DNA of 64,000 nt from Chamaesiphon sp. 341R_metabat_111 (lineage in GTDB: Bacteria > Cyanobacteriota > Cyanobacteriia > Cyanobacteriales > Chamaesiphonaceae), in assembly GCA_025351825.1 (NCBI GenBank), contig JANXVE010000084.1:1-64000 (forward strand), in the 5' to 3' direction. Below are positions 1 through 64,000 of the stretch, piece by piece. The notes under the pieces are model-generated. The model was given only the letters and a program-made list of their open reading frames with translations, ran no database searches and had not been told where the DNA came from. The first letter of the stretch is position 1. The number at the start of each line of letters is the position of its first letter. Both the position numbers and the translations under genes were made by a program.

Positions 1-140
1 GACTTCGTTTCGAGATCTAGATCCCCCCTAGCCCCCCTTTTTAAGGGGGGAACCGGATCCGGAAGTCCCCCTTTTTAAGGGGGATTTAGGGGGATCTCTA
101 GAGTTTTCGCTTTTCTCCAGACTTATGTATACACCGTAGC
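1..140. mobile_element. MITE-like palindromic element, copy 1 (left part cut by window)
   Basis: These 140 bases match 53971-54110 with one difference (G at 91, T at 54061). The body is a long imperfect palindrome centred on CCGGATCCGG near 55-64, with C-rich and G-rich arms. Its right end, ACTTATGTATACACCGTAGC, is the inverse of the left end seen in the complete copy at 53945. The left end of this copy lies outside the window. It contains no coding capacity. It directly abuts half of a family C repeat, as the other copy does, so the pair may move as one composite unit. Confidence 0.75.
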
Positions 141-187
141 CCCTTAGAAAGGGGAGGGCTAGGGTGGGGTAAAGATCTACGCATCAA
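141..187 (-). repeat. Family C repeat, right half
   Basis: This is a C-rich palindromic arm (CCCCTTTCTAAGGGG on the minus strand) followed by a conserved tail ending in GATCTACGC. Related halves occur at 41335-41547 and 53905-54196. Read along recN, it lies about 40 bases after the stop codon. Its hairpin could help end the recN transcript, but there is no strong T run, so that role is inferred. Confidence 0.6.
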
Positions 188-227
188 CTCAAACAAACTT
201 GTGGCGTGGTAGCCTTAAAAGGAATTT

Positions 228-1982
228 TTATTTCTTGCTTTGCTTAACCGCTTTCTTGCTGGTTTTCGCCTGAGCTAACAGCGAAGTCGCAAAAGAAATC
301 GCGTCCGTGGCTGACTGACCCCCAGCAATTTGGGCGATCTCATCGCGGCGTTGCTGCTGGGAGCTGAGTTCCTCAATCCGCACGATCGTTCTTTCTGTGA
401 CGGGATCATCACCGTTATGGTGATTGTCTGAGCCAGTAGTTTGCTTGGCAACTCGAAAATGTCGATCGGCCATTGCTGCAATTAAGGGCTGATGGGTGAC
501 ACAGAGAATTTGCTGAGACTGGCTGAGGTGGTGGAGTTTGGCGGCGATCGATTGAGCGACTTTTCCCGATACACCAGCATCAATTTCATCAAAGATCAGC
601 GTACCCGCGCCACCATTATTGGAAAAACAAGCTTTGAGAGCTAGCAGAAACCGACTCATTTCCCCGCCAGAGGCGGTGGCTGCTAGTGGTTGGAGTAGTT
701 CGCCAGGATTGGGACTGAAGTGGAAGTTGATACTATCACCACCAATCGAGGTTGGTGTCTGAGCGGTGATTTTGACTTGGAACTGCACCTTGTCCATCGC
801 CAGGGGCTTAAGTTCATCGATCAGTTGTTGTTCGAGACTGGTAGCAGCTTGCTGGCGGAGAGCCGTTAATTTTTGGCACGCTTGGGCTAATTTAGATTGA
901 GACTCCTTAGCCTGTTGTTCCAGTTCTTCGAGGGATGCTCCCGCCCCTGTGAGCTGATTGAGTTCAGTTTGGACACTGAGTTCATATGCGATCGCATTCG
1001 TCAGGCTGGGACCATATTTGCGGCAAATTAGCTTGAGACTGCGAATCCGCTCTTCAATTTCAATTAATCGATCGGGATCGGCTTCGAGTGCGTCACCATA
1101 ATAATTGATTTCTCTTCCGGCTTCGTTAACTTGGGCGAGGGCATGGCTGACGAGATCGAGGGTAGATTGGAGAGTAGGATCGATTTCTACCATGTCAATC
1201 AAAGTAGATTCGGCTTGACCTAAAAGATCCGCAACTGCGATCGGTCCACCTGTATCATTTTGATAGAGTAATTGGTAAACAGCGTAGCTCTGTTGCTGAA
1301 GATCGACGACGTGACTCAAGCGTTGCCCTTCGGTTTCCAGATCGATTAGTTCATCCGCTGTTGTCAAGCCAACTTCGGTAAATTCTCGCGCTTGGTATTC
1401 GAGCAGATCGATCCGCTGGAGCCGTTGCTGCTCATTCTGTTGACGATCGAGCCAACTTTGATAAACTTGGTTGTATGCAGCATACAGGGTGGCAATACTG
1501 TTCCGCTGTTGGAGCAGGGTTGTTCCACCATAGAGATCTAGTAGCTCGCGTTGGTGAGTGGTATTGGTAAGCTGAATTGTCTGTCCCTGCGCCGTAATCT
1601 CAATCAGCAGTTCACGCAATTCTTGGGTGAGCTGACGATTGCAAATCGAGCCATTGACGCGCAGCCTCGATCTCAGACTACTACCGTTCAGACTCAATTC
1701 CCTACTGCAAATCACCGTATCATCTGTTGAGTCCAACTCTCGATCGACTAGCCATTGGCGCACTCGATCGGTAAGATCGAATGTACCCTCCACAGTCGCT
1801 TTCTCCATCCCCGTGCGAATCATCCGTGGTGTCGCTTTACCGCCTAAGATGAGATCGATCGCATCCAAAATAATCGACTTTCCCGCCCCAGTTTCGCCAG
1901 TCAGCACATTCAATCCCGCCCCAAATTCTAGTTCTAGCTCATCAATGAGGGTAAAGTTTTGAATGTGGAGAGAGAGTAGCAT
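228..1982 (-). CDS. recN: DNA repair protein RecN
   Basis: RecN is an SMC-like ATPase that acts at DNA double-strand breaks during recombinational repair. The 584-residue product has the usual family length. The N-terminus carries a Walker A motif, GETGAGKS (about residues 29-36). The middle is a long coiled coil rich in Gln, Leu and Glu. The C-terminal half has the ABC signature ATASGGEMSR and the Walker B stretch TLIFDEID. The ATG at 1982 starts directly before the conserved N-terminal strand MLLSLHIQNF. The gene stands alone between repeats, facing away from the kinase gene at 2167. The tail is Lys-rich, which is common in the family. Confidence 0.95.
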   Translation of the reverse strand: MLLSLHIQNFTLIDELELEFGAGLNVLTGETGAGKSIILDAIDLILGGKATPRMIRTGMEKATVEGTFDLTDRVRQWLVDRELDSTDDTVICSRELSLNGSSLRSRLRVNGSICNRQLTQELRELLIEITAQGQTIQLTNTTHQRELLDLYGGTTLLQQRNSIATLYAAYNQVYQSWLDRQQNEQQRLQRIDLLEYQAREFTEVGLTTADELIDLETEGQRLSHVVDLQQQSYAVYQLLYQNDTGGPIAVADLLGQAESTLIDMVEIDPTLQSTLDLVSHALAQVNEAGREINYYGDALEADPDRLIEIEERIRSLKLICRKYGPSLTNAIAYELSVQTELNQLTGAGASLEELEQQAKESQSKLAQACQKLTALRQQAATSLEQQLIDELKPLAMDKVQFQVKITAQTPTSIGGDSINFHFSPNPGELLQPLAATASGGEMSRFLLALKACFSNNGGAGTLIFDEIDAGVSGKVAQSIAAKLHHLSQSQQILCVTHQPLIAAMADRHFRVAKQTTGSDNHHNGDDPVTERTIVRIEELSSQQQRRDEIAQIAGGQSATDAISFATSLLAQAKTSKKAVKQSKK

Positions 1983-1983
1983 T

Positions 1984-2153
1984 TAGGAATTGGGTTTAGT
2001 GTTTAGGCTTTGGGTCTAGGCTTTAGGCTTTAGGTTTTGGACTTTAGGAATGGGAGCATGGATAGAACTTACGCTAATGTAGATCTGTTGCATTAGCTTA
2101 CTTCTTCCTTCCTAAAACATAAAGCCTAATCCCCAAAGCCTAAAGCCTAATTT
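1984..2153. repeat. Family F heptamer-like repeats in inverted arrangement
   Basis: Degenerate tandem copies of TTTAGGC run from 1984 to about 2050. Their complement (GCCTAAA) runs from about 2106 to 2153, with about 55 unrelated bases between. The two arms could fold on each other. The same two-arm layout recurs at 59975-60098, and a single arm lies at 31161-31195. This block fills the recN-kinase divergent intergenic region, so the promoters of both genes must lie in or beside it. Confidence 0.6.
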
Positions 2154-2166
2154 AAGGTTCCGCCGG

Positions 2167-3810
2167 ATGATGGAAGCCGTGGGGATGGATAATGAATTAG
2201 AGTGGTCAAGCAAATATAGCCCCGACATTGATTTTGCCATGAATGAGCCAGACAATTTTCCCACTCTGAATACATCAGCTATTCAAGTTGCCAGACAAGA
2301 TCTACCCGACTTGAAAATCTATGGCTATCAAGTATATGAGAAATTGTCTGAGCAGATCGATCTGGGTAGAGTTAGCTATCTGGGACTAGATATCAGTTTA
2401 GATCGGTTAGTGGTAATTAAAGAGTGGCGAAGACTTGCAGAACAAACACCACCACTAGACTATGATAACTATCTACCAAAGATCGATCGTTTACAACAAA
2501 TCGACCATCCTAGTATTCCCCGTTACCTAAATTCTTTTGCAACGCCAACCGGATTTTGCGTCGTGAGAGAGTACCAATCGGGAATCTCACTCGCAGAACT
2601 AGGCGATCTTCCAGCTTCGGATATTCGACTCGTCGCAGATGCAGTATTGAAGATTTTGACAGATCTTCATCGTTTAACGCCAGCGGTGATTCATCAAAAT
2701 ATCAAACCAGAGAATATTATCTTCATTAGTGAACCAACACTAAAGATCTATTTGGTCGATTTTGGCCTAACTCCTGCTACAGTTGCTCATGGTAGTGTGA
2801 GTAAACTTGGATTTGCATTACCACCACAGTTACTAGATCGAAGTCAGACTTCAAGTTCTGATATTTATAGTTTGGGCCTGTCATTAATCTGCCTGCTTAC
2901 AGGTACAGCGACAGCTCAAGTTGACGATTTATTCGACAGCAACTATCAAATCCAATTCCAACAGCTACTACCACCAAATACCGATCCACAACTAATTAAG
3001 TCCCTAGAAATGATGGTCGAGCCTCAACCTCAAGATCGCACAATTGGTCCGAATACAATTGTTTCAGTCAAAAGCCATCGCTCCAGTTCTAAGCAAGCTC
3101 TGGGAGAGCTGAGAATGAGCTTAGATGATATCTCTGTACCTAGAAAAAAAATTAACTGGGTAAAGTGGGGAATTGGGATTGGTGCCTTACTTGGCGTGGG
3201 ATTAGCTACTCGTCTGTTCGTATTCCCTGATGATGGTGAACCTAGTCCTGCTGAAATTGTCAAGAATCAAGCACTTACTGAAAAAGCTAATTTTGCCGCA
3301 TCAGATCGAGGACAATTACTTAAAGAGAAACGCTGCCCTAACTGCAACTTTAGCTATCAGAATTTTTCCAAAGCAGAATTATCTGGTGCGATCGTTTCCC
3401 AATCAATTTTCACTGGAGCTGACTTTTCCAATGCTAATATGAATCTGGCAATCTTCAAGGATGCCGATCTGAGTGGAGCTAATTTTGCGAAAGCAAATCT
3501 TCAAAACGCTGCCTTTTATGGTGCTAAATTCATGGGTACAAATCTCGTCGGCGCAAATCTTAGCAACGCAAAACTAGTCTATGCCAAACTAAAGGGAGCT
3601 TGGCTACGGGATGCAAATCTATCGCGTGCAGATCTCAAGTTTGCTGAAATTCAGCAGGTGGATCTGAGTCGTGCAAATCTCACAGGTGCAGATCTCAGCA
3701 ACGCCGATCTATCCTACACCAATCTCCGCAGCGCAATCCTAACTGATGCTAAATTAGAAGGTGCAATTTTAACTGGAGCAACTATGCCAGATGGATCTAC
3801 ACATCCTTGA
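2167..3810 (+). CDS. Ser/Thr kinase-like membrane protein with pentapeptide repeats; catalytic Asp replaced
   Basis: The order is a kinase-like domain (about residues 55-290), a linker, one membrane helix (about 333-353), a CPNC motif (390-393) and a C-terminal pentapeptide-repeat domain of A(D/N)LxxA units to the end. This matches the cyanobacterial kinase-pentapeptide architecture. Lys85 of the VVIK strand and the DFG motif (198-200) are present. The catalytic loop reads HQNIKPEN (176-183) instead of HRDxKPEN, so the catalytic Asp is Asn178, and the glycine-rich loop is poor. It is probably a pseudokinase or a weak kinase with a signalling or scaffold role; that is inferred. ATG codons at 2167, 2170 and 2185 are all possible; the last has a G-rich stretch before it. 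Confidence 0.85.
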   Translation: MMEAVGMDNELEWSSKYSPDIDFAMNEPDNFPTLNTSAIQVARQDLPDLKIYGYQVYEKLSEQIDLGRVSYLGLDISLDRLVVIKEWRRLAEQTPPLDYDNYLPKIDRLQQIDHPSIPRYLNSFATPTGFCVVREYQSGISLAELGDLPASDIRLVADAVLKILTDLHRLTPAVIHQNIKPENIIFISEPTLKIYLVDFGLTPATVAHGSVSKLGFALPPQLLDRSQTSSSDIYSLGLSLICLLTGTATAQVDDLFDSNYQIQFQQLLPPNTDPQLIKSLEMMVEPQPQDRTIGPNTIVSVKSHRSSSKQALGELRMSLDDISVPRKKINWVKWGIGIGALLGVGLATRLFVFPDDGEPSPAEIVKNQALTEKANFAASDRGQLLKEKRCPNCNFSYQNFSKAELSGAIVSQSIFTGADFSNANMNLAIFKDADLSGANFAKANLQNAAFYGAKFMGTNLVGANLSNAKLVYAKLKGAWLRDANLSRADLKFAEIQQVDLSRANLTGADLSNADLSYTNLRSAILTDAKLEGAILTGATMPDGSTHP

Positions 3811-3812
3811 AT

Positions 3813-3845
3813 TAATTGAGAATTGAGAATTGAGAATTGAGAATT
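3813..3845. repeat. Short tandem heptamer repeat (GAATTGA)n
   Basis: Four to five tandem copies of a seven-base unit, GAATTGA, lie just after the kinase stop codon. This is a short tandem repeat of the type common between cyanobacterial genes. It has no coding role. Confidence 0.7.
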
Positions 3846-3855
3846 AATACAGATC

Positions 3856-3888
3856 TGTAGGTTGGGTTTCATTCTTCAACCCAACACA
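3856..3888. repeat. Family G repeat (GTTGGGTTT hairpin)
   Basis: GTTGGGTTTCATTCTTCAAC followed by CCAAC forms a small hairpin with GTTGGGTT and AACCCAAC arms. Related copies are at 32868-32950, 47553-47590 and 58077-58108, with a variant at 57180-57240. It lies between convergent genes and may act as a bidirectional terminator. Confidence 0.65.
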
Positions 3889-3903
3889 CTTCACTAGATT
3901 TAT

Positions 3904-4785
3904 TTATTTACCAGAATTTAACTGTTGGATATAATTGACTTCTGCTTGCCAGTATTCAGGTAATGTATCCCAGGGATTCTTGTTGAGAGTATTGATACTA
4001 TCATTAGTGATGTAGATATAGCCAAGATTATTTTTGATAGCTCGATCGAGTATGCTTTTCATCAGCTTCCGATTGGCTGTGGTATGTACTAGTGCTGCAA
4101 ATTTTTGAGCGGGATAGTTTTTCTGATACTTTGTTGGAGCATAGCTGCTCCAGTTCTTTTGATAATTTTCAAAAGTGATGATAATATCTGCAACTCCCTG
4201 AGCGAGATACTTTTCATCCAAGCTTACACCTGGATTAATGATGACGTTATAGTCTGTAGATTTAGATTTAATGTGTTGATATAGCTGATGATAGTAACTT
4301 GCTTTCTCTATTGAGCTAGCTGCTTCATCGATAAAAATACCATCGATTTTAAAGTGTGTTGTATAGATATCGATATCTAATTTAACAGATTGGATATCCC
4401 GCTTACTATAGTTACTTGGGACGTAACCAACAATTTTTATTCCTGCTTGATGTAGATCTTTAATTCCCTGTTGATAATCTGTATTTGGTGGTGCATTATT
4501 GGGGCCACTATTCGGATTGATAATTGCGATGATCGATACCTTTTTTGCAGCAGCAATTACTTGTTTCCACGCATACTTATTTTTATCATACCAATTGGGA
4601 TAGATATATAGTGGTAGCAAAACTTGTAGCTTTGGCTGGTGATTCGATCTGGTGTTCAAAATATTTTGCCCAGTTACACCCAGTGTTGGATCGATCGTCA
4701 AGCAATTACTAATTAAAGCAGTTGTTAAAATCCGAACTAATTTCGAGATCTTCACATTTTTCAACCACTGAGCCACCATAGACAT
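3904..4785 (-). CDS. Spherulation-specific family 4-like secreted TIM-barrel protein
   Basis: The product resembles the spherulin-4 family, a group of glycosidase-like TIM-barrel proteins. Family-like features are LPLYIYPNWY near the mature N-terminus, an AIINPNSGP strand, a GYVPSNYSKR strand and IDGIFIDEAAS, whose Asp-Glu pair is the usual acidic active-site region. I chose the ATG at 4785 (an alternative is 4779) because it gives a basic N-terminus and a hydrophobic stretch consistent with a signal peptide. The longer frame from 4899 would overlap the divergent methyltransferase gene. The substrate cannot be told from sequence. Export fits its neighbour at 5702, which is another secreted glycosidase-like protein. 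Confidence 0.75.
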   Translation of the reverse strand: MSMVAQWLKNVKISKLVRILTTALISNCLTIDPTLGVTGQNILNTRSNHQPKLQVLLPLYIYPNWYDKNKYAWKQVIAAAKKVSIIAIINPNSGPNNAPPNTDYQQGIKDLHQAGIKIVGYVPSNYSKRDIQSVKLDIDIYTTHFKIDGIFIDEAASSIEKASYYHQLYQHIKSKSTDYNVIINPGVSLDEKYLAQGVADIIITFENYQKNWSSYAPTKYQKNYPAQKFAALVHTTANRKLMKSILDRAIKNNLGYIYITNDSINTLNKNPWDTLPEYWQAEVNYIQQLNSGK

Positions 4786-4870
4786 CCTAATCGATCGTTT
4801 TGGCACAAGAAAAGCGTAAGATAATAGTCGTCGTTGGCAAAGCCTGCGCTCAGCGCAATCGTCTAAACTC

Positions 4871-5536
4871 ATGAATAGAATCCTAGAACCAGAAGTCATG
4901 GATACATGGCTGGAAGCAACAGCTTATGATGCAATGGACTTTGAATCGGTTAATACGGCATTTACGACAGATGCGATCGATTTAGATCCTCATGCTATCA
5001 AAATCTTGGATGTTGGTACTGGCACAGCTCGAATTCCCATTCTGATGTGTCAACAACGACCTCAATATCTAATTACCGCGATAGATTTGGCACAATCGAT
5101 GCTGATTATCGGTCAACGAAATGTAGAAGCAGCAGGACTAAATCAACGAATTAGATTAGATCGGGTAGATTCTAAGCGAATGCCCTATCCAGATCTAGAA
5201 TTTGACATGATAGTTTCCAACAGTTTAGTTCACCACGTACCCGATCCATTGTCGCTTTTTCAAGAGTTTAAACGATTAGTCAGACCAGGCGGTGCAATTT
5301 TAATTCGCGATCTAATTAGACCAGAGAACGGTACTATTGTCAATAATTTAGTTGCAAAAATTGGCGAAGGATATGATGCTCATCAACAGCAGTTATTCCG
5401 TGATTCACTAAATGCAGCACTGACTTTAACTGAAGTTCAAGAGCTGATCGATCGAGTAGGATTAGCTCAAGTAAAGTTATCTCAATCTTCCGATCTACAT
5501 TGGACGATCGAACGAAAAAGAATATCTATTGCTTGA
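4871..5536 (+). CDS. Class I SAM-dependent methyltransferase
   Basis: The 221-residue protein has a Rossmann-type methyltransferase fold. Motif I is DVGTGTARIP, the acidic residue after strand 2 is in AIDLAQSM, motif II is DMIVSNSLVHHV and motif III is RPGGAILIRD. The latter resemble the small UbiE/Methyltransf_11 group. The substrate is unknown. It is divergent from the spherulin-4-like gene, about 85 bases between starts. A family A repeat follows the stop codon by a few bases. Confidence 0.85.
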   Translation: MNRILEPEVMDTWLEATAYDAMDFESVNTAFTTDAIDLDPHAIKILDVGTGTARIPILMCQQRPQYLITAIDLAQSMLIIGQRNVEAAGLNQRIRLDRVDSKRMPYPDLEFDMIVSNSLVHHVPDPLSLFQEFKRLVRPGGAILIRDLIRPENGTIVNNLVAKIGEGYDAHQQQLFRDSLNAALTLTEVQELIDRVGLAQVKLSQSSDLHWTIERKRISIA

Positions 5537-5544
5537 TAAGTATC

Positions 5545-5655
5545 CTCACATCTTGCACCAATACATATTAGCTATTACTAGGCGTAGATCTAGGGTACCC
5601 ACAAGGGGCACCCCTACAGGTAACTTGTAGGTACGCTAAGATCTGTGCTTAATAC
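5545..5655. repeat. Family A repeat, copy 1
   Basis: It begins with CTCACATCTTGCACC, the outer terminal repeat of family A. The core is GGGTACCC...GGGGCACCCCTAC and its partial inverse, and it ends with an inner arm near GATCTGTGC. The right core arm is shortened compared with copies 2 and 3. It fills most of the space between the methyltransferase and the GHL10 gene. Confidence 0.7.
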
Positions 5656-5701
5656 TTTTCTGAAAATTTAGTTATCAACTATCAATTATCAACTAATTAA
5701 C

Positions 5702-6952
5702 ATGATTAAAATATTAGATCGCAAGTTTTGGTTTGGGTTGTTTGTTACTACTGGAATAATATTATCATTAATTAATCCGACAATATCTCTGCCTCAATCT
5801 GTACTAACCAAGCCACTTAGGGAAATCAGAGGCGTGTGGATTACCAATGTTGATAGCGATGTCTTATTTACACGCGATAGGTTAGCAACTGCGATCGAAA
5901 ATTTACGGGCATTAAACTTCAATACTATCTATCCAGTAGTTTGGAATTGGGGCTATACAACTTACCCCAGCAAGGTAGCTAAACAGACAGTTGGCAGTAG
6001 TTTCATGCCCAAGAAATCTGCTGGAATACTAATCAACCGTAAGCTAAATTCAACCGAAGGACTCGAAGGACGTGATGTGCTCCAAGAAATGGTAGTTCAA
6101 GGGCACAAGCAAAAGCTAGCAGTAATTCCCTGGTTTGAATTTGGATTTATGCTGCCAGCTACTACAGATCCGGCTGGCTCAGACTTTGCCAAGCTTCATC
6201 CCGATTGGTTGACTCAAAAACAAGATGGCGGATTTCTCTGGAAAGAAGGCAAGGATCCGCGTGTGTGGCTCAATCCCTTCAAACCTGAAGTCAAGAAATT
6301 CATCATCGATTTAGTTGTCGAAGTCATCACAAAATATGACGTAGATGGCATTCAATTTGACGATCACTTTGGCTTACCGTCGGAATTTGGCTACGACAAA
6401 TTCACAGTCGATTTGTACAAGAGCGAACATCAAGGCAAATTGCCGTCCAAAGATTTCAAAAACGAAGAATGGATTAACTGGCGCGCCGATAAAATCACTG
6501 CTTTAATGCGCGACTTATTCACCGCAATCAAAACGGCAAATTCTAAAGTAATCGTGTCAATATCCCCCAATCCACAAACCTTTGCTAAAAGTTTCTTCTT
6601 GCAAGACTGGGCGAAATGGGAACGACAAGGACTGGTAGAAGAATTGCTAATTCAGGTGTACCGAGACAACTTGGGTACATTTATCGGCGAACTTCGCAAG
6701 CCAGAAGTAAAAATAGCCAGTCAACACATTCCAGTCGGCATTGGCATCCTGACAGGCGTGAAACCCAAGCCGATCCCCATGACTCAGATTCAATCTCAAA
6801 TTGCTGCTGTCCGCAAAGAAGGTTTAGGAGGCGTATCCTTCTTTTTCTATGAAACACTGTGGAAGCTAACTAAAGAATCAGAGGCAGCGCGAAAAGATGG
6901 CTTCAAACAAGCATTTAGTAAGTTCGTAGATCGATCGGTCATAATTAAATAG
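5702..6952 (+). CDS. Secreted glycosyl hydrolase-like 10 (GHL10/DUF187) protein
   Basis: The 416-residue protein starts with a signal peptide-like segment (charged residues, then GLFVTTGIILSLI; mature start near residue 30). The body matches the GHL10 family of TIM-barrel putative glycosidases: REIRGVWITNVDSDV at the start, NTIYPVVWNWGYT, VIPWFEFGFM, DGIQFDDHFGLP with adjacent acidic residues, and VSISPNPQTF. The family is thought to act on cell-envelope or exported polysaccharide, but the substrate is not shown here. The ATG at 5702 is the first codon that yields the signal peptide. It is co-directional with the small gene at 6970, 17 bases after its stop, so they may be co-transcribed. Confidence 0.85.
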   Translation: MIKILDRKFWFGLFVTTGIILSLINPTISLPQSVLTKPLREIRGVWITNVDSDVLFTRDRLATAIENLRALNFNTIYPVVWNWGYTTYPSKVAKQTVGSSFMPKKSAGILINRKLNSTEGLEGRDVLQEMVVQGHKQKLAVIPWFEFGFMLPATTDPAGSDFAKLHPDWLTQKQDGGFLWKEGKDPRVWLNPFKPEVKKFIIDLVVEVITKYDVDGIQFDDHFGLPSEFGYDKFTVDLYKSEHQGKLPSKDFKNEEWINWRADKITALMRDLFTAIKTANSKVIVSISPNPQTFAKSFFLQDWAKWERQGLVEELLIQVYRDNLGTFIGELRKPEVKIASQHIPVGIGILTGVKPKPIPMTQIQSQIAAVRKEGLGGVSFFFYETLWKLTKESEAARKDGFKQAFSKFVDRSVIIK

Positions 6953-6969
6953 TAGCTAGTTGAGCGGTT

Positions 6970-7224
6970 ATGGAATTACCAGAATTAGATTCAGAAACGA
7001 TCGATCGAGTCCTAGAAATGGCTTGGGAAGATCGGACTACATTTGAATCGATCGAACTGCAATTTGGATTGCAAGAAAAGCAAGTCATCGCCCTAATGCG
7101 ACGAGAAATGAAAGCTTCCAGCTTCCGCATGTGGCGCAAACGTGTCACAGGTAGAACTACTAAACACGCTACTCGCCGCGACTTCATTGCTGGGCGGTTT
7201 AAATCTCAGAATCAGAAAGGGTAA
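6970..7224 (+). CDS. TIGR03643/DUF2805 family small protein
   Basis: This 84-residue basic protein has the family pattern: TIDRVLEMAWEDRTTFESIE, then QFGL, VIALMRREMKASSFRMWRKR, then GRTTKH. The fold appears to be a short helix-turn-helix-like helical bundle with an Arg/Lys-rich tail, so nucleic-acid binding is possible but unproven. The function of the family is unknown. It follows the GHL10 gene closely, and the stop codon sits directly against a family A repeat. Confidence 0.85.
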   Translation: MELPELDSETIDRVLEMAWEDRTTFESIELQFGLQEKQVIALMRREMKASSFRMWRKRVTGRTTKHATRRDFIAGRFKSQNQKG

Positions 7225-7356
7225 GTGAGTAAAAGCAGAGATCTTCGAGTACCCATTAAGGGCACCCCTACAGGTTAATTGTGTAGGGGTGTCCTTAATG
7301 GATACCCTAGATCTACGGTTAGCACAAGTATTTTCAAACTAGTGCAAGATGTGAGT
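7225..7356. repeat. Family A repeat, copy 2
   Basis: A near-complete copy. The core arms GGGCACCCCTACA and TGTAGGGGTG flank a short loop, outer arms read GATCTTCGAGTACCC and GGATACCCTAGATC, and the right terminal repeat reads TGCAAGATGTGAG. The left terminal repeat has merged with or been replaced by the stop-codon region of the preceding gene. The core could fold as a strong hairpin. Confidence 0.75.
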
Positions 7357-7405
7357 CTATTCTATTTTTCTATCACTCCCAACTCCCAACCTCAAACTCC
7401 CTCAA

Positions 7406-8353
7406 ATGATCGATTCCACCCAAAAAATCGAAGCCCAAGCCCGCGAAATTGGCTTCCATGCGGTGGGTATTGCCTCGATCGACTCAACTACTACCCAAAC
7501 AGCGACAACGCGGCTGCAAGAGTGGTTATCGTTGGGCTATCAGGCGGAAATGGGTTGGATGTCCGACCCCCGCCGCCAGGATATTTACCAGGTGATGCCT
7601 GCTGCCAAAACTGTAATCGCAGTCGCGCTCAATTACTACACTGCCCATCAACGCCCCGCAGGTTCAGAATATGCCAAGATCGCTCGTTATGCTTGGGGAC
7701 GAGATTATCACAAAGTACTTACAAAAAAGCTCAAGCAACTAACAGCTTGGCTCACCCAAGAATTTGAAGGTGTAGAAGCGCGTCATTATGTCGATACTGG
7801 ACCAATTCAAGATAAATTCTGGGCACAATCAGCGGGAATTGGCTGGATTGGAAAAAATGGAAATGTGATTAATCGTCAATACGGTTCGTGGATATTTTTA
7901 GGTGAAATTGTCACCAATTTGGATTTGATTCCTAGCGATCCCCATGTACAACATTGTGGGACTTGTACGCGATGCATTTCTGCTTGCCCAACAGGAGCAA
8001 TTGTCCAGCCTTTTGTTGTCGATGCCAATCGATGTATTGCTTATCATACGATCGAGAATCGTGCCCCAACATTGCCGCCAGAAATTGCGAATAATTTGCA
8101 AAGCTGGGTGGCTGGATGTGATATCTGTCAGGATGTCTGCCCCTGGAATCAACGATTCGCACAACCTACAGATGTAGCCGATTTTCAACCGATCCCCAGT
8201 AATCTCAGTCACAAATTAACCGACTTGGGATCGCTCGATGATGAGGTATGGGATCGCAGCTTCAGGGCATCGGCATTGCGTAGAATTAAACCAGGGATGT
8301 GGCGGCGCAATGCTCTAGCAAATCTTCCCGATTGGGATCCCAATCGATCGTAA
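7406..8353 (+). CDS. queG: Epoxyqueuosine reductase QueG
   Basis: QueG is a cobalamin- and iron-sulfur-dependent enzyme that reduces epoxyqueuosine to queuosine at position 34 of tRNAs in the cytoplasm. The 315-residue product carries the two ferredoxin-type cluster motifs: [16 protein letters not shown] in the middle and [11 protein letters not shown] downstream. The N-terminal cobalamin-binding region includes [12 protein letters not shown] and [12 protein letters not shown]. The catalytic Asp lies in the VDTGP stretch by family comparison. The ATG at 7406 gives the normal N-terminus. Its need for cobalamin makes a functional link with the B12 genes at 22-24.8 kb. Confidence 0.95.
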
Positions 8354-8393
8354 ATTAGATTACAATTCTAAAACCAGCCTCGGCTTCCCTGAC

Positions 8394-9062
8394 ATGCAAA
8401 ACAACTCTAAGCTCATCATTTTTGATTTTGACGGTACCCTCGCGGATACGTTGAGTGCGTTGTTGCGAATTACCAATCGATTGGCACCAGAATTTGGCTA
8501 TCCCCAGATTAGTGATGAGCAATTGGCAAATCTCAAATATTTGAGTTCTTGGGAAATTATTAGATTTTCCAAAGTTGCATTGTGGAAGCTCCCATTCCTA
8601 TTAAAGCGGGTGAAAGAGGAGTTTCCAGGTGAAGTGCGAAATGTGAAATTCTTTCCTGGCGTAATTGAACTACTAAACACACTTAAACTTCAAGGCTATC
8701 GATTGGGAATTGTGAGTTCCAATTCTGAATCAAATATTCGATCGCTCTTGAAAGAAAATCAGATCGAGGATCTGTTTGAATTTGTAACTGGTGCCTCTAC
8801 TTTCGGTAAAGGGAAAGCGATCGGTAAACTAATTAAGCAGTATCATTGTTCTAAATCTGACGTAATCTACATCGGGGACGAAATTAGAGATATTCAAGCA
8901 GCTAGATCGATCTCGATCCGCGTCGTCTCTGTTGGATGGGGCTTCAACGCGCCTACGGCTCTAATGGATCGGCAGCCAGATTTATTGATTACCAAACCCC
9001 TCGCCCTCCTCAACGCTTTGGCGCGATTTTATCCGGCTCCAACGAGTCCTTTTGCTGTTTAG
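8394..9062 (+). CDS. HAD-superfamily phosphatase (Gph-like)
   Basis: The 222-residue protein has the four HAD motifs: IIFDFDGTLAD (nucleophile and acid/base Asp), GIVSSNSESN (motif II Ser), a Lys in GKGKAIGKL (motif III) and YIGDEIRDI (motif IV). A helical cap lies between motif I and motif II, as in phosphoglycolate phosphatase relatives. The substrate is not certain. It starts 40 bases after queG on the same strand. A family A repeat fills the space up to the convergent carotenoid oxygenase gene. Confidence 0.85.
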   Translation: MQNNSKLIIFDFDGTLADTLSALLRITNRLAPEFGYPQISDEQLANLKYLSSWEIIRFSKVALWKLPFLLKRVKEEFPGEVRNVKFFPGVIELLNTLKLQGYRLGIVSSNSESNIRSLLKENQIEDLFEFVTGASTFGKGKAIGKLIKQYHCSKSDVIYIGDEIRDIQAARSISIRVVSVGWGFNAPTALMDRQPDLLITKPLALLNALARFYPAPTSPFAV

Positions 9063-9073
9063 CTGTCGCTGAG

Positions 9074-9223
9074 TCAACTCACATCTTGCACCAGTTTGAA
9101 CAGACTAGTAATAAGCGTAGATCCAGGGTACCCACAAGGGGCACCCCTACAAGTTATCTGTAGGGGTGCCCTAAGATCTACGCTTATTACTAGTCTGTAT
9201 GTATTAGCACAAGTGTGTGTTGA
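9074..9223. repeat. Family A repeat, copy 3 (most complete)
   Basis: Both ends are present. The first 50 or so bases (TCAACTCACATCTTGCACC ... AGACTAGTAATAAGCGTAGATC) are repeated in inverse at the right end, about 9174-9223. Between them lies the GGGCACCCCTACA / TGTAGGGGTGCCC hairpin core. The element occupies almost exactly the gap between two convergent stop codons (9062 and 9229), so it may serve as a bidirectional terminator. This copy is the best template for defining the family. Confidence 0.8.
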
Positions 9224-9228
9224 TATTT

Positions 9229-10668
9229 CTATAGATCGCTCTTCCAAGTACCGTGAAAACCCATTGGCACCACACTAGGCAAACCCAACCGACAAACTGG
9301 AGATTCATCTAGCCTGTCGCAATCGTAGATCCAGACTTCACTCTGATGATTTTTGCCATCATAGACAACAGTGAGAATCCAACCTCTAGCATCATCGAAG
9401 TTATCCACAACATGAATCGGTTCAGTTGGATATAGATGTTTGTCGAGATTTGCTGTAGTTAAAGTTTGAGATTGTCGATCGAATCTGCCAATTGTCCCAA
9501 CTAATTCTTGATGGAGAATAGTGTCCAGCTTGTGAACTGCCAGATATGTATATCGCCAATCAGTACCAACTTGAGATTGTTGAACCACTGGAAATTCACA
9601 GCTACGATCGATTAATTGCTCACTACTAATTAGTTTACCGACATTCGGATCGATGACTAATTGCCACAGTGTACCGATTGCCTCAGTTTGAGTGGTACCA
9701 GCAGCAACTTCTCGCAAAAATTGGTTGGTGTCAAAATCTGGATACCTGACTAAATCACAGACGATATTACCATCAGCATCGACACAACCATTCCCGAAAT
9801 GCCATTGATACCAAGGTTCGGTAGTGAAATTACAAACCAGACTGAGATTATCTCGATCGAATATCATAATCTGAGTACCGAGTTCTGGCTTCCAGCGAAT
9901 TGATTCACTATAGCTAGCCAATCCCAACACGACTGGGAGTGGTTGAATTTCGATCGGTGGAATACACACAACTAGATACTTACCAACCATCAAAAAGTCA
10001 TGAATAGTTGTCAGACGCGGTAACTTATGTTGAGTATGATTGATAACTTTGCCACTGCGATCGCTCACATACAGATTTAGCTTAGGCTGGATCCCGATCG
10101 AGATCCCAAAATTGTAAATATGTCCCGAAATTGGATCGACTTTGGGGTGAGCCGAATAAACTAATGGCACAGAATTGAACTCTAAATTATCCGTGCCAAT
10201 CGTCTCCAAACTATCCAAATCCAGTGCGTGAGGCATTCCACCTTCCCACAATGCCAATAATCGATCGGGTAAAGCCAACACCGAAGTATTTGCCGCATTC
10301 TTCACCGATTGCCCCCGCCGCTCCCAGATATTGCCAGATGGTAGCATCCCATAATTACCATACAACCACCGTTCGACCTTACTTTCAGCCTGATAGCCCT
10401 CAGTTTGAACATACTTATACACCCCACTAGCAGCCCCCTCAGCAAACCTAACGGCTAAAATAGCCCCATCCCCATCAAACCAGTGTCCCACCCGCTTACC
10501 AGCCCGTTCTAGCCTTCCTGGGCCATTGCGGTAGAGAGTGCCAGACAGTCCCGCTGGAATTGCACCTGCAAGAATTTCTAGTTGTGTATGAGAGAATTCG
10601 GGAGCAGGTGTTGCTAGAGCTTGACCCCACAAAGGTTTGGTCGTTGATGGTTTGGAAGTAGTAGTCAT
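9229..10668 (-). CDS. Carotenoid oxygenase (apocarotenoid-15,15'-oxygenase type)
   Basis: The product belongs to the retinal pigment epithelial protein/carotenoid cleavage family of seven-bladed beta-propellers that split carotenoids or apocarotenals with a bare Fe(II). The four iron-ligand histidines can be placed in SAHPKVDP, TTIHDFLMV, WYQWHFGNGC and the C-terminal GFHGTWKSD. The blade motif GTLYRNGPG and RLLALWEGGMPH are typical. The substrate (apocarotenal or full carotenoid) cannot be read from sequence. The frame is open up to 10731, but the codon there is TTG and the extra part holds a 19-base duplication; ATG at 10668 (or 10698) is more likely. It converges with the HAD gene. Confidence 0.9.
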   Translation of the reverse strand: MTTTSKPSTTKPLWGQALATPAPEFSHTQLEILAGAIPAGLSGTLYRNGPGRLERAGKRVGHWFDGDGAILAVRFAEGAASGVYKYVQTEGYQAESKVERWLYGNYGMLPSGNIWERRGQSVKNAANTSVLALPDRLLALWEGGMPHALDLDSLETIGTDNLEFNSVPLVYSAHPKVDPISGHIYNFGISIGIQPKLNLYVSDRSGKVINHTQHKLPRLTTIHDFLMVGKYLVVCIPPIEIQPLPVVLGLASYSESIRWKPELGTQIMIFDRDNLSLVCNFTTEPWYQWHFGNGCVDADGNIVCDLVRYPDFDTNQFLREVAAGTTQTEAIGTLWQLVIDPNVGKLISSEQLIDRSCEFPVVQQSQVGTDWRYTYLAVHKLDTILHQELVGTIGRFDRQSQTLTTANLDKHLYPTEPIHVVDNFDDARGWILTVVYDGKNHQSEVWIYDCDRLDESPVCRLGLPSVVPMGFHGTWKSDL

Positions 10669-10683
10669 TGGTAAAGTTAATAA

Positions 10684-10721
10684 CCGATTGGCTGACATAT
10701 CACCGATTGGCTGACATATCT
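10684..10721. repeat. Two tandem 19-base direct repeats upstream of the carotenoid oxygenase
   Basis: CCGATTGGCTGACATAT followed by two bases occurs twice, head to tail, differing only in the last base. If translation starts at 10668 the repeats lie in the leader and could be a paired regulatory site. If it starts further up they encode extra N-terminal residues. A slippage duplication is the simpler explanation. From here to 11018 I see no gene. Confidence 0.6.
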
Positions 10722-11018
10722 TTGATTTCAATTTTACAGTGATTCTTCAGAAGTTGGCAGACAACATCAACACACATTTTTCCTTTACTCGATCGCGAGA
10801 TTAAGGGGGTCCAGATAATTAGTCTATCGACAACGAAGTATTACTGCTGATACTAAAAACATTAGCTATTATTTGGCGATCGATATTGTAACAATACATC
10901 TGCGAAAATACTCCTAAAGATTCTAGATTATTGCTAGTAGGTGGCTCGATCTGGAATGTTGCGGTCGATCGAGCTAAAATGATTTTAGATCCAAGCTCCA
11001 TCTGAAGTAGAGTATTTG

Positions 11019-11236
11019 ATGCCAGCCAAAGACATATTCCACGATCCTTTCAAAACATTTATCAAAATGTGCTAAGGCGGACAGAACCAGATCGAGTACT
11101 CTATTTGGCTATTCGCGAGTCAACATTTATTAAATTATTCGAGCAAGAAATTGGTCAAATATTACTTGAAAATCAAGTTGTTAAAATCTTGACATTCAAT
11201 CCTGAAACAGAGGAGATACAAAGATGGATAGATTAG
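11019..11236 (+). pseudogene. xisH: XisH-like gene remnant with internal deletion and frameshift
   Basis: XisH is one of two proteins tied to excision of the fdxN element in heterocystous cyanobacteria, and it is common in other cyanobacteria. Here ATG at 11019 starts MPAKDIFHDPFKTFIKMC, the typical XisH N-terminus, and stops at 11075. From 11081, in another frame, the C-terminal part follows: EPDRVLYLAIRES, then FEQEIGQILLEN and EEIQRWID, ending at 11236. About 65-70 residues of the centre are missing, judged against the usual length of about 138. That centre carries the endonuclease-like core. The remnant overlaps the xisI start by 13 bases, as in intact pairs. The gene is dead unless rejoined. 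Confidence 0.85.
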
Positions 11237-11559
11237 ATAGTTGCCGCGAAATCATCTGTGAAGTGCTAAAATCGTATCTTGATATCACTTACGCTAATGT
11301 GGATTTGAAAAATCGCGAAATATTCGACCGAGAAACGGATAGATATATCATCCTCTCAGAAGGTTGGCAGCAACAACATCATCTCCATAGCTGCTTAATT
11401 CATGTCGAAATTATCGATAATAAAGTCTGGATTCAGTTAGACAATACGAAAGATGACATTGCAGAAGAATTAATCAGTGCAGGTATCCAAAAATCAGATA
11501 TTGTACTCGGTTTCCATGAACCTGAAATTCGTCAATATACTGGATTTGCGGTTGTCTAA
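11224..11559 (+). CDS. xisI: XisI-like protein
   Basis: The 111-residue product matches the XisI family along its length: RLDSCREIICEVLKSYLD at the start, DRETDRYIILSEGWQQQHHL, CLIHVEIIDNKVWIQLDNT and GIQKSDIVLGFHEPEIRQYT near the end. XisI acts with XisH, although its biochemical role is not settled. No nitrogen-fixation gene or excision element is in the window, so this is one of the many xisHI copies unconnected to fdxN. The reading frame is intact although its partner gene is broken, and translation may still couple to the remnant of xisH. Confidence 0.9.
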   Translation: MDRLDSCREIICEVLKSYLDITYANVDLKNREIFDRETDRYIILSEGWQQQHHLHSCLIHVEIIDNKVWIQLDNTKDDIAEELISAGIQKSDIVLGFHEPEIRQYTGFAVV

Positions 11560-11663
11560 AAGTTATTTTAGCCATTCCTCAACATATAGCCATTAGCAAA
11601 TTGTCCCGCTAACTGGGCGATAATTAATTACATAATAATAGACTCCCAATCTCAGCTCCTACC

Positions 11664-13634
11664 ATGTCAGAAATATCCATCGAATCTACCCTCCACGAAG
11701 AGCGACTATTTAGCCCCTCGGCTGAATTTTCCCAAGCAGCTCAGATTAAAAGTTTGGCAGAATATGAAGCTCTCTATGCCCGTGCTCAAGCCAATCCCGA
11801 ACAGTTTTGGGCAGAACTCGCCGAGAACGAACTGCATTGGTTCAAAAAATGGGACAAAGTTTTGGATTGGCAGCCGCCATTTGCCAAGTGGTTTACAGGC
11901 GGTAAGATTAATATTTCCTACAACTGTCTCGATCGACACCTAACTACCTGGCGCAAGAATAAAGCTGCCTTAATTTGGGAAGGCGAACCAGGTGACTCCC
12001 GCACTCTGACTTATGCTCAATTGCATCGGGAAGTCTGTCAGATGGCGAACGCGCTGAAGCAGATGGGTGTAGTTAAAGGGGATTTAGTCGGGATTTACAT
12101 GCCGATGATTCCTGAAGCGGCGATCGCGATGCTGGCATGTGCCAGAATTGGGGCGGTACATACCGTCGTCTTTGGTGGCTTTAGTGCTGATGCCCTGCGG
12201 GATCGACTCTCGAATGGTAAAGTTAAAGCGGTAATTACTGCTGATGGTGGCTGGCGGAAGGATGCGATCGTACCGCTAAAAATTCAAGTTGATAAAGCAC
12301 TTGAAAATGATGCTTGTCCTACCGTGCAAAGCGTTTTGGTAGTCCAACGCACCAAGCAAGAAATATCAATGCTGGAAGGCAGAGATATCTGGTGGCATGA
12401 GATTCAGCCGACTGTCTCCGCCGACTGTCCCGCCGTTGAAATGGATGCTGAAGACATGCTATTCGTCCTCTACACCTCCGGCAGTACAGGCAAACCCAAA
12501 GGCGTAGTCCACACAACTGGGGGCTACAACCTCTACAGCCACATCACCACTAAGTGGATTTTCGATCTTAACGATACCGATGTCTACTGGTGTACTGCCG
12601 ATGTCGGTTGGATTACCGGACATAGCTACATCGTCTATGGCCCATTATCCAACGGTGCGACCACAGTTATGTACGAAGGCGTAACTCGCCCATCGAAACC
12701 TGGATGTACCTGGGACATTATCGAAAAGTATGGCGTAACCATCTTCTACACCGCCCCCACAGCCATTCGCGTCTTCATGAAAATGGGCGAAGAACTGCCC
12801 AACGCCCGCAACCTCTCTTCCCTGCGGCTGCTCGGCACCGTCGGCGAACCAATCAATCCTGAAGCCTGGATGTGGTACCACCGCGTGATTGGGAAAGAGA
12901 AATGTCCGATCGTCGATACTTGGTGGCAAACTGAAACTGGGGGAATTATGATTACCGCCCTCCCAGGTGCAATTCCTGCCAAACCAGGTTCCGCCACTCG
13001 CCCCTTCCCTGGCATCATTGCCGAAGTCGTCGATCTCGATGGCGACACTCTCCCCGCCAATAATGGCGGCTACTTGGCTGTAAAATATCCGTGGCCAGGA
13101 ATGATGCGAACAGTGTTTGGCGACGATGAACGCTTTCGCACCACCTATTGGGAACACATCGCCCCCAAAGATGGCAAATACATGTATTTTGCAGGTGATG
13201 GAGCGCGTCAGGACGAGGATGGTTATTTCTGGGTGATGGGACGGATCGATGACGTTCTAAACGTCTCTGGGCACCGTCTCGGGACAATGGAACTCGAATC
13301 CGCCCTCGTCTCTCATCCCGCTGTCGCCGAAGCTGCTGTTGTCGGCAAACCAGATGAAATCAAGGGCGAAGAAATCGTGGCTTTTGTAACTTTAAATAGT
13401 AATTTTGTTGGAGATGCAAGTTTAGCTAAAGAGTTACAAAAACACGTTGGTACTGAAATTGGGGCGATCGCCCGTCCTGGTGAAATTCGCTTTACTGATG
13501 CGCTACCCAAGACTCGATCGGGTAAAATTATGCGGCGATTACTTCGCGATTTAGCCGCAGGCAAGGAGGTTTCTGGTGATACTTCCACACTTGAAGATCG
13601 CAGCGTATTAGATAAGTTGCGAGGTAGTGATTAG
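11664..13634 (+). CDS. acs: Acetyl-CoA synthetase
   Basis: Acs converts acetate, ATP and CoA into acetyl-CoA through acetyl-AMP. The 656-residue product has the full family length. Visible motifs are [16 protein letters not shown] (phosphate loop), WWQTETGG (A5 region), [20 protein letters not shown] (hinge and A8 region) and [13 protein letters not shown], whose Lys is the catalytic residue normally controlled by acetylation. ATG at 11664 precedes the normal N-terminus. The gene stands alone, with a strong hairpin terminator after it. A leader of about 100 A+T-rich bases separates it from xisI. Confidence 0.97.
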
Positions 13635-13652
13635 ACTACTTAATTAACCAAG

Positions 13653-13690
13653 ATGAACCTAATAAACTCTTAAGGATTAGGTTCATTTTG
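13653..13690 (+). terminator. Intrinsic terminator of acs
   Basis: ATGAACCTAAT and its inverse ATTAGGTTCAT form an 11-pair stem around a loop of about 12 bases, followed by TTTTG. It starts about 20 bases after the acs stop codon. Confidence 0.8.
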
Positions 13691-13780
13691 TCAGATAATC
13701 TAGCATTACTGTATTTGTAGAGATATTTTGTGACAACTAGAACCGCAGCCATCGAAACAGTTCAGTCAATAAAACAAGAA

Positions 13781-14128
13781 TTATGCTGTATCAGATTCTC
13801 CTGGGTTTTCACCGATCGATTGTTGTGAAGAGTGACGGATATGAAGAATGCGAACTCTGGGTACTTTTCCGATCTCTAATATAGTGAACAGAATTCGATA
13901 TGACGTGCGGCTTCTGCCATAGAGCAATTACCGAATATCCTGGCTAAAATACTTATTCTCTAGTGCTAAAGAACACCGATTTGGCATCACTGACAGAGAC
14001 TCAATTGCCTCAATCAATCCGCCGTGCCACTGGCTTGCTTTAACTGGAGAAGTAAGCTGAGATAAATTCAAAAATGCTGCGTCTATCTCAGCTTCAGCAA
14101 CGCTGGAGATTTCAATTCGATATTTCAT
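13781..14128 (-). pseudogene. RelE/ParE-family toxin gene interrupted by one in-frame stop
   Basis: The frame codes MKYRIEISSVAEAEID at the start, then WHGGLIEAIESL, MPNRCSLALENKYFSQDIR, then TAA at 13930-13928. In the same frame it continues LLYGRSRTSYRILFTILE, VPRVRILHIRHSSQQSIG and ends at 13781, giving 114 sense codons. The part after the stop is the core of RelE/ParE toxins (RTSYRILF, LHIRH), so a single base change (for example CAA to TAA) probably killed the toxin. If only the first 66 residues are made, they lack the region needed for mRNA cleavage or gyrase action in the family. ATGA overlap links it to the antitoxin gene upstream. Confidence 0.88.
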
Positions 14129-14373
14129 GCAGACAGATTATACTTTTGACGCTGCTCACTGGCATATTCGCCAAAGGAGCGAAATTTCCCAGTTGAGAAA
14201 TCATCCAATCCCTGCTGAACCCCTCTAATAGCCTCCGCAGTATCCTGTGCTTCCTCTTTCAATATGCTTGCCAAAAGCTCCGATACAACAGTATCAATAT
14301 CTTGACCTTGGCGAATAGCCTTCTCTCTAAGCCGATCTTCTAGTTCTGGACTGAGGTTAACAACGAGCGTCAT
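14125..14373 (-). CDS. Antitoxin of a RelE/ParE-type pair (ribbon-helix-helix-like)
   Basis: This 82-residue protein starts MTLVVNLSPELEDRLREKA, the short strand followed by helices that is usual for CopG/ParD-type DNA-binding antitoxins, and continues with an acidic C-terminal part expected to bind the toxin. Its stop codon overlaps the toxin start by four bases (ATGA), so the two are translationally coupled. It should bind and repress its own promoter just upstream of 14373. The antitoxin is intact while the toxin is interrupted. Confidence 0.85.
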   Translation of the reverse strand: MTLVVNLSPELEDRLREKAIRQGQDIDTVVSELLASILKEEAQDTAEAIRGVQQGLDDFSTGKFRSFGEYASEQRQKYNLSA

Positions 14374-14425
14374 AGACTTATTTCCTACAGCGTTTAATCC
14401 ACTGATGTTATTTTAACAGAAAGGA

Positions 14426-15142
14426 CTAGATAGCTCGTTGGCGGAGCCTTTTCTCTGAAGAATCGATCCAAATTGCTGTCATCCCTACTGCACTTGCGCC
14501 GAGGTAATCATCGCCGTGACTATCGCCAATATGCCATGCATCGGCTGGATTGGCTTGGTATTTATTCAGTGCAGCCGTAAAAATTTCTGGCTGGGGTTTT
14601 GCTGCGCCAACTTCGGTGGAGATAGTAACTGTCGAAAAGTATTGCGCTAGATCTAATACTTTTAATACGGTATACAATCGTGAATCAAAGTTTGATAATA
14701 CGCCTAATGGAATTCCAGCTTGCTGCCACTGAGTGAGGGCGATAACTACATCAGGGTAAATTTCCCAAGCGGCTGAAGTCGCAAAATATTGATATAACTC
14801 ATCAAAGAAAGCATCAAAATCACTAAACTGTGACCATACTCCAGCAGCGGTAAATGTCTGCTGATTGAGCGATTTCCACCACTGATATTCTAGCTGCGGG
14901 ATCTTGTCGATCGAAGCATCAGGAAACACACAGGGTGATGAAGTTTTGAATGCGGTGTAAAAATGTCGATCGACTATTTCAGGCGCACAACTCACGCCAT
15001 ATTTACTCGCCATTTGACTATAGATTTGTCCCACACTACCGCGCACCCCAAATAAGGTACCAACAGCATCCAAGAAGATTACCTGAGGTTGAGGGAGCGA
15101 ATTGGGGATTTCTAGTAATGTGGTAATTCGATCGATCATCAT
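14426..15142 (-). CDS. HAD-superfamily hydrolase (DAVGTL type)
   Basis: The 238-residue protein carries HAD motif I as FLDAVGTLFGV, the variant seen in the REG-2/HDHD3-like subgroup. There the second Asp is replaced by Val, so phosphatase activity may differ from standard HADs. Motif II is GVLSNFDSRL, the motif III Lys is in GAAKPQPEIF and motif IV is HIGDSHGDDYLGA. The cap is helical. The substrate is unknown. The frame extends to a TTG at 15145, but ATG at 15142 or 15139 is the better start. It stands close to the antitoxin gene on the same strand. Confidence 0.85.
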   Translation of the reverse strand: MMIDRITTLLEIPNSLPQPQVIFLDAVGTLFGVRGSVGQIYSQMASKYGVSCAPEIVDRHFYTAFKTSSPCVFPDASIDKIPQLEYQWWKSLNQQTFTAAGVWSQFSDFDAFFDELYQYFATSAAWEIYPDVVIALTQWQQAGIPLGVLSNFDSRLYTVLKVLDLAQYFSTVTISTEVGAAKPQPEIFTAALNKYQANPADAWHIGDSHGDDYLGASAVGMTAIWIDSSEKRLRQRAI

Positions 15143-15216
15143 CAACTTTAAGATTACTCAAGACTCAGAACCCACTTCTAAGTCCCTTCACGATTCACGA
15201 TCCACTATTCACCAAT

Positions 15217-15588
15217 TCACAGCAACCGCTCTAGCCGCTTTCGCATGGCTTCGAGATCGATACTATCATCTGATGCTGGTGCAGATTTTTTGCGCCGATC
15301 TGGTTGCCAATCTGTCTCTTCGATACTCAAGCTGGGTGGTGTCACCAGCATCTCTGAAGTTACCAGGATAAAGTCATAGTCAGAATCTTGGCAAAATTCT
15401 TCGATCTCCTCAGGATCGATCCCTTCTACTGTCGGCTTCGGGAAATCTTCCGCTTCCAACTGATCGGCATAACGCACCGCATCATCCTCTTGTTCAAACA
15501 TCAGGATTACATTTCGCTCGCCAACTTGAGTTGAATAAATCCCCTCGTTATCAGTTCGCGCATTAAATAATAAGACAAAGACGCTCAT
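15217..15588 (-). CDS. DUF3110 family protein
   Basis: The 123-residue protein starts MSVFVLLFNARTDNEGIYS and continues with VILMFEQEDDAVRYADQLEA and CQDSDYDFILV, the pattern of DUF3110, a family of cyanobacteria and plastids with no known function. The first 80 residues look like a compact alpha/beta domain. The C-terminal 40 residues are charged and end in MRKRLERLL. It is co-directional with the HAD gene and the VanX-like gene, each separated by a short spacer. Confidence 0.85.
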   Translation of the reverse strand: MSVFVLLFNARTDNEGIYSTQVGERNVILMFEQEDDAVRYADQLEAEDFPKPTVEGIDPEEIEEFCQDSDYDFILVTSEMLVTPPSLSIEETDWQPDRRKKSAPASDDSIDLEAMRKRLERLL

Positions 15589-15642
15589 GGAATTTGTTGG
15601 TTGTTATTTGTTACTTAGTTGCTGCTGTCCAGTGACTAGTCA

Positions 15643-16350
15643 CTAGACAGCTCTCCCATAATAAGCTGGAATCGGGTCTTGCAGATCGCTTTGGTTATTT
15701 AACCATGCCCAGAGCTGATCCCCTGTCGAGAAATGCCACCACTCACCTGGATGTCGCCGAAATCCGGCGTGAGCCATAATTCGATCGAGTAGTTGCCGAT
15801 GGTGATGCGCTTGTTGCTCTAGGATATCTTGGGAGTTGGCAAAATATTCAGGTGTCGATCGATCTGACATTTCATCGATGGGCGAACCCATATCTACAAT
15901 CTTACCCATTTCATCGACAAGGGTAATATCGATCGCAGCACCCGTACTATGGGGCGGTGGTGTCTCTAGATCGAAGCTGGGAATTGCCCAAATCTGATAC
16001 ACATCTGCTAAAATCGCGGCTGTCTCTGTCTCTGAGAGTTGCTCTAGATCGAGGTTACGTTGAGCGACTGTCTGCCGAAAGGTATAATTGACCATATACT
16101 CCTGCACCTCAACTGGACGATAGGCATCAAAAATTTGGATTCGCCAGCCTGGATGCAATTGTTGCAATCGCTCTTGCGCTTGAATTAATCGATCGAGTAC
16201 GCCCTGACGGAGATAATAAGGAGACTTACCGTCATAATCTGCCCCACATTTCATGTACGGATGTGGTGTCTCTACTGCAAATAACCGCAAGGGAATTGCA
16301 ACTAGTGGTTCGCCGCATTCTTGGATCGGGATTTGACGGTATGGCTTCAT
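15643..16350 (-). CDS. D-alanyl-D-alanine dipeptidase (VanX/DdpX-like)
   Basis: The product is a zinc dipeptidase-like protein of the M15D group, which splits D-Ala-D-Ala. Zinc-site motifs are PHSTGAAIDITLVD (His and Asp ligands) and GEWWHFS (catalytic Glu and third ligand His). The upstream IFDAYRPVEVQ contains the conserved Arg that binds the substrate carboxylate. At 235 residues it is near the family length, and ATG at 16350 gives the usual N-terminus without a clear signal peptide. In cyanobacteria such enzymes are more likely used in cell-wall recycling than in vancomycin resistance, as no vanA or vanH is near. Upstream is yidD, separated by repeats. Confidence 0.88.
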   Translation of the reverse strand: MKPYRQIPIQECGEPLVAIPLRLFAVETPHPYMKCGADYDGKSPYYLRQGVLDRLIQAQERLQQLHPGWRIQIFDAYRPVEVQEYMVNYTFRQTVAQRNLDLEQLSETETAAILADVYQIWAIPSFDLETPPPHSTGAAIDITLVDEMGKIVDMGSPIDEMSDRSTPEYFANSQDILEQQAHHHRQLLDRIMAHAGFRRHPGEWWHFSTGDQLWAWLNNQSDLQDPIPAYYGRAV

Positions 16351-16477
16351 GAGTTGGGAGTTGGGAGTTGGGAGACTGGAGGACTGGGGGACTGGGGGAC
16401 TAGGAGTTAGAGATTTGGCTAAAAAATCCCCTCCAAGGAGGGGTGCCCGTAGGGCGGGGTGGGTAGATCTACGCTAA
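16351..16477 (-). repeat. Heptamer tandem repeat plus family B element (copy 1) after yidD
   Basis: From 16351 to about 16410, GTTGGGA heptamers and GGGGGACT-like units lie in tandem. From 16421 to 16477 is a family B element. Read along yidD it gives CCCACCCCGCCCTACGGGC, then CCCCTCC-TT-GGAGGGG, then ATTTTTT, which has the form of an intrinsic terminator. The yidD stop codon (16476-16474) lies inside the end of the element. Confidence 0.75.
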
Positions 16478-16704
16478 TCACTCTTCTCAAAGACTTCAGG
16501 AACTGGATCGTAGCCGCCTGGGTGGAAGGGATGACAGCGGCAGATCCGCTTAGTGGCTAGATAACTACCTTGAATTGTACCAAACCTGTCGATCGCGTCG
16601 ATCGCATATTGGGAGCAGCTTGGTGTAAATCGACAACTTGGGGGAAATAATGGAGAGATAAATCTTTTGTAAATCCCAATCGATCGAATTAGATTTTTTT
16701 TCAT
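16474..16704 (-). CDS. yidD: Membrane protein insertion efficiency factor YidD
   Basis: YidD is a small membrane-associated protein that assists YidC-dependent insertion of inner-membrane proteins. The 76-residue product has the family pattern: [30 protein letters not shown], in which the CRFxPSCSxYA core and its cysteines are invariant (residues about 23-34), then [15 protein letters not shown]. An N-terminal amphipathic helix ([15 protein letters not shown]) fits membrane attachment. Its start codon is only 17 bases from that of the divergent kinase gene at 16722. Confidence 0.95.
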
Positions 16705-16721
16705 GATTTTACTCTATTCGC

Positions 16722-17423
16722 ATGCAACCATTTTTCACCGATTCTCCGCTCTGGCTGCGGATTGCCACTGTGCCAGCCTATGTGGGCGCGATCGTCCTCA
16801 CGGCTGAACTACTCCATCGCTACACCGATACCAAGCCCGAATCCGTTCGCAAGGTAGTTCATATTGGAACTGGGAATGTGATTCTCCTGGCATGGCTGCT
16901 GGATTTACCTGGGTGGGTGGGGATAATTAGTGGCGTTTTGGCGGGGATAATTACGCTAATTTCTTACTACTTACCAATTTTACCAGGTGTAAATAGTGTC
17001 GATCGCAAGAGTTTGGGTACGTTTTTTTATGCGGTGAGTATGGGATTATTGGTTGGAGTATTTTGGCAGCTAAAGTTACCACACTATGGCGTAATCGGAA
17101 TTCTGATTATGGCTTGGGGTGATGGATTGGCGGCAATTATCGGCCAAAAATTTGGCAAGCACCCTTATACTATTTTTGGTAATACCAAGAGCTGGGAAGG
17201 AACTTCGACGATGTTTGTAGTGAGTTATGCGATCGTGTCGATCGTGCTATTTAGCGTTCAGGGTAATATTTGGCAAACTTGGGCGGTGGGGATTCCAGTA
17301 GCAATTGCGGCTACAGCAGTGGAATCGATCGCGCAATGGGGCTTGGACAATCTCTCTGTGCCCTTACTCAGTGCTGGTTTAGCCTATGTAATGAATCAAC
17401 TATCGATCGGTTCAATTAATTAA
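16722..17423 (+). CDS. Phytol/polyprenol kinase family membrane protein
   Basis: This 233-residue integral membrane protein belongs to the CTP-dependent lipid kinase family that includes plant VTE5 and cyanobacterial phytol kinase. These recycle phytol from chlorophyll into tocopherol and chlorophyll synthesis. Family-like features are VRKVVHIGTGNVILLAW near residue 43, LGTFFYAVSMGLLVG, MAWGDGLAAIIGQKFGKH (the DG motif for the nucleotide) and SWEGTSTMFVVSYAI. Six or seven hydrophobic helices are visible. The exact lipid substrate is inferred from the family and host. Its start lies back to back with yidD. Confidence 0.85.
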   Translation: MQPFFTDSPLWLRIATVPAYVGAIVLTAELLHRYTDTKPESVRKVVHIGTGNVILLAWLLDLPGWVGIISGVLAGIITLISYYLPILPGVNSVDRKSLGTFFYAVSMGLLVGVFWQLKLPHYGVIGILIMAWGDGLAAIIGQKFGKHPYTIFGNTKSWEGTSTMFVVSYAIVSIVLFSVQGNIWQTWAVGIPVAIAATAVESIAQWGLDNLSVPLLSAGLAYVMNQLSIGSIN

Positions 17424-17499
17424 TAATTGGGGTTTTCTAAATGTTAGAATTATAGTTGAGCGATCGATTCTCAGTGAAAAGGCGAAGCCAACAGGTACG

Positions 17500-17760
17500 A
17501 TGCAAGTTATTCTTCCACCTGAATTAGAACTAATAGTTAGTCGCCAGTTGACTAGTGGTAAATATCTAGATGAGATTGCTGTAATTCGGGCAGCGATTGA
17601 GTTACTGGAGCAGCAAGAAGATATTTATCAAGGGAAACTGGGTGAACTAAGACAAGCTGCACAGATTGGTTTGGACGCATCTCAACGCGGGGAAGTAGTT
17701 GAGGGAAATATTGCGATCGAGCAAATTAGAGCTAATCTAAAGTCTCGGTACAGCAAATAG
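17500..17760 (+). CDS. ParD-like antitoxin without a toxin gene
   Basis: The 86-residue protein starts MQVILPPELELIVSRQLTSG and continues YLDEIAVIRAAIELLEQQE, the ribbon-helix-helix pattern of ParD/CopG antitoxins, with a C-terminal helical toxin-binding tail. A ParE-type toxin would normally follow at once. Here only a short frame that starts MTAQFRLTQ (17766) is present before the end of the convergent ABC gene. It is thus an orphan antitoxin. It could still repress its own promoter or neutralise related toxins elsewhere. The spacer from the kinase gene (17424-17499) should hold its promoter. Confidence 0.85.
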   Translation: MQVILPPELELIVSRQLTSGKYLDEIAVIRAAIELLEQQEDIYQGKLGELRQAAQIGLDASQRGEVVEGNIAIEQIRANLKSRYSK

Positions 17761-17765
17761 GATAA

Positions 17766-17825
17766 ATGACAGCTCAATTTCGTCTGACACAAACGATCTT
17801 ACTTATAACCTGCTGCTTGCAGTGA
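17766..17825 (+). pseudogene. Possible 5' stump of a deleted ParE-like toxin gene
   Basis: ATG at 17766 lies five bases after the ParD stop codon and begins MTAQFRLTQT, which resembles the N-terminal strand of ParE/RelE toxins (MxxxFRLTxxA). After about ten codons the likeness ends, and the frame runs into the 3' end of the convergent ABC gene and stops at 17825. I read this as the remains of a toxin lost by deletion. The match is short, so chance is possible. Confidence 0.4.
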
Positions 17826-19667
17826 AAACAGATGAGCATATCTACCATTAGCGGCGATCAATTGCTCATGGCTACCTTGCTCGATGATTTCACCATTTGC
17901 CATCACGAGGATCTTATCAGCCATCCTGACAGTTGAAAATCGATGGGAGATCAGCACCACCATTTTATCTTGGGTGAGCGATCGAAAGTGATTGAAGATA
18001 TTCATTTCGGCTTCGGCATCCATCGCCGCTGTAGGTTCATCGAGGATTAGGACATCGGCATTCGATCGCATGAAAGCCCGCGCCAGTGCTATTTTTTGCC
18101 ATTGTCCACCGGATAGTTCCTGTCCACCTTTGAACCATTTGCCAAGCTGGGTATCAAATTTTTCGGGGAGTGTATCGATAAAGGGTGAAGCCATGCCTTT
18201 ATCAGCAGCTACTTCCCATTCTTTGCGATCGTCTAGATGAGCGACATCACCGACTCCGACGTTTTCACCAACCGTAAATTGATACTGGACAAAGTTCTGA
18301 AAGATTACGCCGATTCTGCGTCTCAAGGCATCGGCATCCCAGTCGCGCAGATCGACTCCATCGAGGAAAATCTTACCGCTTGTAGGTGTGTAGAGATTGG
18401 TGAGCAGCTTAATTAGAGTCGTTTTACCCGAACCATTTTCACCCACGATCGCAAGTTTCTCGCCTAGTGGTAAGTGTAAGGAAATATTGTTTAGTACTAG
18501 TTTGTGGCTACCTGGATAACTGAAAGAAACATGCTCAAATCTAATCCCATCCTTGATTAAACTTTGAGTGATCCGCCCCTGAGACTGGGGCATCGGCTGC
18601 TCCAGAAATTCGTAGAGATTGGCAAGATAGAGATTATCTTCATACATGCCGCCGATCGATGTCAATGCCGATGCAAAGGTAGATTGTCCCTGCCTAAATA
18701 CCATCAGATACATCGTCATCTCACCCAAGGAAATCACCCCGACGATCGTTTCCATCACAATCCAAGCATAGGCACCATAGAAGGCTAGAGTGCTCACCAA
18801 GCCCAGCAGATAGCCCCAGATACCCTTTTGGATTGTCAGATTGCGATCGTCCTTGTAGAGCCGATTGAAGATGTCCCGATAACGCTGCAACAGAATCCCG
18901 CCGAGTTGATAAAGCTGGACTTCTTTGGCGTAATCTTCTCTAGCTAATAATGTCTCTAAATAGTGCTGTTGACGAGTTTCAGGCGATCGCCAGCGAAATA
19001 ATCTAAAGGCATGTTCCGAAAAGCGAGTCTCTGCAATAAATGACGGAATCGCCGCGACAATCAGAACGAATACCGCCCAGCCAGAAAATTGCCACAGTAA
19101 GCCACTAAAGGTAGCCAGAGTCAGCGCAGACTGACACAGCCCAAAAGTCCGCGTAATCAGCGACAGCGGGCGACTAGATGCCTGAGATCGAGCCTGACTC
19201 ATCTTGTCATAAAATTCTGAGTCCTCAAAGTGCGTCAAATCCAGAGTGAGAGCTTTTTCGAGAATTAGTTCGTTGACTCGTTGGGCGAGTAATACCCGCA
19301 GCAGTGATTGGCACACAACTACACCCTTTTGAGCAGCAGCTAAAAAGACGATCGCGATCGCTTCGAGGCAGACATAATTAATCGCGGTTTGTTGGTAATT
19401 CCAGGCTGATGTTACGTTCGGCATCTGCGATCGACTCTGATTTGCCAGTAGTACGCTATCGACGATGTATTTGCCAATAAGAGCGATCGCACCTGGTAAT
19501 AAGCCACTAACTAGAGCCAAGATTGCCAGGGATACAGTTAGGCTGCGGCTGGTTGTCCATATTAAGCTCAATGCTTTGCCGCTATAGCGAAATACTGATA
19601 AAGACTGACGAATATTTTTGGCTAATTGTCTCAAACTCCGCCCGTCACTGTGATTCTTTTTGGTCAT
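17799..19667 (-). CDS. ABC transporter, fused permease and ATPase (exporter type)
   Basis: The 622-residue product has an N-terminal membrane domain of about six helices (residues about 40-350) and a C-terminal ATPase (about 375-610). The ATPase carries Walker A GENGSGKTTLIKLL, Q-loop region IFQNFVQYQF, signature ELSGGQWQKIALARAF, Walker B VLILDEPTAAMD and the H-loop VLISHR. All catalytic residues are present, so it could work as a homodimer. The cargo is not clear from sequence. It has no obvious operon partners. A 16-base palindrome lies just before its start codon. Confidence 0.9.
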   Translation of the reverse strand: MTKKNHSDGRSLRQLAKNIRQSLSVFRYSGKALSLIWTTSRSLTVSLAILALVSGLLPGAIALIGKYIVDSVLLANQSRSQMPNVTSAWNYQQTAINYVCLEAIAIVFLAAAQKGVVVCQSLLRVLLAQRVNELILEKALTLDLTHFEDSEFYDKMSQARSQASSRPLSLITRTFGLCQSALTLATFSGLLWQFSGWAVFVLIVAAIPSFIAETRFSEHAFRLFRWRSPETRQQHYLETLLAREDYAKEVQLYQLGGILLQRYRDIFNRLYKDDRNLTIQKGIWGYLLGLVSTLAFYGAYAWIVMETIVGVISLGEMTMYLMVFRQGQSTFASALTSIGGMYEDNLYLANLYEFLEQPMPQSQGRITQSLIKDGIRFEHVSFSYPGSHKLVLNNISLHLPLGEKLAIVGENGSGKTTLIKLLTNLYTPTSGKIFLDGVDLRDWDADALRRRIGVIFQNFVQYQFTVGENVGVGDVAHLDDRKEWEVAADKGMASPFIDTLPEKFDTQLGKWFKGGQELSGGQWQKIALARAFMRSNADVLILDEPTAAMDAEAEMNIFNHFRSLTQDKMVVLISHRFSTVRMADKILVMANGEIIEQGSHEQLIAANGRYAHLFSLQAAGYK

Positions 19668-20205
19668 TTTAGTTGGCGAAGGTTAGTGGTTTTAACCACT
19701 TTGAATGTAATCAGCTCTCAGTAAATACGATTTACTCTCAGAATCGATTACTTACGGTAGGCTATGCCAACGATTGAATTTAGGTCGTTTTGGCTTCAAG
19801 AGGAATTACGTTAATCCACCACAACTGAGTCAGTGCAAGATTTAGGCCTACTACTCAATGGTACAGCGATATCTGAGAACTATGTGGAGATATATCACAA
19901 TCTTGGGGGATCGCTAATAAATGTTGCGGAAGCTTGATTTCTAGAATAGAGTGTGTTGCAAGAGATAAGTAGTCTCCCTCAATTGTTTTTGTTCACAAGA
20001 GGTGCCTCATATTTTGTCACTTCTATCGCTCTACACTCTGAACAATCTCTAGACTCACAAGTTCTGACAGCTAACGATCGAACACTTGACTGTGATTTAT
20101 ATCCCCGACTTCTCCCTGTCTAGTCAGGAGATCTAGATTCCATGTCCGCATGGATGGATAGATTGAGCAAACTATGCAGTGAGACATTTTTTGGAGGTTT
20201 TGAAA
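19668..20205. other. Divergent intergenic region with a 16-base palindrome
   Basis: No gene is visible here. AGTGGTTTTAACCACT at 19685-19700 is a perfect 16-base palindrome, 17 bases upstream of the ABC exporter start, where an operator or a leader hairpin would lie. The rest is A+T-rich and should hold the promoters of both the exporter and the SDR gene. Repeat-like material is weak or absent. Confidence 0.5.
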
Positions 20206-21015
20206 ATGAAGCTACAAGGAAAAACAGCTCTCGTCACTGGAGCATCTCGTGGTATCGGCAAAGCAATTGCCTTTGAACTAGCCAAAAATGGCGTGAAACG
20301 GTTACTAATATTGGCTCGGAATCAGCAACGATTGGCTGAAATGGCGATCGATCTGCAATTACTAGGAGTAGAAGTGATTCCCTTAGTAGTAGATTTGACC
20401 GATCGGGTGCAGATTGATGTCACCATCTCAAAGGCTTGGCGGGATTATGGACAGATTCATCTGCTGGTTAACTGTGCTGGAGTCGCCTATCAAACGCCCT
20501 TCTTGCAATCTAAGTTGCCACAGGTGCAAGACGAGATCGCAATTAATTTAATTGGGATGTATACCGTGACACGGCTAATTGCGCGGCGGATGGTATCCCA
20601 ACGGGAGGGGACGATCGTAAATGTGGCTAGCTTAATGGGCAAGGTTGCCGCTCCTACGATGTCTACCTATTCAGCGACTAAGTTTGCCATCTTGGGCTTT
20701 ACCCAAGCCTTACGCGGCGAATTAGCGAGTCATAACGTGAAGGTGATGTCGTTGTTACCAACCCTAACCGATACGGATATGGTGCGAGATATGTCCTTAT
20801 TTCGGTGGATGGTGCCGATGTCGCCCGAACGAGTTGCCCAGGCTCTAATTTGGGGGATCGATCGAGACAAGCCTGAGATTATCATCGGTTGGCAGAGTCA
20901 TTTGGCTGTGTGGGGTAGTTATCTAGTCCCTCGTTTAGTTGAGTGGGTAGTCCAGCTTGCGTCACCACTCACCGATCCCAAGCAGTATTGGCGGCGGATT
21001 GGGGTTCGAGGTTAG
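20206..21015 (+). CDS. Short-chain dehydrogenase/reductase (SDR)
   Basis: The classical SDR fold is shown by TGASRGIGKAIAFEL (NAD(P)-binding glycines), NCAGVAY (strand 4), the catalytic Ser in NVASLMG and YSATKFAILGF with Tyr and Lys of the YxxxK motif. The C-terminal part has MVPMSPERVAQALIWGIDRD and a hydrophobic end, as in membrane-associated members. The oxidised substrate is unknown. I chose ATG at 20206 because GGAGG lies at 20193-20197 at good spacing. An in-frame ATG at 20179 has no such signal. It converges with the small gene at 21426, with a repeat block and a hairpin terminator between. Confidence 0.88.
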   Translation: MKLQGKTALVTGASRGIGKAIAFELAKNGVKRLLILARNQQRLAEMAIDLQLLGVEVIPLVVDLTDRVQIDVTISKAWRDYGQIHLLVNCAGVAYQTPFLQSKLPQVQDEIAINLIGMYTVTRLIARRMVSQREGTIVNVASLMGKVAAPTMSTYSATKFAILGFTQALRGELASHNVKVMSLLPTLTDTDMVRDMSLFRWMVPMSPERVAQALIWGIDRDKPEIIIGWQSHLAVWGSYLVPRLVEWVVQLASPLTDPKQYWRRIGVRG

Positions 21016-21020
21016 TTAAC

Positions 21021-21302
21021 TCTAGTAATTAGCGTAGATCCAGGGCGGGCACAAGACCACGCCCCTACACAATTAACCTGTAGGGGTGCCCCTGTCTTGT
21101 CTTGACGCATCGACTGGGAGGAAACCTCCCAGTCGATGCGTCGCTGTCTCACCTTTTTTGACGGGGAACCCGTCCAAAGGTGAGCCGCTGTCTTGTCGTT
21201 TTTTTATTCGGGGGAAACCCCCGAATAAAAACGCCGCTTGTGAGTATCCTGGATCTACGGCTAGCACTAGTATTTTCAAGCTGGTGCAAAATGTGAGTCA
21301 AC
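21021..21302. repeat. Family A repeat, copy 4, carrying inserted hairpins
   Basis: The left inner arm (AGCGTAGATCCAGGG), the core CGCCCCTACA / TGTAGGGGTGCCCC and the right arm (GGATCTACGGCTAGCAC ... TGCAAAATGTGAGTC) can be aligned to copies 2 and 3. Between GTGCCCC (21085-21092) and TTGTGAGTATCC (21238) about 145 extra bases are inserted, made of three hairpins in a row. Confidence 0.75.
21093..21240. repeat. Three tandem family D hairpins nested in a family A element
   Basis: Each unit has the form TGTCTTG (or TGTCTC), stem, GGGAAACCC-like loop, stem, CCGCTG (or TCGCTG). Unit 1 (21093-21146) has an 18-pair perfect stem, GACGCATCGACTGGGAGG with its inverse, and an AAA loop. Unit 2 (21145-21190) pairs CTCACCTTT and GACGGG around GAA. 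Unit 3 (21189-21240) pairs ATTCGGGGG around AAA plus an outer T/A-rich stem. Units overlap by the shared CTGTCT junction. The stems differ in sequence but remain paired. Confidence 0.8.
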
Positions 21303-21342
21303 ACAACGTGAGGATCGAAAGTGAGATCATCCCCGAAAATCC

Positions 21343-21385
21343 AATAGACAGCGATCGAACATACTCGATCGCTGTCTATTTTTCA
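21343..21385 (+). terminator. Intrinsic terminator (16-pair hairpin)
   Basis: AATAGACAGCGATCGA (21343-21358) and its exact inverse (21365-21380) enclose six bases and are followed by TTTTT. It would end transcripts coming from the SDR gene and could also act in the reverse direction on the gene at 21426. Confidence 0.85.
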
Positions 21386-21425
21386 ATGTAAGGGTTGTGT
21401 TTTAAAGTATTCTGAAAATTTTTAG

Positions 21426-21632
21426 TTACGCGCGAACTCGTTGCAGAGCTTGGAGTTGAACGAAGAGAGTCTCAACTTCAGCTTGAAGTTCGAGGAACTT
21501 TTCTTGCTTATCGACTGGATATGAGGCTCTGGTTAATTTAGCAACTTGCTGTTCGTGCGCTGGCTGCTCGAACGCTGAATGTTTGCTGACGGTAGATTTT
21601 GGAGCGTCGAGAGTCGATCGGCTGGGAGACAT
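21426..21632 (-). CDS. Small hypothetical protein
   Basis: The 68-residue product has a basic, Ser/Pro-rich N-terminal half and an amphipathic helical C-terminus (VDKQEKFLELQAEVETLFVQ) consistent with a short coiled coil. I do not recognise the function. The pattern is like small conserved cyanobacterial proteins, but I cannot verify that. ATG is at 21632. It diverges from the cobG operon, and its promoter must overlap the start of the B12 leader. Confidence 0.55.
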   Translation of the reverse strand: MSPSRSTLDAPKSTVSKHSAFEQPAHEQQVAKLTRASYPVDKQEKFLELQAEVETLFVQLQALQRVRA

Positions 21633-21749
21633 AATTTTGACTAGTTATTTACACTTACTCGCACCAACGGCAATTGTAGCTCGAATTTCACTATTCCGCG
21701 TCAATCAGTTGTGGAGGTTTCCGAACTGGTTGCCAATTTGCATGGTGAA

Positions 21750-21935
21750 GTTAGTCTCTGTGACGGGTCGATCTGAGGATTGTTCCGCTCCCAACTGTCA
21801 CCGTCTCGTGCTAGATTGGACTAGCTTAGAGTCGGGAAAGTTTGGTAAAAATCCAAGACTGTGCCGCAACTGTGATGGAGCGAAAGCTTCGAGTCAGAAG
21901 ACCGGATCTGAGTATACTGAAATTGATTCAGTACC
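21750..21935 (+). promoter_or_regulatory. Cobalamin riboswitch upstream of cobG-cobH-cobI
   Basis: The conserved core is visible: GTCGGGAAAGTTTGGT with ATCCAAGACTG, then GCCGCAACTGTGATGG (the B12 box, 21863-21878) and GAGTCAGAAGACCGG. It is followed by TACTGAA...TTCAGTA (21914-21932), a small hairpin that could be the output stem, about 35 bases before the ribosome-binding site GGAAGGAG (21966-21973). Adenosyl- or methylcobalamin binding would repress the B12 genes downstream. Control at translation start is more likely than termination because no T run follows the hairpin; that is inferred. Confidence 0.9.
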
Positions 21936-21983
21936 ATAGTATTCACTATTTCTGACGTTGCATCAGGAAGGAGTTAGACTTAC

Positions 21984-23420
21984 GTGATTGCCGAACACGC
22001 GATCTGTCCAGATATTTATCATCCTGCGGTGGCGCGGGACGGGTTATTGACTCGGTTGCGAATTCCAGGTGGCGTGCTCAATGTAGCTCAGTGCATGGCG
22101 ATCGAGCAGCTACTCGCCGCAACGAGTTTAGACTACATTCAAGTCACTAATCGTGCCAATTTACAGTTACGGGCACTAACTGAAGATATTGACAAGGAAG
22201 TTTTAACAGCATTAACCAATTGTGGTTTGGCATCGAGCGATCGTGCTGTGGATGGAATTCGCAACATCATGTTGAGTCCAACTGCGGGCATCGATCCGCA
22301 GGAATTAATCGATGTTCGCCCATTGGCTACAGCTTGGCATGATTATCTAACGGATCGTCCCGAACTAGGAATATTATCTACCAAGTTCAGCGTCGGTTTT
22401 GACGGTGGCGGTAGTGTCGGAATTGTCGATCGACCCAATGATATTACGTTATTGGCTGTTAATAACCGTGAATTTGAACTGTATCTGGGGATTGGAGCTA
22501 GTGGATCTGCGCCCCTACAGGTAGGCATTAGACTAGGCGTGGATGAATGCTTACCAATATTGGCAGCGATTGCCCAGACTTATCGACAGGGAATTGAACT
22601 ATTTGGTAGGGATTCACGCCGGAAATTACGACTGCGTGATGTTATTTATCATTGGAGCTTGACAGGTTTTGGTGAGATGGTTCAACGAGAATTCAAGGGT
22701 TCCAGCCGTTTTATTTTTAAAAACCTCGATCGGGAAAGTTCGGAGTTGGGAGTTGGGAGTTGGGAGCATCTAGGGGTACATCAGCAACGTCAATCGGATC
22801 GATATTATCTCGGCATAGTATTACCGTTGGGGCGATGGAATAAGCCGCAGGTAAAAGGCTTGGGTGAAATTGCCGATCGATATGGGAGTGGTGCGATTCG
22901 GCTCACTCCTTGGCAAAATATTATTCTGCCCGATCTGAAATTAGCCGATCTAGAGCGGGTGCAATCATTAGTCACCAAGCTAGGACTAATCCATACAGCG
23001 AATCATCCCAGTAGCTTACTGAGAGCCTGTGCTGGATCGAGTGGTTGTCAATTTGGGGCGACGGATACTCAGCAGGATGCGATCGATCTATCCAATTACA
23101 TAGCCGCAAACTTTACGCTAGATCGACCACTAAGCATTCATTTCAGCGGTTGTGACAAATCTTGTGCCCAACACGATCGGGCTGATATCACGCTCTGGGG
23201 CGTAGAGGGTCAAAATTGTTATCGCCTAGAAATTGCTGGGGCTACAGCCGAATTTGGAGAAGATCCAGCCGCGCTGTGCCCACCAGATCGAGTGCCGATC
23301 TCGATCGGTAAGGCGATCGATGCTTATCATTATCAGCGACTCAATCCCCAAGAATCCTTTCAGGCATTTATCACTCGTCAATCTCCAGCCCAACTGCACC
23401 AAATATTTAATGTCGTCTAA
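21984..23420 (+). CDS. cobG: Precorrin-3B synthase CobG
   Basis: CobG oxidises precorrin-3A to precorrin-3B in the oxygen-dependent cobalamin pathway. It is a relative of sulfite and nitrite reductases with siroheme and a 4Fe-4S cluster. The product has the two-half repeat of that family. The cluster motifs are RACAGSSGCQFG and SGCDKSC (C-x5-C and C-x3-C) near the C-terminus. The start is GTG at 21984, eleven bases after GGAAGGAG. An in-frame insert derived from GTTGGGA heptamers (residues about 252-258) interrupts the protein. The gene overlaps cobH by 11 bases and is preceded by a cobalamin riboswitch. Confidence 0.88.
   Translation: MIAEHAICPDIYHPAVARDGLLTRLRIPGGVLNVAQCMAIEQLLAATSLDYIQVTNRANLQLRALTEDIDKEVLTALTNCGLASSDRAVDGIRNIMLSPTAGIDPQELIDVRPLATAWHDYLTDRPELGILSTKFSVGFDGGGSVGIVDRPNDITLLAVNNREFELYLGIGASGSAPLQVGIRLGVDECLPILAAIAQTYRQGIELFGRDSRRKLRLRDVIYHWSLTGFGEMVQREFKGSSRFIFKNLDRESSELGVGSWEHLGVHQQRQSDRYYLGIVLPLGRWNKPQVKGLGEIADRYGSGAIRLTPWQNIILPDLKLADLERVQSLVTKLGLIHTANHPSSLLRACAGSSGCQFGATDTQQDAIDLSNYIAANFTLDRPLSIHFSGCDKSCAQHDRADITLWGVEGQNCYRLEIAGATAEFGEDPAALCPPDRVPISIGKAIDAYHYQRLNPQESFQAFITRQSPAQLHQIFNVV
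22738..22766. repeat. GTTGGGA heptamer repeat inside cobG
   Basis: Three to four tandem copies of GTTGGGA lie within the coding frame of cobG, encoding ELGVGSWE. The identical unit is found between genes at 16351-16372 and 37279-37305. Three copies span 21 bases, so the frame is kept. Confidence 0.75.
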
Positions 23421-24063
23421 AAGTATTGTTTCAGCACCATTACATTACATCCGCGACGGCGCGGAAATTTACCGTCAATCATTTGCGATGATTCGATCGG
23501 AAGCAAATTTAGATATACTGCCCGCTGATTTTAATTCAGTTGCCGTGAGATTAATTCATGCTTCGGGCATGATAGATATAGTTAACGATCTAGACTATTC
23601 GATCGATGCCGTGCGGGTCGGCAGACAGGCACTAGCCGCTGGTGCGCCCATTCTGTGCGATGCTCAGATGGTGGCAAATGGCGTAACGCGCAAGCGTCTA
23701 CCTGTGAATAATCAAGTAATCTGTACCCTGCCAGACCCACAAGTACCAGAACTTGCAGCTCAATTAGAGAATACTCGATCGGCTGCGGCGTTGGAATTAT
23801 GGCGACCATACTTAGCTGGAGCGGTAATTGCGATCGGCAATGCCCCGACAGCCCTATTTAGGTTATTGGAAATGCTCGACGAGGGCGCACCAAAACCCGC
23901 GCTGATTCTCGGTTTTCCAGTTGGCTTTGTCGGCGCACTAGAATCGAAAGCAGCTCTGGCAGCAGATAGTCGGGGGATACCTTTCCTGACTATTCATGGG
24001 CGACGTGGCGGTAGTGCAATGGCAGCAGCAGCAGTAAATGCGTTGGCAATGGAGCAGGAGTAA
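23410..24063 (+). CDS. cobH: Precorrin-8X methylmutase CobH
   Basis: CobH moves a methyl group from C11 to C12 of precorrin-8X, giving hydrogenobyrinate. The 217-residue product has the family features: YIRDGAEIYRQSFAMIRSEA, VRLIHASGMIDIV with the catalytic His, DAQMVANGV, IGNAPTALFRLLEM and GFPVGFVGALESK. The start ATG at 23410 overlaps the end of cobG, which suggests translational coupling. An upstream in-frame extension to 23233 would lie wholly in cobG and does not fit the family. Confidence 0.93.
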   Translation: MSSKSIVSAPLHYIRDGAEIYRQSFAMIRSEANLDILPADFNSVAVRLIHASGMIDIVNDLDYSIDAVRVGRQALAAGAPILCDAQMVANGVTRKRLPVNNQVICTLPDPQVPELAAQLENTRSAAALELWRPYLAGAVIAIGNAPTALFRLLEMLDEGAPKPALILGFPVGFVGALESKAALAADSRGIPFLTIHGRRGGSAMAAAAVNALAMEQE

Positions 24064-24067
24064 GATT

Positions 24068-24778
24068 GTGGTTGCAATTCGGGTGGGAAAATTATATGGA
24101 ATTGGGGTTGGCCCTGGGGACCCTGAGCTGTTGACGCTCAAGGCATTTCGGCTATTGCAGTCGGCTCAAGTCGTGGCTTATCAATCGGCAAACGATCGAG
24201 ATAGTATTGCTCGATCGATTGTGGCACCTTATCTGACTGGCAATCAGATCGAAGTCTGCTTTCACTTTCCGCGCGCCCTCGATCCTGAGGCTGCTAATGA
24301 GCTGTACGCAGATGCAATTAGACCGATTGTGGCTCACTTGTCGGCGGGTCGAGATGTGGTGGTATTGTGTTGTGGCGACCCGTTATTTTACGGCTCATTC
24401 ATGTATTTGTTTACCCGACTAGCCGATCGATTTGAGACGGAGATCGTGCCTGGGGTATGTTCACCAATGGCGGCAGCAGCGGCAATTGGCACCCCATTGT
24501 GTTATCAGAATGATATTTTTAGCGTCCTGTCAGCAACCCTACCGACAGAAAAACTTAGAGCACAGTTAATCAATGCTGATGCCGTCGGCATTATCAAGCT
24601 CCGTCGCCATTTTGCGAAAGTGCGTCAGATTCTCAGCGATCTAGATCTATTATCCCGTGCTAAGTATATCGAACGAGCTACCGCGATCGACCAAAAAATT
24701 ATTCCGATCGAATCTGTCAATCCCCAAGATGTCCCTTATTTTTCAATGATCCTAGTGCCCAGCCAAACCCAGTTCTAA
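24068..24778 (+). CDS. cobI: Precorrin-2 C20-methyltransferase CobI
   Basis: CobI adds a methyl from SAM at C20 of precorrin-2 (or its cobalt form in CbiL). The 236-residue protein has the tetrapyrrole methylase motifs: LYGIGVGPGDPELLTLKA at the N-terminus, VVLCCGDPLFYGSF and VPGVCSPMAAAAAIG. I chose the GTG at 24068 because GGAG precedes it and it begins just after the cobH stop; ATG at 24038 would extend back into cobH. It is the third gene of the riboswitch-led operon. Its 3' end overlaps the convergent gene at 24752 by 27 bases. Confidence 0.93.
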   Translation: MVAIRVGKLYGIGVGPGDPELLTLKAFRLLQSAQVVAYQSANDRDSIARSIVAPYLTGNQIEVCFHFPRALDPEAANELYADAIRPIVAHLSAGRDVVVLCCGDPLFYGSFMYLFTRLADRFETEIVPGVCSPMAAAAAIGTPLCYQNDIFSVLSATLPTEKLRAQLINADAVGIIKLRRHFAKVRQILSDLDLLSRAKYIERATAIDQKIIPIESVNPQDVPYFSMILVPSQTQF

Positions 24779-25066
24779 CCTCGATTTAATAATTACAATC
24801 AAGTCGGCAACCGTGACACAGGCTTTGCTGGTAAAGTCTGCTAAAAACTGTAACTCAAAAGCTTCAGTTAAATCGATGTAAATATTTGCAGCTTCTAAAT
24901 AGCTGAGTAAATCTTTGGAGCCAGATTGCTCTTGACGATGAGCTGCTAATCGATCGATAAAATGATTGAATTGGAAGTCCAGTTCGATCGACTCTGGATC
25001 GATTTCTAGGTTTCTCGCCAGAATCGATCGAACGATCTGAAATATTTCGGATGTGCCGCATTGCAT
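24752..25066 (-). CDS. Acyl carrier protein-like small protein without an obvious carrier serine
   Basis: The 104-residue protein is acidic and helical, starting MQCGTSEIFQIVRSILARN, then LEIDPESIELDFQF, DLTEAFELQF and TVADLIVIIKSRLE. The order of helices resembles an acyl carrier protein. The usual DSL motif, whose Ser carries phosphopantetheine, appears as IDLTE, so it probably cannot be charged. It could be a regulatory or structural ACP-like protein (the DUF1493-like group is a possibility). It is single, facing the tilS gene, with its 3' end inside that of cobI. Confidence 0.55.
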   Translation of the reverse strand: MQCGTSEIFQIVRSILARNLEIDPESIELDFQFNHFIDRLAAHRQEQSGSKDLLSYLEAANIYIDLTEAFELQFLADFTSKACVTVADLIVIIKSRLELGLAGH

Positions 25067-25196
25067 GATTTAACTCAACCTAGATTCGATCGAACTCTTA
25101 AGACTATTACTTTTATAGATTGAAAGCACCGACCAGCACATTGGTATAATAGCTGAACCTACTGAATATCCCTGCGCCCCGCTCCCCGCCCTTCTA

Positions 25197-26162
25197 ATGC
25201 CTTGGACACCTTTACATAGTCAACTTCATCAGTGCCTGATCGATCGACAGCTATTGCCGATCGGTGCTAATGTCCTGCTAGGAGTGTCTGGGGGTCAAGA
25301 TTCGCTCTGTTTAGGACAACTGCTCAAAGATCTGCAATCGCGGTGGAAATGGCAGCTAGCAGTCGCTCACTGCGATCATGGCTGGATTCAAGATGTCGGC
25401 ATTGCCGATCGAGTGGAGCAAGTTGCTACTAAATGGATGCTACCATTTCATTGTGAAACTACAGCCAATTTGCCAGAGACGGAAGCCGCTGCGAGAGAAT
25501 GGCGATACCAAGCCCTAGTTAGAATTGCCACCCAGACTCGAAGTACCTATTTAGTCACCGCTCATACCCAAACCGACAGAGCTGAAACCTTTCTCTACAA
25601 CCTCGTACGTGGTGCTGGTGCGGATGGATTGTGTGCCATGCACTGGAATCGGCAATTGACTCCTGCGATTAAGCTAGTGCGTCCACTGCTGGAGATTAAT
25701 CGCAGCCAGACAGGTGAATTTTGCCAAGAGTATCAGCTACCTGTCTGGGAAGATGCCTACAATCACGATCTCAAATACGCCCGCAATCGGCTCAGAAAGG
25801 ACATAATCCCGCGCCTAGCCGCCGATTTCAATCCTCAGGTCGAAAGCCATCTCGCGCACACCGCCGAGCTGCTACGGGCTGATGTCGAGTATCTAGAATC
25901 ACTCGCCCGTGAGTGGTACCAACGCGCAATTGATGAGCAGGGTGTTAAACTCGATCGAGTAATACTCCAGTCAATCCCCATCTCGCTGCAACGTCGAGTC
26001 ATCCGTCAATTCTTGGCTCAGTCATTAAACAAGATGCCTAATTTTAGCCAGATTGAAGCTACGATCGGATTGATTAACGCCCCCAATCGGACTCGCACAT
26101 CGACTTTTAGTGATGGATTGGCGGCTGAAGTGTATGGAAAATGGATTGTTGTCAGACATTAA
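25197..26162 (+). CDS. tilS: tRNA(Ile)-lysidine synthase TilS
   Basis: TilS converts cytidine to lysidine at position 34 of the minor tRNA(Ile), changing its codon from AUG to AUA. The PP-loop ATPase motif reads LLGVSGGQDSLCL (residues about 27-39). Other family pieces are AHCDHGW, ETEAAAREWRYQAL and VTAHTQTDRAETFLYNLVRGAG, with RPLLEINRSQ downstream. The C-terminal domain is short, as in cyanobacterial forms of about 320 residues. ATG at 25197 is followed by the usual start of the family. The pentapeptide protein gene follows after 13 bases and may be co-transcribed. Confidence 0.95.
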   Translation: MPWTPLHSQLHQCLIDRQLLPIGANVLLGVSGGQDSLCLGQLLKDLQSRWKWQLAVAHCDHGWIQDVGIADRVEQVATKWMLPFHCETTANLPETEAAAREWRYQALVRIATQTRSTYLVTAHTQTDRAETFLYNLVRGAGADGLCAMHWNRQLTPAIKLVRPLLEINRSQTGEFCQEYQLPVWEDAYNHDLKYARNRLRKDIIPRLAADFNPQVESHLAHTAELLRADVEYLESLAREWYQRAIDEQGVKLDRVILQSIPISLQRRVIRQFLAQSLNKMPNFSQIEATIGLINAPNRTRTSTFSDGLAAEVYGKWIVVRH

Positions 26163-26175
26163 TTAGGAACACATA

Positions 26176-27324
26176 ATGATCTGGTTAAATCTGCTGGGAA
26201 TTATTGCGATCGGTTTTGGACTGTGGTTCAATTACATTGGTTTGACAGTAGCAGGTTGCACGATCGCGCTGGTTTCATCAACACCAGTTATCTATCAAAG
26301 TATTCGCTCTAAAATATCGAAACCTGTTTCTTCAAATCAAAAGTTACAGTTAGTTACGGCGATCGCGCTGACGATCGCCATTGTGGTCTTATGCAAGCTG
26401 GGTGGATTGTTTAATAACATCGATACCTTATCAGCGCGAACGAATTGGAATATGGTTGGGGTCTTGGGCTTATGGAGTGGTGCCCTCGGTCAAACTGCAA
26501 TCGCTACCATCGCAGCCTTTGTTTCGTGGCGACAATATATAGTCTCTCGCGATCTGACGATCGAACAAAACAGGCTCAACAGACTGCAAAATACCCTCTC
26601 ACAACAGCAAACAATTGATAATTACTTTCAAGGAATTTCCGATTTAGTTTTAGACGACAAAGGTTTTCTTGAAGATTGGCCCCAAGAACGTTCATTTGCA
26701 ATCGGTCGAACGGCAGCATTATTAGGTAGCGTAAATGCTGTCGGTAAAGCCAGAGTATTACGATTTTTATCTCGTTCTAAACTGCTCACACCACTCCAAC
26801 GAGATCTCCGCTTGGGAAGGGTAGTTTTGAATGGTACTGGTGGTTATGATGAAGATCGAATTTATGGGATGCGGGTGATTAATTTGGGCGTGATTCTTGC
26901 AGGCACAGACATTGCCCGAACCGACCTGCGCTGGACGGATCTCAGCGATGCGAATTTGATTAGAACCGACTTGAGTGGATGTAACTTATCCAAGGCAAAT
27001 TTAGCTCGATCGATCTTATATCAAGCTAAATTAAACGGCGTTGATATCAGAGATACTCGATTTTTTTATGGTAACTTAAAAACTGCCAGTCCTCGCGCTC
27101 CAGACCGGAAGCCAGATTACATCACAGGCGCATTTAGCGGTGCAGTTGTCGAAGATGTTGACTTTACCGACATTCAGCATCTGTCCCAGGAACAACGAGA
27201 ATATCTGTGCAGTTGGTGTGGCGAAAAATCACGCCAGACTATCCCTGGTGGCTGTCAAGGTATTCAGAGCCAGTTGGAATCGATCGAGCATATTTATTCA
27301 GCTCGATCTCTTGATGATGATTGA
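26176..27324 (+). CDS. Membrane protein with C-terminal pentapeptide repeats
   Basis: Residues 1-125 contain about four hydrophobic helices (IIAIGFGLWFNYIGL, IALTIAIVVLCKLGG, IATIAAFVSW). A helical linker with Gln-rich LSQQQTIDNYFQGISD follows. A short pentapeptide-repeat block (ADLRWTDLSDANLIRTDLS ... ANLARSILYQAKL) lies at about 245-290. The end has VDFTDIQHLSQEQREYL and two Cys in CSWCGEKS. Several cyanobacterial proteins share this build, and their function is unknown. It lies 13 bases after tilS. Confidence 0.8.
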   Translation: MIWLNLLGIIAIGFGLWFNYIGLTVAGCTIALVSSTPVIYQSIRSKISKPVSSNQKLQLVTAIALTIAIVVLCKLGGLFNNIDTLSARTNWNMVGVLGLWSGALGQTAIATIAAFVSWRQYIVSRDLTIEQNRLNRLQNTLSQQQTIDNYFQGISDLVLDDKGFLEDWPQERSFAIGRTAALLGSVNAVGKARVLRFLSRSKLLTPLQRDLRLGRVVLNGTGGYDEDRIYGMRVINLGVILAGTDIARTDLRWTDLSDANLIRTDLSGCNLSKANLARSILYQAKLNGVDIRDTRFFYGNLKTASPRAPDRKPDYITGAFSGAVVEDVDFTDIQHLSQEQREYLCSWCGEKSRQTIPGGCQGIQSQLESIEHIYSARSLDDD

Positions 27325-27335
27325 ATGGTATGAAA

Positions 27336-27455
27336 ATGTGATTGCTAACCTTAGATTTTTGGGTACCCATTCAAGGGCACCCCTACAAGTTATCTATAGG
27401 GGTGCCCCTTGTGTGTACCCAGAGATCTACGCTAATTGCTAATCTTTACACGGTT
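27336..27455. repeat. Family A repeat, copy 5
   Basis: The inner arms TAGATTTTTGGGTACCC and GTACCCAGAGATCTACGC enclose GGGCACCCCTAC / TAGGGGTGCCCC. An outer GATTGCTAACC/GCTAATTGCTAATC pair flanks it, while the CTCACATC ends are missing or degenerate. It fills the space between two convergent stop codons. Confidence 0.7.
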
Positions 27456-27462
27456 GCAAAAT

Positions 27463-28407
27463 CTACCCGATCGACAGCGCGATCGCGTTGTGTATTTGCG
27501 GTAAACTATCAACGACGATCGCCGTACACAATAACATCATGTACAAGATTGAATATTTAAACATTGATTTAGCAATACCTTTATCAGTTGGAGCTTGTAA
27601 CAACTTCCAAGCCTCACGAACAAAAACACCACCTAATCCAATCGCAGATATGCCGTAGAAAGCTCCAGCAACGCCCAATGGGTAAACTAATAACAGCGTA
27701 GTTGGAATTAGTAACAGCGTATAAATCCACATCTGCTTAACAGTCTCTGCTTCGCCAGCAACTACAGGTAGCATTGGAATTCCAACCTTGGCATAATCAT
27801 CTTTGATCATCAGTGCCAATGCCCAGAAATGGGGTGGAGTCCACAGAAAAACGATCGCAAATAACACCCAAGCTTCGATACTTAAACTATTAGTAACAGC
27901 CGCACAACCAACTAACGCCGGAATCGCTCCAGCCGCTCCACCAATCACGATATTTTGGGGAGTATGGCGTTTGAGTAGATGGGTATAAATCCACATGTAA
28001 AAGCCAATTCCAGCCATCGCCAGTAAGGCTGCTAAGAGATTGGTGAAAACTGCCAGAATTGTAAATGATAGTCCAGCTAATACTGCTGCAAAAATGCCAG
28101 CATTGAGTGGTGTAACTCGACCAGACGGAATAGGTCTGCTGCGAGTACGCTCCATTGTATAGTCGATATCCCGATCGTAAATACAGTTCATCGCCTGGGC
28201 AGAAGCTGCTGCCAACATCCCACCCACGACAGTAACTAAAAACAGGACTGGATCGGTTGCTCCATCAGAAGCCATCCACATCGCTGCTGCTGTTGTGATG
28301 AGAAGAAGGGGGATAATTCTCGGCTTGGTGAGTTGATAATAGCTCTGAATCACTTCTGGCAAGGTGAGGTTTTTGGATTCGATCGGTTGGTTGAGAAGTT
28401 CTTGCAT
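27463..28407 (-). CDS. ctaB: Protoheme IX farnesyltransferase (heme O synthase) CtaB
   Basis: CtaB adds a farnesyl group to protoheme, making heme O for the terminal oxidase. The 314-residue product has the UbiA-family Asp-rich motifs: [19 protein letters not shown] in the first half and [15 protein letters not shown] in the second. About nine membrane helices are visible. It lies downstream of ctaA on the same strand, with about 100 bases between, and both are divergent from the coxBAC genes that use the heme. ATG at 28407 gives an N-terminus with [19 protein letters not shown], typical of the family. Confidence 0.95.
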
Positions 28408-28506
28408 ATCAGAGGAAATGGGGATCGGTTGGGTAGTTGATAGTTGAGAGCTAGAATTTTAGGATGGAGATTTTAAATCTCTTTTCTTAAAAGCTCAATT
28501 TTAAAT

Positions 28507-29502
28507 TTAATTGACTAAGTTTGCGTTGTTCGGTTGGCTGTCAGAAACGCTATGCGAACGCCATAGTAATGATGTTAATACAACCAATGAACCGAGCAAC
28601 ATTGCACCGATAGATTGATGGGCGACTGTCAAGGTTTCGACCTGAAGATGAAGCTTGAAAGTCGCCGTACCGAGCAGAATTTGAGCGACTAATAATCCAC
28701 CAACGATCGCAGCTAATTTACGAGCGAATTCTGGAGAGTTTTGATTCCGCCAGATTGTAAAAATCACTGCGATGCAGCTCAATGTCGCAGGTACGACACC
28801 GATGATGTGACTATTCATCACGGTACAAAGCTCGGAGTTGCCAAAGCATTGATGCAGTGCCCATCTAGAACCGACTAAGCCGCCGAGGATGCTCTGGAGG
28901 TAAACGAATACGGCTGCGGTGAGGGGGAGGAGAGGGGATGGGAGTGTGGGGGGCTTGGGGGCTTGGGGGCGCGGGGGTGCGGGGGCTTGGGAGCTTGGAA
29001 GTAGAAGGGTGCCGATCGACAGCAGAGTTGTAAAGAATAGTAGTGCTGTCCCGAGGTGGGCGGTTACGATGTCAAAGCGGAGTAGTTCGGTGACGGTGAA
29101 CGCACCTAGTGCGCCCTGGACTAGAATAAGGCTCAAGGCGAAGGTTGCAGCCCAGGGAGTCCAACGTGGAAGTTGGTGGCGGAACCACCAGGATGAGCCA
29201 GCCAAGAACAAGGTACTAAAGCCAATTAGTGCTGCATCGAGACGATGAAACCATTCCAAAAATACCTGAAGATTCATCTGCTGAGTTGGCACCAGTTGAC
29301 CATAGCAGAGCGGCCAGTCGGGGCAAGCTAGACCAGCATTCATCACTCTGGTTGCACTACCCACTGCCATCAGTAGCAACGTGGCAAAGGCAATTTTCCA
29401 GATTGACTGGCGGATTCTGGTTTGGACGATGATGCTCGATCGACTGTGACGTAGTTCATCGCCGCCAGTCGGATATTCGGGAATAAATGCAGAGTCGGAC
29501 AT
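28507..29502 (-). CDS. ctaA: Heme A synthase CtaA
   Basis: CtaA oxidises heme O to heme A in the membrane. The 331-residue protein has about eight helices. Visible family features are VMNAGLACPDWPLCYG with its two Cys (about 60 and 66), EWFHRLDAALIG (His ligand), IVTAHLGTALL, RWALHQCF and TVAHQSIGAML (His ligand). A Pro-rich stretch at about residues 172-192 (APPRPQAPKPP and neighbours) sits in the loop between the two four-helix halves, and is encoded by a G-rich octamer repeat that is also found between genes. The gene faces coxB across a 407-base region. Confidence 0.93.
   Translation of the reverse strand: MSDSAFIPEYPTGGDELRHSRSSIIVQTRIRQSIWKIAFATLLLMAVGSATRVMNAGLACPDWPLCYGQLVPTQQMNLQVFLEWFHRLDAALIGFSTLFLAGSSWWFRHQLPRWTPWAATFALSLILVQGALGAFTVTELLRFDIVTAHLGTALLFFTTLLSIGTLLLPSSQAPAPPRPQAPKPPTLPSPLLPLTAAVFVYLQSILGGLVGSRWALHQCFGNSELCTVMNSHIIGVVPATLSCIAVIFTIWRNQNSPEFARKLAAIVGGLLVAQILLGTATFKLHLQVETLTVAHQSIGAMLLGSLVVLTSLLWRSHSVSDSQPNNANLVN
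28921..28998. repeat. G-rich octamer repeat (CTTGGGGG)n inside ctaA
   Basis: The + strand holds runs of four to six G separated by CTT, CGC or TGC. The same unit is repeated at 61291-61348 outside genes. In ctaA it is read as a Pro-rich loop. Runs of G on one strand could form a G-quadruplex. Confidence 0.75.
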
Positions 29503-29909
29503 AGTTGTGCTGTACTAGCGTTTTGTTGTCTAAAGGTTGTGTTGCTTGGCTACGCTATCTCAGTCAATTATTCCCAAACTAGCATTAATACCTAGTGAGG
29601 GTTGATGGCGCATGGGTGGATTCGATCGAGTCCTGGCCACTCTTTACTTTTGACAACCTATATGCTGTCTGACTTTAACTCCTCCCGAAGCTAGATCCCA
29701 AAGAAAATGTTAAAGGTTGAGATTGTAACAAAATCTGGGGAATTCGATGATTTTAGCAAAATCAATCCCAAAGAAAAGCTGAAGAAATGCGATCGAGTGC
29801 CGATCTCGCCGATCGGCTGAGGTACCTTAGTAAAGATAGTTAGCCTAACTGTCTTTATGTTTTCACTTCGCCATTATTCTTAACTATCTAACTCAATTTT
29901 TAACCTCGA
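29503..29909. promoter_or_regulatory. Divergent control region between ctaA and coxB
   Basis: No gene is visible in these 407 bases. They must hold the promoters for heme A synthesis on one side and the oxidase subunits on the other. AGTTAGCCTAACT (29838-29850) is a 13-base palindrome, about 60 bases before coxB, and could be an operator. A segment near 29789-29811 holds nested CGATC-type palindromes. No -35/-10 pair is clear enough to name. Confidence 0.5.
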
Positions 29910-30941
29910 ATGAATATTCCTAGCTCAATTACTACCCTCCTACTGGGCATAGGATTAACCCTTGTTAGTCTCTGGTATGGACAAAATCACGGGCTGATGC
30001 CTGTCGCTGCATCTGAAGGAGCCACCCACATTGATAGCCTTTTCAATGCGATGATGACAATTTCCACTGGACTGTTTATCATCGTCCAAGGTGTAATAGT
30101 CTACTGTGCGATTAAATTTCGTCGCAAGCCTGGGGAACTCGGCGATGGTGCCGCGATTGAAGGTAACGTACCCTTGGAAATTCTCTGGACTGCGATTCCA
30201 GCGGCAATAGTTTTGTGGATTTCAATCTACAGCTTTGAAATCTACAATGAAATGGGTGGATTCGATCCTAGTGCTGACGGGATGCACGCCATGCACGGTA
30301 TGCCCGCAGGTAAAGGCAGTGCAATGGCCGCAACTATGGATATGGGTGATGTACCCAAAGGTAGTCCCAGAATCTCAGCATTGGGTGTCGGCGCATCTCC
30401 TGCCAATCAGGGTAAAGCTGCTGCTGTCAATGTCAATGTATTGGGACTCCAATATGCTTGGATCTTTACCTATCCAGAAATCAATATCACTTCTGGGGAA
30501 CTTCACGTTCCAGTCGGTAAGGAAGTTCAGCTCAACATGAATGCCCAAGACGTGATTCACGCTGTCTGGATTCCTCAACTGCGACTCAAGCAAGACGTAA
30601 TTCCTGGTACCGAAACCCAACTGCGGTTCACCACCAATAAAGTAGGTACCTATCCCCTCCGCTGTGCCGAACTGTGCGGTGGGTATCACGGTTCGATGGT
30701 GACACAGATGATCGTCCACACACCTGAAGAGTACGACACCTGGATCGCCAGTCAGCAGCAATCTGCTCAAGCGCAAGCCGAGATTGTCAAACAAACGATC
30801 GCGATGAATCCCGCAAATCTATCTCCAGCGAAATATCTAGCTCCCTATGCCAACGAAATGGGTGTGAAGCCAGAAATGGTCGAACATCTCCATCATCAAG
30901 GCATGGAAATGGGCGGATCGATCGCTTCTGTAATTAAGTAG
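29910..30941 (+). CDS. coxB: Cytochrome c oxidase subunit II CoxB/CtaC
   Basis: Subunit II takes electrons from cytochrome c or plastocyanin through the two-copper CuA centre. Two N-terminal helices (about 8-25 and 45-68, the second ending in KFRRKPGE) and a third segment ILWTAIPAAIVLWISI anchor it. The CuA site reads VIHAVW (His) and CAELCGGYHGSM (two Cys, His, Met). A Met/His-rich insert, GMHAMHGMPAGKGSAMAATM, lies between the membrane part and the cupredoxin domain. It is the first gene of coxB-coxA-coxC. A family B repeat begins a few bases after the stop codon. Confidence 0.95.
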   Translation: MNIPSSITTLLLGIGLTLVSLWYGQNHGLMPVAASEGATHIDSLFNAMMTISTGLFIIVQGVIVYCAIKFRRKPGELGDGAAIEGNVPLEILWTAIPAAIVLWISIYSFEIYNEMGGFDPSADGMHAMHGMPAGKGSAMAATMDMGDVPKGSPRISALGVGASPANQGKAAAVNVNVLGLQYAWIFTYPEINITSGELHVPVGKEVQLNMNAQDVIHAVWIPQLRLKQDVIPGTETQLRFTTNKVGTYPLRCAELCGGYHGSMVTQMIVHTPEEYDTWIASQQQSAQAQAEIVKQTIAMNPANLSPAKYLAPYANEMGVKPEMVEHLHHQGMEMGGSIASVIK

Positions 30942-30944
30942 TGG

Positions 30945-31016
30945 GTTGCGGGGATTTACCCACCCGCACTATAAATGTGCTGCCCTACGGGCACCCCTCC
31001 AAGAAGGAGATTTTAC
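30945..31016 (+). repeat. Family B element, copy 4 (after coxB)
   Basis: Read along coxB, GCGGGGATTTACCCACCC begins a few bases after the stop codon (30939-30941). It is followed by a short insert, then CCCTACGGGC and CCCCTCCAAGAAGGAG with ATTTTAC. Compared with other copies the lower stem has a mismatch and there is an extra GCACTATAAATGTGC hairpin. Confidence 0.65.
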
Positions 31017-31160
31017 ACCCTAGTTCAGAAAACGATCGGCTTCAGAGAACTGTAGACAAATGTAGGGTGGGCACTGCCCACCAGCGAGGATATTCGCAGT
31101 ACCAATACTCTTTTAATTTAGAGTTACAGAATCTATTTAATAGATAAGTATTATGTCTTG

Positions 31161-31195
31161 CTCCTAAAGCCTAAAGCCTAAAACCTAACCCCTAT
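31161..31195. repeat. Family F repeat, single arm
   Basis: CCTAAAGCCTAAAGCCTAAA-type tandem units lie directly before coxA. Nearby at about 31063-31085 is a small hairpin, GGTGGGCACTGCCCACC. The coxA ribosome-binding site must lie at the edge of this repeat; no strong one is seen. Confidence 0.6.
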
Positions 31196-31198
31196 ACT

Positions 31199-32845
31199 AT
31201 GACAGCAGAACTATTAATCCCGAATCAAACATCCGAAGATGATGTTGTCATTCATCATCGAACCTGGAAAGACTATTTTACATTTAGTACCGATCACAAA
31301 GTGATTGGGATTCAGTACTTTGTGACTGGATTTATCTTTTACATTATTGGTGGATTGTTGGCTGAAGGAATTCGGACAGAGCTGGCTACGCCTGATGCCG
31401 ATCTGGTCGATCCCAGCACCTACAATAGTATGTTCACCATGCACGGGACGATCATGATCTTCCTGTGGATCGTTCCTGCTGGAACGGGTGCATTTGCCAA
31501 CTATCTCCTCCCCCTAATGATTGGGGCGCGGGATATGGCATTTCCCAAGCTGAATGCAGTGGCATTTTGGATTATTCCACCGACCGGATTGTTACTCATT
31601 TTGAGTTTCTTTCTCGGCCCTGCCCAAGCTGGTTGGACTTCCTATCCACCACTGAGTTTACTTACGGGTAAAGTCGGTGAAGGCATCTGGATTGTGACGC
31701 TGTTACTACTTGGAACTTCATCGATCTTGGGGGGAATTAATTTCTTCACCACGATCTTGAAAATGCGGATTCCGAGCATGTCGATGATGCAGATGCCCCT
31801 ATTTTGTTGGGCAATGCTCGCAACTTCGATGCTGATGTTGATTGCGACTCCAGTTCTAGCTGGTGCATTGATTCTACTCTCCTTTGACTTAATTGCTGGC
31901 ACCGCTTTTTTCAATCCAGTTGGGGGTGGTGAGCCAGTAGTTTACCAGCACATGTTCTGGTTCTATTCTCATCCGGCAGTGTACATCATGGTCTTGCCCT
32001 TCTTTGGGGTAATTTCAGAAGTAATTCCCGTCCATTGCCGCAAGCCAATCTTTGGTTATGCTGCGATCGCATACTCTAGTATGGTGATTAGTTTCTTGGG
32101 CTTGATTGTCTGGGCGCATCACATGTTTACTAGTGGTACACCTCCTTGGTTGCGGATGTTTTTCATGATTACCACGATGGTAATTGCCGTACCGACGGGG
32201 ATCAAAATCTTTGGTTGGTTGGCTACCATGTGGGGCGGGAAGATCAATCTCAATACGCCGATGCTATTTGCGATGGGCTTTATTTCTACCTTCGTAATTG
32301 GTGGGATTACTGGCGTTATGCTGGCGGCGGTGCCGTTTGATATTCACGTTCACGATACCTACTTCGTGGTCGCTCACTTGCACTATGTGCTATTTGGTGG
32401 CAGCGTATTTGGGATCTATACAGGAATCTATCACTGGTTCCCTAAAGTAACGGGTCGCCATATTGATGAAACTTGGGGCAAGATTCACTTCGTGCTTACC
32501 TATGTTGGTTTCAACGTGACTTTCCTACCGATGCACGTCCTGGGACTCCAAGGGATGCCCCGCCGGATTGCGATGTACGCGCCAGAATTTCAAGGTTTGA
32601 ATCAGGTTTGTACTTACGGTAGCTACGTGCTAGCGATTTCGACAGTACCATTCCTAGTCAATGCGATTTACTGCGCTTACAAAGGTAAGCCAGCAGGCAG
32701 CAATCCTTGGAATGCACTAACTCTAGACTGGCAAACAACTTCACCACCAGAAATCGAGAACTTTGAGGTTTTACCTGTATTGAAGACTGGGCCTTATGAC
32801 TATGGCGATAGTGAAGAGGAAGAAAAAGAGTTGACGGCTGTCTGA
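31199..32845 (+). CDS. coxA: Cytochrome c oxidase subunit I CoxA/CtaD
   Basis: Subunit I holds heme a and the heme a3-CuB site where oxygen is reduced, and it pumps protons. The 548-residue product has twelve helices. Key family stretches are MHGTIMIFLWIVPAG (heme a His ligand in MHG), FWFYSHPAVYIMVLP (CuB His cross-linked to Tyr), WAHHMFTSG (two CuB His) and DTYFVVAHLHYVLFGG (heme a3 and heme a His ligands). The Glu of the D-channel is not in the place of classical A1 oxidases as far as I can judge. It follows coxB after 257 bases that contain repeats. Confidence 0.97.
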   Translation: MTAELLIPNQTSEDDVVIHHRTWKDYFTFSTDHKVIGIQYFVTGFIFYIIGGLLAEGIRTELATPDADLVDPSTYNSMFTMHGTIMIFLWIVPAGTGAFANYLLPLMIGARDMAFPKLNAVAFWIIPPTGLLLILSFFLGPAQAGWTSYPPLSLLTGKVGEGIWIVTLLLLGTSSILGGINFFTTILKMRIPSMSMMQMPLFCWAMLATSMLMLIATPVLAGALILLSFDLIAGTAFFNPVGGGEPVVYQHMFWFYSHPAVYIMVLPFFGVISEVIPVHCRKPIFGYAAIAYSSMVISFLGLIVWAHHMFTSGTPPWLRMFFMITTMVIAVPTGIKIFGWLATMWGGKINLNTPMLFAMGFISTFVIGGITGVMLAAVPFDIHVHDTYFVVAHLHYVLFGGSVFGIYTGIYHWFPKVTGRHIDETWGKIHFVLTYVGFNVTFLPMHVLGLQGMPRRIAMYAPEFQGLNQVCTYGSYVLAISTVPFLVNAIYCAYKGKPAGSNPWNALTLDWQTTSPPEIENFEVLPVLKTGPYDYGDSEEEEKELTAV

Positions 32846-32867
32846 GATTTTGTAGTTTAGAATTTTG

Positions 32868-32950
32868 TAGGTTGGGTTGAGGGACGAAACCCAACAACCT
32901 CATCAATCGATGGTTGAGTGTGTTGGGTTTCATTCTTCAACCCAACCTAC
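32868..32950. repeat. Family G repeat, doubled
   Basis: GTAGGTTGGGTT, GAAACCCAAC, GTGTTGGGTTTCATTC and TTCAACCCAACCTAC lie in order as two nested hairpins between coxA and coxC. It is directly followed by a family B element. Confidence 0.65.
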
Positions 32951-32955
32951 ATATC

Positions 32956-33016
32956 TACTGCGGGGATCTACCCACCCCGCCCTAACGGGCACCCCTCCAA
33001 GGAGGGGATTTTCTAT
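32956..33016 (+). repeat. Family B element, copy 5 (between coxA and coxC)
   Basis: TGCGGGGATCTACCCACCCC, CCCTAACGGGC and then CCCCTCC-AA-GGAGGGG followed by ATTTTC, read along the cox genes. It has the same orientation relative to the upstream gene as all other copies, and lies about 110 bases after the coxA stop because a family G repeat intervenes. Confidence 0.7.
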
Positions 33017-33034
33017 AGTAATTCCTAAATTTTT

Positions 33035-33658
33035 ATGCAAGGATCTGTATCTGACCAGACTCAAATTAATATTGAAAGCGCAAGTGAGAGCCATGATAGT
33101 CATGGACACCATGAACATCCCGACTTTCGGATTTTTGGACTGATTGTCTTTCTCGTAGCTGAAGGGATGATTTTCCTGGGGCTGTTTATTGCTTATCTAG
33201 CGTTTCGATCGATGGCACCTGAATGGCCACCAGCGGGAACTCCTAAGCTAGAATTGATGTTACCTGGTATCAACACGGTGATTCTGTTGGGGAGCAGTTT
33301 GGTGATTCACCAAGCGGATACTGCGATCAAGAAGAATGATGTCAAAGGGCTACAACTGTGGTTTGGGCTGACTGCGCTGATGGGGATTATTTTCCTGGGC
33401 GGACAGTTGTATGAATACAGTCATCTCGAATTCGGACTCCGCACGAATTTGTTTGCGAGTACTTTTTATGTCTTGACTGGATTTCACGGATTGCACGTTA
33501 CTGTCGGCGTATTACTGATCTTATCGGTATTATGGCGATCGATGAAGGGCGAGCATTACGGTACCAATAATCATTTCGGCGTTGAAGCGGCTGAGATTTA
33601 TTGGCACTTTGTCGATGTAATTTGGGTGATTTTGTTTATCTTGTTATATTTGCTTTAA
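33035..33658 (+). CDS. coxC: Cytochrome c oxidase subunit III CoxC/CtaE
   Basis: The 207-residue protein has five helices and the subunit III pattern: GLIVFLVAEGMIFLGLFIAY, FASTFYVLTGFHGLHVTVGV and AEIYWHFVDVIWVILFILLY at the end. It stabilises the oxidase and is last of the three cox genes. A His-rich N-terminus (SHDSHGHHEHPD) is notable and could bind metal. ATG at 33035 lies just after a family B repeat, which leaves little room for a ribosome-binding site. Confidence 0.95.
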   Translation: MQGSVSDQTQINIESASESHDSHGHHEHPDFRIFGLIVFLVAEGMIFLGLFIAYLAFRSMAPEWPPAGTPKLELMLPGINTVILLGSSLVIHQADTAIKKNDVKGLQLWFGLTALMGIIFLGGQLYEYSHLEFGLRTNLFASTFYVLTGFHGLHVTVGVLLILSVLWRSMKGEHYGTNNHFGVEAAEIYWHFVDVIWVILFILLYLL

Positions 33659-33686
33659 TTAGCTTATCTACAGCACAAATTGAGCC

Positions 33687-33720
33687 AAAAACCCGACTTT
33701 TTGAAAAGTCGGGTTTTTTA
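33687..33720. terminator. Bidirectional terminator between coxC and murD
   Basis: AAAACCCGACTTTT and AAAAGTCGGGTTTT form a 14-pair stem flanked by A and T runs, so it can end transcripts from either side. The same stem recurs at 45915-45945 and 63249-63282. Confidence 0.9.
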
Positions 33721-33742
33721 GTTAGTAATGTTTTTTTCAACA

Positions 33743-35092
33743 CTAACTCTTGCCAAGATCTTGGCACAATTGGCGGAAGTCATCGCCGCGATGCTCGAAG
33801 CTAGTGTATTGGTCGAAGCTGGCACAAGCCGGAGATAATAAGACAACCTTGGCTTGATGTTGTTTGGCAAGTTCGATCGATCTCGTCACTGCATTTGCCA
33901 TTGTTCCGACAATTTCATAGTTACTATAACCAACTGACTTTAATCGATCGGCAAATTGAGTTCCAGCGTTACCAATTAGCAATACAGCGGCTGCTTTTTG
34001 CTGAATTGTACTTAGCCAAGCTAGGTCATCACCTTCTTTGGCTTCGCCACCAGCAATTAAGACTACAGGTGCTTTAACTGCCGTCAATCCAACATCGGCA
34101 GCGTCATAATTTGTCGCTTTACTATCATTGATATAATCAACTCCAGCATAGGTGCAGATATATTCCAGGCGATGGGCAACGCCAGGGAAACTAGCTACAG
34201 CAGATGCGATCGAACTATTCTCAATTCCGGCTAGTTTGGCAATACCTACGGCCATTAATAAATTTTGGAGATTGTGATCTCCAGGCATTTTGAGCGAGTC
34301 AGCTTCGAGGACTCTTTCGCCTCGGAACATCACCCAGCTATCTTCAATCCAGATGCCTAAGTTGGGATTGCCTTGGAGACATTTTTTACCTACTACGCTC
34401 GTCCAATTAGCATCTTTCCAGTCAGATTTACCTAGATCGTACAAATATCGATCGTCACCATTGAAGATTTGATGCTGTGAATTGCGAAGTAATTTAGCTT
34501 TGATATTGGCATAGTTAGCAACACTTTTATGACGCGCCAAATGATCGGGGGTTAATGTCGTCCACACGCCGATTTGAGGTTTGAGCATAAAAGTAGACTC
34601 GATTTGATAACTGCTCATCTCGGCAATAATCCAGGCTGGTTTTGCCTCCAATAAGGCTAATTCACAGGCAGCAAAACCGATATTACCACAGCCGATCGTT
34701 TCCAGTCCCGCAGCTTTGAAAATCGCATCAGTTAGAGCTGTCGTGGTGGTTTTACCGTTGGTACCCGTAATTGCCACCCACGGAATATCGGACAGATATC
34801 GCCATGCTAACTCCATTTCGCCGATCGTGTCGATACCCATTGCTCTGGCTGCAACTAGGGGGGCAATATCCCACGGGACACCAGGACTAACGACGATGAT
34901 ATCTTCGGTGGTAGGGGTGAATTTATCGCCGAGTTTGACGTTAATTCCGAGTGGTTCTAGTTCTAGTTTTTGGGTTTCGAGTGTGGGGCTATGATTACTA
35001 TCGCTAAGGGTGACTGTATAACCATGCTTAGTTAGGAGCTTTGCAGCGGCGATACCCGATCGACCCAATCCAATTACAGTAGCTTTTTTCAT
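33743..35092 (-). CDS. murD: UDP-N-acetylmuramoylalanine-D-glutamate ligase MurD
   Basis: MurD adds D-glutamate to UDP-MurNAc-L-Ala in cytoplasmic peptidoglycan synthesis. The product (449 residues from 35092) has an N-terminal Rossmann domain (VIGLGRSGIAAAKLL), the Mur ATPase loop AITGTNGKTTTTALT, the MSSYQIEST stretch, WTTLTPDHLARHKS and the C-terminal DYINDSKATNYDA and AGGEAKEGDD. I chose ATG at 35092 because it gives MKKATVIGLG. An extension to 35128 adds an unlikely basic leader. It is convergent with coxC. Confidence 0.95.
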   Translation of the reverse strand: MKKATVIGLGRSGIAAAKLLTKHGYTVTLSDSNHSPTLETQKLELEPLGINVKLGDKFTPTTEDIIVVSPGVPWDIAPLVAARAMGIDTIGEMELAWRYLSDIPWVAITGTNGKTTTTALTDAIFKAAGLETIGCGNIGFAACELALLEAKPAWIIAEMSSYQIESTFMLKPQIGVWTTLTPDHLARHKSVANYANIKAKLLRNSQHQIFNGDDRYLYDLGKSDWKDANWTSVVGKKCLQGNPNLGIWIEDSWVMFRGERVLEADSLKMPGDHNLQNLLMAVGIAKLAGIENSSIASAVASFPGVAHRLEYICTYAGVDYINDSKATNYDAADVGLTAVKAPVVLIAGGEAKEGDDLAWLSTIQQKAAAVLLIGNAGTQFADRLKSVGYSNYEIVGTMANAVTRSIELAKQHQAKVVLLSPACASFDQYTSFEHRGDDFRQLCQDLGKS

Positions 35093-35210
35093 ATATAATT
35101 TCTTTATACTTCGACTCCGCAATGCCAACGCGAACAGTGCCAGAAGGGCGGAGGGGTTCGATCTTAACTGAATTTATCCACCATATCTTACTCGATCGCG
35201 AGTCTGCAAG

Positions 35211-35285
35211 CTCACATCTTGCACCAATACATAAAGACTAGTAAGAGCAGAGATCTTAGGGTGCCCTGGATCTGTGCTGCTCATC
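35211..35285. repeat. Family A repeat, copy 6 (short form)
   Basis: The outer end CTCACATCTTGCACCAATAC is followed by AGACTAGTAAGAGCAGAGATC, then directly by a shortened core (AGGGTGCCCTGGATC) and TGTGCTGC. The central hairpin seen in other copies is largely lost. Confidence 0.65.
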
Positions 35286-35396
35286 CACGCGGCACCTGTG
35301 CTATGCTTCAAGCGTCGATCGCTGCAAACTATCAGACTGTCGATGCTCTCAATCCCTGACTCTAGTAACAACCATCATCGAGAGCATATTTTAATT

Positions 35397-35825
35397 ATGC
35401 TGGAGAACTTAAAGAAATGGACAAATTACGATCTCATCAAAGAGTATGGATTTTCAGTAGAGACATTGGGTGAGCAGGTATTTAATGCAGACTTCTATCT
35501 GTTAAGTCATAATACTGCGGTAGATCCAGTTTTAACTTATGGCAATCAACAAGTATTAGATCGATGGGAAGTGTCATGGAAGGAGTTGACAGCCATGCGT
35601 TCTAGTGATACAGCAAAACCAATCGATCGAGCGGATCGATCGACATTAATGGCGCAAGTAAAAGCACACAACTATGTCAGTGGCTATAGCGGTATCCGGA
35701 TTAGTAAAACTGGTCGAGAATTTCAGATATTAGATGGAACTATCTGGAATCTTTTGCTAAATGATGGAAGTTTTTACGGACAAGCCGCTTGGTTTAAGGC
35801 AGTAAAATATCATGATAAATTATAA
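35397..35825 (+). CDS. MEKHLA domain protein
   Basis: The 142-residue product fits the MEKHLA domain, a PAS-like sensor or ligand domain: FNADFYLLSHNTAVDPVLTYGN, VLDRWEVSWKELTAMRS, then GYSGIRISKTGREFQILDG and NLLLNDGSFYGQAAWF. It acts alone here without an attached output domain. Its ligand is not known. I chose ATG at 35397; ATG at 35343 in the same frame is possible. The 3' end lies nine bases from the convergent Hpt gene end. Confidence 0.85.
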   Translation: MLENLKKWTNYDLIKEYGFSVETLGEQVFNADFYLLSHNTAVDPVLTYGNQQVLDRWEVSWKELTAMRSSDTAKPIDRADRSTLMAQVKAHNYVSGYSGIRISKTGREFQILDGTIWNLLLNDGSFYGQAAWFKAVKYHDKL

Positions 35826-35834
35826 ATCTTTTTA

Positions 35835-37274
35835 CTACATTGCTCCAAAGCCAAAGTCCGATTGTCCCCAAATTTCAGACAATAGTAAATCTTCAACATT
35901 TGTCATTGCCGAAATACTATCCCAGTGATGGGGAAGGATGATGCGATCGATCCAACCGCGTTCGCTGGCGGTAACTGGCGACTGTTGTTTGTAGGTATTG
36001 GCGATAGTTTGCAGATGCAACCGCAATTCGCTTAGTAATTCGGGTGTAAATTGAGAGTGTTCATCAGTCTCGGCAAGATATTTTGCGACTGCAAATACAA
36101 CTTGATAAATGCAACATTCACGATACAACTGAAGATTGACTCGATCGCTAGGCAAAGTCAATCCTTTTGATAAAAGTCCAATCCAGTGATGGATATACTC
36201 TAGATCGGCTAAACCTTCTGTTGTTACCAATAGTTCTAAATTAAGCTGAGACTGTGAGAGTTGGATTTCATGACGAAACCAATCCCAGCAAAGTCGCGTA
36301 ATTTGATTGAATAGATGCTGATTATCGGTGCTGAATTCATGCCGTTTGCTAAATTTATCACTAGCCAAAAATAACTGAAATTCTGGCAATTCTGCTTCGC
36401 CGCTAGCAATGATATTAATTTCATCAGCCTCAATTTCATCAGTACTAATTTCATCAATTAGATTAGGTTGAAGAATATCTGCTTGTATGGGTAAGCTTTG
36501 AGCTAATTTTGCCAGATCGGGGGAGACAGTACCACCGCTTGTTCGATCGCCTGCGAGGACATCGGTTTGAGCTTGTTGGAGATTTGCTAAAGCTAACAGA
36601 GATATCTCATTAACTCGATCGGGATGAACAGAAATAGCTGTAATAATTGCTGTATTCACAGCGAGAAATCCAGGGAGTTCAAATGATTCGGCAAGACTAA
36701 TACAGGTTTCGGTAATGCGGTGGAGACATTCAACGATTTGCTGCTGATTATTAGTTGCAATGACTGTAATAACTTCATCAATCTGTTCTTGAATTGTTGT
36801 TTCAAAAATTGAAGCTACAATATCAAAACCTAGCTCCATTGCTGTCGGTAGTGGGATATCTGCTTCGCTCCAGTCCCCTAATTTAACCTTTAATTGGTCG
36901 AGAGTTGTCGTCATTCGATCGAGGATGGCTGATTCGTCAATCTGGCGATCCATGATTTGAGCATTTAAACATTCATCCAATGCCGAATATCCATCGAGTA
37001 GCAATGCTTGAATCGATGGATCGATAGTTATTTCTAAATCATAAAAAACTCGTGCTACATCCTCAAATTCATGAGCGATTAATTCAATTGTTGGTAATCC
37101 GACATTTGCAGCAGCACCTTTCATGGTATGCAGTGCTCGCATTAAATTATGCACCTTAGCGGTCGTATGTTCGCTCGGCAATGTGAGAATTTCGTGCTCG
37201 ATCGATTGCAGTAATTCTGGTGCCTCAGTGAGGAAGTAACTGTAGGCTTGGACTTGGATTTGGGTGTCGTTCAT
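35835..37274 (-). CDS. Hpt (histidine phosphotransfer) domain protein without kinase domain
   Basis: Residues 1-110 form a CheA-type Hpt domain with LMRALHTMKGAAANVG, in which His49 is the phosphorylation site. A second helical region (about 155-260) looks like a degenerate Hpt or four-helix module, where EFEDVAR-like spacing is kept but no clear His-Lys-Gly motif is visible. The remaining C-terminal part (about 300-479) is helical and not recognised. There is no HATPase or CheW domain, so it cannot phosphorylate itself. It lies after a PatA-type regulator gene on the same strand and is likely a phosphate relay or sink for it. Confidence 0.8.
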   Translation of the reverse strand: MNDTQIQVQAYSYFLTEAPELLQSIEHEILTLPSEHTTAKVHNLMRALHTMKGAAANVGLPTIELIAHEFEDVARVFYDLEITIDPSIQALLLDGYSALDECLNAQIMDRQIDESAILDRMTTTLDQLKVKLGDWSEADIPLPTAMELGFDIVASIFETTIQEQIDEVITVIATNNQQQIVECLHRITETCISLAESFELPGFLAVNTAIITAISVHPDRVNEISLLALANLQQAQTDVLAGDRTSGGTVSPDLAKLAQSLPIQADILQPNLIDEISTDEIEADEINIIASGEAELPEFQLFLASDKFSKRHEFSTDNQHLFNQITRLCWDWFRHEIQLSQSQLNLELLVTTEGLADLEYIHHWIGLLSKGLTLPSDRVNLQLYRECCIYQVVFAVAKYLAETDEHSQFTPELLSELRLHLQTIANTYKQQSPVTASERGWIDRIILPHHWDSISAMTNVEDLLLSEIWGQSDFGFGAM

Positions 37275-37278
37275 GATT

Positions 37279-37305
37279 GGAGTTGGGAGTTGGGAGTTGG
37301 GAGTT
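37279..37305. repeat. GTTGGGA heptamer repeat
   Basis: Three to four copies of GTTGGGA just before the Hpt gene start. The same unit appears at 16351-16372 and inside cobG. Confidence 0.7.
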
Positions 37306-37310
37306 AGGCT

Positions 37311-37366
37311 AGAAAATCCCCTCCTTGGAGGGGTGCCTGTAAGGCGGGGTGGGTAAATCTGCGCTA
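37311..37366 (-). repeat. Family B element, copy 2 (after the PatA-like gene)
   Basis: Read along the regulator gene the order is GCGCAGATTTACCCACCCC, GCCTTACAGGC, CCCCTCC-AA-GGAGGGG, ATTTTC. The stop codon of the regulator (37366-37364) is inside the element end. It therefore separates this gene from the Hpt gene. Confidence 0.75.
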
Positions 37367-38596
37367 TTCACTAACTAAACTACCGATATACTTATCTAAC
37401 GCACTATCGATCGCTTCTTTAGTAATTGGTTTGCAGACAAATTCGGATGCACCAACAACTTTGGAGCGAAGCCTGTCGAGCAAACCATCTTTGCTAGTCA
37501 GAATGACAATTGGGGTTTTTGCGAGACTAGAAATTCGACCAATTTGACCACAAACTTCATAACCATTAACTTTAGGCATGACCAGATCGAGAAAAATTAG
37601 ATCTGGCTTGTTTTCTAGTAATCTTGGTAAAGCTTGAGTAGAGTCTTGGATTGCAATAAATCGATAACCAGCATCAGTAACGATCGATCTCATGAGTTCG
37701 CAAACTTGGGGACTATCATCAATACAAATTACTAACTTAACTTTTGTTGGTAGCGATCGAGGAGTAGGATTAGAAAAGAGTTTGTCTGGACGATCTGGTA
37801 ATACTTTTTTGGCAATTTTGGGCACTTTTAGATCGGGCAATTCGATTAGTTCGACAATTCCAGTTTGAATATAGCGAGTTAGCGATCGTGTCAACAGCAA
37901 CAAGTCTTCGTCAATTTCAACTGCGATTTCGCGGAGTGTGCGCTTCCCTGTGATCACCTGAACCAAATTTTGATAAATAATCGGTGTGGTTTGACGATAT
38001 AGTTGAACGGGGTGTCTTATTACAGGTGTTTTATTAGGCGAAATATTAGCCAGTTTTTGCTTATCCCAGTCTGCCCATGCTGATTCAGCTTGGGAAATTA
38101 CTTCTTCAGTATTTACCAAAATTGGTGGCCGATTAGCAAAGATTTCTGATTGCGATCGAAAGGATAATTTTTGCCCCTGTCCATATTGCAACAAATCAAA
38201 AATCGTTTCCTGTGCTGCCGTCGTTAACATGGCAGTTATTTGGGATGAGTCGATCTTCATTAATTCCATGAGGGACAGTGCGCCTTGGTAATACCAAGAA
38301 GTTTTGCGTCTCTGTTCCAATCCATTCCATGCTTGACAATTTGCCGCCTCTACTAGATCTGCTAGCCCGACAGCTCCGCAGTGGGTGGACAATAACCGCT
38401 GCCACAGTCGATTGGGTTGCACCAAGTCTAGACTCCAGACAATTTGCCCCTGGTAGAAGACGATTTCCCATGATTGTCCCGATGCTACGGCAATATCCAC
38501 CGTACCTGTAAACTCGCCCCAACTGAGATACTGGAGTCTACCGATCGAATTACGTTGGAGGTCAACAGCCGTCGAGTAGTGAAGATCATTGTTCAT
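37364..38596 (-). CDS. PatA/PixG-type response regulator (DUF4388 plus receiver)
   Basis: Residues about 10-150 form a DUF4388-like PatA N-terminal domain (LSWGEFTGTVDIAVASGQSW). A middle region with DLLLLTRSLTRYIQTGIVEL follows. The receiver domain (about 293-410) reads LVICIDDSP (acidic pocket), LIFLDLVMP (phospho-Asp, about residue 345 of the longer frame), VILTSKD and FVCKPI (Lys). PatA-like regulators govern phototaxis, pili or heterocyst pattern. The frame opens at a TTG (38620), so I used ATG at 38596. It is followed by an Hpt gene. Confidence 0.88.
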   Translation of the reverse strand: MNNDLHYSTAVDLQRNSIGRLQYLSWGEFTGTVDIAVASGQSWEIVFYQGQIVWSLDLVQPNRLWQRLLSTHCGAVGLADLVEAANCQAWNGLEQRRKTSWYYQGALSLMELMKIDSSQITAMLTTAAQETIFDLLQYGQGQKLSFRSQSEIFANRPPILVNTEEVISQAESAWADWDKQKLANISPNKTPVIRHPVQLYRQTTPIIYQNLVQVITGKRTLREIAVEIDEDLLLLTRSLTRYIQTGIVELIELPDLKVPKIAKKVLPDRPDKLFSNPTPRSLPTKVKLVICIDDSPQVCELMRSIVTDAGYRFIAIQDSTQALPRLLENKPDLIFLDLVMPKVNGYEVCGQIGRISSLAKTPIVILTSKDGLLDRLRSKVVGASEFVCKPITKEAIDSALDKYIGSLVSE

Positions 38597-38820
38597 TGGG
38601 CACAAAAGTGAGATAGTCAAAGCAGTGAGGTTAAATACTCAACAATTGGGATGTCTAGTATAATCGTGGTGACTGATTTTTAAGAGTCTTCATTAGTATT
38701 CCCTCGGAATCACTCAGTGCGCTATTATGCTGAATTATCATTAGCGTTCGCGCAGCGTCCCCTTTGGGGAATCGCTATTGAATAGAGATTGATGACTGCC
38801 AGGTTCATATAGGAGTTGAC

Positions 38821-41310
38821 GTGTTCAAGTTATTCGGTAAGTTAAAGCACATATCTGTAAAGTTGCCACCGACACTGGTAACAAAAACCCGTGCAGATCG
38901 TCAATCAGTTCATGATGCTAGCGATACAGAACATACCGATTCAGCGTCAGCCAGTCCTGAGCTAGCTGGGTTTGCCAACGTCGAGCCTTCAGAGATTTCT
39001 GGCAACCTCTTTCAAAATAATTCGACCGAATCAACAGTAGTTTCCGCCGCTACAGGCGATGGGGCGAATCACTCATCCACAATTACGCCATCCAAGAAAA
39101 AGTCTGGTAAGTTAGCAACCAAAAAAGCCAAAAGTCCCATGCTAATTGCTGTCGGACTTACAGCGACGGCAGTCGGCAAAGTTGGTGCCAACCTTGGTAA
39201 AACAGCAGGGAAGGTTGGAGCAACCATCGCCAAGCCATTCAAAGGCGATCGACCACTCCACAAGAAAAAACTGTTTTGGGTTGGTTCTGGTTTAGGATTG
39301 GGTGTACTAACTCTGGCAGGTGCGTGGGTTTTTGTCGATCGAAGTGTCGATACATATGCACCTGCTGATGCCCTCAGCTACGTCCGTCCAGGCACAATTA
39401 CGATCGAGGGTGTGAATGGGCAGATTCTGCTGCAAACAGGCAATGCTACCCGCGAGACGCTCAAATCTTGGCAGATGCCAGACAAGCTTAAAAAAGCATT
39501 TGTCGCGATCGAAGATCGTCGCTTCTATGAGCATGATGGCGTAGACTACAAGGGCGTAACGCGGGCGATGGTTCAAAACATCACATCCCGCAACTTGGTC
39601 GAAGGTGCTAGCAGCATCAATCAACAGTTAGCGCGGATGGTTTATCTCAATCAGGAACGAAGTTTCTGGCGCAAGCTGCGGGAAGTTCGCCTCGCCCAGA
39701 GATTGAATCAAGGACTGAGTAAAGACAAGATCCTCGAACGCTACCTCAACCTGGTTTATCTCGGTGAAGGTACCTATGGAGTCGCCGATTCTGCTTGGGT
39801 ATATTTTAGCAAAACAGTAGACCAACTCAGCCTTGCAGAAATGGCAACCTTAGCTGCCATGCCACCTGCACCCAATAAGTATTCACCATTTGTCAATCCT
39901 GATTTTGCTCAGAAACGCCGGAATTTGGTACTCGATCGAATGTTGGAGGCTAAATTTATTACAGCAGCAGAAGCTAAAGCCGCTAAAGTCGAACCGCTCA
40001 AACCCAAACGCAGCCCGATGAAACGGGAAGAACAGCAAGCCCGATATTTCACCAAATATATCGAGCAAGAACTCCCCCAGCGGATCTCTGCCAAAGCCAT
40101 CAAAGAGGGTGGTTTAACTGTCGAAACTACGCTCAATCCAAAGTGGCAACTTAAAGCCGAGGAAGTAGTCAATTCCACCGTGCGAAATAATCGTGGCTCT
40201 TTCGGACAAGCTGCGATGGTCAGTATCGACCCCCGTACGGGCGGCATCAAATCGATGGTTGGTGGTACCGACTTTGAAACCCACCAGTTCAACCGCGTCA
40301 CCCAAGCCAAACGCCAGCCTGGATCGACTTTCAAGCCGATCGTCTATGCTACAGCGATCGCTGGCGGCATCAGCCCGAATAAATCCTATCTCGATGCCCC
40401 CTTTGATGTCGATGGTTACAAACCCAAGAATGCTGGTAAAGGCTTCAAAGGGCAAATTTCGATGCATGATGCCCTAATTAATTCCGTCAACATCATCGCG
40501 ATCAAAATTCTGATCGATACTGGCTGGCAACCCGTGATTGACAATGCCAAGAAAATGGGCATCGAATCCAAGCTCGAACCCTACTATTCCCTCGCACTAG
40601 GTGGACTAGAAGTCAATCTGCTTGAAATCACCAGTGCCTACACCACCTTCGCCAATCGCGGCATTCACAACCCCGTTCACGGCATCACCAGAGTCATCAA
40701 CCAAAAAGGTGAAGTCCTCTATCAAAATAAACCCGTACCAGGCAAAGTATTTGAACCTGGAACCACCGCAATTATGACCTGGATGATGCGTGGAGTCGTC
40801 AATGAGGGGACAGCAACCTCTGCTCAAATCGGTCGCCCTGTCGCCGGAAAAACGGGCACCACAGACAAAGAACGCGATCTCTGGTTCATCGGCTTTGTCC
40901 CTCAACTAGTAACTGGAGTCTGGCTCGGCAACGATAACAATCGCCCTACCGGAAACGCTAGTAGCACCGCCGCCTATGCCTGGTCAAGATTTATGACCAA
41001 TGCCGTCAAAGACTTCCCTTCCGAAGATTTCCCGCCACGCCCCGACAATCTCAGCGGACGGAAACCAGAACTCAAACTAGATCCCATCCATCCCCGCTAC
41101 CAGCGCACGATGGCTGCACCAGCCAAGGACAAAGATGGTGAAAAGAGTAGCAGCAGCTCCGAGGATCGCCCCCGTCGCTCTCGCCGTCGCCGCTCTGAAG
41201 AATCCAGCTCAGAAGAAAGTCCTCGCCGTCGCCGCTCTGAGGCATCCAGCAGCAGCTCTGAAGAAAGTCCCCGCCGTTCCCGTCGTCGCAGCAGATCTAG
41301 CGAAGAGTAG
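38821..41310 (+). CDS. Class A penicillin-binding protein (PBP1A-like) with Ser/Arg-rich tail
   Basis: This enzyme polymerises and crosslinks peptidoglycan. The order is a charged, Lys/Thr-rich cytoplasmic N-terminus (1-145), a membrane helix (about 150-172), the glycosyltransferase domain with EDRRFYEHDGVDYKG, GASSINQQLARM and RYLNLVYLGEGTYG, and the transpeptidase domain with QPGSTFKPI (catalytic Ser), SVN and GKTGTTD. The last 55 or so residues are runs of Ser, Arg and Glu. The N-terminal cytoplasmic region is longer than usual. The start is GTG at 38821. It follows a divergent space of 224 bases from the PatA-like gene. Confidence 0.92.
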   Translation: MFKLFGKLKHISVKLPPTLVTKTRADRQSVHDASDTEHTDSASASPELAGFANVEPSEISGNLFQNNSTESTVVSAATGDGANHSSTITPSKKKSGKLATKKAKSPMLIAVGLTATAVGKVGANLGKTAGKVGATIAKPFKGDRPLHKKKLFWVGSGLGLGVLTLAGAWVFVDRSVDTYAPADALSYVRPGTITIEGVNGQILLQTGNATRETLKSWQMPDKLKKAFVAIEDRRFYEHDGVDYKGVTRAMVQNITSRNLVEGASSINQQLARMVYLNQERSFWRKLREVRLAQRLNQGLSKDKILERYLNLVYLGEGTYGVADSAWVYFSKTVDQLSLAEMATLAAMPPAPNKYSPFVNPDFAQKRRNLVLDRMLEAKFITAAEAKAAKVEPLKPKRSPMKREEQQARYFTKYIEQELPQRISAKAIKEGGLTVETTLNPKWQLKAEEVVNSTVRNNRGSFGQAAMVSIDPRTGGIKSMVGGTDFETHQFNRVTQAKRQPGSTFKPIVYATAIAGGISPNKSYLDAPFDVDGYKPKNAGKGFKGQISMHDALINSVNIIAIKILIDTGWQPVIDNAKKMGIESKLEPYYSLALGGLEVNLLEITSAYTTFANRGIHNPVHGITRVINQKGEVLYQNKPVPGKVFEPGTTAIMTWMMRGVVNEGTATSAQIGRPVAGKTGTTDKERDLWFIGFVPQLVTGVWLGNDNNRPTGNASSTAAYAWSRFMTNAVKDFPSEDFPPRPDNLSGRKPELKLDPIHPRYQRTMAAPAKDKDGEKSSSSSEDRPRRSRRRRSEESSSEESPRRRRSEASSSSSEESPRRSRRRSRSSEE

Positions 41311-41334
41311 TCGTTTAGTCAGTTTGAGATGCTG

Positions 41335-41547
41335 CGAAGATCTATACCCCACCCTAGCCCTCCCCTTGTAAAGGGGAGGGGACAAGAGTCCCACTTTTCA
41401 AGGGGAAATTCATCTCATATATAAATTGAAGGTAGTCAACGATAACCTAGCTCCTCCCCGCTTGGTTCGCTAGCACTGTCGGGGAACCCGAACAGTACGC
41501 GCATCCGCTTTCTAAGGGGAGGTTGGGTGGGGTAAAGATCTACGCGG
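41335..41547. repeat. Family C repeat, both halves, with spacer
   Basis: The left half (41335-41380) reads GAAGATCTATACCCCACCC, AGCCCTCCCC and GGGGAGGGG. The right half (41509-41547) reads TTTCTAAGGGGAGGTTGGG, then GTAAAGATCTACGC. They are inverse to each other. Between them are about 125 bases that include an inserted family D hairpin. No gene is visible in 41311-41673. Confidence 0.65.
41460..41508. repeat. Family D hairpin inside family C
   Basis: ACTGTCGGG-GAA-CCCGAACAGT pairs around a GAA loop (one asymmetric base), within GCTTGG ... CATCCGC, which corresponds to the conserved flanks of family D. Confidence 0.65.
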
Positions 41548-41673
41548 CATCTCCTTAGATAGATTGAATCACGATCGAGAAATAGCACTAATTCAGTAAT
41601 CCTACTCAGGTGTAGATGCTACCGCCCAAATAAAATAGAAGGCTAGAGCCTACAGCATCGTCAGGGTAAAAAC

Positions 41674-42528
41674 GTGGAAAATCGCAGTGGAGAGCAGCTA
41701 CAACCCCACACGTCCCACATCCCCTTGCCCTTCGCCAGCTATCAACTATGGTCGCAATTTGAGCCAGCTTTGGGCTGGGAGGATACCCACTGTCAGATGC
41801 AGCGAGGACTGCGATGGACGCAGGCAAAATCTTCTAGTCCAGCAGCGCAGGGATTGCCAGTTCAGGAGACTATTTGGCAAAAGGTGGGCAAATTAGCGCA
41901 GCAAGCCGTGTATGAATTTCATCAAAATCCGCTGTGGCTGAAGCATCCACGGGGCTGTGAACGGGTAGCGGACAGGCTGTATCTATATTACGAAATTGCG
42001 GTGGTACGCGATCGAACGATCCAAATTATTCAGCAATATCAAGCATCGCCATTCCTATTTGGGCAGGATATCATCGTATTAAATCGGGGTGATGAACGAC
42101 TTCCCCAACCGATCGAAATCCACGTCGATAATGACAGTTTTCAGCTATTTGCAGCTTTTGACTGTATCGTTCAATCGTCAAATCTTCAGCTTCAAATCAT
42201 CGATTTTAAAACTGGAGGAGCGGATCCCGATTTGCGCCAAGCCGAGGTCTATCTTTTAGCTTGCAGCTATCTTTATCCCGATCGCAATGTGGTTGCTTCT
42301 TTTTATAATCTGGAGACGATGACTAGCTCAGAGCTGATTACTACCAACGTCGCTAGCCTAACTGAAACCGCCACTAAATTAGCCCAAATTGCCAAATTGC
42401 ACCAGCAACAACTGCAAGATTATCAACTCGATCCGACTTGTTTCGATCGATTATTTCCCGCTCATTCTGGTAGCCACTGTCGATATTGCCAATTTAGTTA
42501 TCGCTGTGATTATGCTGCAAATATTTAG
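41674..42528 (+). CDS. PD-(D/E)XK nuclease family protein with C-terminal Cys motif
   Basis: The core of the nuclease is visible: AFDCIVQSSNLQLQIIDFKTGG, where the Asp of AFD and the D-x-K of IDFKTG form the metal site, followed by the helix RQAEVYLLACSYLYP. The C-terminus has CRYCQFSYRCD, three Cys that with an upstream Cys (TCFDRLF) could hold an iron-sulfur cluster, as in Cas4 and AddB-like nucleases. No Cas gene is near. It may process DNA ends or be a RecB-like housekeeping nuclease. The start is GTG at 41674; no better start is seen. Confidence 0.8.
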   Translation: MENRSGEQLQPHTSHIPLPFASYQLWSQFEPALGWEDTHCQMQRGLRWTQAKSSSPAAQGLPVQETIWQKVGKLAQQAVYEFHQNPLWLKHPRGCERVADRLYLYYEIAVVRDRTIQIIQQYQASPFLFGQDIIVLNRGDERLPQPIEIHVDNDSFQLFAAFDCIVQSSNLQLQIIDFKTGGADPDLRQAEVYLLACSYLYPDRNVVASFYNLETMTSSELITTNVASLTETATKLAQIAKLHQQQLQDYQLDPTCFDRLFPAHSGSHCRYCQFSYRCDYAANI

Positions 42529-42641
42529 ATTTGGATGAAATGAATACGAGATATTTCAATAACCAATCTCAGGCTGGGTATACTGAGATTGTGAGTATAA
42601 CTGTCGATAACTATCAAAAATAACTGTCACCCGATCTAAAA

Positions 42642-43316
42642 ATGTCTTTACAACACCTGCAACCATTTCAAGTAAATCCAGATCGGGTTAGCAATCAAGA
42701 AATTGCTAGACTGGTTGACAAAATTAGTATCGACAGTAAAGTTGGTGAAATTCACGGCATATTCGATCGCAACATTTCTGTTTGCGCTCACCTGCTCAAA
42801 CATGCCTATATTGACTATCACAAAATTTATTTTCTATCGACTAGCCTGATCGTAAATGAAGAAAATCGTCCCGATTATATTTGCGGCTGTTATCATGCCA
42901 CCAAAGGGATGAGCTGGTACGCGATCGTCTGTGCTGGCCCTCAAGAGCAGACTTGGGATGATAGTCTCCAATTGACAACAGTAGCTAAATTATCATTCGA
43001 TCGATTGAACTATTGCACTACTAACCTGCCAAGAATTTTAGTGAACAATCAATTGGCAGAGGAAGTCGATCTCGATCGCGTTCATGGTTTACTAATTATT
43101 GGTCAAGATCGAGAGTTCTTTAGCAATCGTAAAAAACAAGATCGCAAACGAGACATGAATCAAAACTCAGCGATTAAACTCAGAACTTACGGAGCTTTCT
43201 TGCGTAAATTTGAAGTTCAGAAGACTCAAGGACGGTTGACCAGTAAGATCAAGAACTTTCTGGATGCTCGTACCGATCTATTTGCCCCCAAGAGTGGCAT
43301 TAGCTCCAAAAAGTAA
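42642..43316 (+). CDS. Hypothetical protein with weak DUF4263/Shedu-like features
   Basis: The 224-residue protein is not confidently recognised. The middle has RPDYICGCYH, then SWYAIVCAGPQEQTW, then SFDRLNYCTTNLPRI. Later it has VHGLLIIGQDREFF and INSAIKLRTYG-like NSAIKLRTYGAFL. That order (PDF/Y strand, a strand where ExK should be, a helix with Tyr, IIG strand and T-Y-D-like strand) resembles the DUF4263 nuclease domain. The ExK catalytic pair is not present. If the likeness is real this is an inactive member. The C-terminal 60 residues are very basic. It lies between the other nuclease gene and lipA, all on one strand. Confidence 0.45.
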   Translation: MSLQHLQPFQVNPDRVSNQEIARLVDKISIDSKVGEIHGIFDRNISVCAHLLKHAYIDYHKIYFLSTSLIVNEENRPDYICGCYHATKGMSWYAIVCAGPQEQTWDDSLQLTTVAKLSFDRLNYCTTNLPRILVNNQLAEEVDLDRVHGLLIIGQDREFFSNRKKQDRKRDMNQNSAIKLRTYGAFLRKFEVQKTQGRLTSKIKNFLDARTDLFAPKSGISSKK

Positions 43317-43377
43317 ATCTTATTTTCCCTCATAGAATTTGTTAGAATGTTAGGCTTGTGAATACATTTCAACTCCT

Positions 43378-44250
43378 ATGACAGTCAAACCAGAATGGTT
43401 GCGGGTCAAAGCACCGCAGTGGGAACGGGTCGGTAATGTCAAAGACATCCTCCGCGATTTGCAGCTCAACACTGTCTGTGAGGAAGCCTCCTGTCCGAAT
43501 ATTGGCGAGTGCTTCAGTGCTGGAACTGCAACATTCTTAATTATGGGACCTGCTTGTACTCGTGCTTGTCCCTACTGTGATATCGACTTTGAGAAGAAGC
43601 CGCAAGCATTGGAAGCTAGCGAACCGCTGCGGCTGGCTGAGGCTGTCAAGCGACTCAAGCTCAAGCATGTAGTGATCACCTCTGTCAATCGGGACGACTT
43701 ACCCGACGGGGGTGCCAGTCAATTTGTGTCCTGTATCGAGCAGGTACGCGCCCTCTCACCCCAAACAACGATCGAAGTATTGATTCCCGACCTCTGTGCC
43801 AATTGGCAGGCATTGGAGACGATTCTAGATGCCGCTCCAGACGTACTCAATCACAATACCGAAACTATCCCAAGACTCTATCGCCGCGTCCGTCCTCAGG
43901 GTGATTATCAGCGTTCGTTGGAAGTGATCGCTCGATCGCGCGCCTACACTCCCAGCGTCTATACTAAGTCAGGGATTATGGTCGGACTGGGTGAAACAGA
44001 CGAGGAAGTTCGTCAAACCATGCGAGATCTCAGAGCCGTTGATTGCGATATCATCACGATCGGTCAATACCTGCAACCCTCTGCTAAACATCTGACAGTA
44101 GCTGGATTTATCACGCCGCTACAATTCGATGCTTGGCGAGTCTACGGCGAAGAAATTGGCTTCTTGCAGGTAGTATCGACTCCCCTCACCCGTAGCTCTT
44201 ATCATGCCGAGGAAGTCCAGAAATTGATGATAAAACATCCACGAAAATAG
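43378..44250 (+). CDS. lipA: Lipoyl synthase LipA
   Basis: LipA is a radical SAM enzyme that inserts two sulfur atoms into octanoyl groups on 2-oxo acid dehydrogenases and the glycine cleavage H protein. The auxiliary cluster motif is [12 protein letters not shown] and the radical SAM motif is [10 protein letters not shown]. Both are complete. The C-terminal RSSYHAEE contains the family's Arg-Ser-Ser-Tyr. At 290 residues it has full length, and ATG at 43378 is followed by the usual [11 protein letters not shown]. Confidence 0.97.
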
Positions 44251-44257
44251 TCCGCCC

Positions 44258-44335
44258 AGGCTAGTGAACGGAGTCGCAAGCGGAGTATCTGCCTGTGCCT
44301 CCGACAGGCTAACGCCAAAAGCCGAACTACCCATC
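44258..44335. repeat. Short dispersed hairpin region upstream of ubiD
   Basis: GCGGAG-type and CCTGTGCCTCCGACAGG hairpin units lie here, with GGCTAGTGAACGGAG and its partial inverse. This type of sequence is like the small dispersed hairpins elsewhere in the window, but it does not match family D closely. Confidence 0.45.
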
Positions 44336-44390
44336 CCCCCATCTCTCAACTCTTCTACAATAGACATATAACTTCACAAAGGGCGATCTA

Positions 44391-45899
44391 ATGGCGGGGG
44401 ACTTCAGAGAATTTTTAGACGTACTCGAAAAACGGGGACAACTGCGGCGGATTAAGACCCAGGTAAACTCGGATTTGGAAATCGCCGAAATCGCCAATCG
44501 GATGCTGCAATGTGGCGGCCCAGGCTTGCTATTTGAGAATGTCAAAGGTGCAAAATATCCGGTAGCCGTGAACATCATGGGCACAGTAGAGCGAATCTGC
44601 TGGTCGATGAATATGGAAAAGCCCGAACAGCTAGAAGATCTGGGTCGTAAATTAGCCCTGCTCCAGCAGCCCAAACCGCCGAAGAAGATCTCCCAAGCGA
44701 TCGATTTTGGCAAAGTATTGTTTGATGTGATCAAGGCTAAACCGAGCCGAGATTATTTCCCACCCTGTCAACAGATTGTGATTGAGGGTGATGACGTAGA
44801 TCTCAACAGCTTGCCATTAATCCGCCCCTACAGCGGCGATGCTGGCAAGATTGTCACCTTGGGACTAGTGATTACCAAAGATTGTGAGACAGGTACGCCC
44901 AATGTCGGGGTGTATCGGCTTCAGTTGCAGTCCAAAAATACGATGACAGTGCAGTGGTTATCGATTCGGGGTGGAGCGCGTCATCTGCGGAAAGCTGCCG
45001 AACGAGGTAAAAAATTAGAAATTGCGATCGCATTGGGTGTACATCCCCTGATTATCATGGCAGCAGCCACGCCGATTCCGATCGATCTATCCGAGTGGTT
45101 GTTTGCGGGCATTTATGGTGGTAAGGGCGTAAAACTTGCCAAGTGTAAAACTGTCGATATCGAAGTACCTGCGGACTCAGAATTTGTCCTCGAAGGGACA
45201 ATTACACCTGGAGAAGAGATGATCGACGGGCCATTCGGCGATCACATGGGTTATTACAACCAGTCCAAATCATGCCCGTTGATTCGGTTCAACTGCATGA
45301 CTCATCGCAAAGATCCGGTCTATCTGACCACATTTAGCGGTCGTCCACCCAAAGAAGAAGCGATGATGGCAATCGCTCTCAACCGCATCTACACACCGAT
45401 TTTGCGCCAACAGGTACCAGAAATTGTCGATTTCTTCCTGCCAATGGAAGCATTGAGCTACAAAGCAGCGGTAATTGCGATCGATAAAGCCTATCCTGGA
45501 CAAGCCAGACGTGCAGCCTTAGCCTTCTGGAGTGCTCTACCTCAATTCACCTATACCAAGTTTGTGATCGTCGTCGATAAGGACATCAATATCCGCGATC
45601 CGCGCCAAGTCGTCTGGGCGATGAGTTCCAAGGTTGACCCCCATCGGGATGTCTTTATCATTCCCGACACCCCATTTGATAAGCTGGACTTTGCTACACC
45701 CAAGGTCGGTTTAGGCAGTCGGATGGGCATCGATGCCACTACCAAGGTTTATCCCGAAACCGACTCGGAATGGGGCGAACAGCTCGAATCCGATCCAGCG
45801 ATGGCAAAGTTAGTAGACCAACGTTGGTCAGAGTATGGGTTGGCAGATATCAACCTCGATGAAGTCGATGCCAATCTGTTTGGGTATGATATGAAATAG
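44391..45899 (+). CDS. ubiD: UbiD family decarboxylase
   Basis: UbiD enzymes decarboxylate aromatic acids using prenylated FMN made by UbiX. In cyanobacteria the likely role is 4-hydroxybenzoate decarboxylation in plastoquinone synthesis; that is inferred from the host. The 502-residue product has the family stretches QLRRIKTQVNSDLEIAEI, GPGLLFENVKG, NVGVYRLQLQSKNTMTVQW, GEEMIDGPFGDHMGYY (Glu of the active site) and RQVVWAMSSKVDPHRD. ATG at 44391 gives the common N-terminus AGDFREFLDVLEKRGQL. Confidence 0.93.
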   Translation: MAGDFREFLDVLEKRGQLRRIKTQVNSDLEIAEIANRMLQCGGPGLLFENVKGAKYPVAVNIMGTVERICWSMNMEKPEQLEDLGRKLALLQQPKPPKKISQAIDFGKVLFDVIKAKPSRDYFPPCQQIVIEGDDVDLNSLPLIRPYSGDAGKIVTLGLVITKDCETGTPNVGVYRLQLQSKNTMTVQWLSIRGGARHLRKAAERGKKLEIAIALGVHPLIIMAAATPIPIDLSEWLFAGIYGGKGVKLAKCKTVDIEVPADSEFVLEGTITPGEEMIDGPFGDHMGYYNQSKSCPLIRFNCMTHRKDPVYLTTFSGRPPKEEAMMAIALNRIYTPILRQQVPEIVDFFLPMEALSYKAAVIAIDKAYPGQARRAALAFWSALPQFTYTKFVIVVDKDINIRDPRQVVWAMSSKVDPHRDVFIIPDTPFDKLDFATPKVGLGSRMGIDATTKVYPETDSEWGEQLESDPAMAKLVDQRWSEYGLADINLDEVDANLFGYDMK

Positions 45900-45914
45900 C
45901 TTTAGAGACGGTCA

Positions 45915-45945
45915 CAAACCCGACTTTTTGAAAAAGTCGGGTTTG
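45915..45945. terminator. Intrinsic terminator after ubiD
   Basis: CAAACCCGACTTTTT and AAAAAGTCGGGTTTG form a 15-pair stem with a one-base loop centre. The same stem is used at 33687 and 63249. Confidence 0.88.
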
Positions 45946-45986
45946 TTGGGTTGGTTGCCATAATGGTTGAAATTTTGAGGTGAATC

Positions 45987-47552
45987 ATGCAAAACGACAC
46001 AAATCTGCCTGAATTAATTCAGCAAATGTTGTTACCAGAATTTTATCCCCATCCAGTAACAATGCCGATCGAATTAATCCAAACTCATGCATCGATCGTG
46101 TTGCTAACTGGTGACATTGCTTACAAACTCAAGAAATCAGTGAACTTTGGCTTTCTAGACTATTCAACTGTAACTAAGCGACAACATTTTTGTGAAGAAG
46201 AAGTCCGGCTCAATCAGCGAGGGGCAAAAGAATTATATCTAGGAGTATTACCAATCTCTAAACAAGGTGATAAATATCAATTTGGGAATGAAGGGGAAAT
46301 AGTTGACCATGCCGTAAAAATGGTGCAATTTCCGCAATTAGCCTTACTTAGCAATATGTTTGAGTCAGGTCAAATAACTACTAGCGATCTTGAAGAAGTG
46401 GGGCAAGCTGTGACTCTATTTCACGCTCAGGCTCAGACGAGTGAATATATTAGTAGCTTTGGCACAGTAGCAAAAATTCGTCAGTCGATCGATGATAATT
46501 ATCGTCAAACTGAGAAATATGTCGGTAGAGCGCAAACTCAACAGCAATATACTGAGACAAAAGCATATACCGATCGATTCTTGCTCGAACATTCACAGTT
46601 ATTTCTCGATCGGATTGCTGGTGGATTTATTCGCGAGTGTCATGGCGATTTGCACTTACGAAATATCTGCCGCTGGCAAACCAAAATTCTGTTATTTGAT
46701 TGCATCGAATTTAACGAACCATTTCGGTTTGTCGATACGATGTACGATGTTGCTTTTGCCGTGATGGATCTCGAAGCCAGGGGTCGAAAAGATCTTGCCA
46801 ATCGATTTCTCAATGCCTATGTCGAGCAAACTGGTGATTGGGCGGGACTGCAAGTATTGCCGATGTATTTGAGTCGTCAGGCGTATGTCCGCGCCAAAGT
46901 TACATCATTTTTGCTGGATGATAGGGGAATATCTAGTGAAGATCGAGCCGCTGCTGCGGAAATAGCCGGAAACTACTATCGTCAAGCTTGGGAATATACC
47001 CGTTCCAAACAAGGTCGATTAATCATGATTTCGGGACTCTCTGGCTCTGGCAAAAGTACTTTGGGTAAACAAATCGCTGAGTCCCTAAATGGGGTGCAAA
47101 TCCGCTCTGATGCGGTTCGCAAACATTTGGGCGGGATTTCACTCCTGACTAAAGGCGATGACAGCCTCTATACACCCGAAATGACGGCTAGCACCTATCA
47201 ACAAGTATTGTCATTGGGCGCAAAGATAGCAACACAAGGCTTTACAGTGATTTTGGATGCAAAGTACGATCGACAGTCTTTGCGGGCTGCCGTCATCGAT
47301 TTAGCCCAGTCTGAAGGGATACAGCTAGACATCATCTACTGTATGGCACCTGAGAATGTGTTGCTCGATCGATTAGCCCAGCGAACGGGAGATATCGCCG
47401 ACGCAACTGTAGACTTATTAGCCAGTCAGCAGGCGGCGTGGGAAGATTTTACGCTTGTAGAGGAGCAGTATGTTATGAAGATTGATACTACGGTAGACTC
47501 TTTGATACAGCCTCTACTTACGGAATTGGCTCGATCTAAGCGTAGAACCTAG
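45987..47552 (+). CDS. Fused aminoglycoside phosphotransferase-like and P-loop kinase protein
   Basis: The first 340 residues resemble an APH-type small-molecule kinase: YKLKKSVNFGFLDYST, then GFIRECHGDLHLRNICRW with the catalytic Asp, then ILLFDCIEFNEPFRFVDTMYD. The last 180 form a P-loop kinase domain (AAA_33-like): MISGLSGSGKSTLGKQ, QIRSDAVRKHLGGI and LDRLAQRTGD. Such two-domain fusions are found in many bacteria, and their substrate is unknown. Antibiotic resistance is not implied. It follows ubiD and its terminator, so it should have its own promoter. Confidence 0.9.
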   Translation: MQNDTNLPELIQQMLLPEFYPHPVTMPIELIQTHASIVLLTGDIAYKLKKSVNFGFLDYSTVTKRQHFCEEEVRLNQRGAKELYLGVLPISKQGDKYQFGNEGEIVDHAVKMVQFPQLALLSNMFESGQITTSDLEEVGQAVTLFHAQAQTSEYISSFGTVAKIRQSIDDNYRQTEKYVGRAQTQQQYTETKAYTDRFLLEHSQLFLDRIAGGFIRECHGDLHLRNICRWQTKILLFDCIEFNEPFRFVDTMYDVAFAVMDLEARGRKDLANRFLNAYVEQTGDWAGLQVLPMYLSRQAYVRAKVTSFLLDDRGISSEDRAAAAEIAGNYYRQAWEYTRSKQGRLIMISGLSGSGKSTLGKQIAESLNGVQIRSDAVRKHLGGISLLTKGDDSLYTPEMTASTYQQVLSLGAKIATQGFTVILDAKYDRQSLRAAVIDLAQSEGIQLDIIYCMAPENVLLDRLAQRTGDIADATVDLLASQQAAWEDFTLVEEQYVMKIDTTVDSLIQPLLTELARSKRRT

Positions 47553-47590
47553 TTGGGTGTGTTGGGTTTCATTCTTCAACCCAACCTACA
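47553..47590. repeat. Family G repeat
   Basis: GTGTTGGGTTTCATTCTTC and AACCCAACCTAC form a hairpin between the convergent APH-kinase and glycosyltransferase genes. Confidence 0.65.
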
Positions 47591-47607
47591 AATCTATCAA
47601 CGATCGA

Positions 47608-48756
47608 CTACTTAGAACCTGCCAGCAGAATCGAGTCATTCCAGACAGCATTGTACTTGTCTATCATCATCTCCAGGTTGAAATTCGATTGAATTCGTTC
47701 GCGACAGACTGCTTGTCGATCTGCCCATACAGCTCGATCTGACTTCTCATTCACCGCTGCTAGTATGGCAGTGGCTAACTGGGCTGGATCGCGGGCTGGG
47801 ACTGCCCAGCCAGTATCCCCGACAATCAGAGCGGCATCCCCGACTAGGGTCACAACACAAGGTGTTCCACAAGCCATTGCTTCTGACACTACATTCGGAA
47901 ATGCTTCACCGTAGGAACTAGACAGGACATGTAAATCCAACGCATTCATCACCGCTGGGATATCATTGCGAATTCCGAGCAAGCTGACACAATCTTTGAG
48001 TCCATATTGGGCTAGCAACGCCACCAATTCTTGGTTATTTACATCCACATCCGACCCGATTAGCACACAGTGCCAGGGCAAAGTAGCGCGATCTCTGAGG
48101 TTGGCTAGAGCGGCGATGAGATTGGGATGATCTTTTTGGGAATCCCAACGAGCGACCATTCCGAATAAGGTAGTGTCTTCAGTGATATTCCATTCCTGCC
48201 GAAGTCGATCTCGATCTTCCGATCTAGGCGAGAACTCGCTCACATCATAACCATTGGGGACTACCACCATTTTTTCGGACTTGTAGCCGATGGCGGTATG
48301 TACTCGAATACCATCCTGAGAGCAACTAATAATTTTCTGCGGAATAGCTCCAGAGAGGAGGGCGCAAGCACGCACGGTTAGTCTAGTAGTGAGTGGGGTT
48401 TGAGCTGGATCGAGATTGGTGTTGTGAATTCCCCAGACGATGATTTTTTTGCCAGCAAGTCTCGCAATAATACTACCTACTAAGTCGCTATGATACATCC
48501 AGGTTTGGATTGCGTCTGGATCGATTTGCTGAATTAGTCGATGCAACCGGATCAAACCACGGATCGTGAGTTTTGCACCTGGCATATCCAAGGAGTAAAC
48601 TGGAATGCCTAATTTAATTAATCGATCGCCATAAGAGCCAATATCCATCAGTGAAATCACATGATGATCGTTTCTTTTGTCACCAGTCACAAATCGATAG
48701 AGTACAGCTTGAGCACCGCCGTCATCAAAAGCTGTAATAATGTGAAGCACTTTCAT
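47608..48756 (-). CDS. GT-B glycosyltransferase, family 4-like
   Basis: The 382-residue protein starts MKVLHIITAFDDGGAQAVLYR, the usual donor-independent N-terminus of GT4 enzymes. The C-terminal half has VVPNGYDVSEFSP, DTTLFGMVARWDSQKDH and EAFPNVVSEAMACGTPCVVT with the E-x7-E motif that binds the nucleotide sugar. It likely adds a sugar to a lipid-linked or exported glycan. The substrate is unknown. It follows the papain-like gene on the same strand by nine bases and so probably shares a transcript with it. Confidence 0.92.
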   Translation of the reverse strand: MKVLHIITAFDDGGAQAVLYRFVTGDKRNDHHVISLMDIGSYGDRLIKLGIPVYSLDMPGAKLTIRGLIRLHRLIQQIDPDAIQTWMYHSDLVGSIIARLAGKKIIVWGIHNTNLDPAQTPLTTRLTVRACALLSGAIPQKIISCSQDGIRVHTAIGYKSEKMVVVPNGYDVSEFSPRSEDRDRLRQEWNITEDTTLFGMVARWDSQKDHPNLIAALANLRDRATLPWHCVLIGSDVDVNNQELVALLAQYGLKDCVSLLGIRNDIPAVMNALDLHVLSSSYGEAFPNVVSEAMACGTPCVVTLVGDAALIVGDTGWAVPARDPAQLATAILAAVNEKSDRAVWADRQAVCRERIQSNFNLEMMIDKYNAVWNDSILLAGSK

Positions 48757-48764
48757 TCTAATTA

Positions 48765-49619
48765 TCAGTTGGTGGTAGATAGTTTACTAATCGATTTTCC
48801 AAGTGTTACGCCCCAGAAAAAATCTTTGATTGTCGCTGGATTCGTATTCACATGAATTTTTCTACCCCAGGAGTAGATATCAAATTCGATCCGACCATTG
48901 CTATTCTTGGAGATCTTTGTCGGCGATTCTACCGAAATATTGCTGACGATCGTGACCCAATGATTTGGATAAATCCGATGAAAACGGGCGGCAAGAAACG
49001 AGTTATTGCCAAATAATCCTTGGGAATTGATCAGGGCAAAAGCGACCCCGCCAGATTCGATCGTGCTATTTGCTGCTTGAATTGCTCGAAATTCACCAGA
49101 TAATGGTGTAGGGTAAGATTTCGAGGGGTATCCGAGTAGCTCCCGCACCCAGCCACTAATTTCCCAGGGTTTGGTGATACCACCGATTTCTCGAATCAGT
49201 TTTGGTGCTTTGGGATGAACGGGGACGATCTTATTGGCACAATCTCGGAGCGTCGCCAAAATCATCCAATCTGCTTGCGCCATCCGCAGATTGCCATAGC
49301 TGCGGCACAGTCTACCCGCAGCCACAAATTTGTTGGAGTATCCTTCAAAGCTGCCATGCTCATACAAACTTTGGCAGATCTGGATATATCGATCGGGTTG
49401 TTTGCGAATTAATTCAAATACTACTGCCGCAGGGCCGCAAAAAGGCTGTTCGCCCTGCTGGATTTGGTACGGATTATTAATCCTGCTGCGAATCTCACTA
49501 ATAATTTGGCTTTTGTCTAAATGTGTCCAGACACCAGTTTGGGTCGATCGAGCAAATTTAGCAAGCTGTTCGTCGAGACTGGGATCTATTGCCTTGGTTG
49601 TGTCTGTGTCGCTTCGCAT
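48765..49619 (-). CDS. Putative papain-fold cysteine peptidase-like protein
   Basis: I do not recognise a named family. In the frame counted from 49685, Cys83 in PFCGPAAVVFELIR has the form of a papain-type nucleophile at a helix start, His242 in PNHWVTIVSNI lies on a strand, and Asp269 in EFDIYSWG with a following Trp-Gly complete a credible Cys-His-Asp triad. There is no signal peptide or membrane helix. The frame is open from a TTG at 49685, but ATG at 49619 is the first ATG. It lies eight bases past the nrtD stop (49693) and just before the glycosyltransferase gene. It may modify a protein or peptide. The activity is inferred only. Confidence 0.6.
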   Translation of the reverse strand: MRSDTDTTKAIDPSLDEQLAKFARSTQTGVWTHLDKSQIISEIRSRINNPYQIQQGEQPFCGPAAVVFELIRKQPDRYIQICQSLYEHGSFEGYSNKFVAAGRLCRSYGNLRMAQADWMILATLRDCANKIVPVHPKAPKLIREIGGITKPWEISGWVRELLGYPSKSYPTPLSGEFRAIQAANSTIESGGVAFALINSQGLFGNNSFLAARFHRIYPNHWVTIVSNISVESPTKISKNSNGRIEFDIYSWGRKIHVNTNPATIKDFFWGVTLGKSISKLSTTN

Positions 49620-49692
49620 AGGACTGGTGGAGACGCGAGTAATTGCACCACCCTTATAGTACCCAGATCCCCGCCCAATACTCAAATCATTT

Positions 49693-50478
49693 CTAGTCGT
49701 CTAGATGAGCGTAACGGTTGAACAGAAAATCGAGGGCGTAATTTCGTAGTTCCATATAGGTGCTACTTGCCATAATTTTCTCACGATCGCGTGGTCGATC
49801 GAATGGTATCTCTAATACTTCGCCAATTGTAGCCGCAGGGCCGTTGGTCATCATCACCAGTCGATCGGCTAGATACAGTGCTTCGTCGATATCGTGGGTG
49901 ATCATCAGGACTGTGAGCTTATGTTGAGTCCAGATTGTCAGCAGTTCGTCTTGGAGTTCTTCTTTGGTGATCGCATCGAGGGCACCAAAGGGTTCATCGA
50001 GGATTAATACTTGGGGTTTAATTGCCAGGGCGCGGGCAATTGCGACTCGTTGTTTCATGCCGCCAGAGAGCTGTCCAGGTTTTTTGGTGGCGGATTCGGT
50101 GAGTCCGACCATTTCTAGATGTTCGCGGACGATCGCCTGCTTCTGAGCTTCGGTGTATGTGGGATAGACGGACTCTACCGCGAGATAAACGTTGTCGTAG
50201 GCGGTGAGCCAAGGCAGGAGACAGTAGTTCTGGAACACCATCATGCGATCGGGACCAGGTTCGATGATGGGGTTGCCGTTGAGGGTGACGGTGCCGCTGG
50301 TGGGGGTGTTGAAGCCGGACACCATGTTGAGCAGGGTGGATTTGCCACAGCCGGAATGTCCGATCAGGCAGATGAATTCGCCTTCGTTGACGGTGAGGTC
50401 GATGCCATCGAGGATGGTGGTGGGGCCGTTGGGGGTGGGGTAAACTTTGGTGACTCGATCGATTGTGAGGAATGACAT
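49693..50478 (-). CDS. nrtD: Nitrate/nitrite ABC transporter ATPase NrtD
   Basis: NrtD is one of two ATPases for high-affinity nitrate and nitrite import at the inner membrane. The 261-residue protein has Walker [14 protein letters not shown], signature [15 protein letters not shown], Walker [14 protein letters not shown] and the H-loop MITHDIDEA. The close match of its first 240 residues to the ATPase half of the upstream nrtC is as expected. It is separated from nrtC by 332 bases of repeats, including a family D hairpin and a family B element. Confidence 0.93.
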   Translation of the reverse strand: MSFLTIDRVTKVYPTPNGPTTILDGIDLTVNEGEFICLIGHSGCGKSTLLNMVSGFNTPTSGTVTLNGNPIIEPGPDRMMVFQNYCLLPWLTAYDNVYLAVESVYPTYTEAQKQAIVREHLEMVGLTESATKKPGQLSGGMKQRVAIARALAIKPQVLILDEPFGALDAITKEELQDELLTIWTQHKLTVLMITHDIDEALYLADRLVMMTNGPAATIGEVLEIPFDRPRDREKIMASSTYMELRNYALDFLFNRYAHLDD

Positions 50479-50559
50479 GTTGGTGTTTGGTTGGGATGGT
50501 TTGCCGGACTAGTGCTTTGGGTTTGGTTGCTGGTGGGGAAAATCCGGATCTGGGGGGTC

Positions 50560-50612
50560 TGTCTTGTCTCGCGAAACCGTCGGGAAACCCGACGAGCGCG
50601 AGCCGCTGCCCC
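50560..50612. repeat. Family D hairpin between nrtC and nrtD
   Basis: TGTCTTGT, then CTCGCG, AAAC, CGTCGGG-AAA-CCCGACG, AGC, GCGAG and CCGCTGCC. The stem has seven inner and five or six outer pairs. Ends and loop match the three hairpins at 21093-21240 while the stem bases differ. From 50613 to 50690 there is further C- and G-rich repeat material. Confidence 0.75.
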
Positions 50613-50750
50613 CCAACCCCCCATTGAGAGGCGGGGTGCCGCCCCTCAAACTCCCCTGCACAAGGTCATATTTGTGCGCTAGCTTGGAGCGGCATTCGCT
50701 CCGCTTTAGGTCTTAGTTGGAAGTTACTGGACTCTGAATATCTCGTTAAT

Positions 50751-50813
50751 TTCTAGAAAATCCCCTCCTCGGAGGGGTGCCCGTAGGGCGGGGTGGGTAG
50801 ATCTCCGCACTCA
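50751..50813 (-). repeat. Family B element, copy 3 (after nrtC)
   Basis: Read along nrtC it gives the stop codon TGA, then GTGCGGAGATCTACCCACCC, CCCTACGGGC, CCCCTCC-GA-GGAGGGG, ATTTTC. The element begins at the stop codon itself. Confidence 0.75.
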
Positions 50814-52799
50814 ATCCAACTCAACATCTCTCACCACTAACTCGCGATGAATCGGTTGATTCTGGAGATATTTCAACGGCTCATCGGGATTAAACACCTG
50901 CCCGTCGAAAAGCTGGAATGGATCTCTGTCTGGTTCAATCCCCACATACCCCAATTGTTGACAGGCGGTGAGGAAGTGATCGACGCGGCGGACTCTAGAG
51001 AGGATTTCGATGTGGTTTTTGGGGAAGGGGGTGATGCCCCAGCGGGCAAGTTGGGTGAGGATCCAGAGTCCTTCGATGCTGCGGGGGCAGTTGGCGTTTT
51101 CGACATGGAATTGATGGTAGCGGGGAAGCTGTTCGGGGAGGGTATTACCGCCTCTGTCAAATGGTCCGATTAAGCCAGGGCGAATCAGTTGGGGTGAGAC
51201 GTTGAGGTGTTGGGTGAGGAGATCGAGGATTTTCTGGCGGTTGCGGGGTTCATCGCAGTATTCACAGGCTTCGAGGACTGCTTGGACGATCGCGGCGTGG
51301 GTATTGGGGTGTTGTTGTACCCAGCTTTCTTTGAAGCCGAGGACTTTTTCGGGGTTGCCTGCCCAGATGTCCAAGTCGGTGGCAATGACGAAGCCGATTT
51401 CTTCTTGGACGGCTTGAGTATTCCAGGGTTCACCGACGCAGAAGCCATCGATTTCATGGGATCTCAATCGATCGACCATTTCCTGCGGTGGAATTACCAC
51501 GAGGTCTAGATCGTGGTCGGGATCGATGCCAGCGGATGCCAGCCAGTATCGCAGCATCAGGTTGTGCATGGAGCACTCATGGACGATGCCGAGGGTGAGT
51601 TTGCGATCGGTAGTACCGTTGCTAATTAATGTTTTGAGGTTTTGGAGAGTCTGAACACCTTGGTTGTAGAGATTGGTGCTGAGGGTGATCGCGTTGCCAT
51701 TACGGGAGAGGACGAGTGGCACGGAGATTGGAGTAGCTGGTTGACCATTCATGCCCAGAGTGAGGGCTAGAGGCAGCCCTGCGACCATCTGAGCCGCGTG
51801 AATGTCCCCCGCCACCAAATTGTCGGAGATCGCGTTCCAGCTCACTTCTTGAAGGAGATTTACCTGTTCGATTCCATATTTAGCAAAGAAGCCTTTCTCT
51901 TTCGCAATAATCAGCGGTGCAGCGTCGGTAAGGGGGATGTAGCCAATACTAATAGTGGTTTGTTCGAGTTTTTTGGTTTGGGGCGCGAGAGGTGTTTGGG
52001 TTAATTTAGCTGCTTGGCGTTGTTTGACACGTTTTTGCTGGTTGAGGAAGCTGATGATTTCACTCCGCATGGGATAGTAGTCGGGGTGTTTGACTACTTC
52101 CATCCGCTGGCGGGGACGGGGTAAATCGACGGTGAGAATTTGACCGATCCGCGATTCGGGACCATTAGTAAGCATCACCACTCGATCGGATAGTAGTAGT
52201 GCTTCATCCACATCATGTGTCACCATCACCGCCGTAACGCGGCTCTCTTCGCAGATATGCATCAATTGTTCTTGCAATCCGCCACGGGTGAGGGCATCAA
52301 GGGCACCAAATGGTTCATCGAGCAGTAATAGTTTCGGACGAATAGCTAGGGCACGAGCGATCGCAACGCGCTGTTTCATCCCGCCAGAAAGCTGGTTGGG
52401 ACGTTTATTTGCAGAGTTTTGCAAACCAACTAATTCGATGTGGTGTTCGATGATACTTTTACGTTCACCTTTGGGTTGTCTACTATAGACTTCATCAACA
52501 GCCAGGGCGATATTTTCCCGCACAGATAGCCACGGCAAGAGGGAATAATTCTGAAATACGACCATTCGATCGGGACCAGGTTCGGTAATTTCTCTGCCTT
52601 CTAAAATTACTCCACCTGCGGTAGCTCGATCGAGTCCCGCGATCATATTCAATAACGTAGATTTGCCACAGCCAGAGTGACCGATCAGGGATATAAATTC
52701 ACCTTCTTTAATTTCTAACTCAATATTTTTTAGTGCAACATATTTCCCGCCATTTGCGAGAGGAAATACCTTGTCTACGTGATCGATTTGAACAAACAT
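50811..52799 (-). CDS. nrtC: Nitrate/nitrite ABC transporter ATPase with NrtA-like domain NrtC
   Basis: NrtC is an ATPase fused to a solute-binding-like domain that senses nitrate and regulates uptake. From ATG 52799 it has 662 residues, the usual length. The first 260 hold Walker [40 protein letters not shown] and [11 protein letters not shown]. The rest resembles Nrt[43 protein letters not shown]-like NRELVV-region and [10 protein letters not shown]. The upstream in-frame extension to 52898 lies in repeat-like DNA. NrtB is upstream and NrtD downstream. Confidence 0.95.
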
Positions 52800-52845
52800 A
52801 ATTTGGTGGATGGTGAATGGTGGATGGTGAGGATTAATAGCAATC

Positions 52846-52912
52846 TGTAGGGGCGGGTTCATGCGACTAATGTCGGTTGCACTAAAAAGCTGATTCAAAC
52901 CCGCCCAACAAC
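52846..52912. repeat. Hairpin repeat between nrtB and nrtC
   Basis: GGGCGGGTT (52851-52859) pairs with AACCCGCCC (52898-52906) across about 38 bases. GGTGGATGGTGAATGGTGG tandem units lie just before it at 52806-52830. Confidence 0.5.
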
Positions 52913-52932
52913 ACCAGCATAAACAGCATTTT

Positions 52933-53781
52933 CTACTTCTGATCCTCAGCTACAATCTTAGTTGCAATAAACGCGATCGATCGATCCAATAAGAATCCCA
53001 CTACACCCACATAAATCAGCGCGAGAATAATGCGATCGAGATAGGCGTTGTTATACGATTCCCAAATAAAGAAGCCAATGCCCACATCACTTCTGAGCAT
53101 TTCGGCTGCTACGATCGCCAGCCAAGATAGACCGATCCCAATTCGTAATCCTGTAAATATATAAGGCAGCGATGCTGGTAATAAAATCTTGAAAAAGTAA
53201 GCCTTGTTTGATAATTTCAATACTCGTTTAACATTAATATAATCCTGCGGAATCTGCTGCACCCCGACGGTTGTATTGATTAAAATTGGCCAAACAGCAG
53301 TAATGAAAATCACAAATATTGCTGCGAGTCCATTATCTTTCAGAGCTGCTAAGGCGATCGGCAACCAAGCCAGCGGCGGAATCGTGCGTAAGATCTGAAA
53401 GATCGGATCTAGCGATCGATAAACCAACTTATTCGACCCAATTAAAATTCCAAATCCCACTCCCACAATTGCCGACAAACTAAACCCAATAAATACTCGT
53501 TGTAAACTCGCCCATACCTGCAAAGCCAACCCTTTTGAGTTACCACCATTATCAAAAAATGGATTGATAATAAACGGATCCCAAGCCCCTTGAACCACCT
53601 GAATCGGCCCAGGCAAGCCCTGTGAACCTGGCATACACAGCAATTGCCAAATCACCAAAAATATCAGCAAAGCAACCACTGGGGGCAAAATACCCCGCGC
53701 CTGTTTCACAATCCAAGAGTTGCTATTAACCTTGGTGCCCATTCGATTTTTGGTGATTTGCCGACTACTACTCGCTGCCAT
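52933..53781 (-). CDS. nrtB: Nitrate/nitrite ABC transporter permease NrtB
   Basis: The 282-residue permease has about six helices and the binding-protein-dependent permease motif region with LPASLPYIFTGLRIGIGLSWLAIVAAEML. The N-terminal basic leader (KNRMGTKVNSN) is followed by GILPPVVALLIFLVIWQLL. It provides the channel for nitrate and nitrite in the NrtABCD complex. No nrtA (the periplasmic binding lipoprotein) is upstream; instead a stack of repeats lies there, then the amidase gene. Confidence 0.95.
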   Translation of the reverse strand: MAASSSRQITKNRMGTKVNSNSWIVKQARGILPPVVALLIFLVIWQLLCMPGSQGLPGPIQVVQGAWDPFIINPFFDNGGNSKGLALQVWASLQRVFIGFSLSAIVGVGFGILIGSNKLVYRSLDPIFQILRTIPPLAWLPIALAALKDNGLAAIFVIFITAVWPILINTTVGVQQIPQDYINVKRVLKLSNKAYFFKILLPASLPYIFTGLRIGIGLSWLAIVAAEMLRSDVGIGFFIWESYNNAYLDRIILALIYVGVVGFLLDRSIAFIATKIVAEDQK

Positions 53782-53944
53782 AATGCTCCTGGTTATTTAA
53801 TAATTTGATATCGCTGATTAGTCATTTGGATCTAACAGTGGTGATGGTGTTATCCCTCAACGTCCCTTGAAAGATACCATGTACACCTAAGTCCGTTAGA
53901 GTTGTTGCGGAGATCTTTACCCCACCCAACCTCCCCTTGGAAAG

Positions 53945-54110
53945 GCTACCGTGTATACACAAGTTGGATGGACTTCGTTTCGAGATCTAGATCCCCCCTA
54001 GCCCCCCTTTTTAAGGGGGGAACCGGATCCGGAAGTCCCCCTTTTTAAGGGGGATTTAGGTGGATCTCTAGAGTTTTCGCTTTTCTCCAGACTTATGTAT
54101 ACACCGTAGC
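53945..54110. mobile_element. MITE-like element, complete copy, 166 bases
   Basis: The ends GCTACCGTGTATACACAAGT (53945-53964) and ACTTATGTATACACCGTAGC (54091-54110) are inverted repeats, matching at 18 of 20 bases and containing GTGTATACAC or a near form. The inside is a long imperfect palindrome around CCGGATCCGG. No coding capacity, so it would need a transposase from elsewhere. Most of it (53971-54110) is identical to 1-140 except one base. Confidence 0.8.
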
Positions 54111-54127
54111 TTTCTAAGGGGAGGTTG

Positions 54128-54174
54128 TCTTGACGCGCTAAACCCTCGGGGAACCCGAGGAGCGCGCGTCGCTG
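54128..54174. repeat. Family D hairpin inside family C
   Basis: TCTTG, GACGCGC, TAAAC, CCTCGGG-GAA-CCCGAGG, A, GCGCGCGTC, GCTG. Removing these 47 bases gives GAGGTTGGGTGGGG, the uninterrupted family C sequence seen at 41523-41536. Confidence 0.8.
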
Positions 54175-54202
54175 GGTGGGGTATGGATCTACGCATCAAC
54201 TT

Positions 54203-54220
54203 TAACGTGTATACACGTTA
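54203..54220. repeat. 18-base palindrome with the MITE end core
   Basis: TAACGTGTATACACGTTA is a perfect palindrome holding GTGTATACAC, the same core as at 53951-53960. It lies 19 bases after the amidase stop codon (read on the minus strand) and may be an empty or excised element end. Confidence 0.65.
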
Positions 54221-54238
54221 GCCTCCAAGTGGTAGCCA

Positions 54239-56074
54239 TTAATTTTTCGTTGACAATACCAACCATTGGGTAACGCCATCTGCGATCGATTTGGCCATTT
54301 TTTGCTGCTCTTGAGGATTAGCAATTTGCTCAAACTCACCAGGATTACTCATGAAGCCCCATTCCAACAGTACTGAAGGTGCGGATGCAGGACGAGCGAG
54401 GGCAAGGTTGTCCCAGAACACACCATAGGATGGACGACCAGTATCTTTGACCACATAGTTGTGGAGGTACATGGCAAGGCTTTGGGCTTGGGCGTGGTAC
54501 CAGAAGGTTGAGAAACCCTTGGTGTCGGGATTGCCACCATCGGGGAGAGAATTGTGGTGGACAGAGAGAGCTAGGGTAGGTTCTAGATTATCAATAATTG
54601 TTTGTCGATCGCTCAGTTCGATCGCCTTATCTACTTCTCGCGATAAAAATACTGAGGCACCCCGCATCGACAGCTCATTTGCCAATAGTTTGGCAGCATA
54701 GAGATTGGCATCCTTCTCGGTGTAGCCATTTGGTCCAACAGCCCCAGAATCAGCACCGCCATGTCCTGGATCTAGTAAGATTTTAGTGCCAGTTAGCGGT
54801 TTGTTGAGATTATTTCGATCGAGCTTGGGCGGATGGCGCAGGGATAGTACGAGGTTGCTACCTTGGTATCTGAGCTTGTAGCCCCACTGTTGTTTTGATT
54901 TGAGGTTAAACACATATTGGACGACTCCAGGGGTCGTCTGCTTCCAATCTAGCCGCGAAACAACGGGGTTATCATTGAACCGAATGATGTCAGTTTGAGC
55001 AGTAGTGTTGTAGAGAGTGAGGGTGACAGTATTTGTCCCTTGTTCGAGAGTGACGGGAACTGCTACCTGGAGCGGGAAGATCACATCAGTTGCGCCCGCC
55101 CGATCTTTGCTCATTACGCTTTTGACGATCGTTTTGGGCGGTACTTTGATTCCCGTAGTGATTTGGACTTGCTCGGCGAGAATCCAGCCACCATAGTCAA
55201 GCCGCACCCAGTTAGCCTGCTTGCCATTGTTATTCCCTGTCTGACGAGCGGTAATGGAGGCTCTAGTCCCTTTCGGCAGCGGTGTCAACCGACTAAAATC
55301 CGAACTCGCACCTGTGCGGGTGATACCACCTTCAACTTTGACTTCGGCAATGTCGAGATTCAAGGGGGAGAGAATCTGAACTTTGCCTGGTGCTGTTTGA
55401 GCAACAGTTGTTGGCGGATTACCTGTTTCGAGTTTGTAGGTAGGGTTGCCCAGATCTGCGGCGGCAGAAGCGATCGCACAGCCTAGATATTGCCCTGCAC
55501 CGTACATCGCTTGAGGTTGATTTTTATCGATTAGGGCAGCTTTATTATCGGGTAACTCAACGCTCTTGGTTTGTTCTTGGAGCTTAATATCTTGCCCTAA
55601 GACATTCACTTCTACTTTGGATTTTGTCGGCGCGTTTGCACCAAAACAAACTAACTCTCCAGGCATCCGCGCCATATCACCTTGAGGTTCGAGGGAACTA
55701 GCAGTGAAATTACCTGGAGGGGCATCGGTTTTGGATACTGCCGATCGAGTCACCACGATCGTTTTCGTCTGTCCCTTATAATCGACATCGAAGGTGTTTT
55801 TGCCAACTTTGAGATTGAAGACAGAGGCAAAATGCCCTTTGAGGCTGCGGGGTACGGAAGTTTGATTGATTGATACCTTGCCCTCGCTCGGCGCACTCCC
55901 AATCAGGAAAATTCGATCGGCTGCGGTTTTGTAGTCGGCAGGGGGATAGGATATGTATAGTGATTTTGATGCGGCATCGGGTGGAGTCAGTTGTGCCATG
56001 ACCATAGGTGCCACAAATGAGCACAAACCGATCGCACCACCTACAATCCCTAACTGCGAATACTTGCCGAGCAT
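54239..56074 (-). CDS. N-acetylmuramoyl-L-alanine amidase (Amidase_3, AmiC-like)
   Basis: This exported enzyme cuts the amide bond between MurNAc and the stem peptide in peptidoglycan, often at septa. A signal peptide-like start (GIVGGAIGLCSFVAPMVMAQ) is followed by SH3-like and beta-rich regions (about 40-420), which probably bind the wall. The C-terminal zinc domain (about 430-605) has ILLDPGHGGADSG (His), YTEKDANL (Glu), LSVHHNS (His) and VLLEWGFMSN (catalytic Glu). At 611 residues it is as long as cyanobacterial AmiC proteins used at septal junctions. The gene stands alone. Confidence 0.92.
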   Translation of the reverse strand: MLGKYSQLGIVGGAIGLCSFVAPMVMAQLTPPDAASKSLYISYPPADYKTAADRIFLIGSAPSEGKVSINQTSVPRSLKGHFASVFNLKVGKNTFDVDYKGQTKTIVVTRSAVSKTDAPPGNFTASSLEPQGDMARMPGELVCFGANAPTKSKVEVNVLGQDIKLQEQTKSVELPDNKAALIDKNQPQAMYGAGQYLGCAIASAAADLGNPTYKLETGNPPTTVAQTAPGKVQILSPLNLDIAEVKVEGGITRTGASSDFSRLTPLPKGTRASITARQTGNNNGKQANWVRLDYGGWILAEQVQITTGIKVPPKTIVKSVMSKDRAGATDVIFPLQVAVPVTLEQGTNTVTLTLYNTTAQTDIIRFNDNPVVSRLDWKQTTPGVVQYVFNLKSKQQWGYKLRYQGSNLVLSLRHPPKLDRNNLNKPLTGTKILLDPGHGGADSGAVGPNGYTEKDANLYAAKLLANELSMRGASVFLSREVDKAIELSDRQTIIDNLEPTLALSVHHNSLPDGGNPDTKGFSTFWYHAQAQSLAMYLHNYVVKDTGRPSYGVFWDNLALARPASAPSVLLEWGFMSNPGEFEQIANPQEQQKMAKSIADGVTQWLVLSTKN

Positions 56075-56363
56075 GATTTTTAAGAATCGGTTATTTGGTT
56101 TGAATTTAAGACTATCTTTCAGCTACTAGTCTGACTAGACATATCTCATAGCTGAACTTGCATAAGTATTTGTACTTATCTATTGGTCGAAATTATAGCA
56201 TCTTTATGATGACTAAAATGCGATACCCTACACCTTATTTAAATTAAGTAGTTAAATCTCTAAAATTTGTTCCAGCTATGAGATATTTTTGGCACTTGTC
56301 GCCATACAATAGGGGAGAATCCTAGCTCTATTGATAAATCCTTGATTTTAATAAAAAAAGCCC

Positions 56364-57152
56364 ATGCCTAAAGGAAATCAGTGGAATTTTTTGATTTTAG
56401 TAATTGCTGGTATCGCTGGAGCTTTTCTAGTCTTTAAGTTCTTATTACCACTTTTATTAACAATCGTCGGATCTTTATTCTCTTTTATAATATTTATCAG
56501 TGTCTGTTTAGTTCCCGTTGGACTGTTTTTAATGGGGTCTTACAATAATATGCAATCCCAAGCGCAGGGAATCAAAGAGGCTCATTCTAATACAATCGTT
56601 TCGATGCAGAAGCGAGTAGATCTAGCTAACAAGCTGGTTGATATCGCATCTAGTTATGGAGAGCATGAAAAACTGACTCAGATTACCGTCGCTCAAAATG
56701 AATCAGTCCAAGCTGCCATGAATACTTCTCAAGAAGTTGATGGTACTGTCAATCGAATTTTGTCGATGGCTAGAGCCTATCCAGATCTCAAGGCCAACCA
56801 AACATATCAAAATTTGATGACTCAGCTTGAAAGTATTGAGAACGATCTACAGCAAAAACGCCAGGTTTATAACGGTCAGGTACGCAGTTACAATACATCT
56901 TGTACGTCGATTCCCATCGTTTTTGTAGCTCCCTATCTAGGATTTAAAACTGCACCATACTTTGATGTGGCTAATGCTGATTCATTAGAAAATTTGAAGG
57001 ACTTCCACTCCAGCGATGGTGAAAATCTGAAAAATGCTCTAGCTCAAGTGACTAACAAAGTGGCGAACAGAACTCAAAATCCACCAACGGAAATCCAGTC
57101 CGAGAGTCAAAGCTTACTCACTAATACCAACGAAAATTTAGACGATAATTGA
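56364..57152 (+). CDS. LemA family protein
   Basis: The 262-residue protein has two N-terminal hydrophobic helices (about 8-30 and 32-58), then the LemA domain: YNNMQSQAQGIKEAHSNTIV, QKRVDLANKLVDIASSYGEHEK, LKANQTYQNLMTQLESIEN and QKRQVYNGQVRSYNT. The C-terminus is Gln/Asn-rich. LemA proteins are found near membrane stress systems in several bacteria; the function is not known. It is preceded by 289 bases with no gene and no repeat that I can see. Confidence 0.9.
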   Translation: MPKGNQWNFLILVIAGIAGAFLVFKFLLPLLLTIVGSLFSFIIFISVCLVPVGLFLMGSYNNMQSQAQGIKEAHSNTIVSMQKRVDLANKLVDIASSYGEHEKLTQITVAQNESVQAAMNTSQEVDGTVNRILSMARAYPDLKANQTYQNLMTQLESIENDLQQKRQVYNGQVRSYNTSCTSIPIVFVAPYLGFKTAPYFDVANADSLENLKDFHSSDGENLKNALAQVTNKVANRTQNPPTEIQSESQSLLTNTNENLDDN

Positions 57153-57179
57153 GCAAGAAGAATTATCAGCATGACTAGG

Positions 57180-57243
57180 TTAGACCCTGAAATCCAATAC
57201 TAGTAGAGTGTTGGATTTCAGGGTTTAACCCAGCCTACAAATC
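57180..57243. repeat. Family G-like hairpin
   Basis: GACCCTGAAATCCAATACT and GTGTTGGATTTCAGGGTT form a 15- to 17-pair stem, followed by AACCCAGCCTAC, which matches the family G end. It lies 28 bases after lemA and may end its transcript. The rest of the space to 57400 is A+T-rich with no gene. Confidence 0.65.
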
Positions 57244-57400
57244 TATATTCTCCATGTAGCAAATTTTCGATCTTTCTTATAGGTTCCAAACAGCGGAATG
57301 TGGGATAAAATATTATTTATGTATTTTCCTTCGATCGAAAGGGAATAATAGGTATGGCTGCTTAAATTAAATAACTATCTAGAATACTGAGGGAATTGAT

Positions 57401-57637
57401 ATGACTAAAGAATATATGAATTTACAGTTCCCCAACAATGCCAAAGGCCAAGCTGATAAATTAGATGCATTACGGACTTATAGTGCGTCGGGTTGGACTG
57501 TAACAAGCGAAAATATTTCACAGGGGAAATTTAAAGGAGAAAAGGCCTGTTGTCTTGCCCTATTATGCTTTCCGCTTGCATTTTGTGCTGGATCTTCAGA
57601 TGGTCTTATCAATATAACTTTAGAAAGAGGTGGTTAA
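57401..57637 (+). CDS. Small hypothetical protein with Cys-rich hydrophobic segment
   Basis: The 78-residue product has an N-terminal region NLQFPNNAKGQADKLDALRTYSASGWTV with the look of a small alpha/beta fold, then FKGEKACCLALLCFPLAF, a hydrophobic segment with three Cys, and a short beta-rich end. A family could not be named. Its last 29 bases overlap the 3' end of the convergent DUF2085 gene. Confidence 0.6.
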   Translation: MTKEYMNLQFPNNAKGQADKLDALRTYSASGWTVTSENISQGKFKGEKACCLALLCFPLAFCAGSSDGLINITLERGG

Positions 57638-58004
57638 CAGTAACCCAGAAAAATGATAAGGTAGTCGCTCCTGTCATAAATCCGGTAATAACTCTAAGCC
57701 TATTATTGGATTTCCGCCATCTCATGATTTGCGTCACGCCGTCAAATAGTAACACCATAAAAGAAAAGATGAATATCTTAGATGCATGTTCACTCACTGG
57801 TAAGAACAGTGGTGAAATTATACATCCAGCTATCAAGCCTGTACATCTAGCACAGACATGAAATTGTCTGTTCCGCACAAAAAAAGAGCGTGAACTTATT
57901 CTATGACAGTTAACAAATTTATATAAGAGAGTGTTGTCTATGAATAGTTTAATTAATATTTCTTCATAGTATTTTTTCAATTTGTTATTTAATTTGCAGT
58001 TCAT
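57609..58004 (-). CDS. DUF2085 family membrane protein
   Basis: The 131-residue protein has the DUF2085 signature: NCHRISSRSFFVRNRQFHVCARCTGLIAG, with conserved His, Arg and three Cys that could bind metal, followed by two or three hydrophobic helices (IFIFSFMVLLFDGV, ITGFMTGATTLSFFWV). The role is unknown. A+T content is higher than in neighbours, which may indicate recent transfer or just relaxed selection. It converges with the small gene at 57401. Confidence 0.85.
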   Translation of the reverse strand: MNCKLNNKLKKYYEEILIKLFIDNTLLYKFVNCHRISSRSFFVRNRQFHVCARCTGLIAGCIISPLFLPVSEHASKIFIFSFMVLLFDGVTQIMRWRKSNNRLRVITGFMTGATTLSFFWVTVNHLFLKLY

Positions 58005-58076
58005 ACCAAAAACATCCTATTTTAATTTTTAATATCAACAATTTAGCCTCACGCTCTGCTATCTGACACCCTGGAA

Positions 58077-58108
58077 ATGTTGGGTTTCGAGGCTCAACCC
58101 AACCTACG
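58077..58108. repeat. Family G repeat
   Basis: TGTTGGGTTTCGAGGCTC and AACCCAACCTAC form a short hairpin. Confidence 0.65.
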
Positions 58109-58150
58109 ATAAAAGATTTGTCCGTCAATTAACACTCAGACCTACCTAAA

Positions 58151-58190
58151 ATTAGGGTAGGGGTAATTCATGAATTACCCCTACCCTAAT
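58151..58190. terminator. Perfect 40-base palindrome after the ABC-F gene
   Basis: ATTAGGGTAGGGGTAATTCA (58151-58170) is followed at once by its exact inverse, 20 of 20 bases. It lies 20 bases after the ABC-F stop codon, followed on that strand by TTTTAGG. It probably ends the transcript, though its length and lack of a loop are unusual. Confidence 0.7.
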
Positions 58191-58209
58191 TCTGGTGTCA
58201 AATGTTTAT

Positions 58210-59904
58210 TTACTTCTTCTTCCCGCTTGCCTTCTCTGCTTTAGCAGCTTTCTTAGCGGCTTCGGCTGCTACAAAAGCTTTTTGCTTATCAGCTTGGCGT
58301 TCTTCTTCTAGCTTGTCGAGATAGTAGTGATAGTCTCCGAGATATACGCGAAACTCACCATCGCGGACTTCGACGATCTTATTCGCGACTTGAGAGATAA
58401 AATACCGATCGTGTGAGACAATCAACGCCGTGCCATCATAATTGATTAGCGCATTTTCCAGGGTTTCTTTAGCTGGGATATCCAAGTGATTGGTTGGCTC
58501 ATCGAGGATTAATAGATTAGCTGGAATCAAGAGCATTTTTGCCAGCGCGAGTCGGGCTTTTTCACCACCACTGAGGGATTCAACTTTCTTGAATACCATA
58601 TCGCCAGTAAATAAGAACTGACCTAATAATGTTCTAACCGCTTCATTTTTCCAGTCAGGGACTTCATCATGAATAGTTGCTAGAACTGTTTTGCTGAGAT
58701 CGAGTGCTTCTGCTTGATTTTGCTCAAAGTAGCTGGGAATCACATTATGTTCGCCAAGAGCAATCGTGCCGCTAGTCTGATGTTCCATCCCCATGATCAT
58801 TTTCAATAGGGTGGATTTACCACAACCATTAGGGCCAAGAAAGGCGATTCTGTCACCACGTTCGATGAATAGATCTGTGCCCATGAATAGGATTTTATCA
58901 CCATAGACATGTTCGAGATTTTTGATTTCAACTATTTCCCGACCACTGCGAGGAGCTGGTGGGAAGCGGAAACTGAGCGTCCGCATGGTCGATACTGGAG
59001 CAGCGATGCGCTCGACTTTATCGAGTAGCTTTTCACGACTCTTTGCTTGAGTACTTCGGGTGGCACTAGCACGGAATTTCTCGACGAATGCCTGTTGTTT
59101 TTCGAGTTCTTTTTGCTGACGATCGAAAGCATTTAATTGCGCTGATGAGTTCTCTGCTTTTTGTTCGAGATAGGATGAATAATTTCCCAGATAGTTTGCT
59201 GAAACACCGCGCTCTGTTTCAACAATTTGGTTGCAAAGCCGATCGAGGAACTCTCGATCGTGTGAGATGATTACCATTGGCGTTTCCAGTTTCCGCAGAT
59301 AATTTTCCAGCCATTCGATCGTTTCTAGATCTAGATGGTTAGTCGGCTCATCGAGGAGTAATAGATCGGGGAATTGGAGCAAGATTTTGGCTAAACTCAT
59401 CCGCATTTGCCAACCACCACTAAAGGCACTGACTAATCGATCGGCATCTTCCAGTTCAAACCCAACTTCGGGTAAAATCTTGTCAATCTCAGCTTCTAGG
59501 GCATAACCATTTAAGGCTTCATACAATCGCTGAAATTTATCCATGCGGGTGAGCAATTTATCTAGCTCGTCACCAGCAGCCGTCTCTAGCTGATGATGAA
59601 TTTGATTCAGCTCGGAGTGTACGCGATTGGCTTCCCCAAAGGCTTGCCACAATTCTTCCTTGACAGTCTTGGTTGGATCTACGTCAAACTCTTGGTTGAG
59701 ATAGGCGATATTCAGACTATTTGGACGAATAATTTCGCCGCTGGTGGGTTCGATTTGCCCAGCAATAATCTTCATTTGGGTGGATTTACCCGCACCATTT
59801 GCACCTACTAGTCCAATTCGATCTCCTGGCTTGACTTCCCAATTAATGTCTTTGAGGACTTCACCTGTGGGATAAATCTTGCAGATATGTTCCAGTCGCA
59901 GCAT
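58210..59904 (-). CDS. ABC-F family ATPase
   Basis: ABC-F proteins bind the ribosome and act in translation. The 564-residue product has two ATPase domains: GLVGANGAGKSTQMKIIAG, SAFSGGWQMRMSLAKILL and LLLDEPTNHLD in the first; [35 protein letters not shown] and LILDEPTNHLD in the second. The P-site tRNA interaction linker, a coiled region with LEKQQAFVEKFRASATRSTQAKSR, joins them. The C-terminus has a short coiled coil rich in Lys and Ala. It is most like the Uup/YheS-like housekeeping forms. Antibiotic resistance is not implied. Confidence 0.93.
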   Translation of the reverse strand: MLRLEHICKIYPTGEVLKDINWEVKPGDRIGLVGANGAGKSTQMKIIAGQIEPTSGEIIRPNSLNIAYLNQEFDVDPTKTVKEELWQAFGEANRVHSELNQIHHQLETAAGDELDKLLTRMDKFQRLYEALNGYALEAEIDKILPEVGFELEDADRLVSAFSGGWQMRMSLAKILLQFPDLLLLDEPTNHLDLETIEWLENYLRKLETPMVIISHDREFLDRLCNQIVETERGVSANYLGNYSSYLEQKAENSSAQLNAFDRQQKELEKQQAFVEKFRASATRSTQAKSREKLLDKVERIAAPVSTMRTLSFRFPPAPRSGREIVEIKNLEHVYGDKILFMGTDLFIERGDRIAFLGPNGCGKSTLLKMIMGMEHQTSGTIALGEHNVIPSYFEQNQAEALDLSKTVLATIHDEVPDWKNEAVRTLLGQFLFTGDMVFKKVESLSGGEKARLALAKMLLIPANLLILDEPTNHLDIPAKETLENALINYDGTALIVSHDRYFISQVANKIVEVRDGEFRVYLGDYHYYLDKLEEERQADKQKAFVAAEAAKKAAKAEKASGKKK

Positions 59905-59974
59905 GAAATTAATTTTCTCCAGGAGTAGTAAGAGGCGGGCGGGTATCCCAGTTCTATTTTAACAAAACTTTACC

Positions 59975-60098
59975 ACTAAAATTAGGCTTTAGGCTTTGGG
60001 CTTTAGGTGTTAGGCATAAGATTTTCACAAATTACATGTCTAAACCTCTCTCCAGCAGTATTCCCTAACGCCCAAAGCCTAAAGCCCAAGACCTAACT
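59975..60098. repeat. Family F repeats in inverted arrangement
   Basis: TTAGGCTTTAGGCTTTGGGC lies at 59980-60001 and its complement type, CCCAAAGCCTAAAGCCC, at about 60071-60090, separated by about 55 bases. The layout is the same as at 1984-2153. It lies between the divergent ABC-F and cpcS genes. Confidence 0.6.
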
Positions 60099-60148
60099 AT
60101 CTAATTCTTGCTAAAATTAAGACTAAAGTTACCAAGAAGAATTCGCCA

Positions 60149-60751
60149 ATGATGAACGTAATGGAGTTTTTTCAGCACAGTGCTGGTAGATGGAAATCAA
60201 AACGAATTACCCATCACCTGGCATTTAGACGATCGGAGATGGGAGAATCAGAGATTGAGGTCAAGGCACTCACTGCTACAGATCCAACAATTATTGAGCT
60301 GTGTGAATCCCATCAAGTCGATCCCAGTTTGGCTGTGGGCGGTTGTTGTGTGACTTGGGCGGCTTCGATGGGCTGGGACCAGGAGGGCGAAAATCATGAA
60401 GGCAAGACTGTCTTCGCGCTGGTGCCCGATCGAGAGAAGCCCCATACTGGTCAACTACTACGCGATCGAGGTTATGCTGAAATCGTCTCGGTGATCGGAC
60501 ATTACGAAATGGACAATGATGGTGGATTGGTTTTGACTACTGAATATGACATCATGAGTTCGGTGGAAAGGTTCTGGTTCCCCAGTGATAATGTACGGGT
60601 GCGGAGCAGTACTGTAAAACGGATGGGTGGATTTAGCACTGCGACATTCTGCACGGAAACTCGCTGGTTGGGAAATTCAAGCAGCGATACTGTTGTCAGT
60701 GAGTCTGCAAATACAAATACAAATCTAGTTCTCTCCCCGCTCGGTTGGTGA
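60149..60751 (+). CDS. cpcS: Phycobiliprotein lyase, CpcS/CpeS family
   Basis: CpcS-type lyases attach phycocyanobilin to Cys84-equivalent sites on phycobiliproteins. The 200-residue product is a lipocalin-like barrel with the family start MEFFQHSAGRWKSKRITHHL, SEIEVKAL, AASMGWDQEGENHEGKTVFALVPD and TEYDIMSSVERFWFPSDNVRVRSSTV. ATG at 60149 gives MMNVMEFF. The next gene starts within its last codons. Whether it is CpcS, CpcU or CpeS cannot be told from sequence alone. Confidence 0.92.
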   Translation: MMNVMEFFQHSAGRWKSKRITHHLAFRRSEMGESEIEVKALTATDPTIIELCESHQVDPSLAVGGCCVTWAASMGWDQEGENHEGKTVFALVPDREKPHTGQLLRDRGYAEIVSVIGHYEMDNDGGLVLTTEYDIMSSVERFWFPSDNVRVRSSTVKRMGGFSTATFCTETRWLGNSSSDTVVSESANTNTNLVLSPLGW

Positions 60752-61290
60752 TAGCTAGTAACCAGACTCAAATATATCGCAGTGGAGTTGAATACCTCGA
60801 GCGGGTTCAACTCCGATTACCAGAACCACAGATGGTGGATATCATGGCTAATTTACGCGATCGAGTAGCTATTTGCAACTGGATTGGCTCACAGATAAAA
60901 GCTGTCAATAGCTCGCTCCAGTCTCATCTTAATGCCTGTCATGACTGTTTCGATCCGCGCGATCGAAAGCCTGTTGATATCTTCGCCGTACCATTTTCAT
61001 CATCGGTGCGGTTAGACGGCTTTTGCAATATTAGTACCACTCCAACCACAATTTTGGTCGATGTGGGTAGACTTGCGCCTGCTGATTGGCTAGCTCTAGT
61101 CGCCCATGAGTACGCCCACGCTCATTTAGGTTATCCAGGTCACGATCGAGCTTATGCTGAGGTTCTCAGCCATCTATGCTTAGGATTAGGCTTTCCACAA
61201 CCATCGATAATTCCAGTCGATCGCAGTTTACACTATTGGCCGATGTATTCACCCTCGATCGATCCATTGGCTTGGTGGCGGGGGGATTAG
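60745..61290 (+). CDS. HExxH-containing hypothetical protein coupled to cpcS
   Basis: The 181-residue protein has WLALVAHEYAHAHLGYPGHD, an HExxH zinc-protease-type motif followed by a Gly-x-x-Gly-His-Asp that could supply a third ligand. The N-terminal half holds a Cys pair (ACHDCF). Family unknown to me, but it looks conserved in cyanobacteria. The start is TTG at 60745 or GTG at 60748, both within the cpcS end, so translation is likely coupled. A function in pigment protein turnover is possible but only suggested by position. Confidence 0.65.
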   Translation: MVIASNQTQIYRSGVEYLERVQLRLPEPQMVDIMANLRDRVAICNWIGSQIKAVNSSLQSHLNACHDCFDPRDRKPVDIFAVPFSSSVRLDGFCNISTTPTTILVDVGRLAPADWLALVAHEYAHAHLGYPGHDRAYAEVLSHLCLGLGFPQPSIIPVDRSLHYWPMYSPSIDPLAWWRGD

Positions 61291-61422
61291 GGCGTGGGAG
61301 AGTAGGGCGTGGGGGCGTGGGGGCTTGGGGGCTTGGGGGCTTGGGAGTGAGACCTAGAAAGTATTTCTTTCTGCTTATCTCCCGTGCTCCCGTACTCCCG
61401 CACCCCCGTGCACCCACGCCCA
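61291..61422. repeat. G-rich octamer repeats and inverse C-rich tract
   Basis: CTTGGGGG and CGTGGGGG units are tandem from about 61291 to 61348. A C-rich tract (CTCCCG, CACCCCCGTG, CACCCACGCCC) follows at 61384-61422, so the two could pair into a long imperfect hairpin. The same G-rich unit lies inside ctaA at 28921. Confidence 0.7.
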
Positions 61423-61498
61423 TCTATCCAGAAAAGATAGGAGCACGAAATCTAATCTCGCGCTCCCAAACCAATAACTCTAGAAAAAGATCCTACAT

Positions 61499-61798
61499 TT
61501 AGTAGAGTTGTTCTTCTTGGTGAGTCAAGATCGTGCAGTTGGACTTAGGATAAGCAACGCAAGTCAGCACATAACCTGCTTCGATTTGGTCATCATCCAA
61601 GAAAGATTGATCGGATTGATCGATTTCTCCAGCAGTGATTTTACCAGCACAGGTAGAACATGCACCTGCACGACAGGAGTAAGGTAGATCGATGCCTTGC
61701 TCTTCGGCTGCGTCTAAAATATAAGTGTCATCGGCAACGTCGATAGTTGTGTTTAGACCTTCAGCTTCGTTGATTAAAGTAACTTTAAAAGTTGCCAT
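61499..61798 (-). CDS. petF: Plant-type [2Fe-2S] ferredoxin
   Basis: This 99-residue ferredoxin carries electrons from photosystem I. The cluster motif is [13 protein letters not shown] (Cys at about 41, 46, 49) with the fourth Cys in [12 protein letters not shown]. It has the family ends: [14 protein letters not shown] at the N-terminus and HQEEQLY at the C-terminus. The acidic surface residues typical of PSI ferredoxins are kept. ATG at 61798 follows a long leader. Confidence 0.96.
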
Positions 61799-62220
61799 GT
61801 TCGATTGATTCCTCTCTATTTCGCTTAAAAATTGCGGATACGGACAAATTTATCTGGATTCAGGTGAGATTTATCCACCGAGCTTTTGTCAATCACCACG
61901 ACTCGCAAGATTGCCCAACTAGTCGTAGTAATTTTTGGCTCTATTTGAATACTAAGGGAAAAACTCCCCATCTGTATCTATAAGTATCTCTGAAGTCCAA
62001 TGGTATTCGTAATCGAATTGCGGGGATTCATCCTAATTACTTATATCTCTGCGTCAGATAAATAATCGGATATCGATTATAACCGTTGTGCTGGAATACT
62101 TTCAGACTCTGAACAAGGACTGTCAAGCCGATCGAATCGGCAGCTCGAACAGCAGGTATAATATTTTCCAACGTCCGGTTTCGTTGTCAGTTCGATTACT
62201 TTATAATATTAGAAAATCTT
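61799..62220. promoter_or_regulatory. Divergent control region between petF and bvdR
   Basis: No gene is visible in 422 bases. It must hold the petF promoter and long leader on one side and the bvdR promoter on the other. I see no strong palindrome, no repeat family member and no clear -10/-35 pair. Confidence 0.45.
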
Positions 62221-63231
62221 ATGTCTACGATCCCTAATTATGGAGAAATTAATCTCCCGATCCGTGTTGGCATCGTTGGGACAGGATTTGCCGCCAAAGT
62301 CCGCGCTCAAAATATCACTGCTGAAAACCGGACTCAATTAGTCGCCGTCGCCGGACGCACTCCCGCACGAACGACAGAATTTGCCGCAGGATTCAACGCC
62401 ATCGCTGTGGATGATTGGCAGACATTAATCCAGATGCCAGATATTGACATGGTAGTCGTCGCAACGATCAATAGTAATCACAGTGAAATCGTCCACGCGG
62501 CAATCTCTGCGGGAAAGCACACAATCGTCGAGTATCCACTAGCACTCGATCCTCAGGTAGCCGCCGAAATTATCGAACTAGCCAAGGTAAAGAAAGTATT
62601 ACTCCACGTCGAGCATATCGAACTGCTCGGTGGATTGCATCAGACAATGCGCGAACAGCTACATCATCTGGGTGAGGTCTATTATGCCCGCTACAGCACG
62701 ATCGTTACTTCTCGCCCTGTAGTTGAGAAATGGACGTTCAATCGCTCTGAGTTCGGATTTCCCCTGAGTGCTGCGCTTTCTCGGCTGCATCGCTTTACTG
62801 ACTTATTTGGCTCGATCGAGAGTATCAACTGCAATAATCAATACTGGGGTGGTGTTGGCGATTATTATCAGACTTGTCTGTGTACAGCTCAATTTCGCTT
62901 CAAAAACAGTCGCACGGTTGGTGAAATTGTATATGGAAAGGGCGAAGGTTTATGGCAAAATTCCCGCAAGTTTGAGGTGCATGGGGAAAATGGGGCGTTA
63001 ATCTTTGATGGCGATGAAGGGATGTTAATTCAGGATGGGATTTCGACACCACTGGATCTCGGTGCGCGGAAAGGGTTGTTTGCCAAGGATCTGGAATTGG
63101 TACTAGATCATCTGATCGATGGCAAACCCAACTATGTAATGCCTGCGGCGAGTCTTGGAACTCTGCGAGTAGCTGATGCCGCTAGAATTTCTGCTGAAAC
63201 TCGACAGACTGTTGCTATCGATCGTCCCTAG
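62221..63231 (+). CDS. bvdR: Biliverdin reductase BvdR-like oxidoreductase
   Basis: BvdR reduces biliverdin IX-alpha to bilirubin with NAD(P)H. In Synechocystis it affects phycobilisome content. The 336-residue product is a Gfo/Idh/MocA-type protein: Rossmann motif VGIVGTGFAAKVRAQ, VVVATINSNH, EYPLALDPQVA, then LLHVEHIELLGGLHQ and EVYYARYSTIV, which are close to BvdR rather than sugar dehydrogenases. The second half has GFPLSAALSRLHRFTDLFG and EIVYGKGEGLWQ. The substrate is thus inferred from these stretches. ATG at 62221 gives the family N-terminus. Confidence 0.88.
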   Translation: MSTIPNYGEINLPIRVGIVGTGFAAKVRAQNITAENRTQLVAVAGRTPARTTEFAAGFNAIAVDDWQTLIQMPDIDMVVVATINSNHSEIVHAAISAGKHTIVEYPLALDPQVAAEIIELAKVKKVLLHVEHIELLGGLHQTMREQLHHLGEVYYARYSTIVTSRPVVEKWTFNRSEFGFPLSAALSRLHRFTDLFGSIESINCNNQYWGGVGDYYQTCLCTAQFRFKNSRTVGEIVYGKGEGLWQNSRKFEVHGENGALIFDGDEGMLIQDGISTPLDLGARKGLFAKDLELVLDHLIDGKPNYVMPAASLGTLRVADAARISAETRQTVAIDRP

Positions 63232-63248
63232 CTATAGACTTGTGTGGC

Positions 63249-63282
63249 AGAAACCCGACTTTTTCCAAAAAGTCGGGTTTCT
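63249..63282. terminator. Bidirectional terminator between bvdR and aroQ
   Basis: AGAAACCCGACTTTTT and AAAAAGTCGGGTTTCT form a 16-pair stem around two bases. It touches the aroQ stop codon and lies 17 bases after the bvdR stop. Confidence 0.88.
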
Positions 63283-63764
63283 TAATTCAATCCCTCTAAG
63301 TGAGCTACCAATGCTTGTAATCCTAGATAATAACTATTGGCACCAAATCCACTAATCTGACCGACCACGATCGATGCTAGATAGGAATGGTGGCGAAACT
63401 CTTCGCGCTTGTAGATATTGCTAAGATGGACTTCCACGGTGGGAATTTGGACAGCGGATATGGCATCGCGAATGGCAATACTCGTATGAGTATAAGCTCC
63501 AGCATTGATCACAATCCCCTGATGTCGATCGCGTGCAGCATGGATAACATCAACAATTGCGCCTTCATGATTTGACTGAAAAGACTGCACTGCTGCGTTT
63601 AGAGATTTACCCAGTTCTATTAATCGGGCATCGATTCGCTCTAAAGTCGTCGCGCCATAAATTTCTGGTTCCCGCAGTCCCAATAAATTGAGATTTGGAC
63701 CGTGCAAAACTACAACGCTCAAATTACAACTCTCTGCTGGAGTCACTGCGCTAACGATCGACAT
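63282..63764 (-). CDS. aroQ: Type II 3-dehydroquinate dehydratase AroQ
   Basis: AroQ removes water from 3-dehydroquinate in the shikimate pathway. The 160-residue product has [25 protein letters not shown] (active-site Tyr in the lid), [51 protein letters not shown] (catalytic His) and [19 protein letters not shown]. The N-terminal 17 residues are extra compared with the core. The small partial gene at the window edge lies upstream on the same strand. Confidence 0.95.
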
Positions 63765-63793
63765 AGTAAGTCACATTTACCAACCTCGATCGA

Positions 63794-64000
63794 CTACCTG
63801 TAGCGGCGACTTCGGTCTTCTACAGGGATCGGGATTAGTTCTGGCTCGGGCTGCATTTCAGGACCCAGCAAAGCCTCGACGACCTTACTAGCCCACTGTT
63901 TGAGTTTTTCTAATACTTTTTCGATATAGCCCATCAGATCATTTACTCCAAGAATAATCAAGCCTAAACAAGTACTCCCACCAATATTTTGGGATCCGAT
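63794..64000 (-). CDS. C-terminal part of an unrecognised protein (cut by window edge) or a 46-residue protein
   Basis: On the minus strand an open frame enters from the window end and stops at 63794. An internal ATG at 63934 would give 46 residues, starting MGYIEKVLEKLKQWASKVVE and ending in an acidic, Pro-rich LIPIPVEDRSRRYR tail. Upstream of this ATG the same frame is open to base 64000 and contains a hydrophobic stretch, CLGLIILGV, so the true protein may be longer and membrane-bound. Function unknown. Confidence 0.55.
   Translation of the reverse strand: MGSQNIGGSTCLGLIILGVNDLMGYIEKVLEKLKQWASKVVEALLGPEMQPEPELIPIPVEDRSRRYR

Follow-up and report, generated by a model that had tools for sequence, protein, structure and literature searches.

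A small hairpin element of Chamaesiphon that lands in its own tails and probably moves as single-stranded DNA

The window, by which is meant the whole 64,000-nt stretch of a Chamaesiphon genome analysed here, contains on its + strand a gene run of cobG, precorrin-8X methylmutase and cobI (21984-24778; the NIR_SIR-type protein of this run exceeds the CobG cut-off), which lies downstream of a cobalamin riboswitch match (21796-21920, +; 31.8 bits against a gathering threshold of 31.5). The riboswitch is the sole Rfam match in the window and no Rfam family matches the hairpin element that is the subject of this report. Three units of this element span positions 21094-21238 and are held in a larger host repeat (21022-21270) with 34-nt inverted arms at 21022-21055 and 21237-21270. 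At the orthologous locus in two related genomes (G001, G008), ∼26-30 bp stand in place of ∼327 bp, and the host repeat with its triple is missing.

The three tandem hairpins described in the original prediction are real, and their stacking with shared junction bases is explained by the way in which they are assembled. The triple is an element D that carries an element A in its 5′ tail and is followed by an element B. The 5′ tail of D, GTCTT (21094-21098, +), is cut off from its body (21146-21189, +) by the nested A (21099-21145, +; 47 bp with a perfect 18-bp stem; covariance model score 65.7 bits, E 2.1e-15), giving the pattern GTCTT^[A]^GTCTCACC...GAGCCGCT, and B (21190-21238, +; 49 bp, 53.5 bits, E 9.7e-12) stands head-to-tail behind the CGCT end of D. 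The same composite, D(A)B, is found at ∼8 further places in the genome. As DNA, the units fold at −24.1 kcal/mol (unit 1, element A; z −10.35), −12.5 kcal/mol (unit 2, element D; z −3.99) and −15.2 kcal/mol (unit 3, element B; z −5.36). All 18 of 18 stem positions of unit 1 are paired, as had been noticed, and in this it is atypical of subfamily A, the remaining copies of which are imperfect with an internal loop of CACAA opposite TCGA. In the window copy TCGA stands where the others carry CACAA, such that the left arm has been homogenised to the right.

Three further copies had been proposed elsewhere in the window, of which two are full members of the family. A type-C element (50561-50607, +; 62.8 bits) lies between nitrate-transporter genes (TIGR01184 ntrCD on either side), where it occupies the loop of GGGGGGTCT^GCCCCCC, and ∼254 bp including this copy are missing in G008. 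Another type-C element (54127-54173, +; 65.2 bits) is inserted at GGGGAGGTT^GGGTGGGG, and an unfilled copy of this target is present at about 41508-41532 (+). The third proposed copy (41460-41508, +) lacks the shared ends that had been ascribed to it and is a diverged, weakly folding (z −1.96) sister-type hairpin, GCTTGG...CATCCGC, inserted in CCTCCCC^TTTCTAAGGGGAGG, with intact relatives at L074, L075 and L077-L080. This sister type (also at L090) has copies of its own and favours a separate target palindrome, GTTGGGTTTC..CAACCCAAC. Two other kinds of inverted repeat occur in the window. The hairpin AAACCCGACTTTT..AAAAGTCGGGTTT is present three times (33687-33718, 45914-45946 and 63249-63282); these hairpins are possibly terminators, and elsewhere, at loci L033 and L034, the element is inserted within the loop of this kind of hairpin. 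The perfect palindrome TAGGGGTAATTCATGAATTACCCCTA (58150-58191) also flanks a RAYT-like gene of this genome (locus L031), which suggests a separate RAYT-linked family that is used as a target by the hairpin element.

A covariance model built from 11 copies (copies counted at E≤0.001, with E-values that are rough) found 73 copies in this 4.06-Mb draft genome and from 20 to at least 144 in each of eight congeners, several of which are draft bins. A search without further copies would have refuted the prediction, and this outcome did not occur. Of 293 genomes sampled from the order, all nine of Chamaesiphon have matches at E≤1e-6, as do 3 of the 284 outside the genus (one from the sister genus and two from another family), which have 1-2 copies apiece. 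In a pattern search of a public genome collection, 49 of the 50 matches are in Chamaesiphon and the remaining one is in a Scytonema bin. Subfamily A was not found in viral contigs or plasmids. The stems had been thought unrelated from copy to copy, but they form subfamilies that each recur many times in the genome, including A (GTCTTGACGCACACAA..GGAGGAAACCTCC..TCGATGCGTCGCT), B (GTCTTGTCGTTTT..AAAACGCCGCT) and C (GTCTTGNNTCGCTAAACC..), together with hybrids that mix the outer and inner stems of different subfamilies.

The element is 47-50 bp in length and consists of GTCTT, an imperfect hairpin and (C)CGCT. Its parts are, in order, an unpaired GTCTT 5′ tail, an outer stem, an internal loop, an inner stem with an apical loop of AAA or GAA, and an unpaired GCT 3′ tail, and in nearly all copies A-T (GTCTTGA..TCGCT) or else a T.C mismatch (GTCTTGT..CCGCT) forms the second outer pair. 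The prediction that pairing is kept through compensatory change is borne out by an alignment of 29 C-type sequences, in which 97% of cells are paired and 11 of 14 stem pairs show two-sided changes. The covariation score of this alignment is 0.398, compared with 0.115 ± 0.015 for shuffles and ≤0.069 for slid controls, the alignment being ungapped and its structure taken from the same sequences, which favours it over the slid controls and leaves the two-sided changes unaffected.

How the arms stay matched is indicated by copies in which one arm has been rewritten to match the other, the left to the right in window unit 1 and at L168, and the right to the left at L204 and L206. The loop is also found in inverted form, as TTC, TTT or TTA in 11 of 98 distinct cores (GAA or AAA in the others), and two orthologous copies in an integrase gene, one in this genome and one in G006, differ nowhere in the element but in the loop, which is AAA in one and TTT in the other. 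Template switching between short inverted repeats is known to give arm homogenisation and spacer inversion (PMC8604942), and hairpins can acquire compensatory changes through it (PMC8794818). The perfected arms and the exactly inverted loops point to fold-back template switching as the process that keeps the arms matched while the sequence changes, and this directly supports the earlier suggestion of a process making perfect inverses. A further contribution to the upkeep of pairing may come from selection, during movement, for a single strand that can fold. The hairpins are a natural record of how pairing is maintained, with flipped-loop orthologues and perfected arms favouring template switching over slow paired mutation.

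The insertion of the element follows an exact rule. In all 120 distinct targets position −1 is T, and position −2 is C in 70, T in 37, A in 10 and G in 3, these statistics excluding 38 copies outside the TCTTG...CGC(T) frame (degenerate, E type or partial). Of 79 target families, 22 have joined flanks that match an empty site elsewhere exactly (18 non-trivial, and four that are trivial self-junctions), never with duplication or loss. The element thus inserts precisely 3′ of T, usually in CT or TT, without duplication or loss of the target, as IS200/IS605-type elements insert 3′ of a fixed short target without duplicating it. Few mobile elements as small as this allow insertion to be followed base by base, from the exact target through clean empty sites in conserved genes to the order of nesting. 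Such clean insertions mark the units as mobile DNA, against a functional RNA, one of the possibilities raised in the original prediction, for which there is no support from Rfam or from their orientation relative to genes (13 same, 18 opposite). The prediction is partly confirmed in its observations and partly supported in its interpretation.

The element also uses itself as a target, both in its unpaired tails (GTCTT^ and CGCT^) and in its loops. The distinct targets within its own copies lie after GTCTT (16), after CGCT (7), in the internal loop (2), in the apical loop (1) and at T11 (2). Because its tails serve as landing sites, head-to-tail stacks and nested copies arise, including the triple in the window, and nested copies split their host element exactly behind GTCTT, after which the host resumes (L178, L180, L181, L204 and D of the window). 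Among non-tandem targets, 24% lie in a loop closed by ≥5 bp, compared with 8% of control sites (p=0.007), and this enrichment is too modest for the proposal that every insertion occurs in a hairpin loop, which was rejected. The TAGGGG-type palindromes near RAYT-like genes are among the targets of the element.

Copies are also present within genes, with gene context judged from open frames rather than annotation. Eight copies lie in frames of ≥250 codons and all eight are 48 bp, compared with none of 77 copies of other lengths (Fisher p=0.002, a post hoc test on well-supported frames only); in any frame of ≥400 nt the numbers are 13 of 68 copies of 48 bp and 3 of 77 of other lengths (p=0.003). 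On average 4.8 of the six frames are open in 48-bp copies and 3.7 in copies of 47 or 49 bp. Copies of 48 bp, or 16 codons, without stops persist in frame within genes, and Pfam supports those that carry them as encoding MutS, a CYP38-like cyclophilin, a phage-type integrase, two IS66 transposases and a DDE transposase. In the mutS gene of this genome (G000:C32:32545-33078; L006, L300), the 16-codon in-frame insert is near the start, as 48 bp between CACGAGCC and AGAGCC, and the site is uninterrupted in G001, G002, G004 and G008, the empty sites of G002 and G008 bearing substitutions. The integrase gene holds the element in this genome and in G006; G002, G003, G008 and a second copy in G006 have the gene without it.

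In this respect the element resembles the RPEs of Rickettsia, palindromic repeats found in frame in unrelated protein genes that include those of DNA repair (PMC10969869, PMC3733652), and with the copies in mutS and other genes the 'selfish peptide' idea, known from Rickettsia, is extended to a cyanobacterium that is free-living. It differs from RPEs in its presumably unrelated sequence and in being smaller, mainly intergenic and found in the genus Chamaesiphon. The CGTC-tagged REPs are similarly palindromic repeats without a known dedicated transposase and some are intragenic; however, the element has no unpaired CGTC tag, and the authors found theirs in other phyla (PMC3733652). In contrast to a MITE of the IS200/IS605 type, it is a single hairpin without the distinct left- and right-end hairpins of an autonomous IS, and the Y1 genes of the genus have other flanks.

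The closest precedent also comes from cyanobacteria. The SDR (small dispersed repeat) elements of Nostoc, for which PMC3116915 cites Elhai and colleagues (2008), are reportedly hairpin families of 21-27 nt that differ in sequence and share a structure with compensatory changes, are nested in their own copies and in larger minitransposons, and are confined to one clade. Going by this description, they are similar to the element in being very small cyanobacterial hairpins of sequence-dissimilar families with compensatory changes, nested in their own copies and in a larger repeat, and clade-confined; the element differs in its length of 47-50 bp and its genus. What has been measured here, set against them, is the exact T^ rule, the targeting of own tails, the in-frame genic copies and the signatures of template switching.

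A parallel in presumed mode of movement is with REPs and REPINs and their RAYT transposases, which share with the element a short hairpin, a 5′ tag, mid-stem mismatches and many copies, as well as a CT-type rule and a presumed non-autonomous movement as single-stranded DNA, of which only the insertion rule is seen here (PMC3116915, PMC8266576, PMC3733652). Like REPs, the copies are many, short, dispersed and mainly intergenic. Unlike REPs and REPINs, the element has GTCTT as its 5′ tail and GCT as the other, no copy in the counted set has an unpaired GTAG or GTGG, no RAYT is flanked by it, its units are paired directly rather than inverted, and it nests in itself. It would appear to work like a REP, although neither a tag nor a flanked RAYT establishes it as one. 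The cut after (C/T)T, the absence of duplication, the tailed hairpin and the preference for tails and loops together give it a resemblance to single-strand transposition. The reading that we favour, with a probability of about 0.7, is that of a REP/SDR-like, non-autonomous and genus-specific hairpin transposon of 47-50 bp that is probably moved as single-stranded DNA by a trans-acting single-strand transposase. In such a mechanism the single strand would move folded into the hairpin, and an enzyme acting in trans, of the candidate class HUH/Y1-type (RAYT/TnpA_REP-like) or a similar single-strand transposase, would cut it behind CT-like dinucleotides and join it. The perfected arms, flipped loops and paired arm changes are as expected of fold-back template switching. 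A sign of lagging-strand transposition was also sought as strand bias and none was seen, with 65 of 130 copies on the + strand of the 6.28-Mb G006 chromosome (partition test p=0.32, for chromosome strand rather than replication direction).

Which enzyme might move the element divides the remaining possibilities. Tentatively, it could be a REP family moved in trans by a RAYT-like transposase of the genome without flanking it as its own REP. The genome has two RAYT-like genes (NF047646, 79.4 and 67.1 bits with a cut-off of 80 bits), TnpA_REP cuts single-stranded REP DNA at a CT that flanks the hairpin 5′ or 3′ (PMC8266576), in agreement with insertion after CT, and the architecture with its mid-stem mismatches is similar. 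However, both genes are flanked by TAGGGG-type palindromes that are unrelated to the element, and E. coli TnpA_REP needs GTAG for REP binding (PMC8266576), which the element does not have. Counting against the favoured reading too, none of the Y1_Tnp (PF01797) genes at 28 loci across the genus has the element on both sides, and no Y1 gene was detected in G008 (77% complete), which yet has 20 copies. We regard it as rather unlikely that the element represents an undescribed class of hairpin mobile DNA, in which an enzyme that is neither a RAYT nor a known Y1 transposase would move the single strand, own tails would act as landing sites from which nested towers grow, and template switching during replication would keep the stem foldable. 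The missing transposase is a concrete and testable question.

Spread through an RNA intermediate, with the hairpin transcribed, reverse transcribed and inserted, is said to have been proposed for the Nostoc SDR elements and is less likely here, indeed improbable. The hairpin structure and its compensatory changes would suit it and eight of nine genomes of the genus have reverse-transcriptase genes, but none was found in the 77%-complete G008 in spite of its 20 copies, G005 and G002 have a single one each despite ∼100 copies apiece, orientation relative to genes is unbiased, Rfam has no match, and the insertions are exact by a CT/TT rule at the level of DNA. Very unlikely, too, is that tandem duplication or slippage, and not self-insertion, built the stacks: identical tandem B copies on C78 and (GTCTT)n runs at L200 are in keeping with slippage, whereas stacked units belong to different subfamilies and the host elements listed above are split exactly after GTCTT and then resume. 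That the hairpins are non-mobile regulatory RNAs or cruciforms (terminators or mRNA stabilisers) under purifying selection on pairing is highly improbable and as a full account is contradicted, with stable folds, covariation and mostly intergenic copies on its side and, against it, clean presence or absence at orthologous and paralogous sites, nesting of copies in one another, insertion within the coding frames of unrelated genes and no bias in orientation, a co-opted role at single loci being possible.

Two further observations concern the genomes that carry this putative single-strand transposon. A copy in the metagenome-assembled genome of Scytonema sp. RU_4_4 (L250:2101-2148) is identical to Chamaesiphon copies L007 and L212 and lies in frame within an IS66 transposase gene, and is the result of either horizontal transfer on an IS or contamination of the bin. 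In the genome studied here (G000), stacks of the element lie near the ends of contigs C13, C78, C108, C109, C111, C149, C183 and C186, which suggests that the stacks break the assembly.
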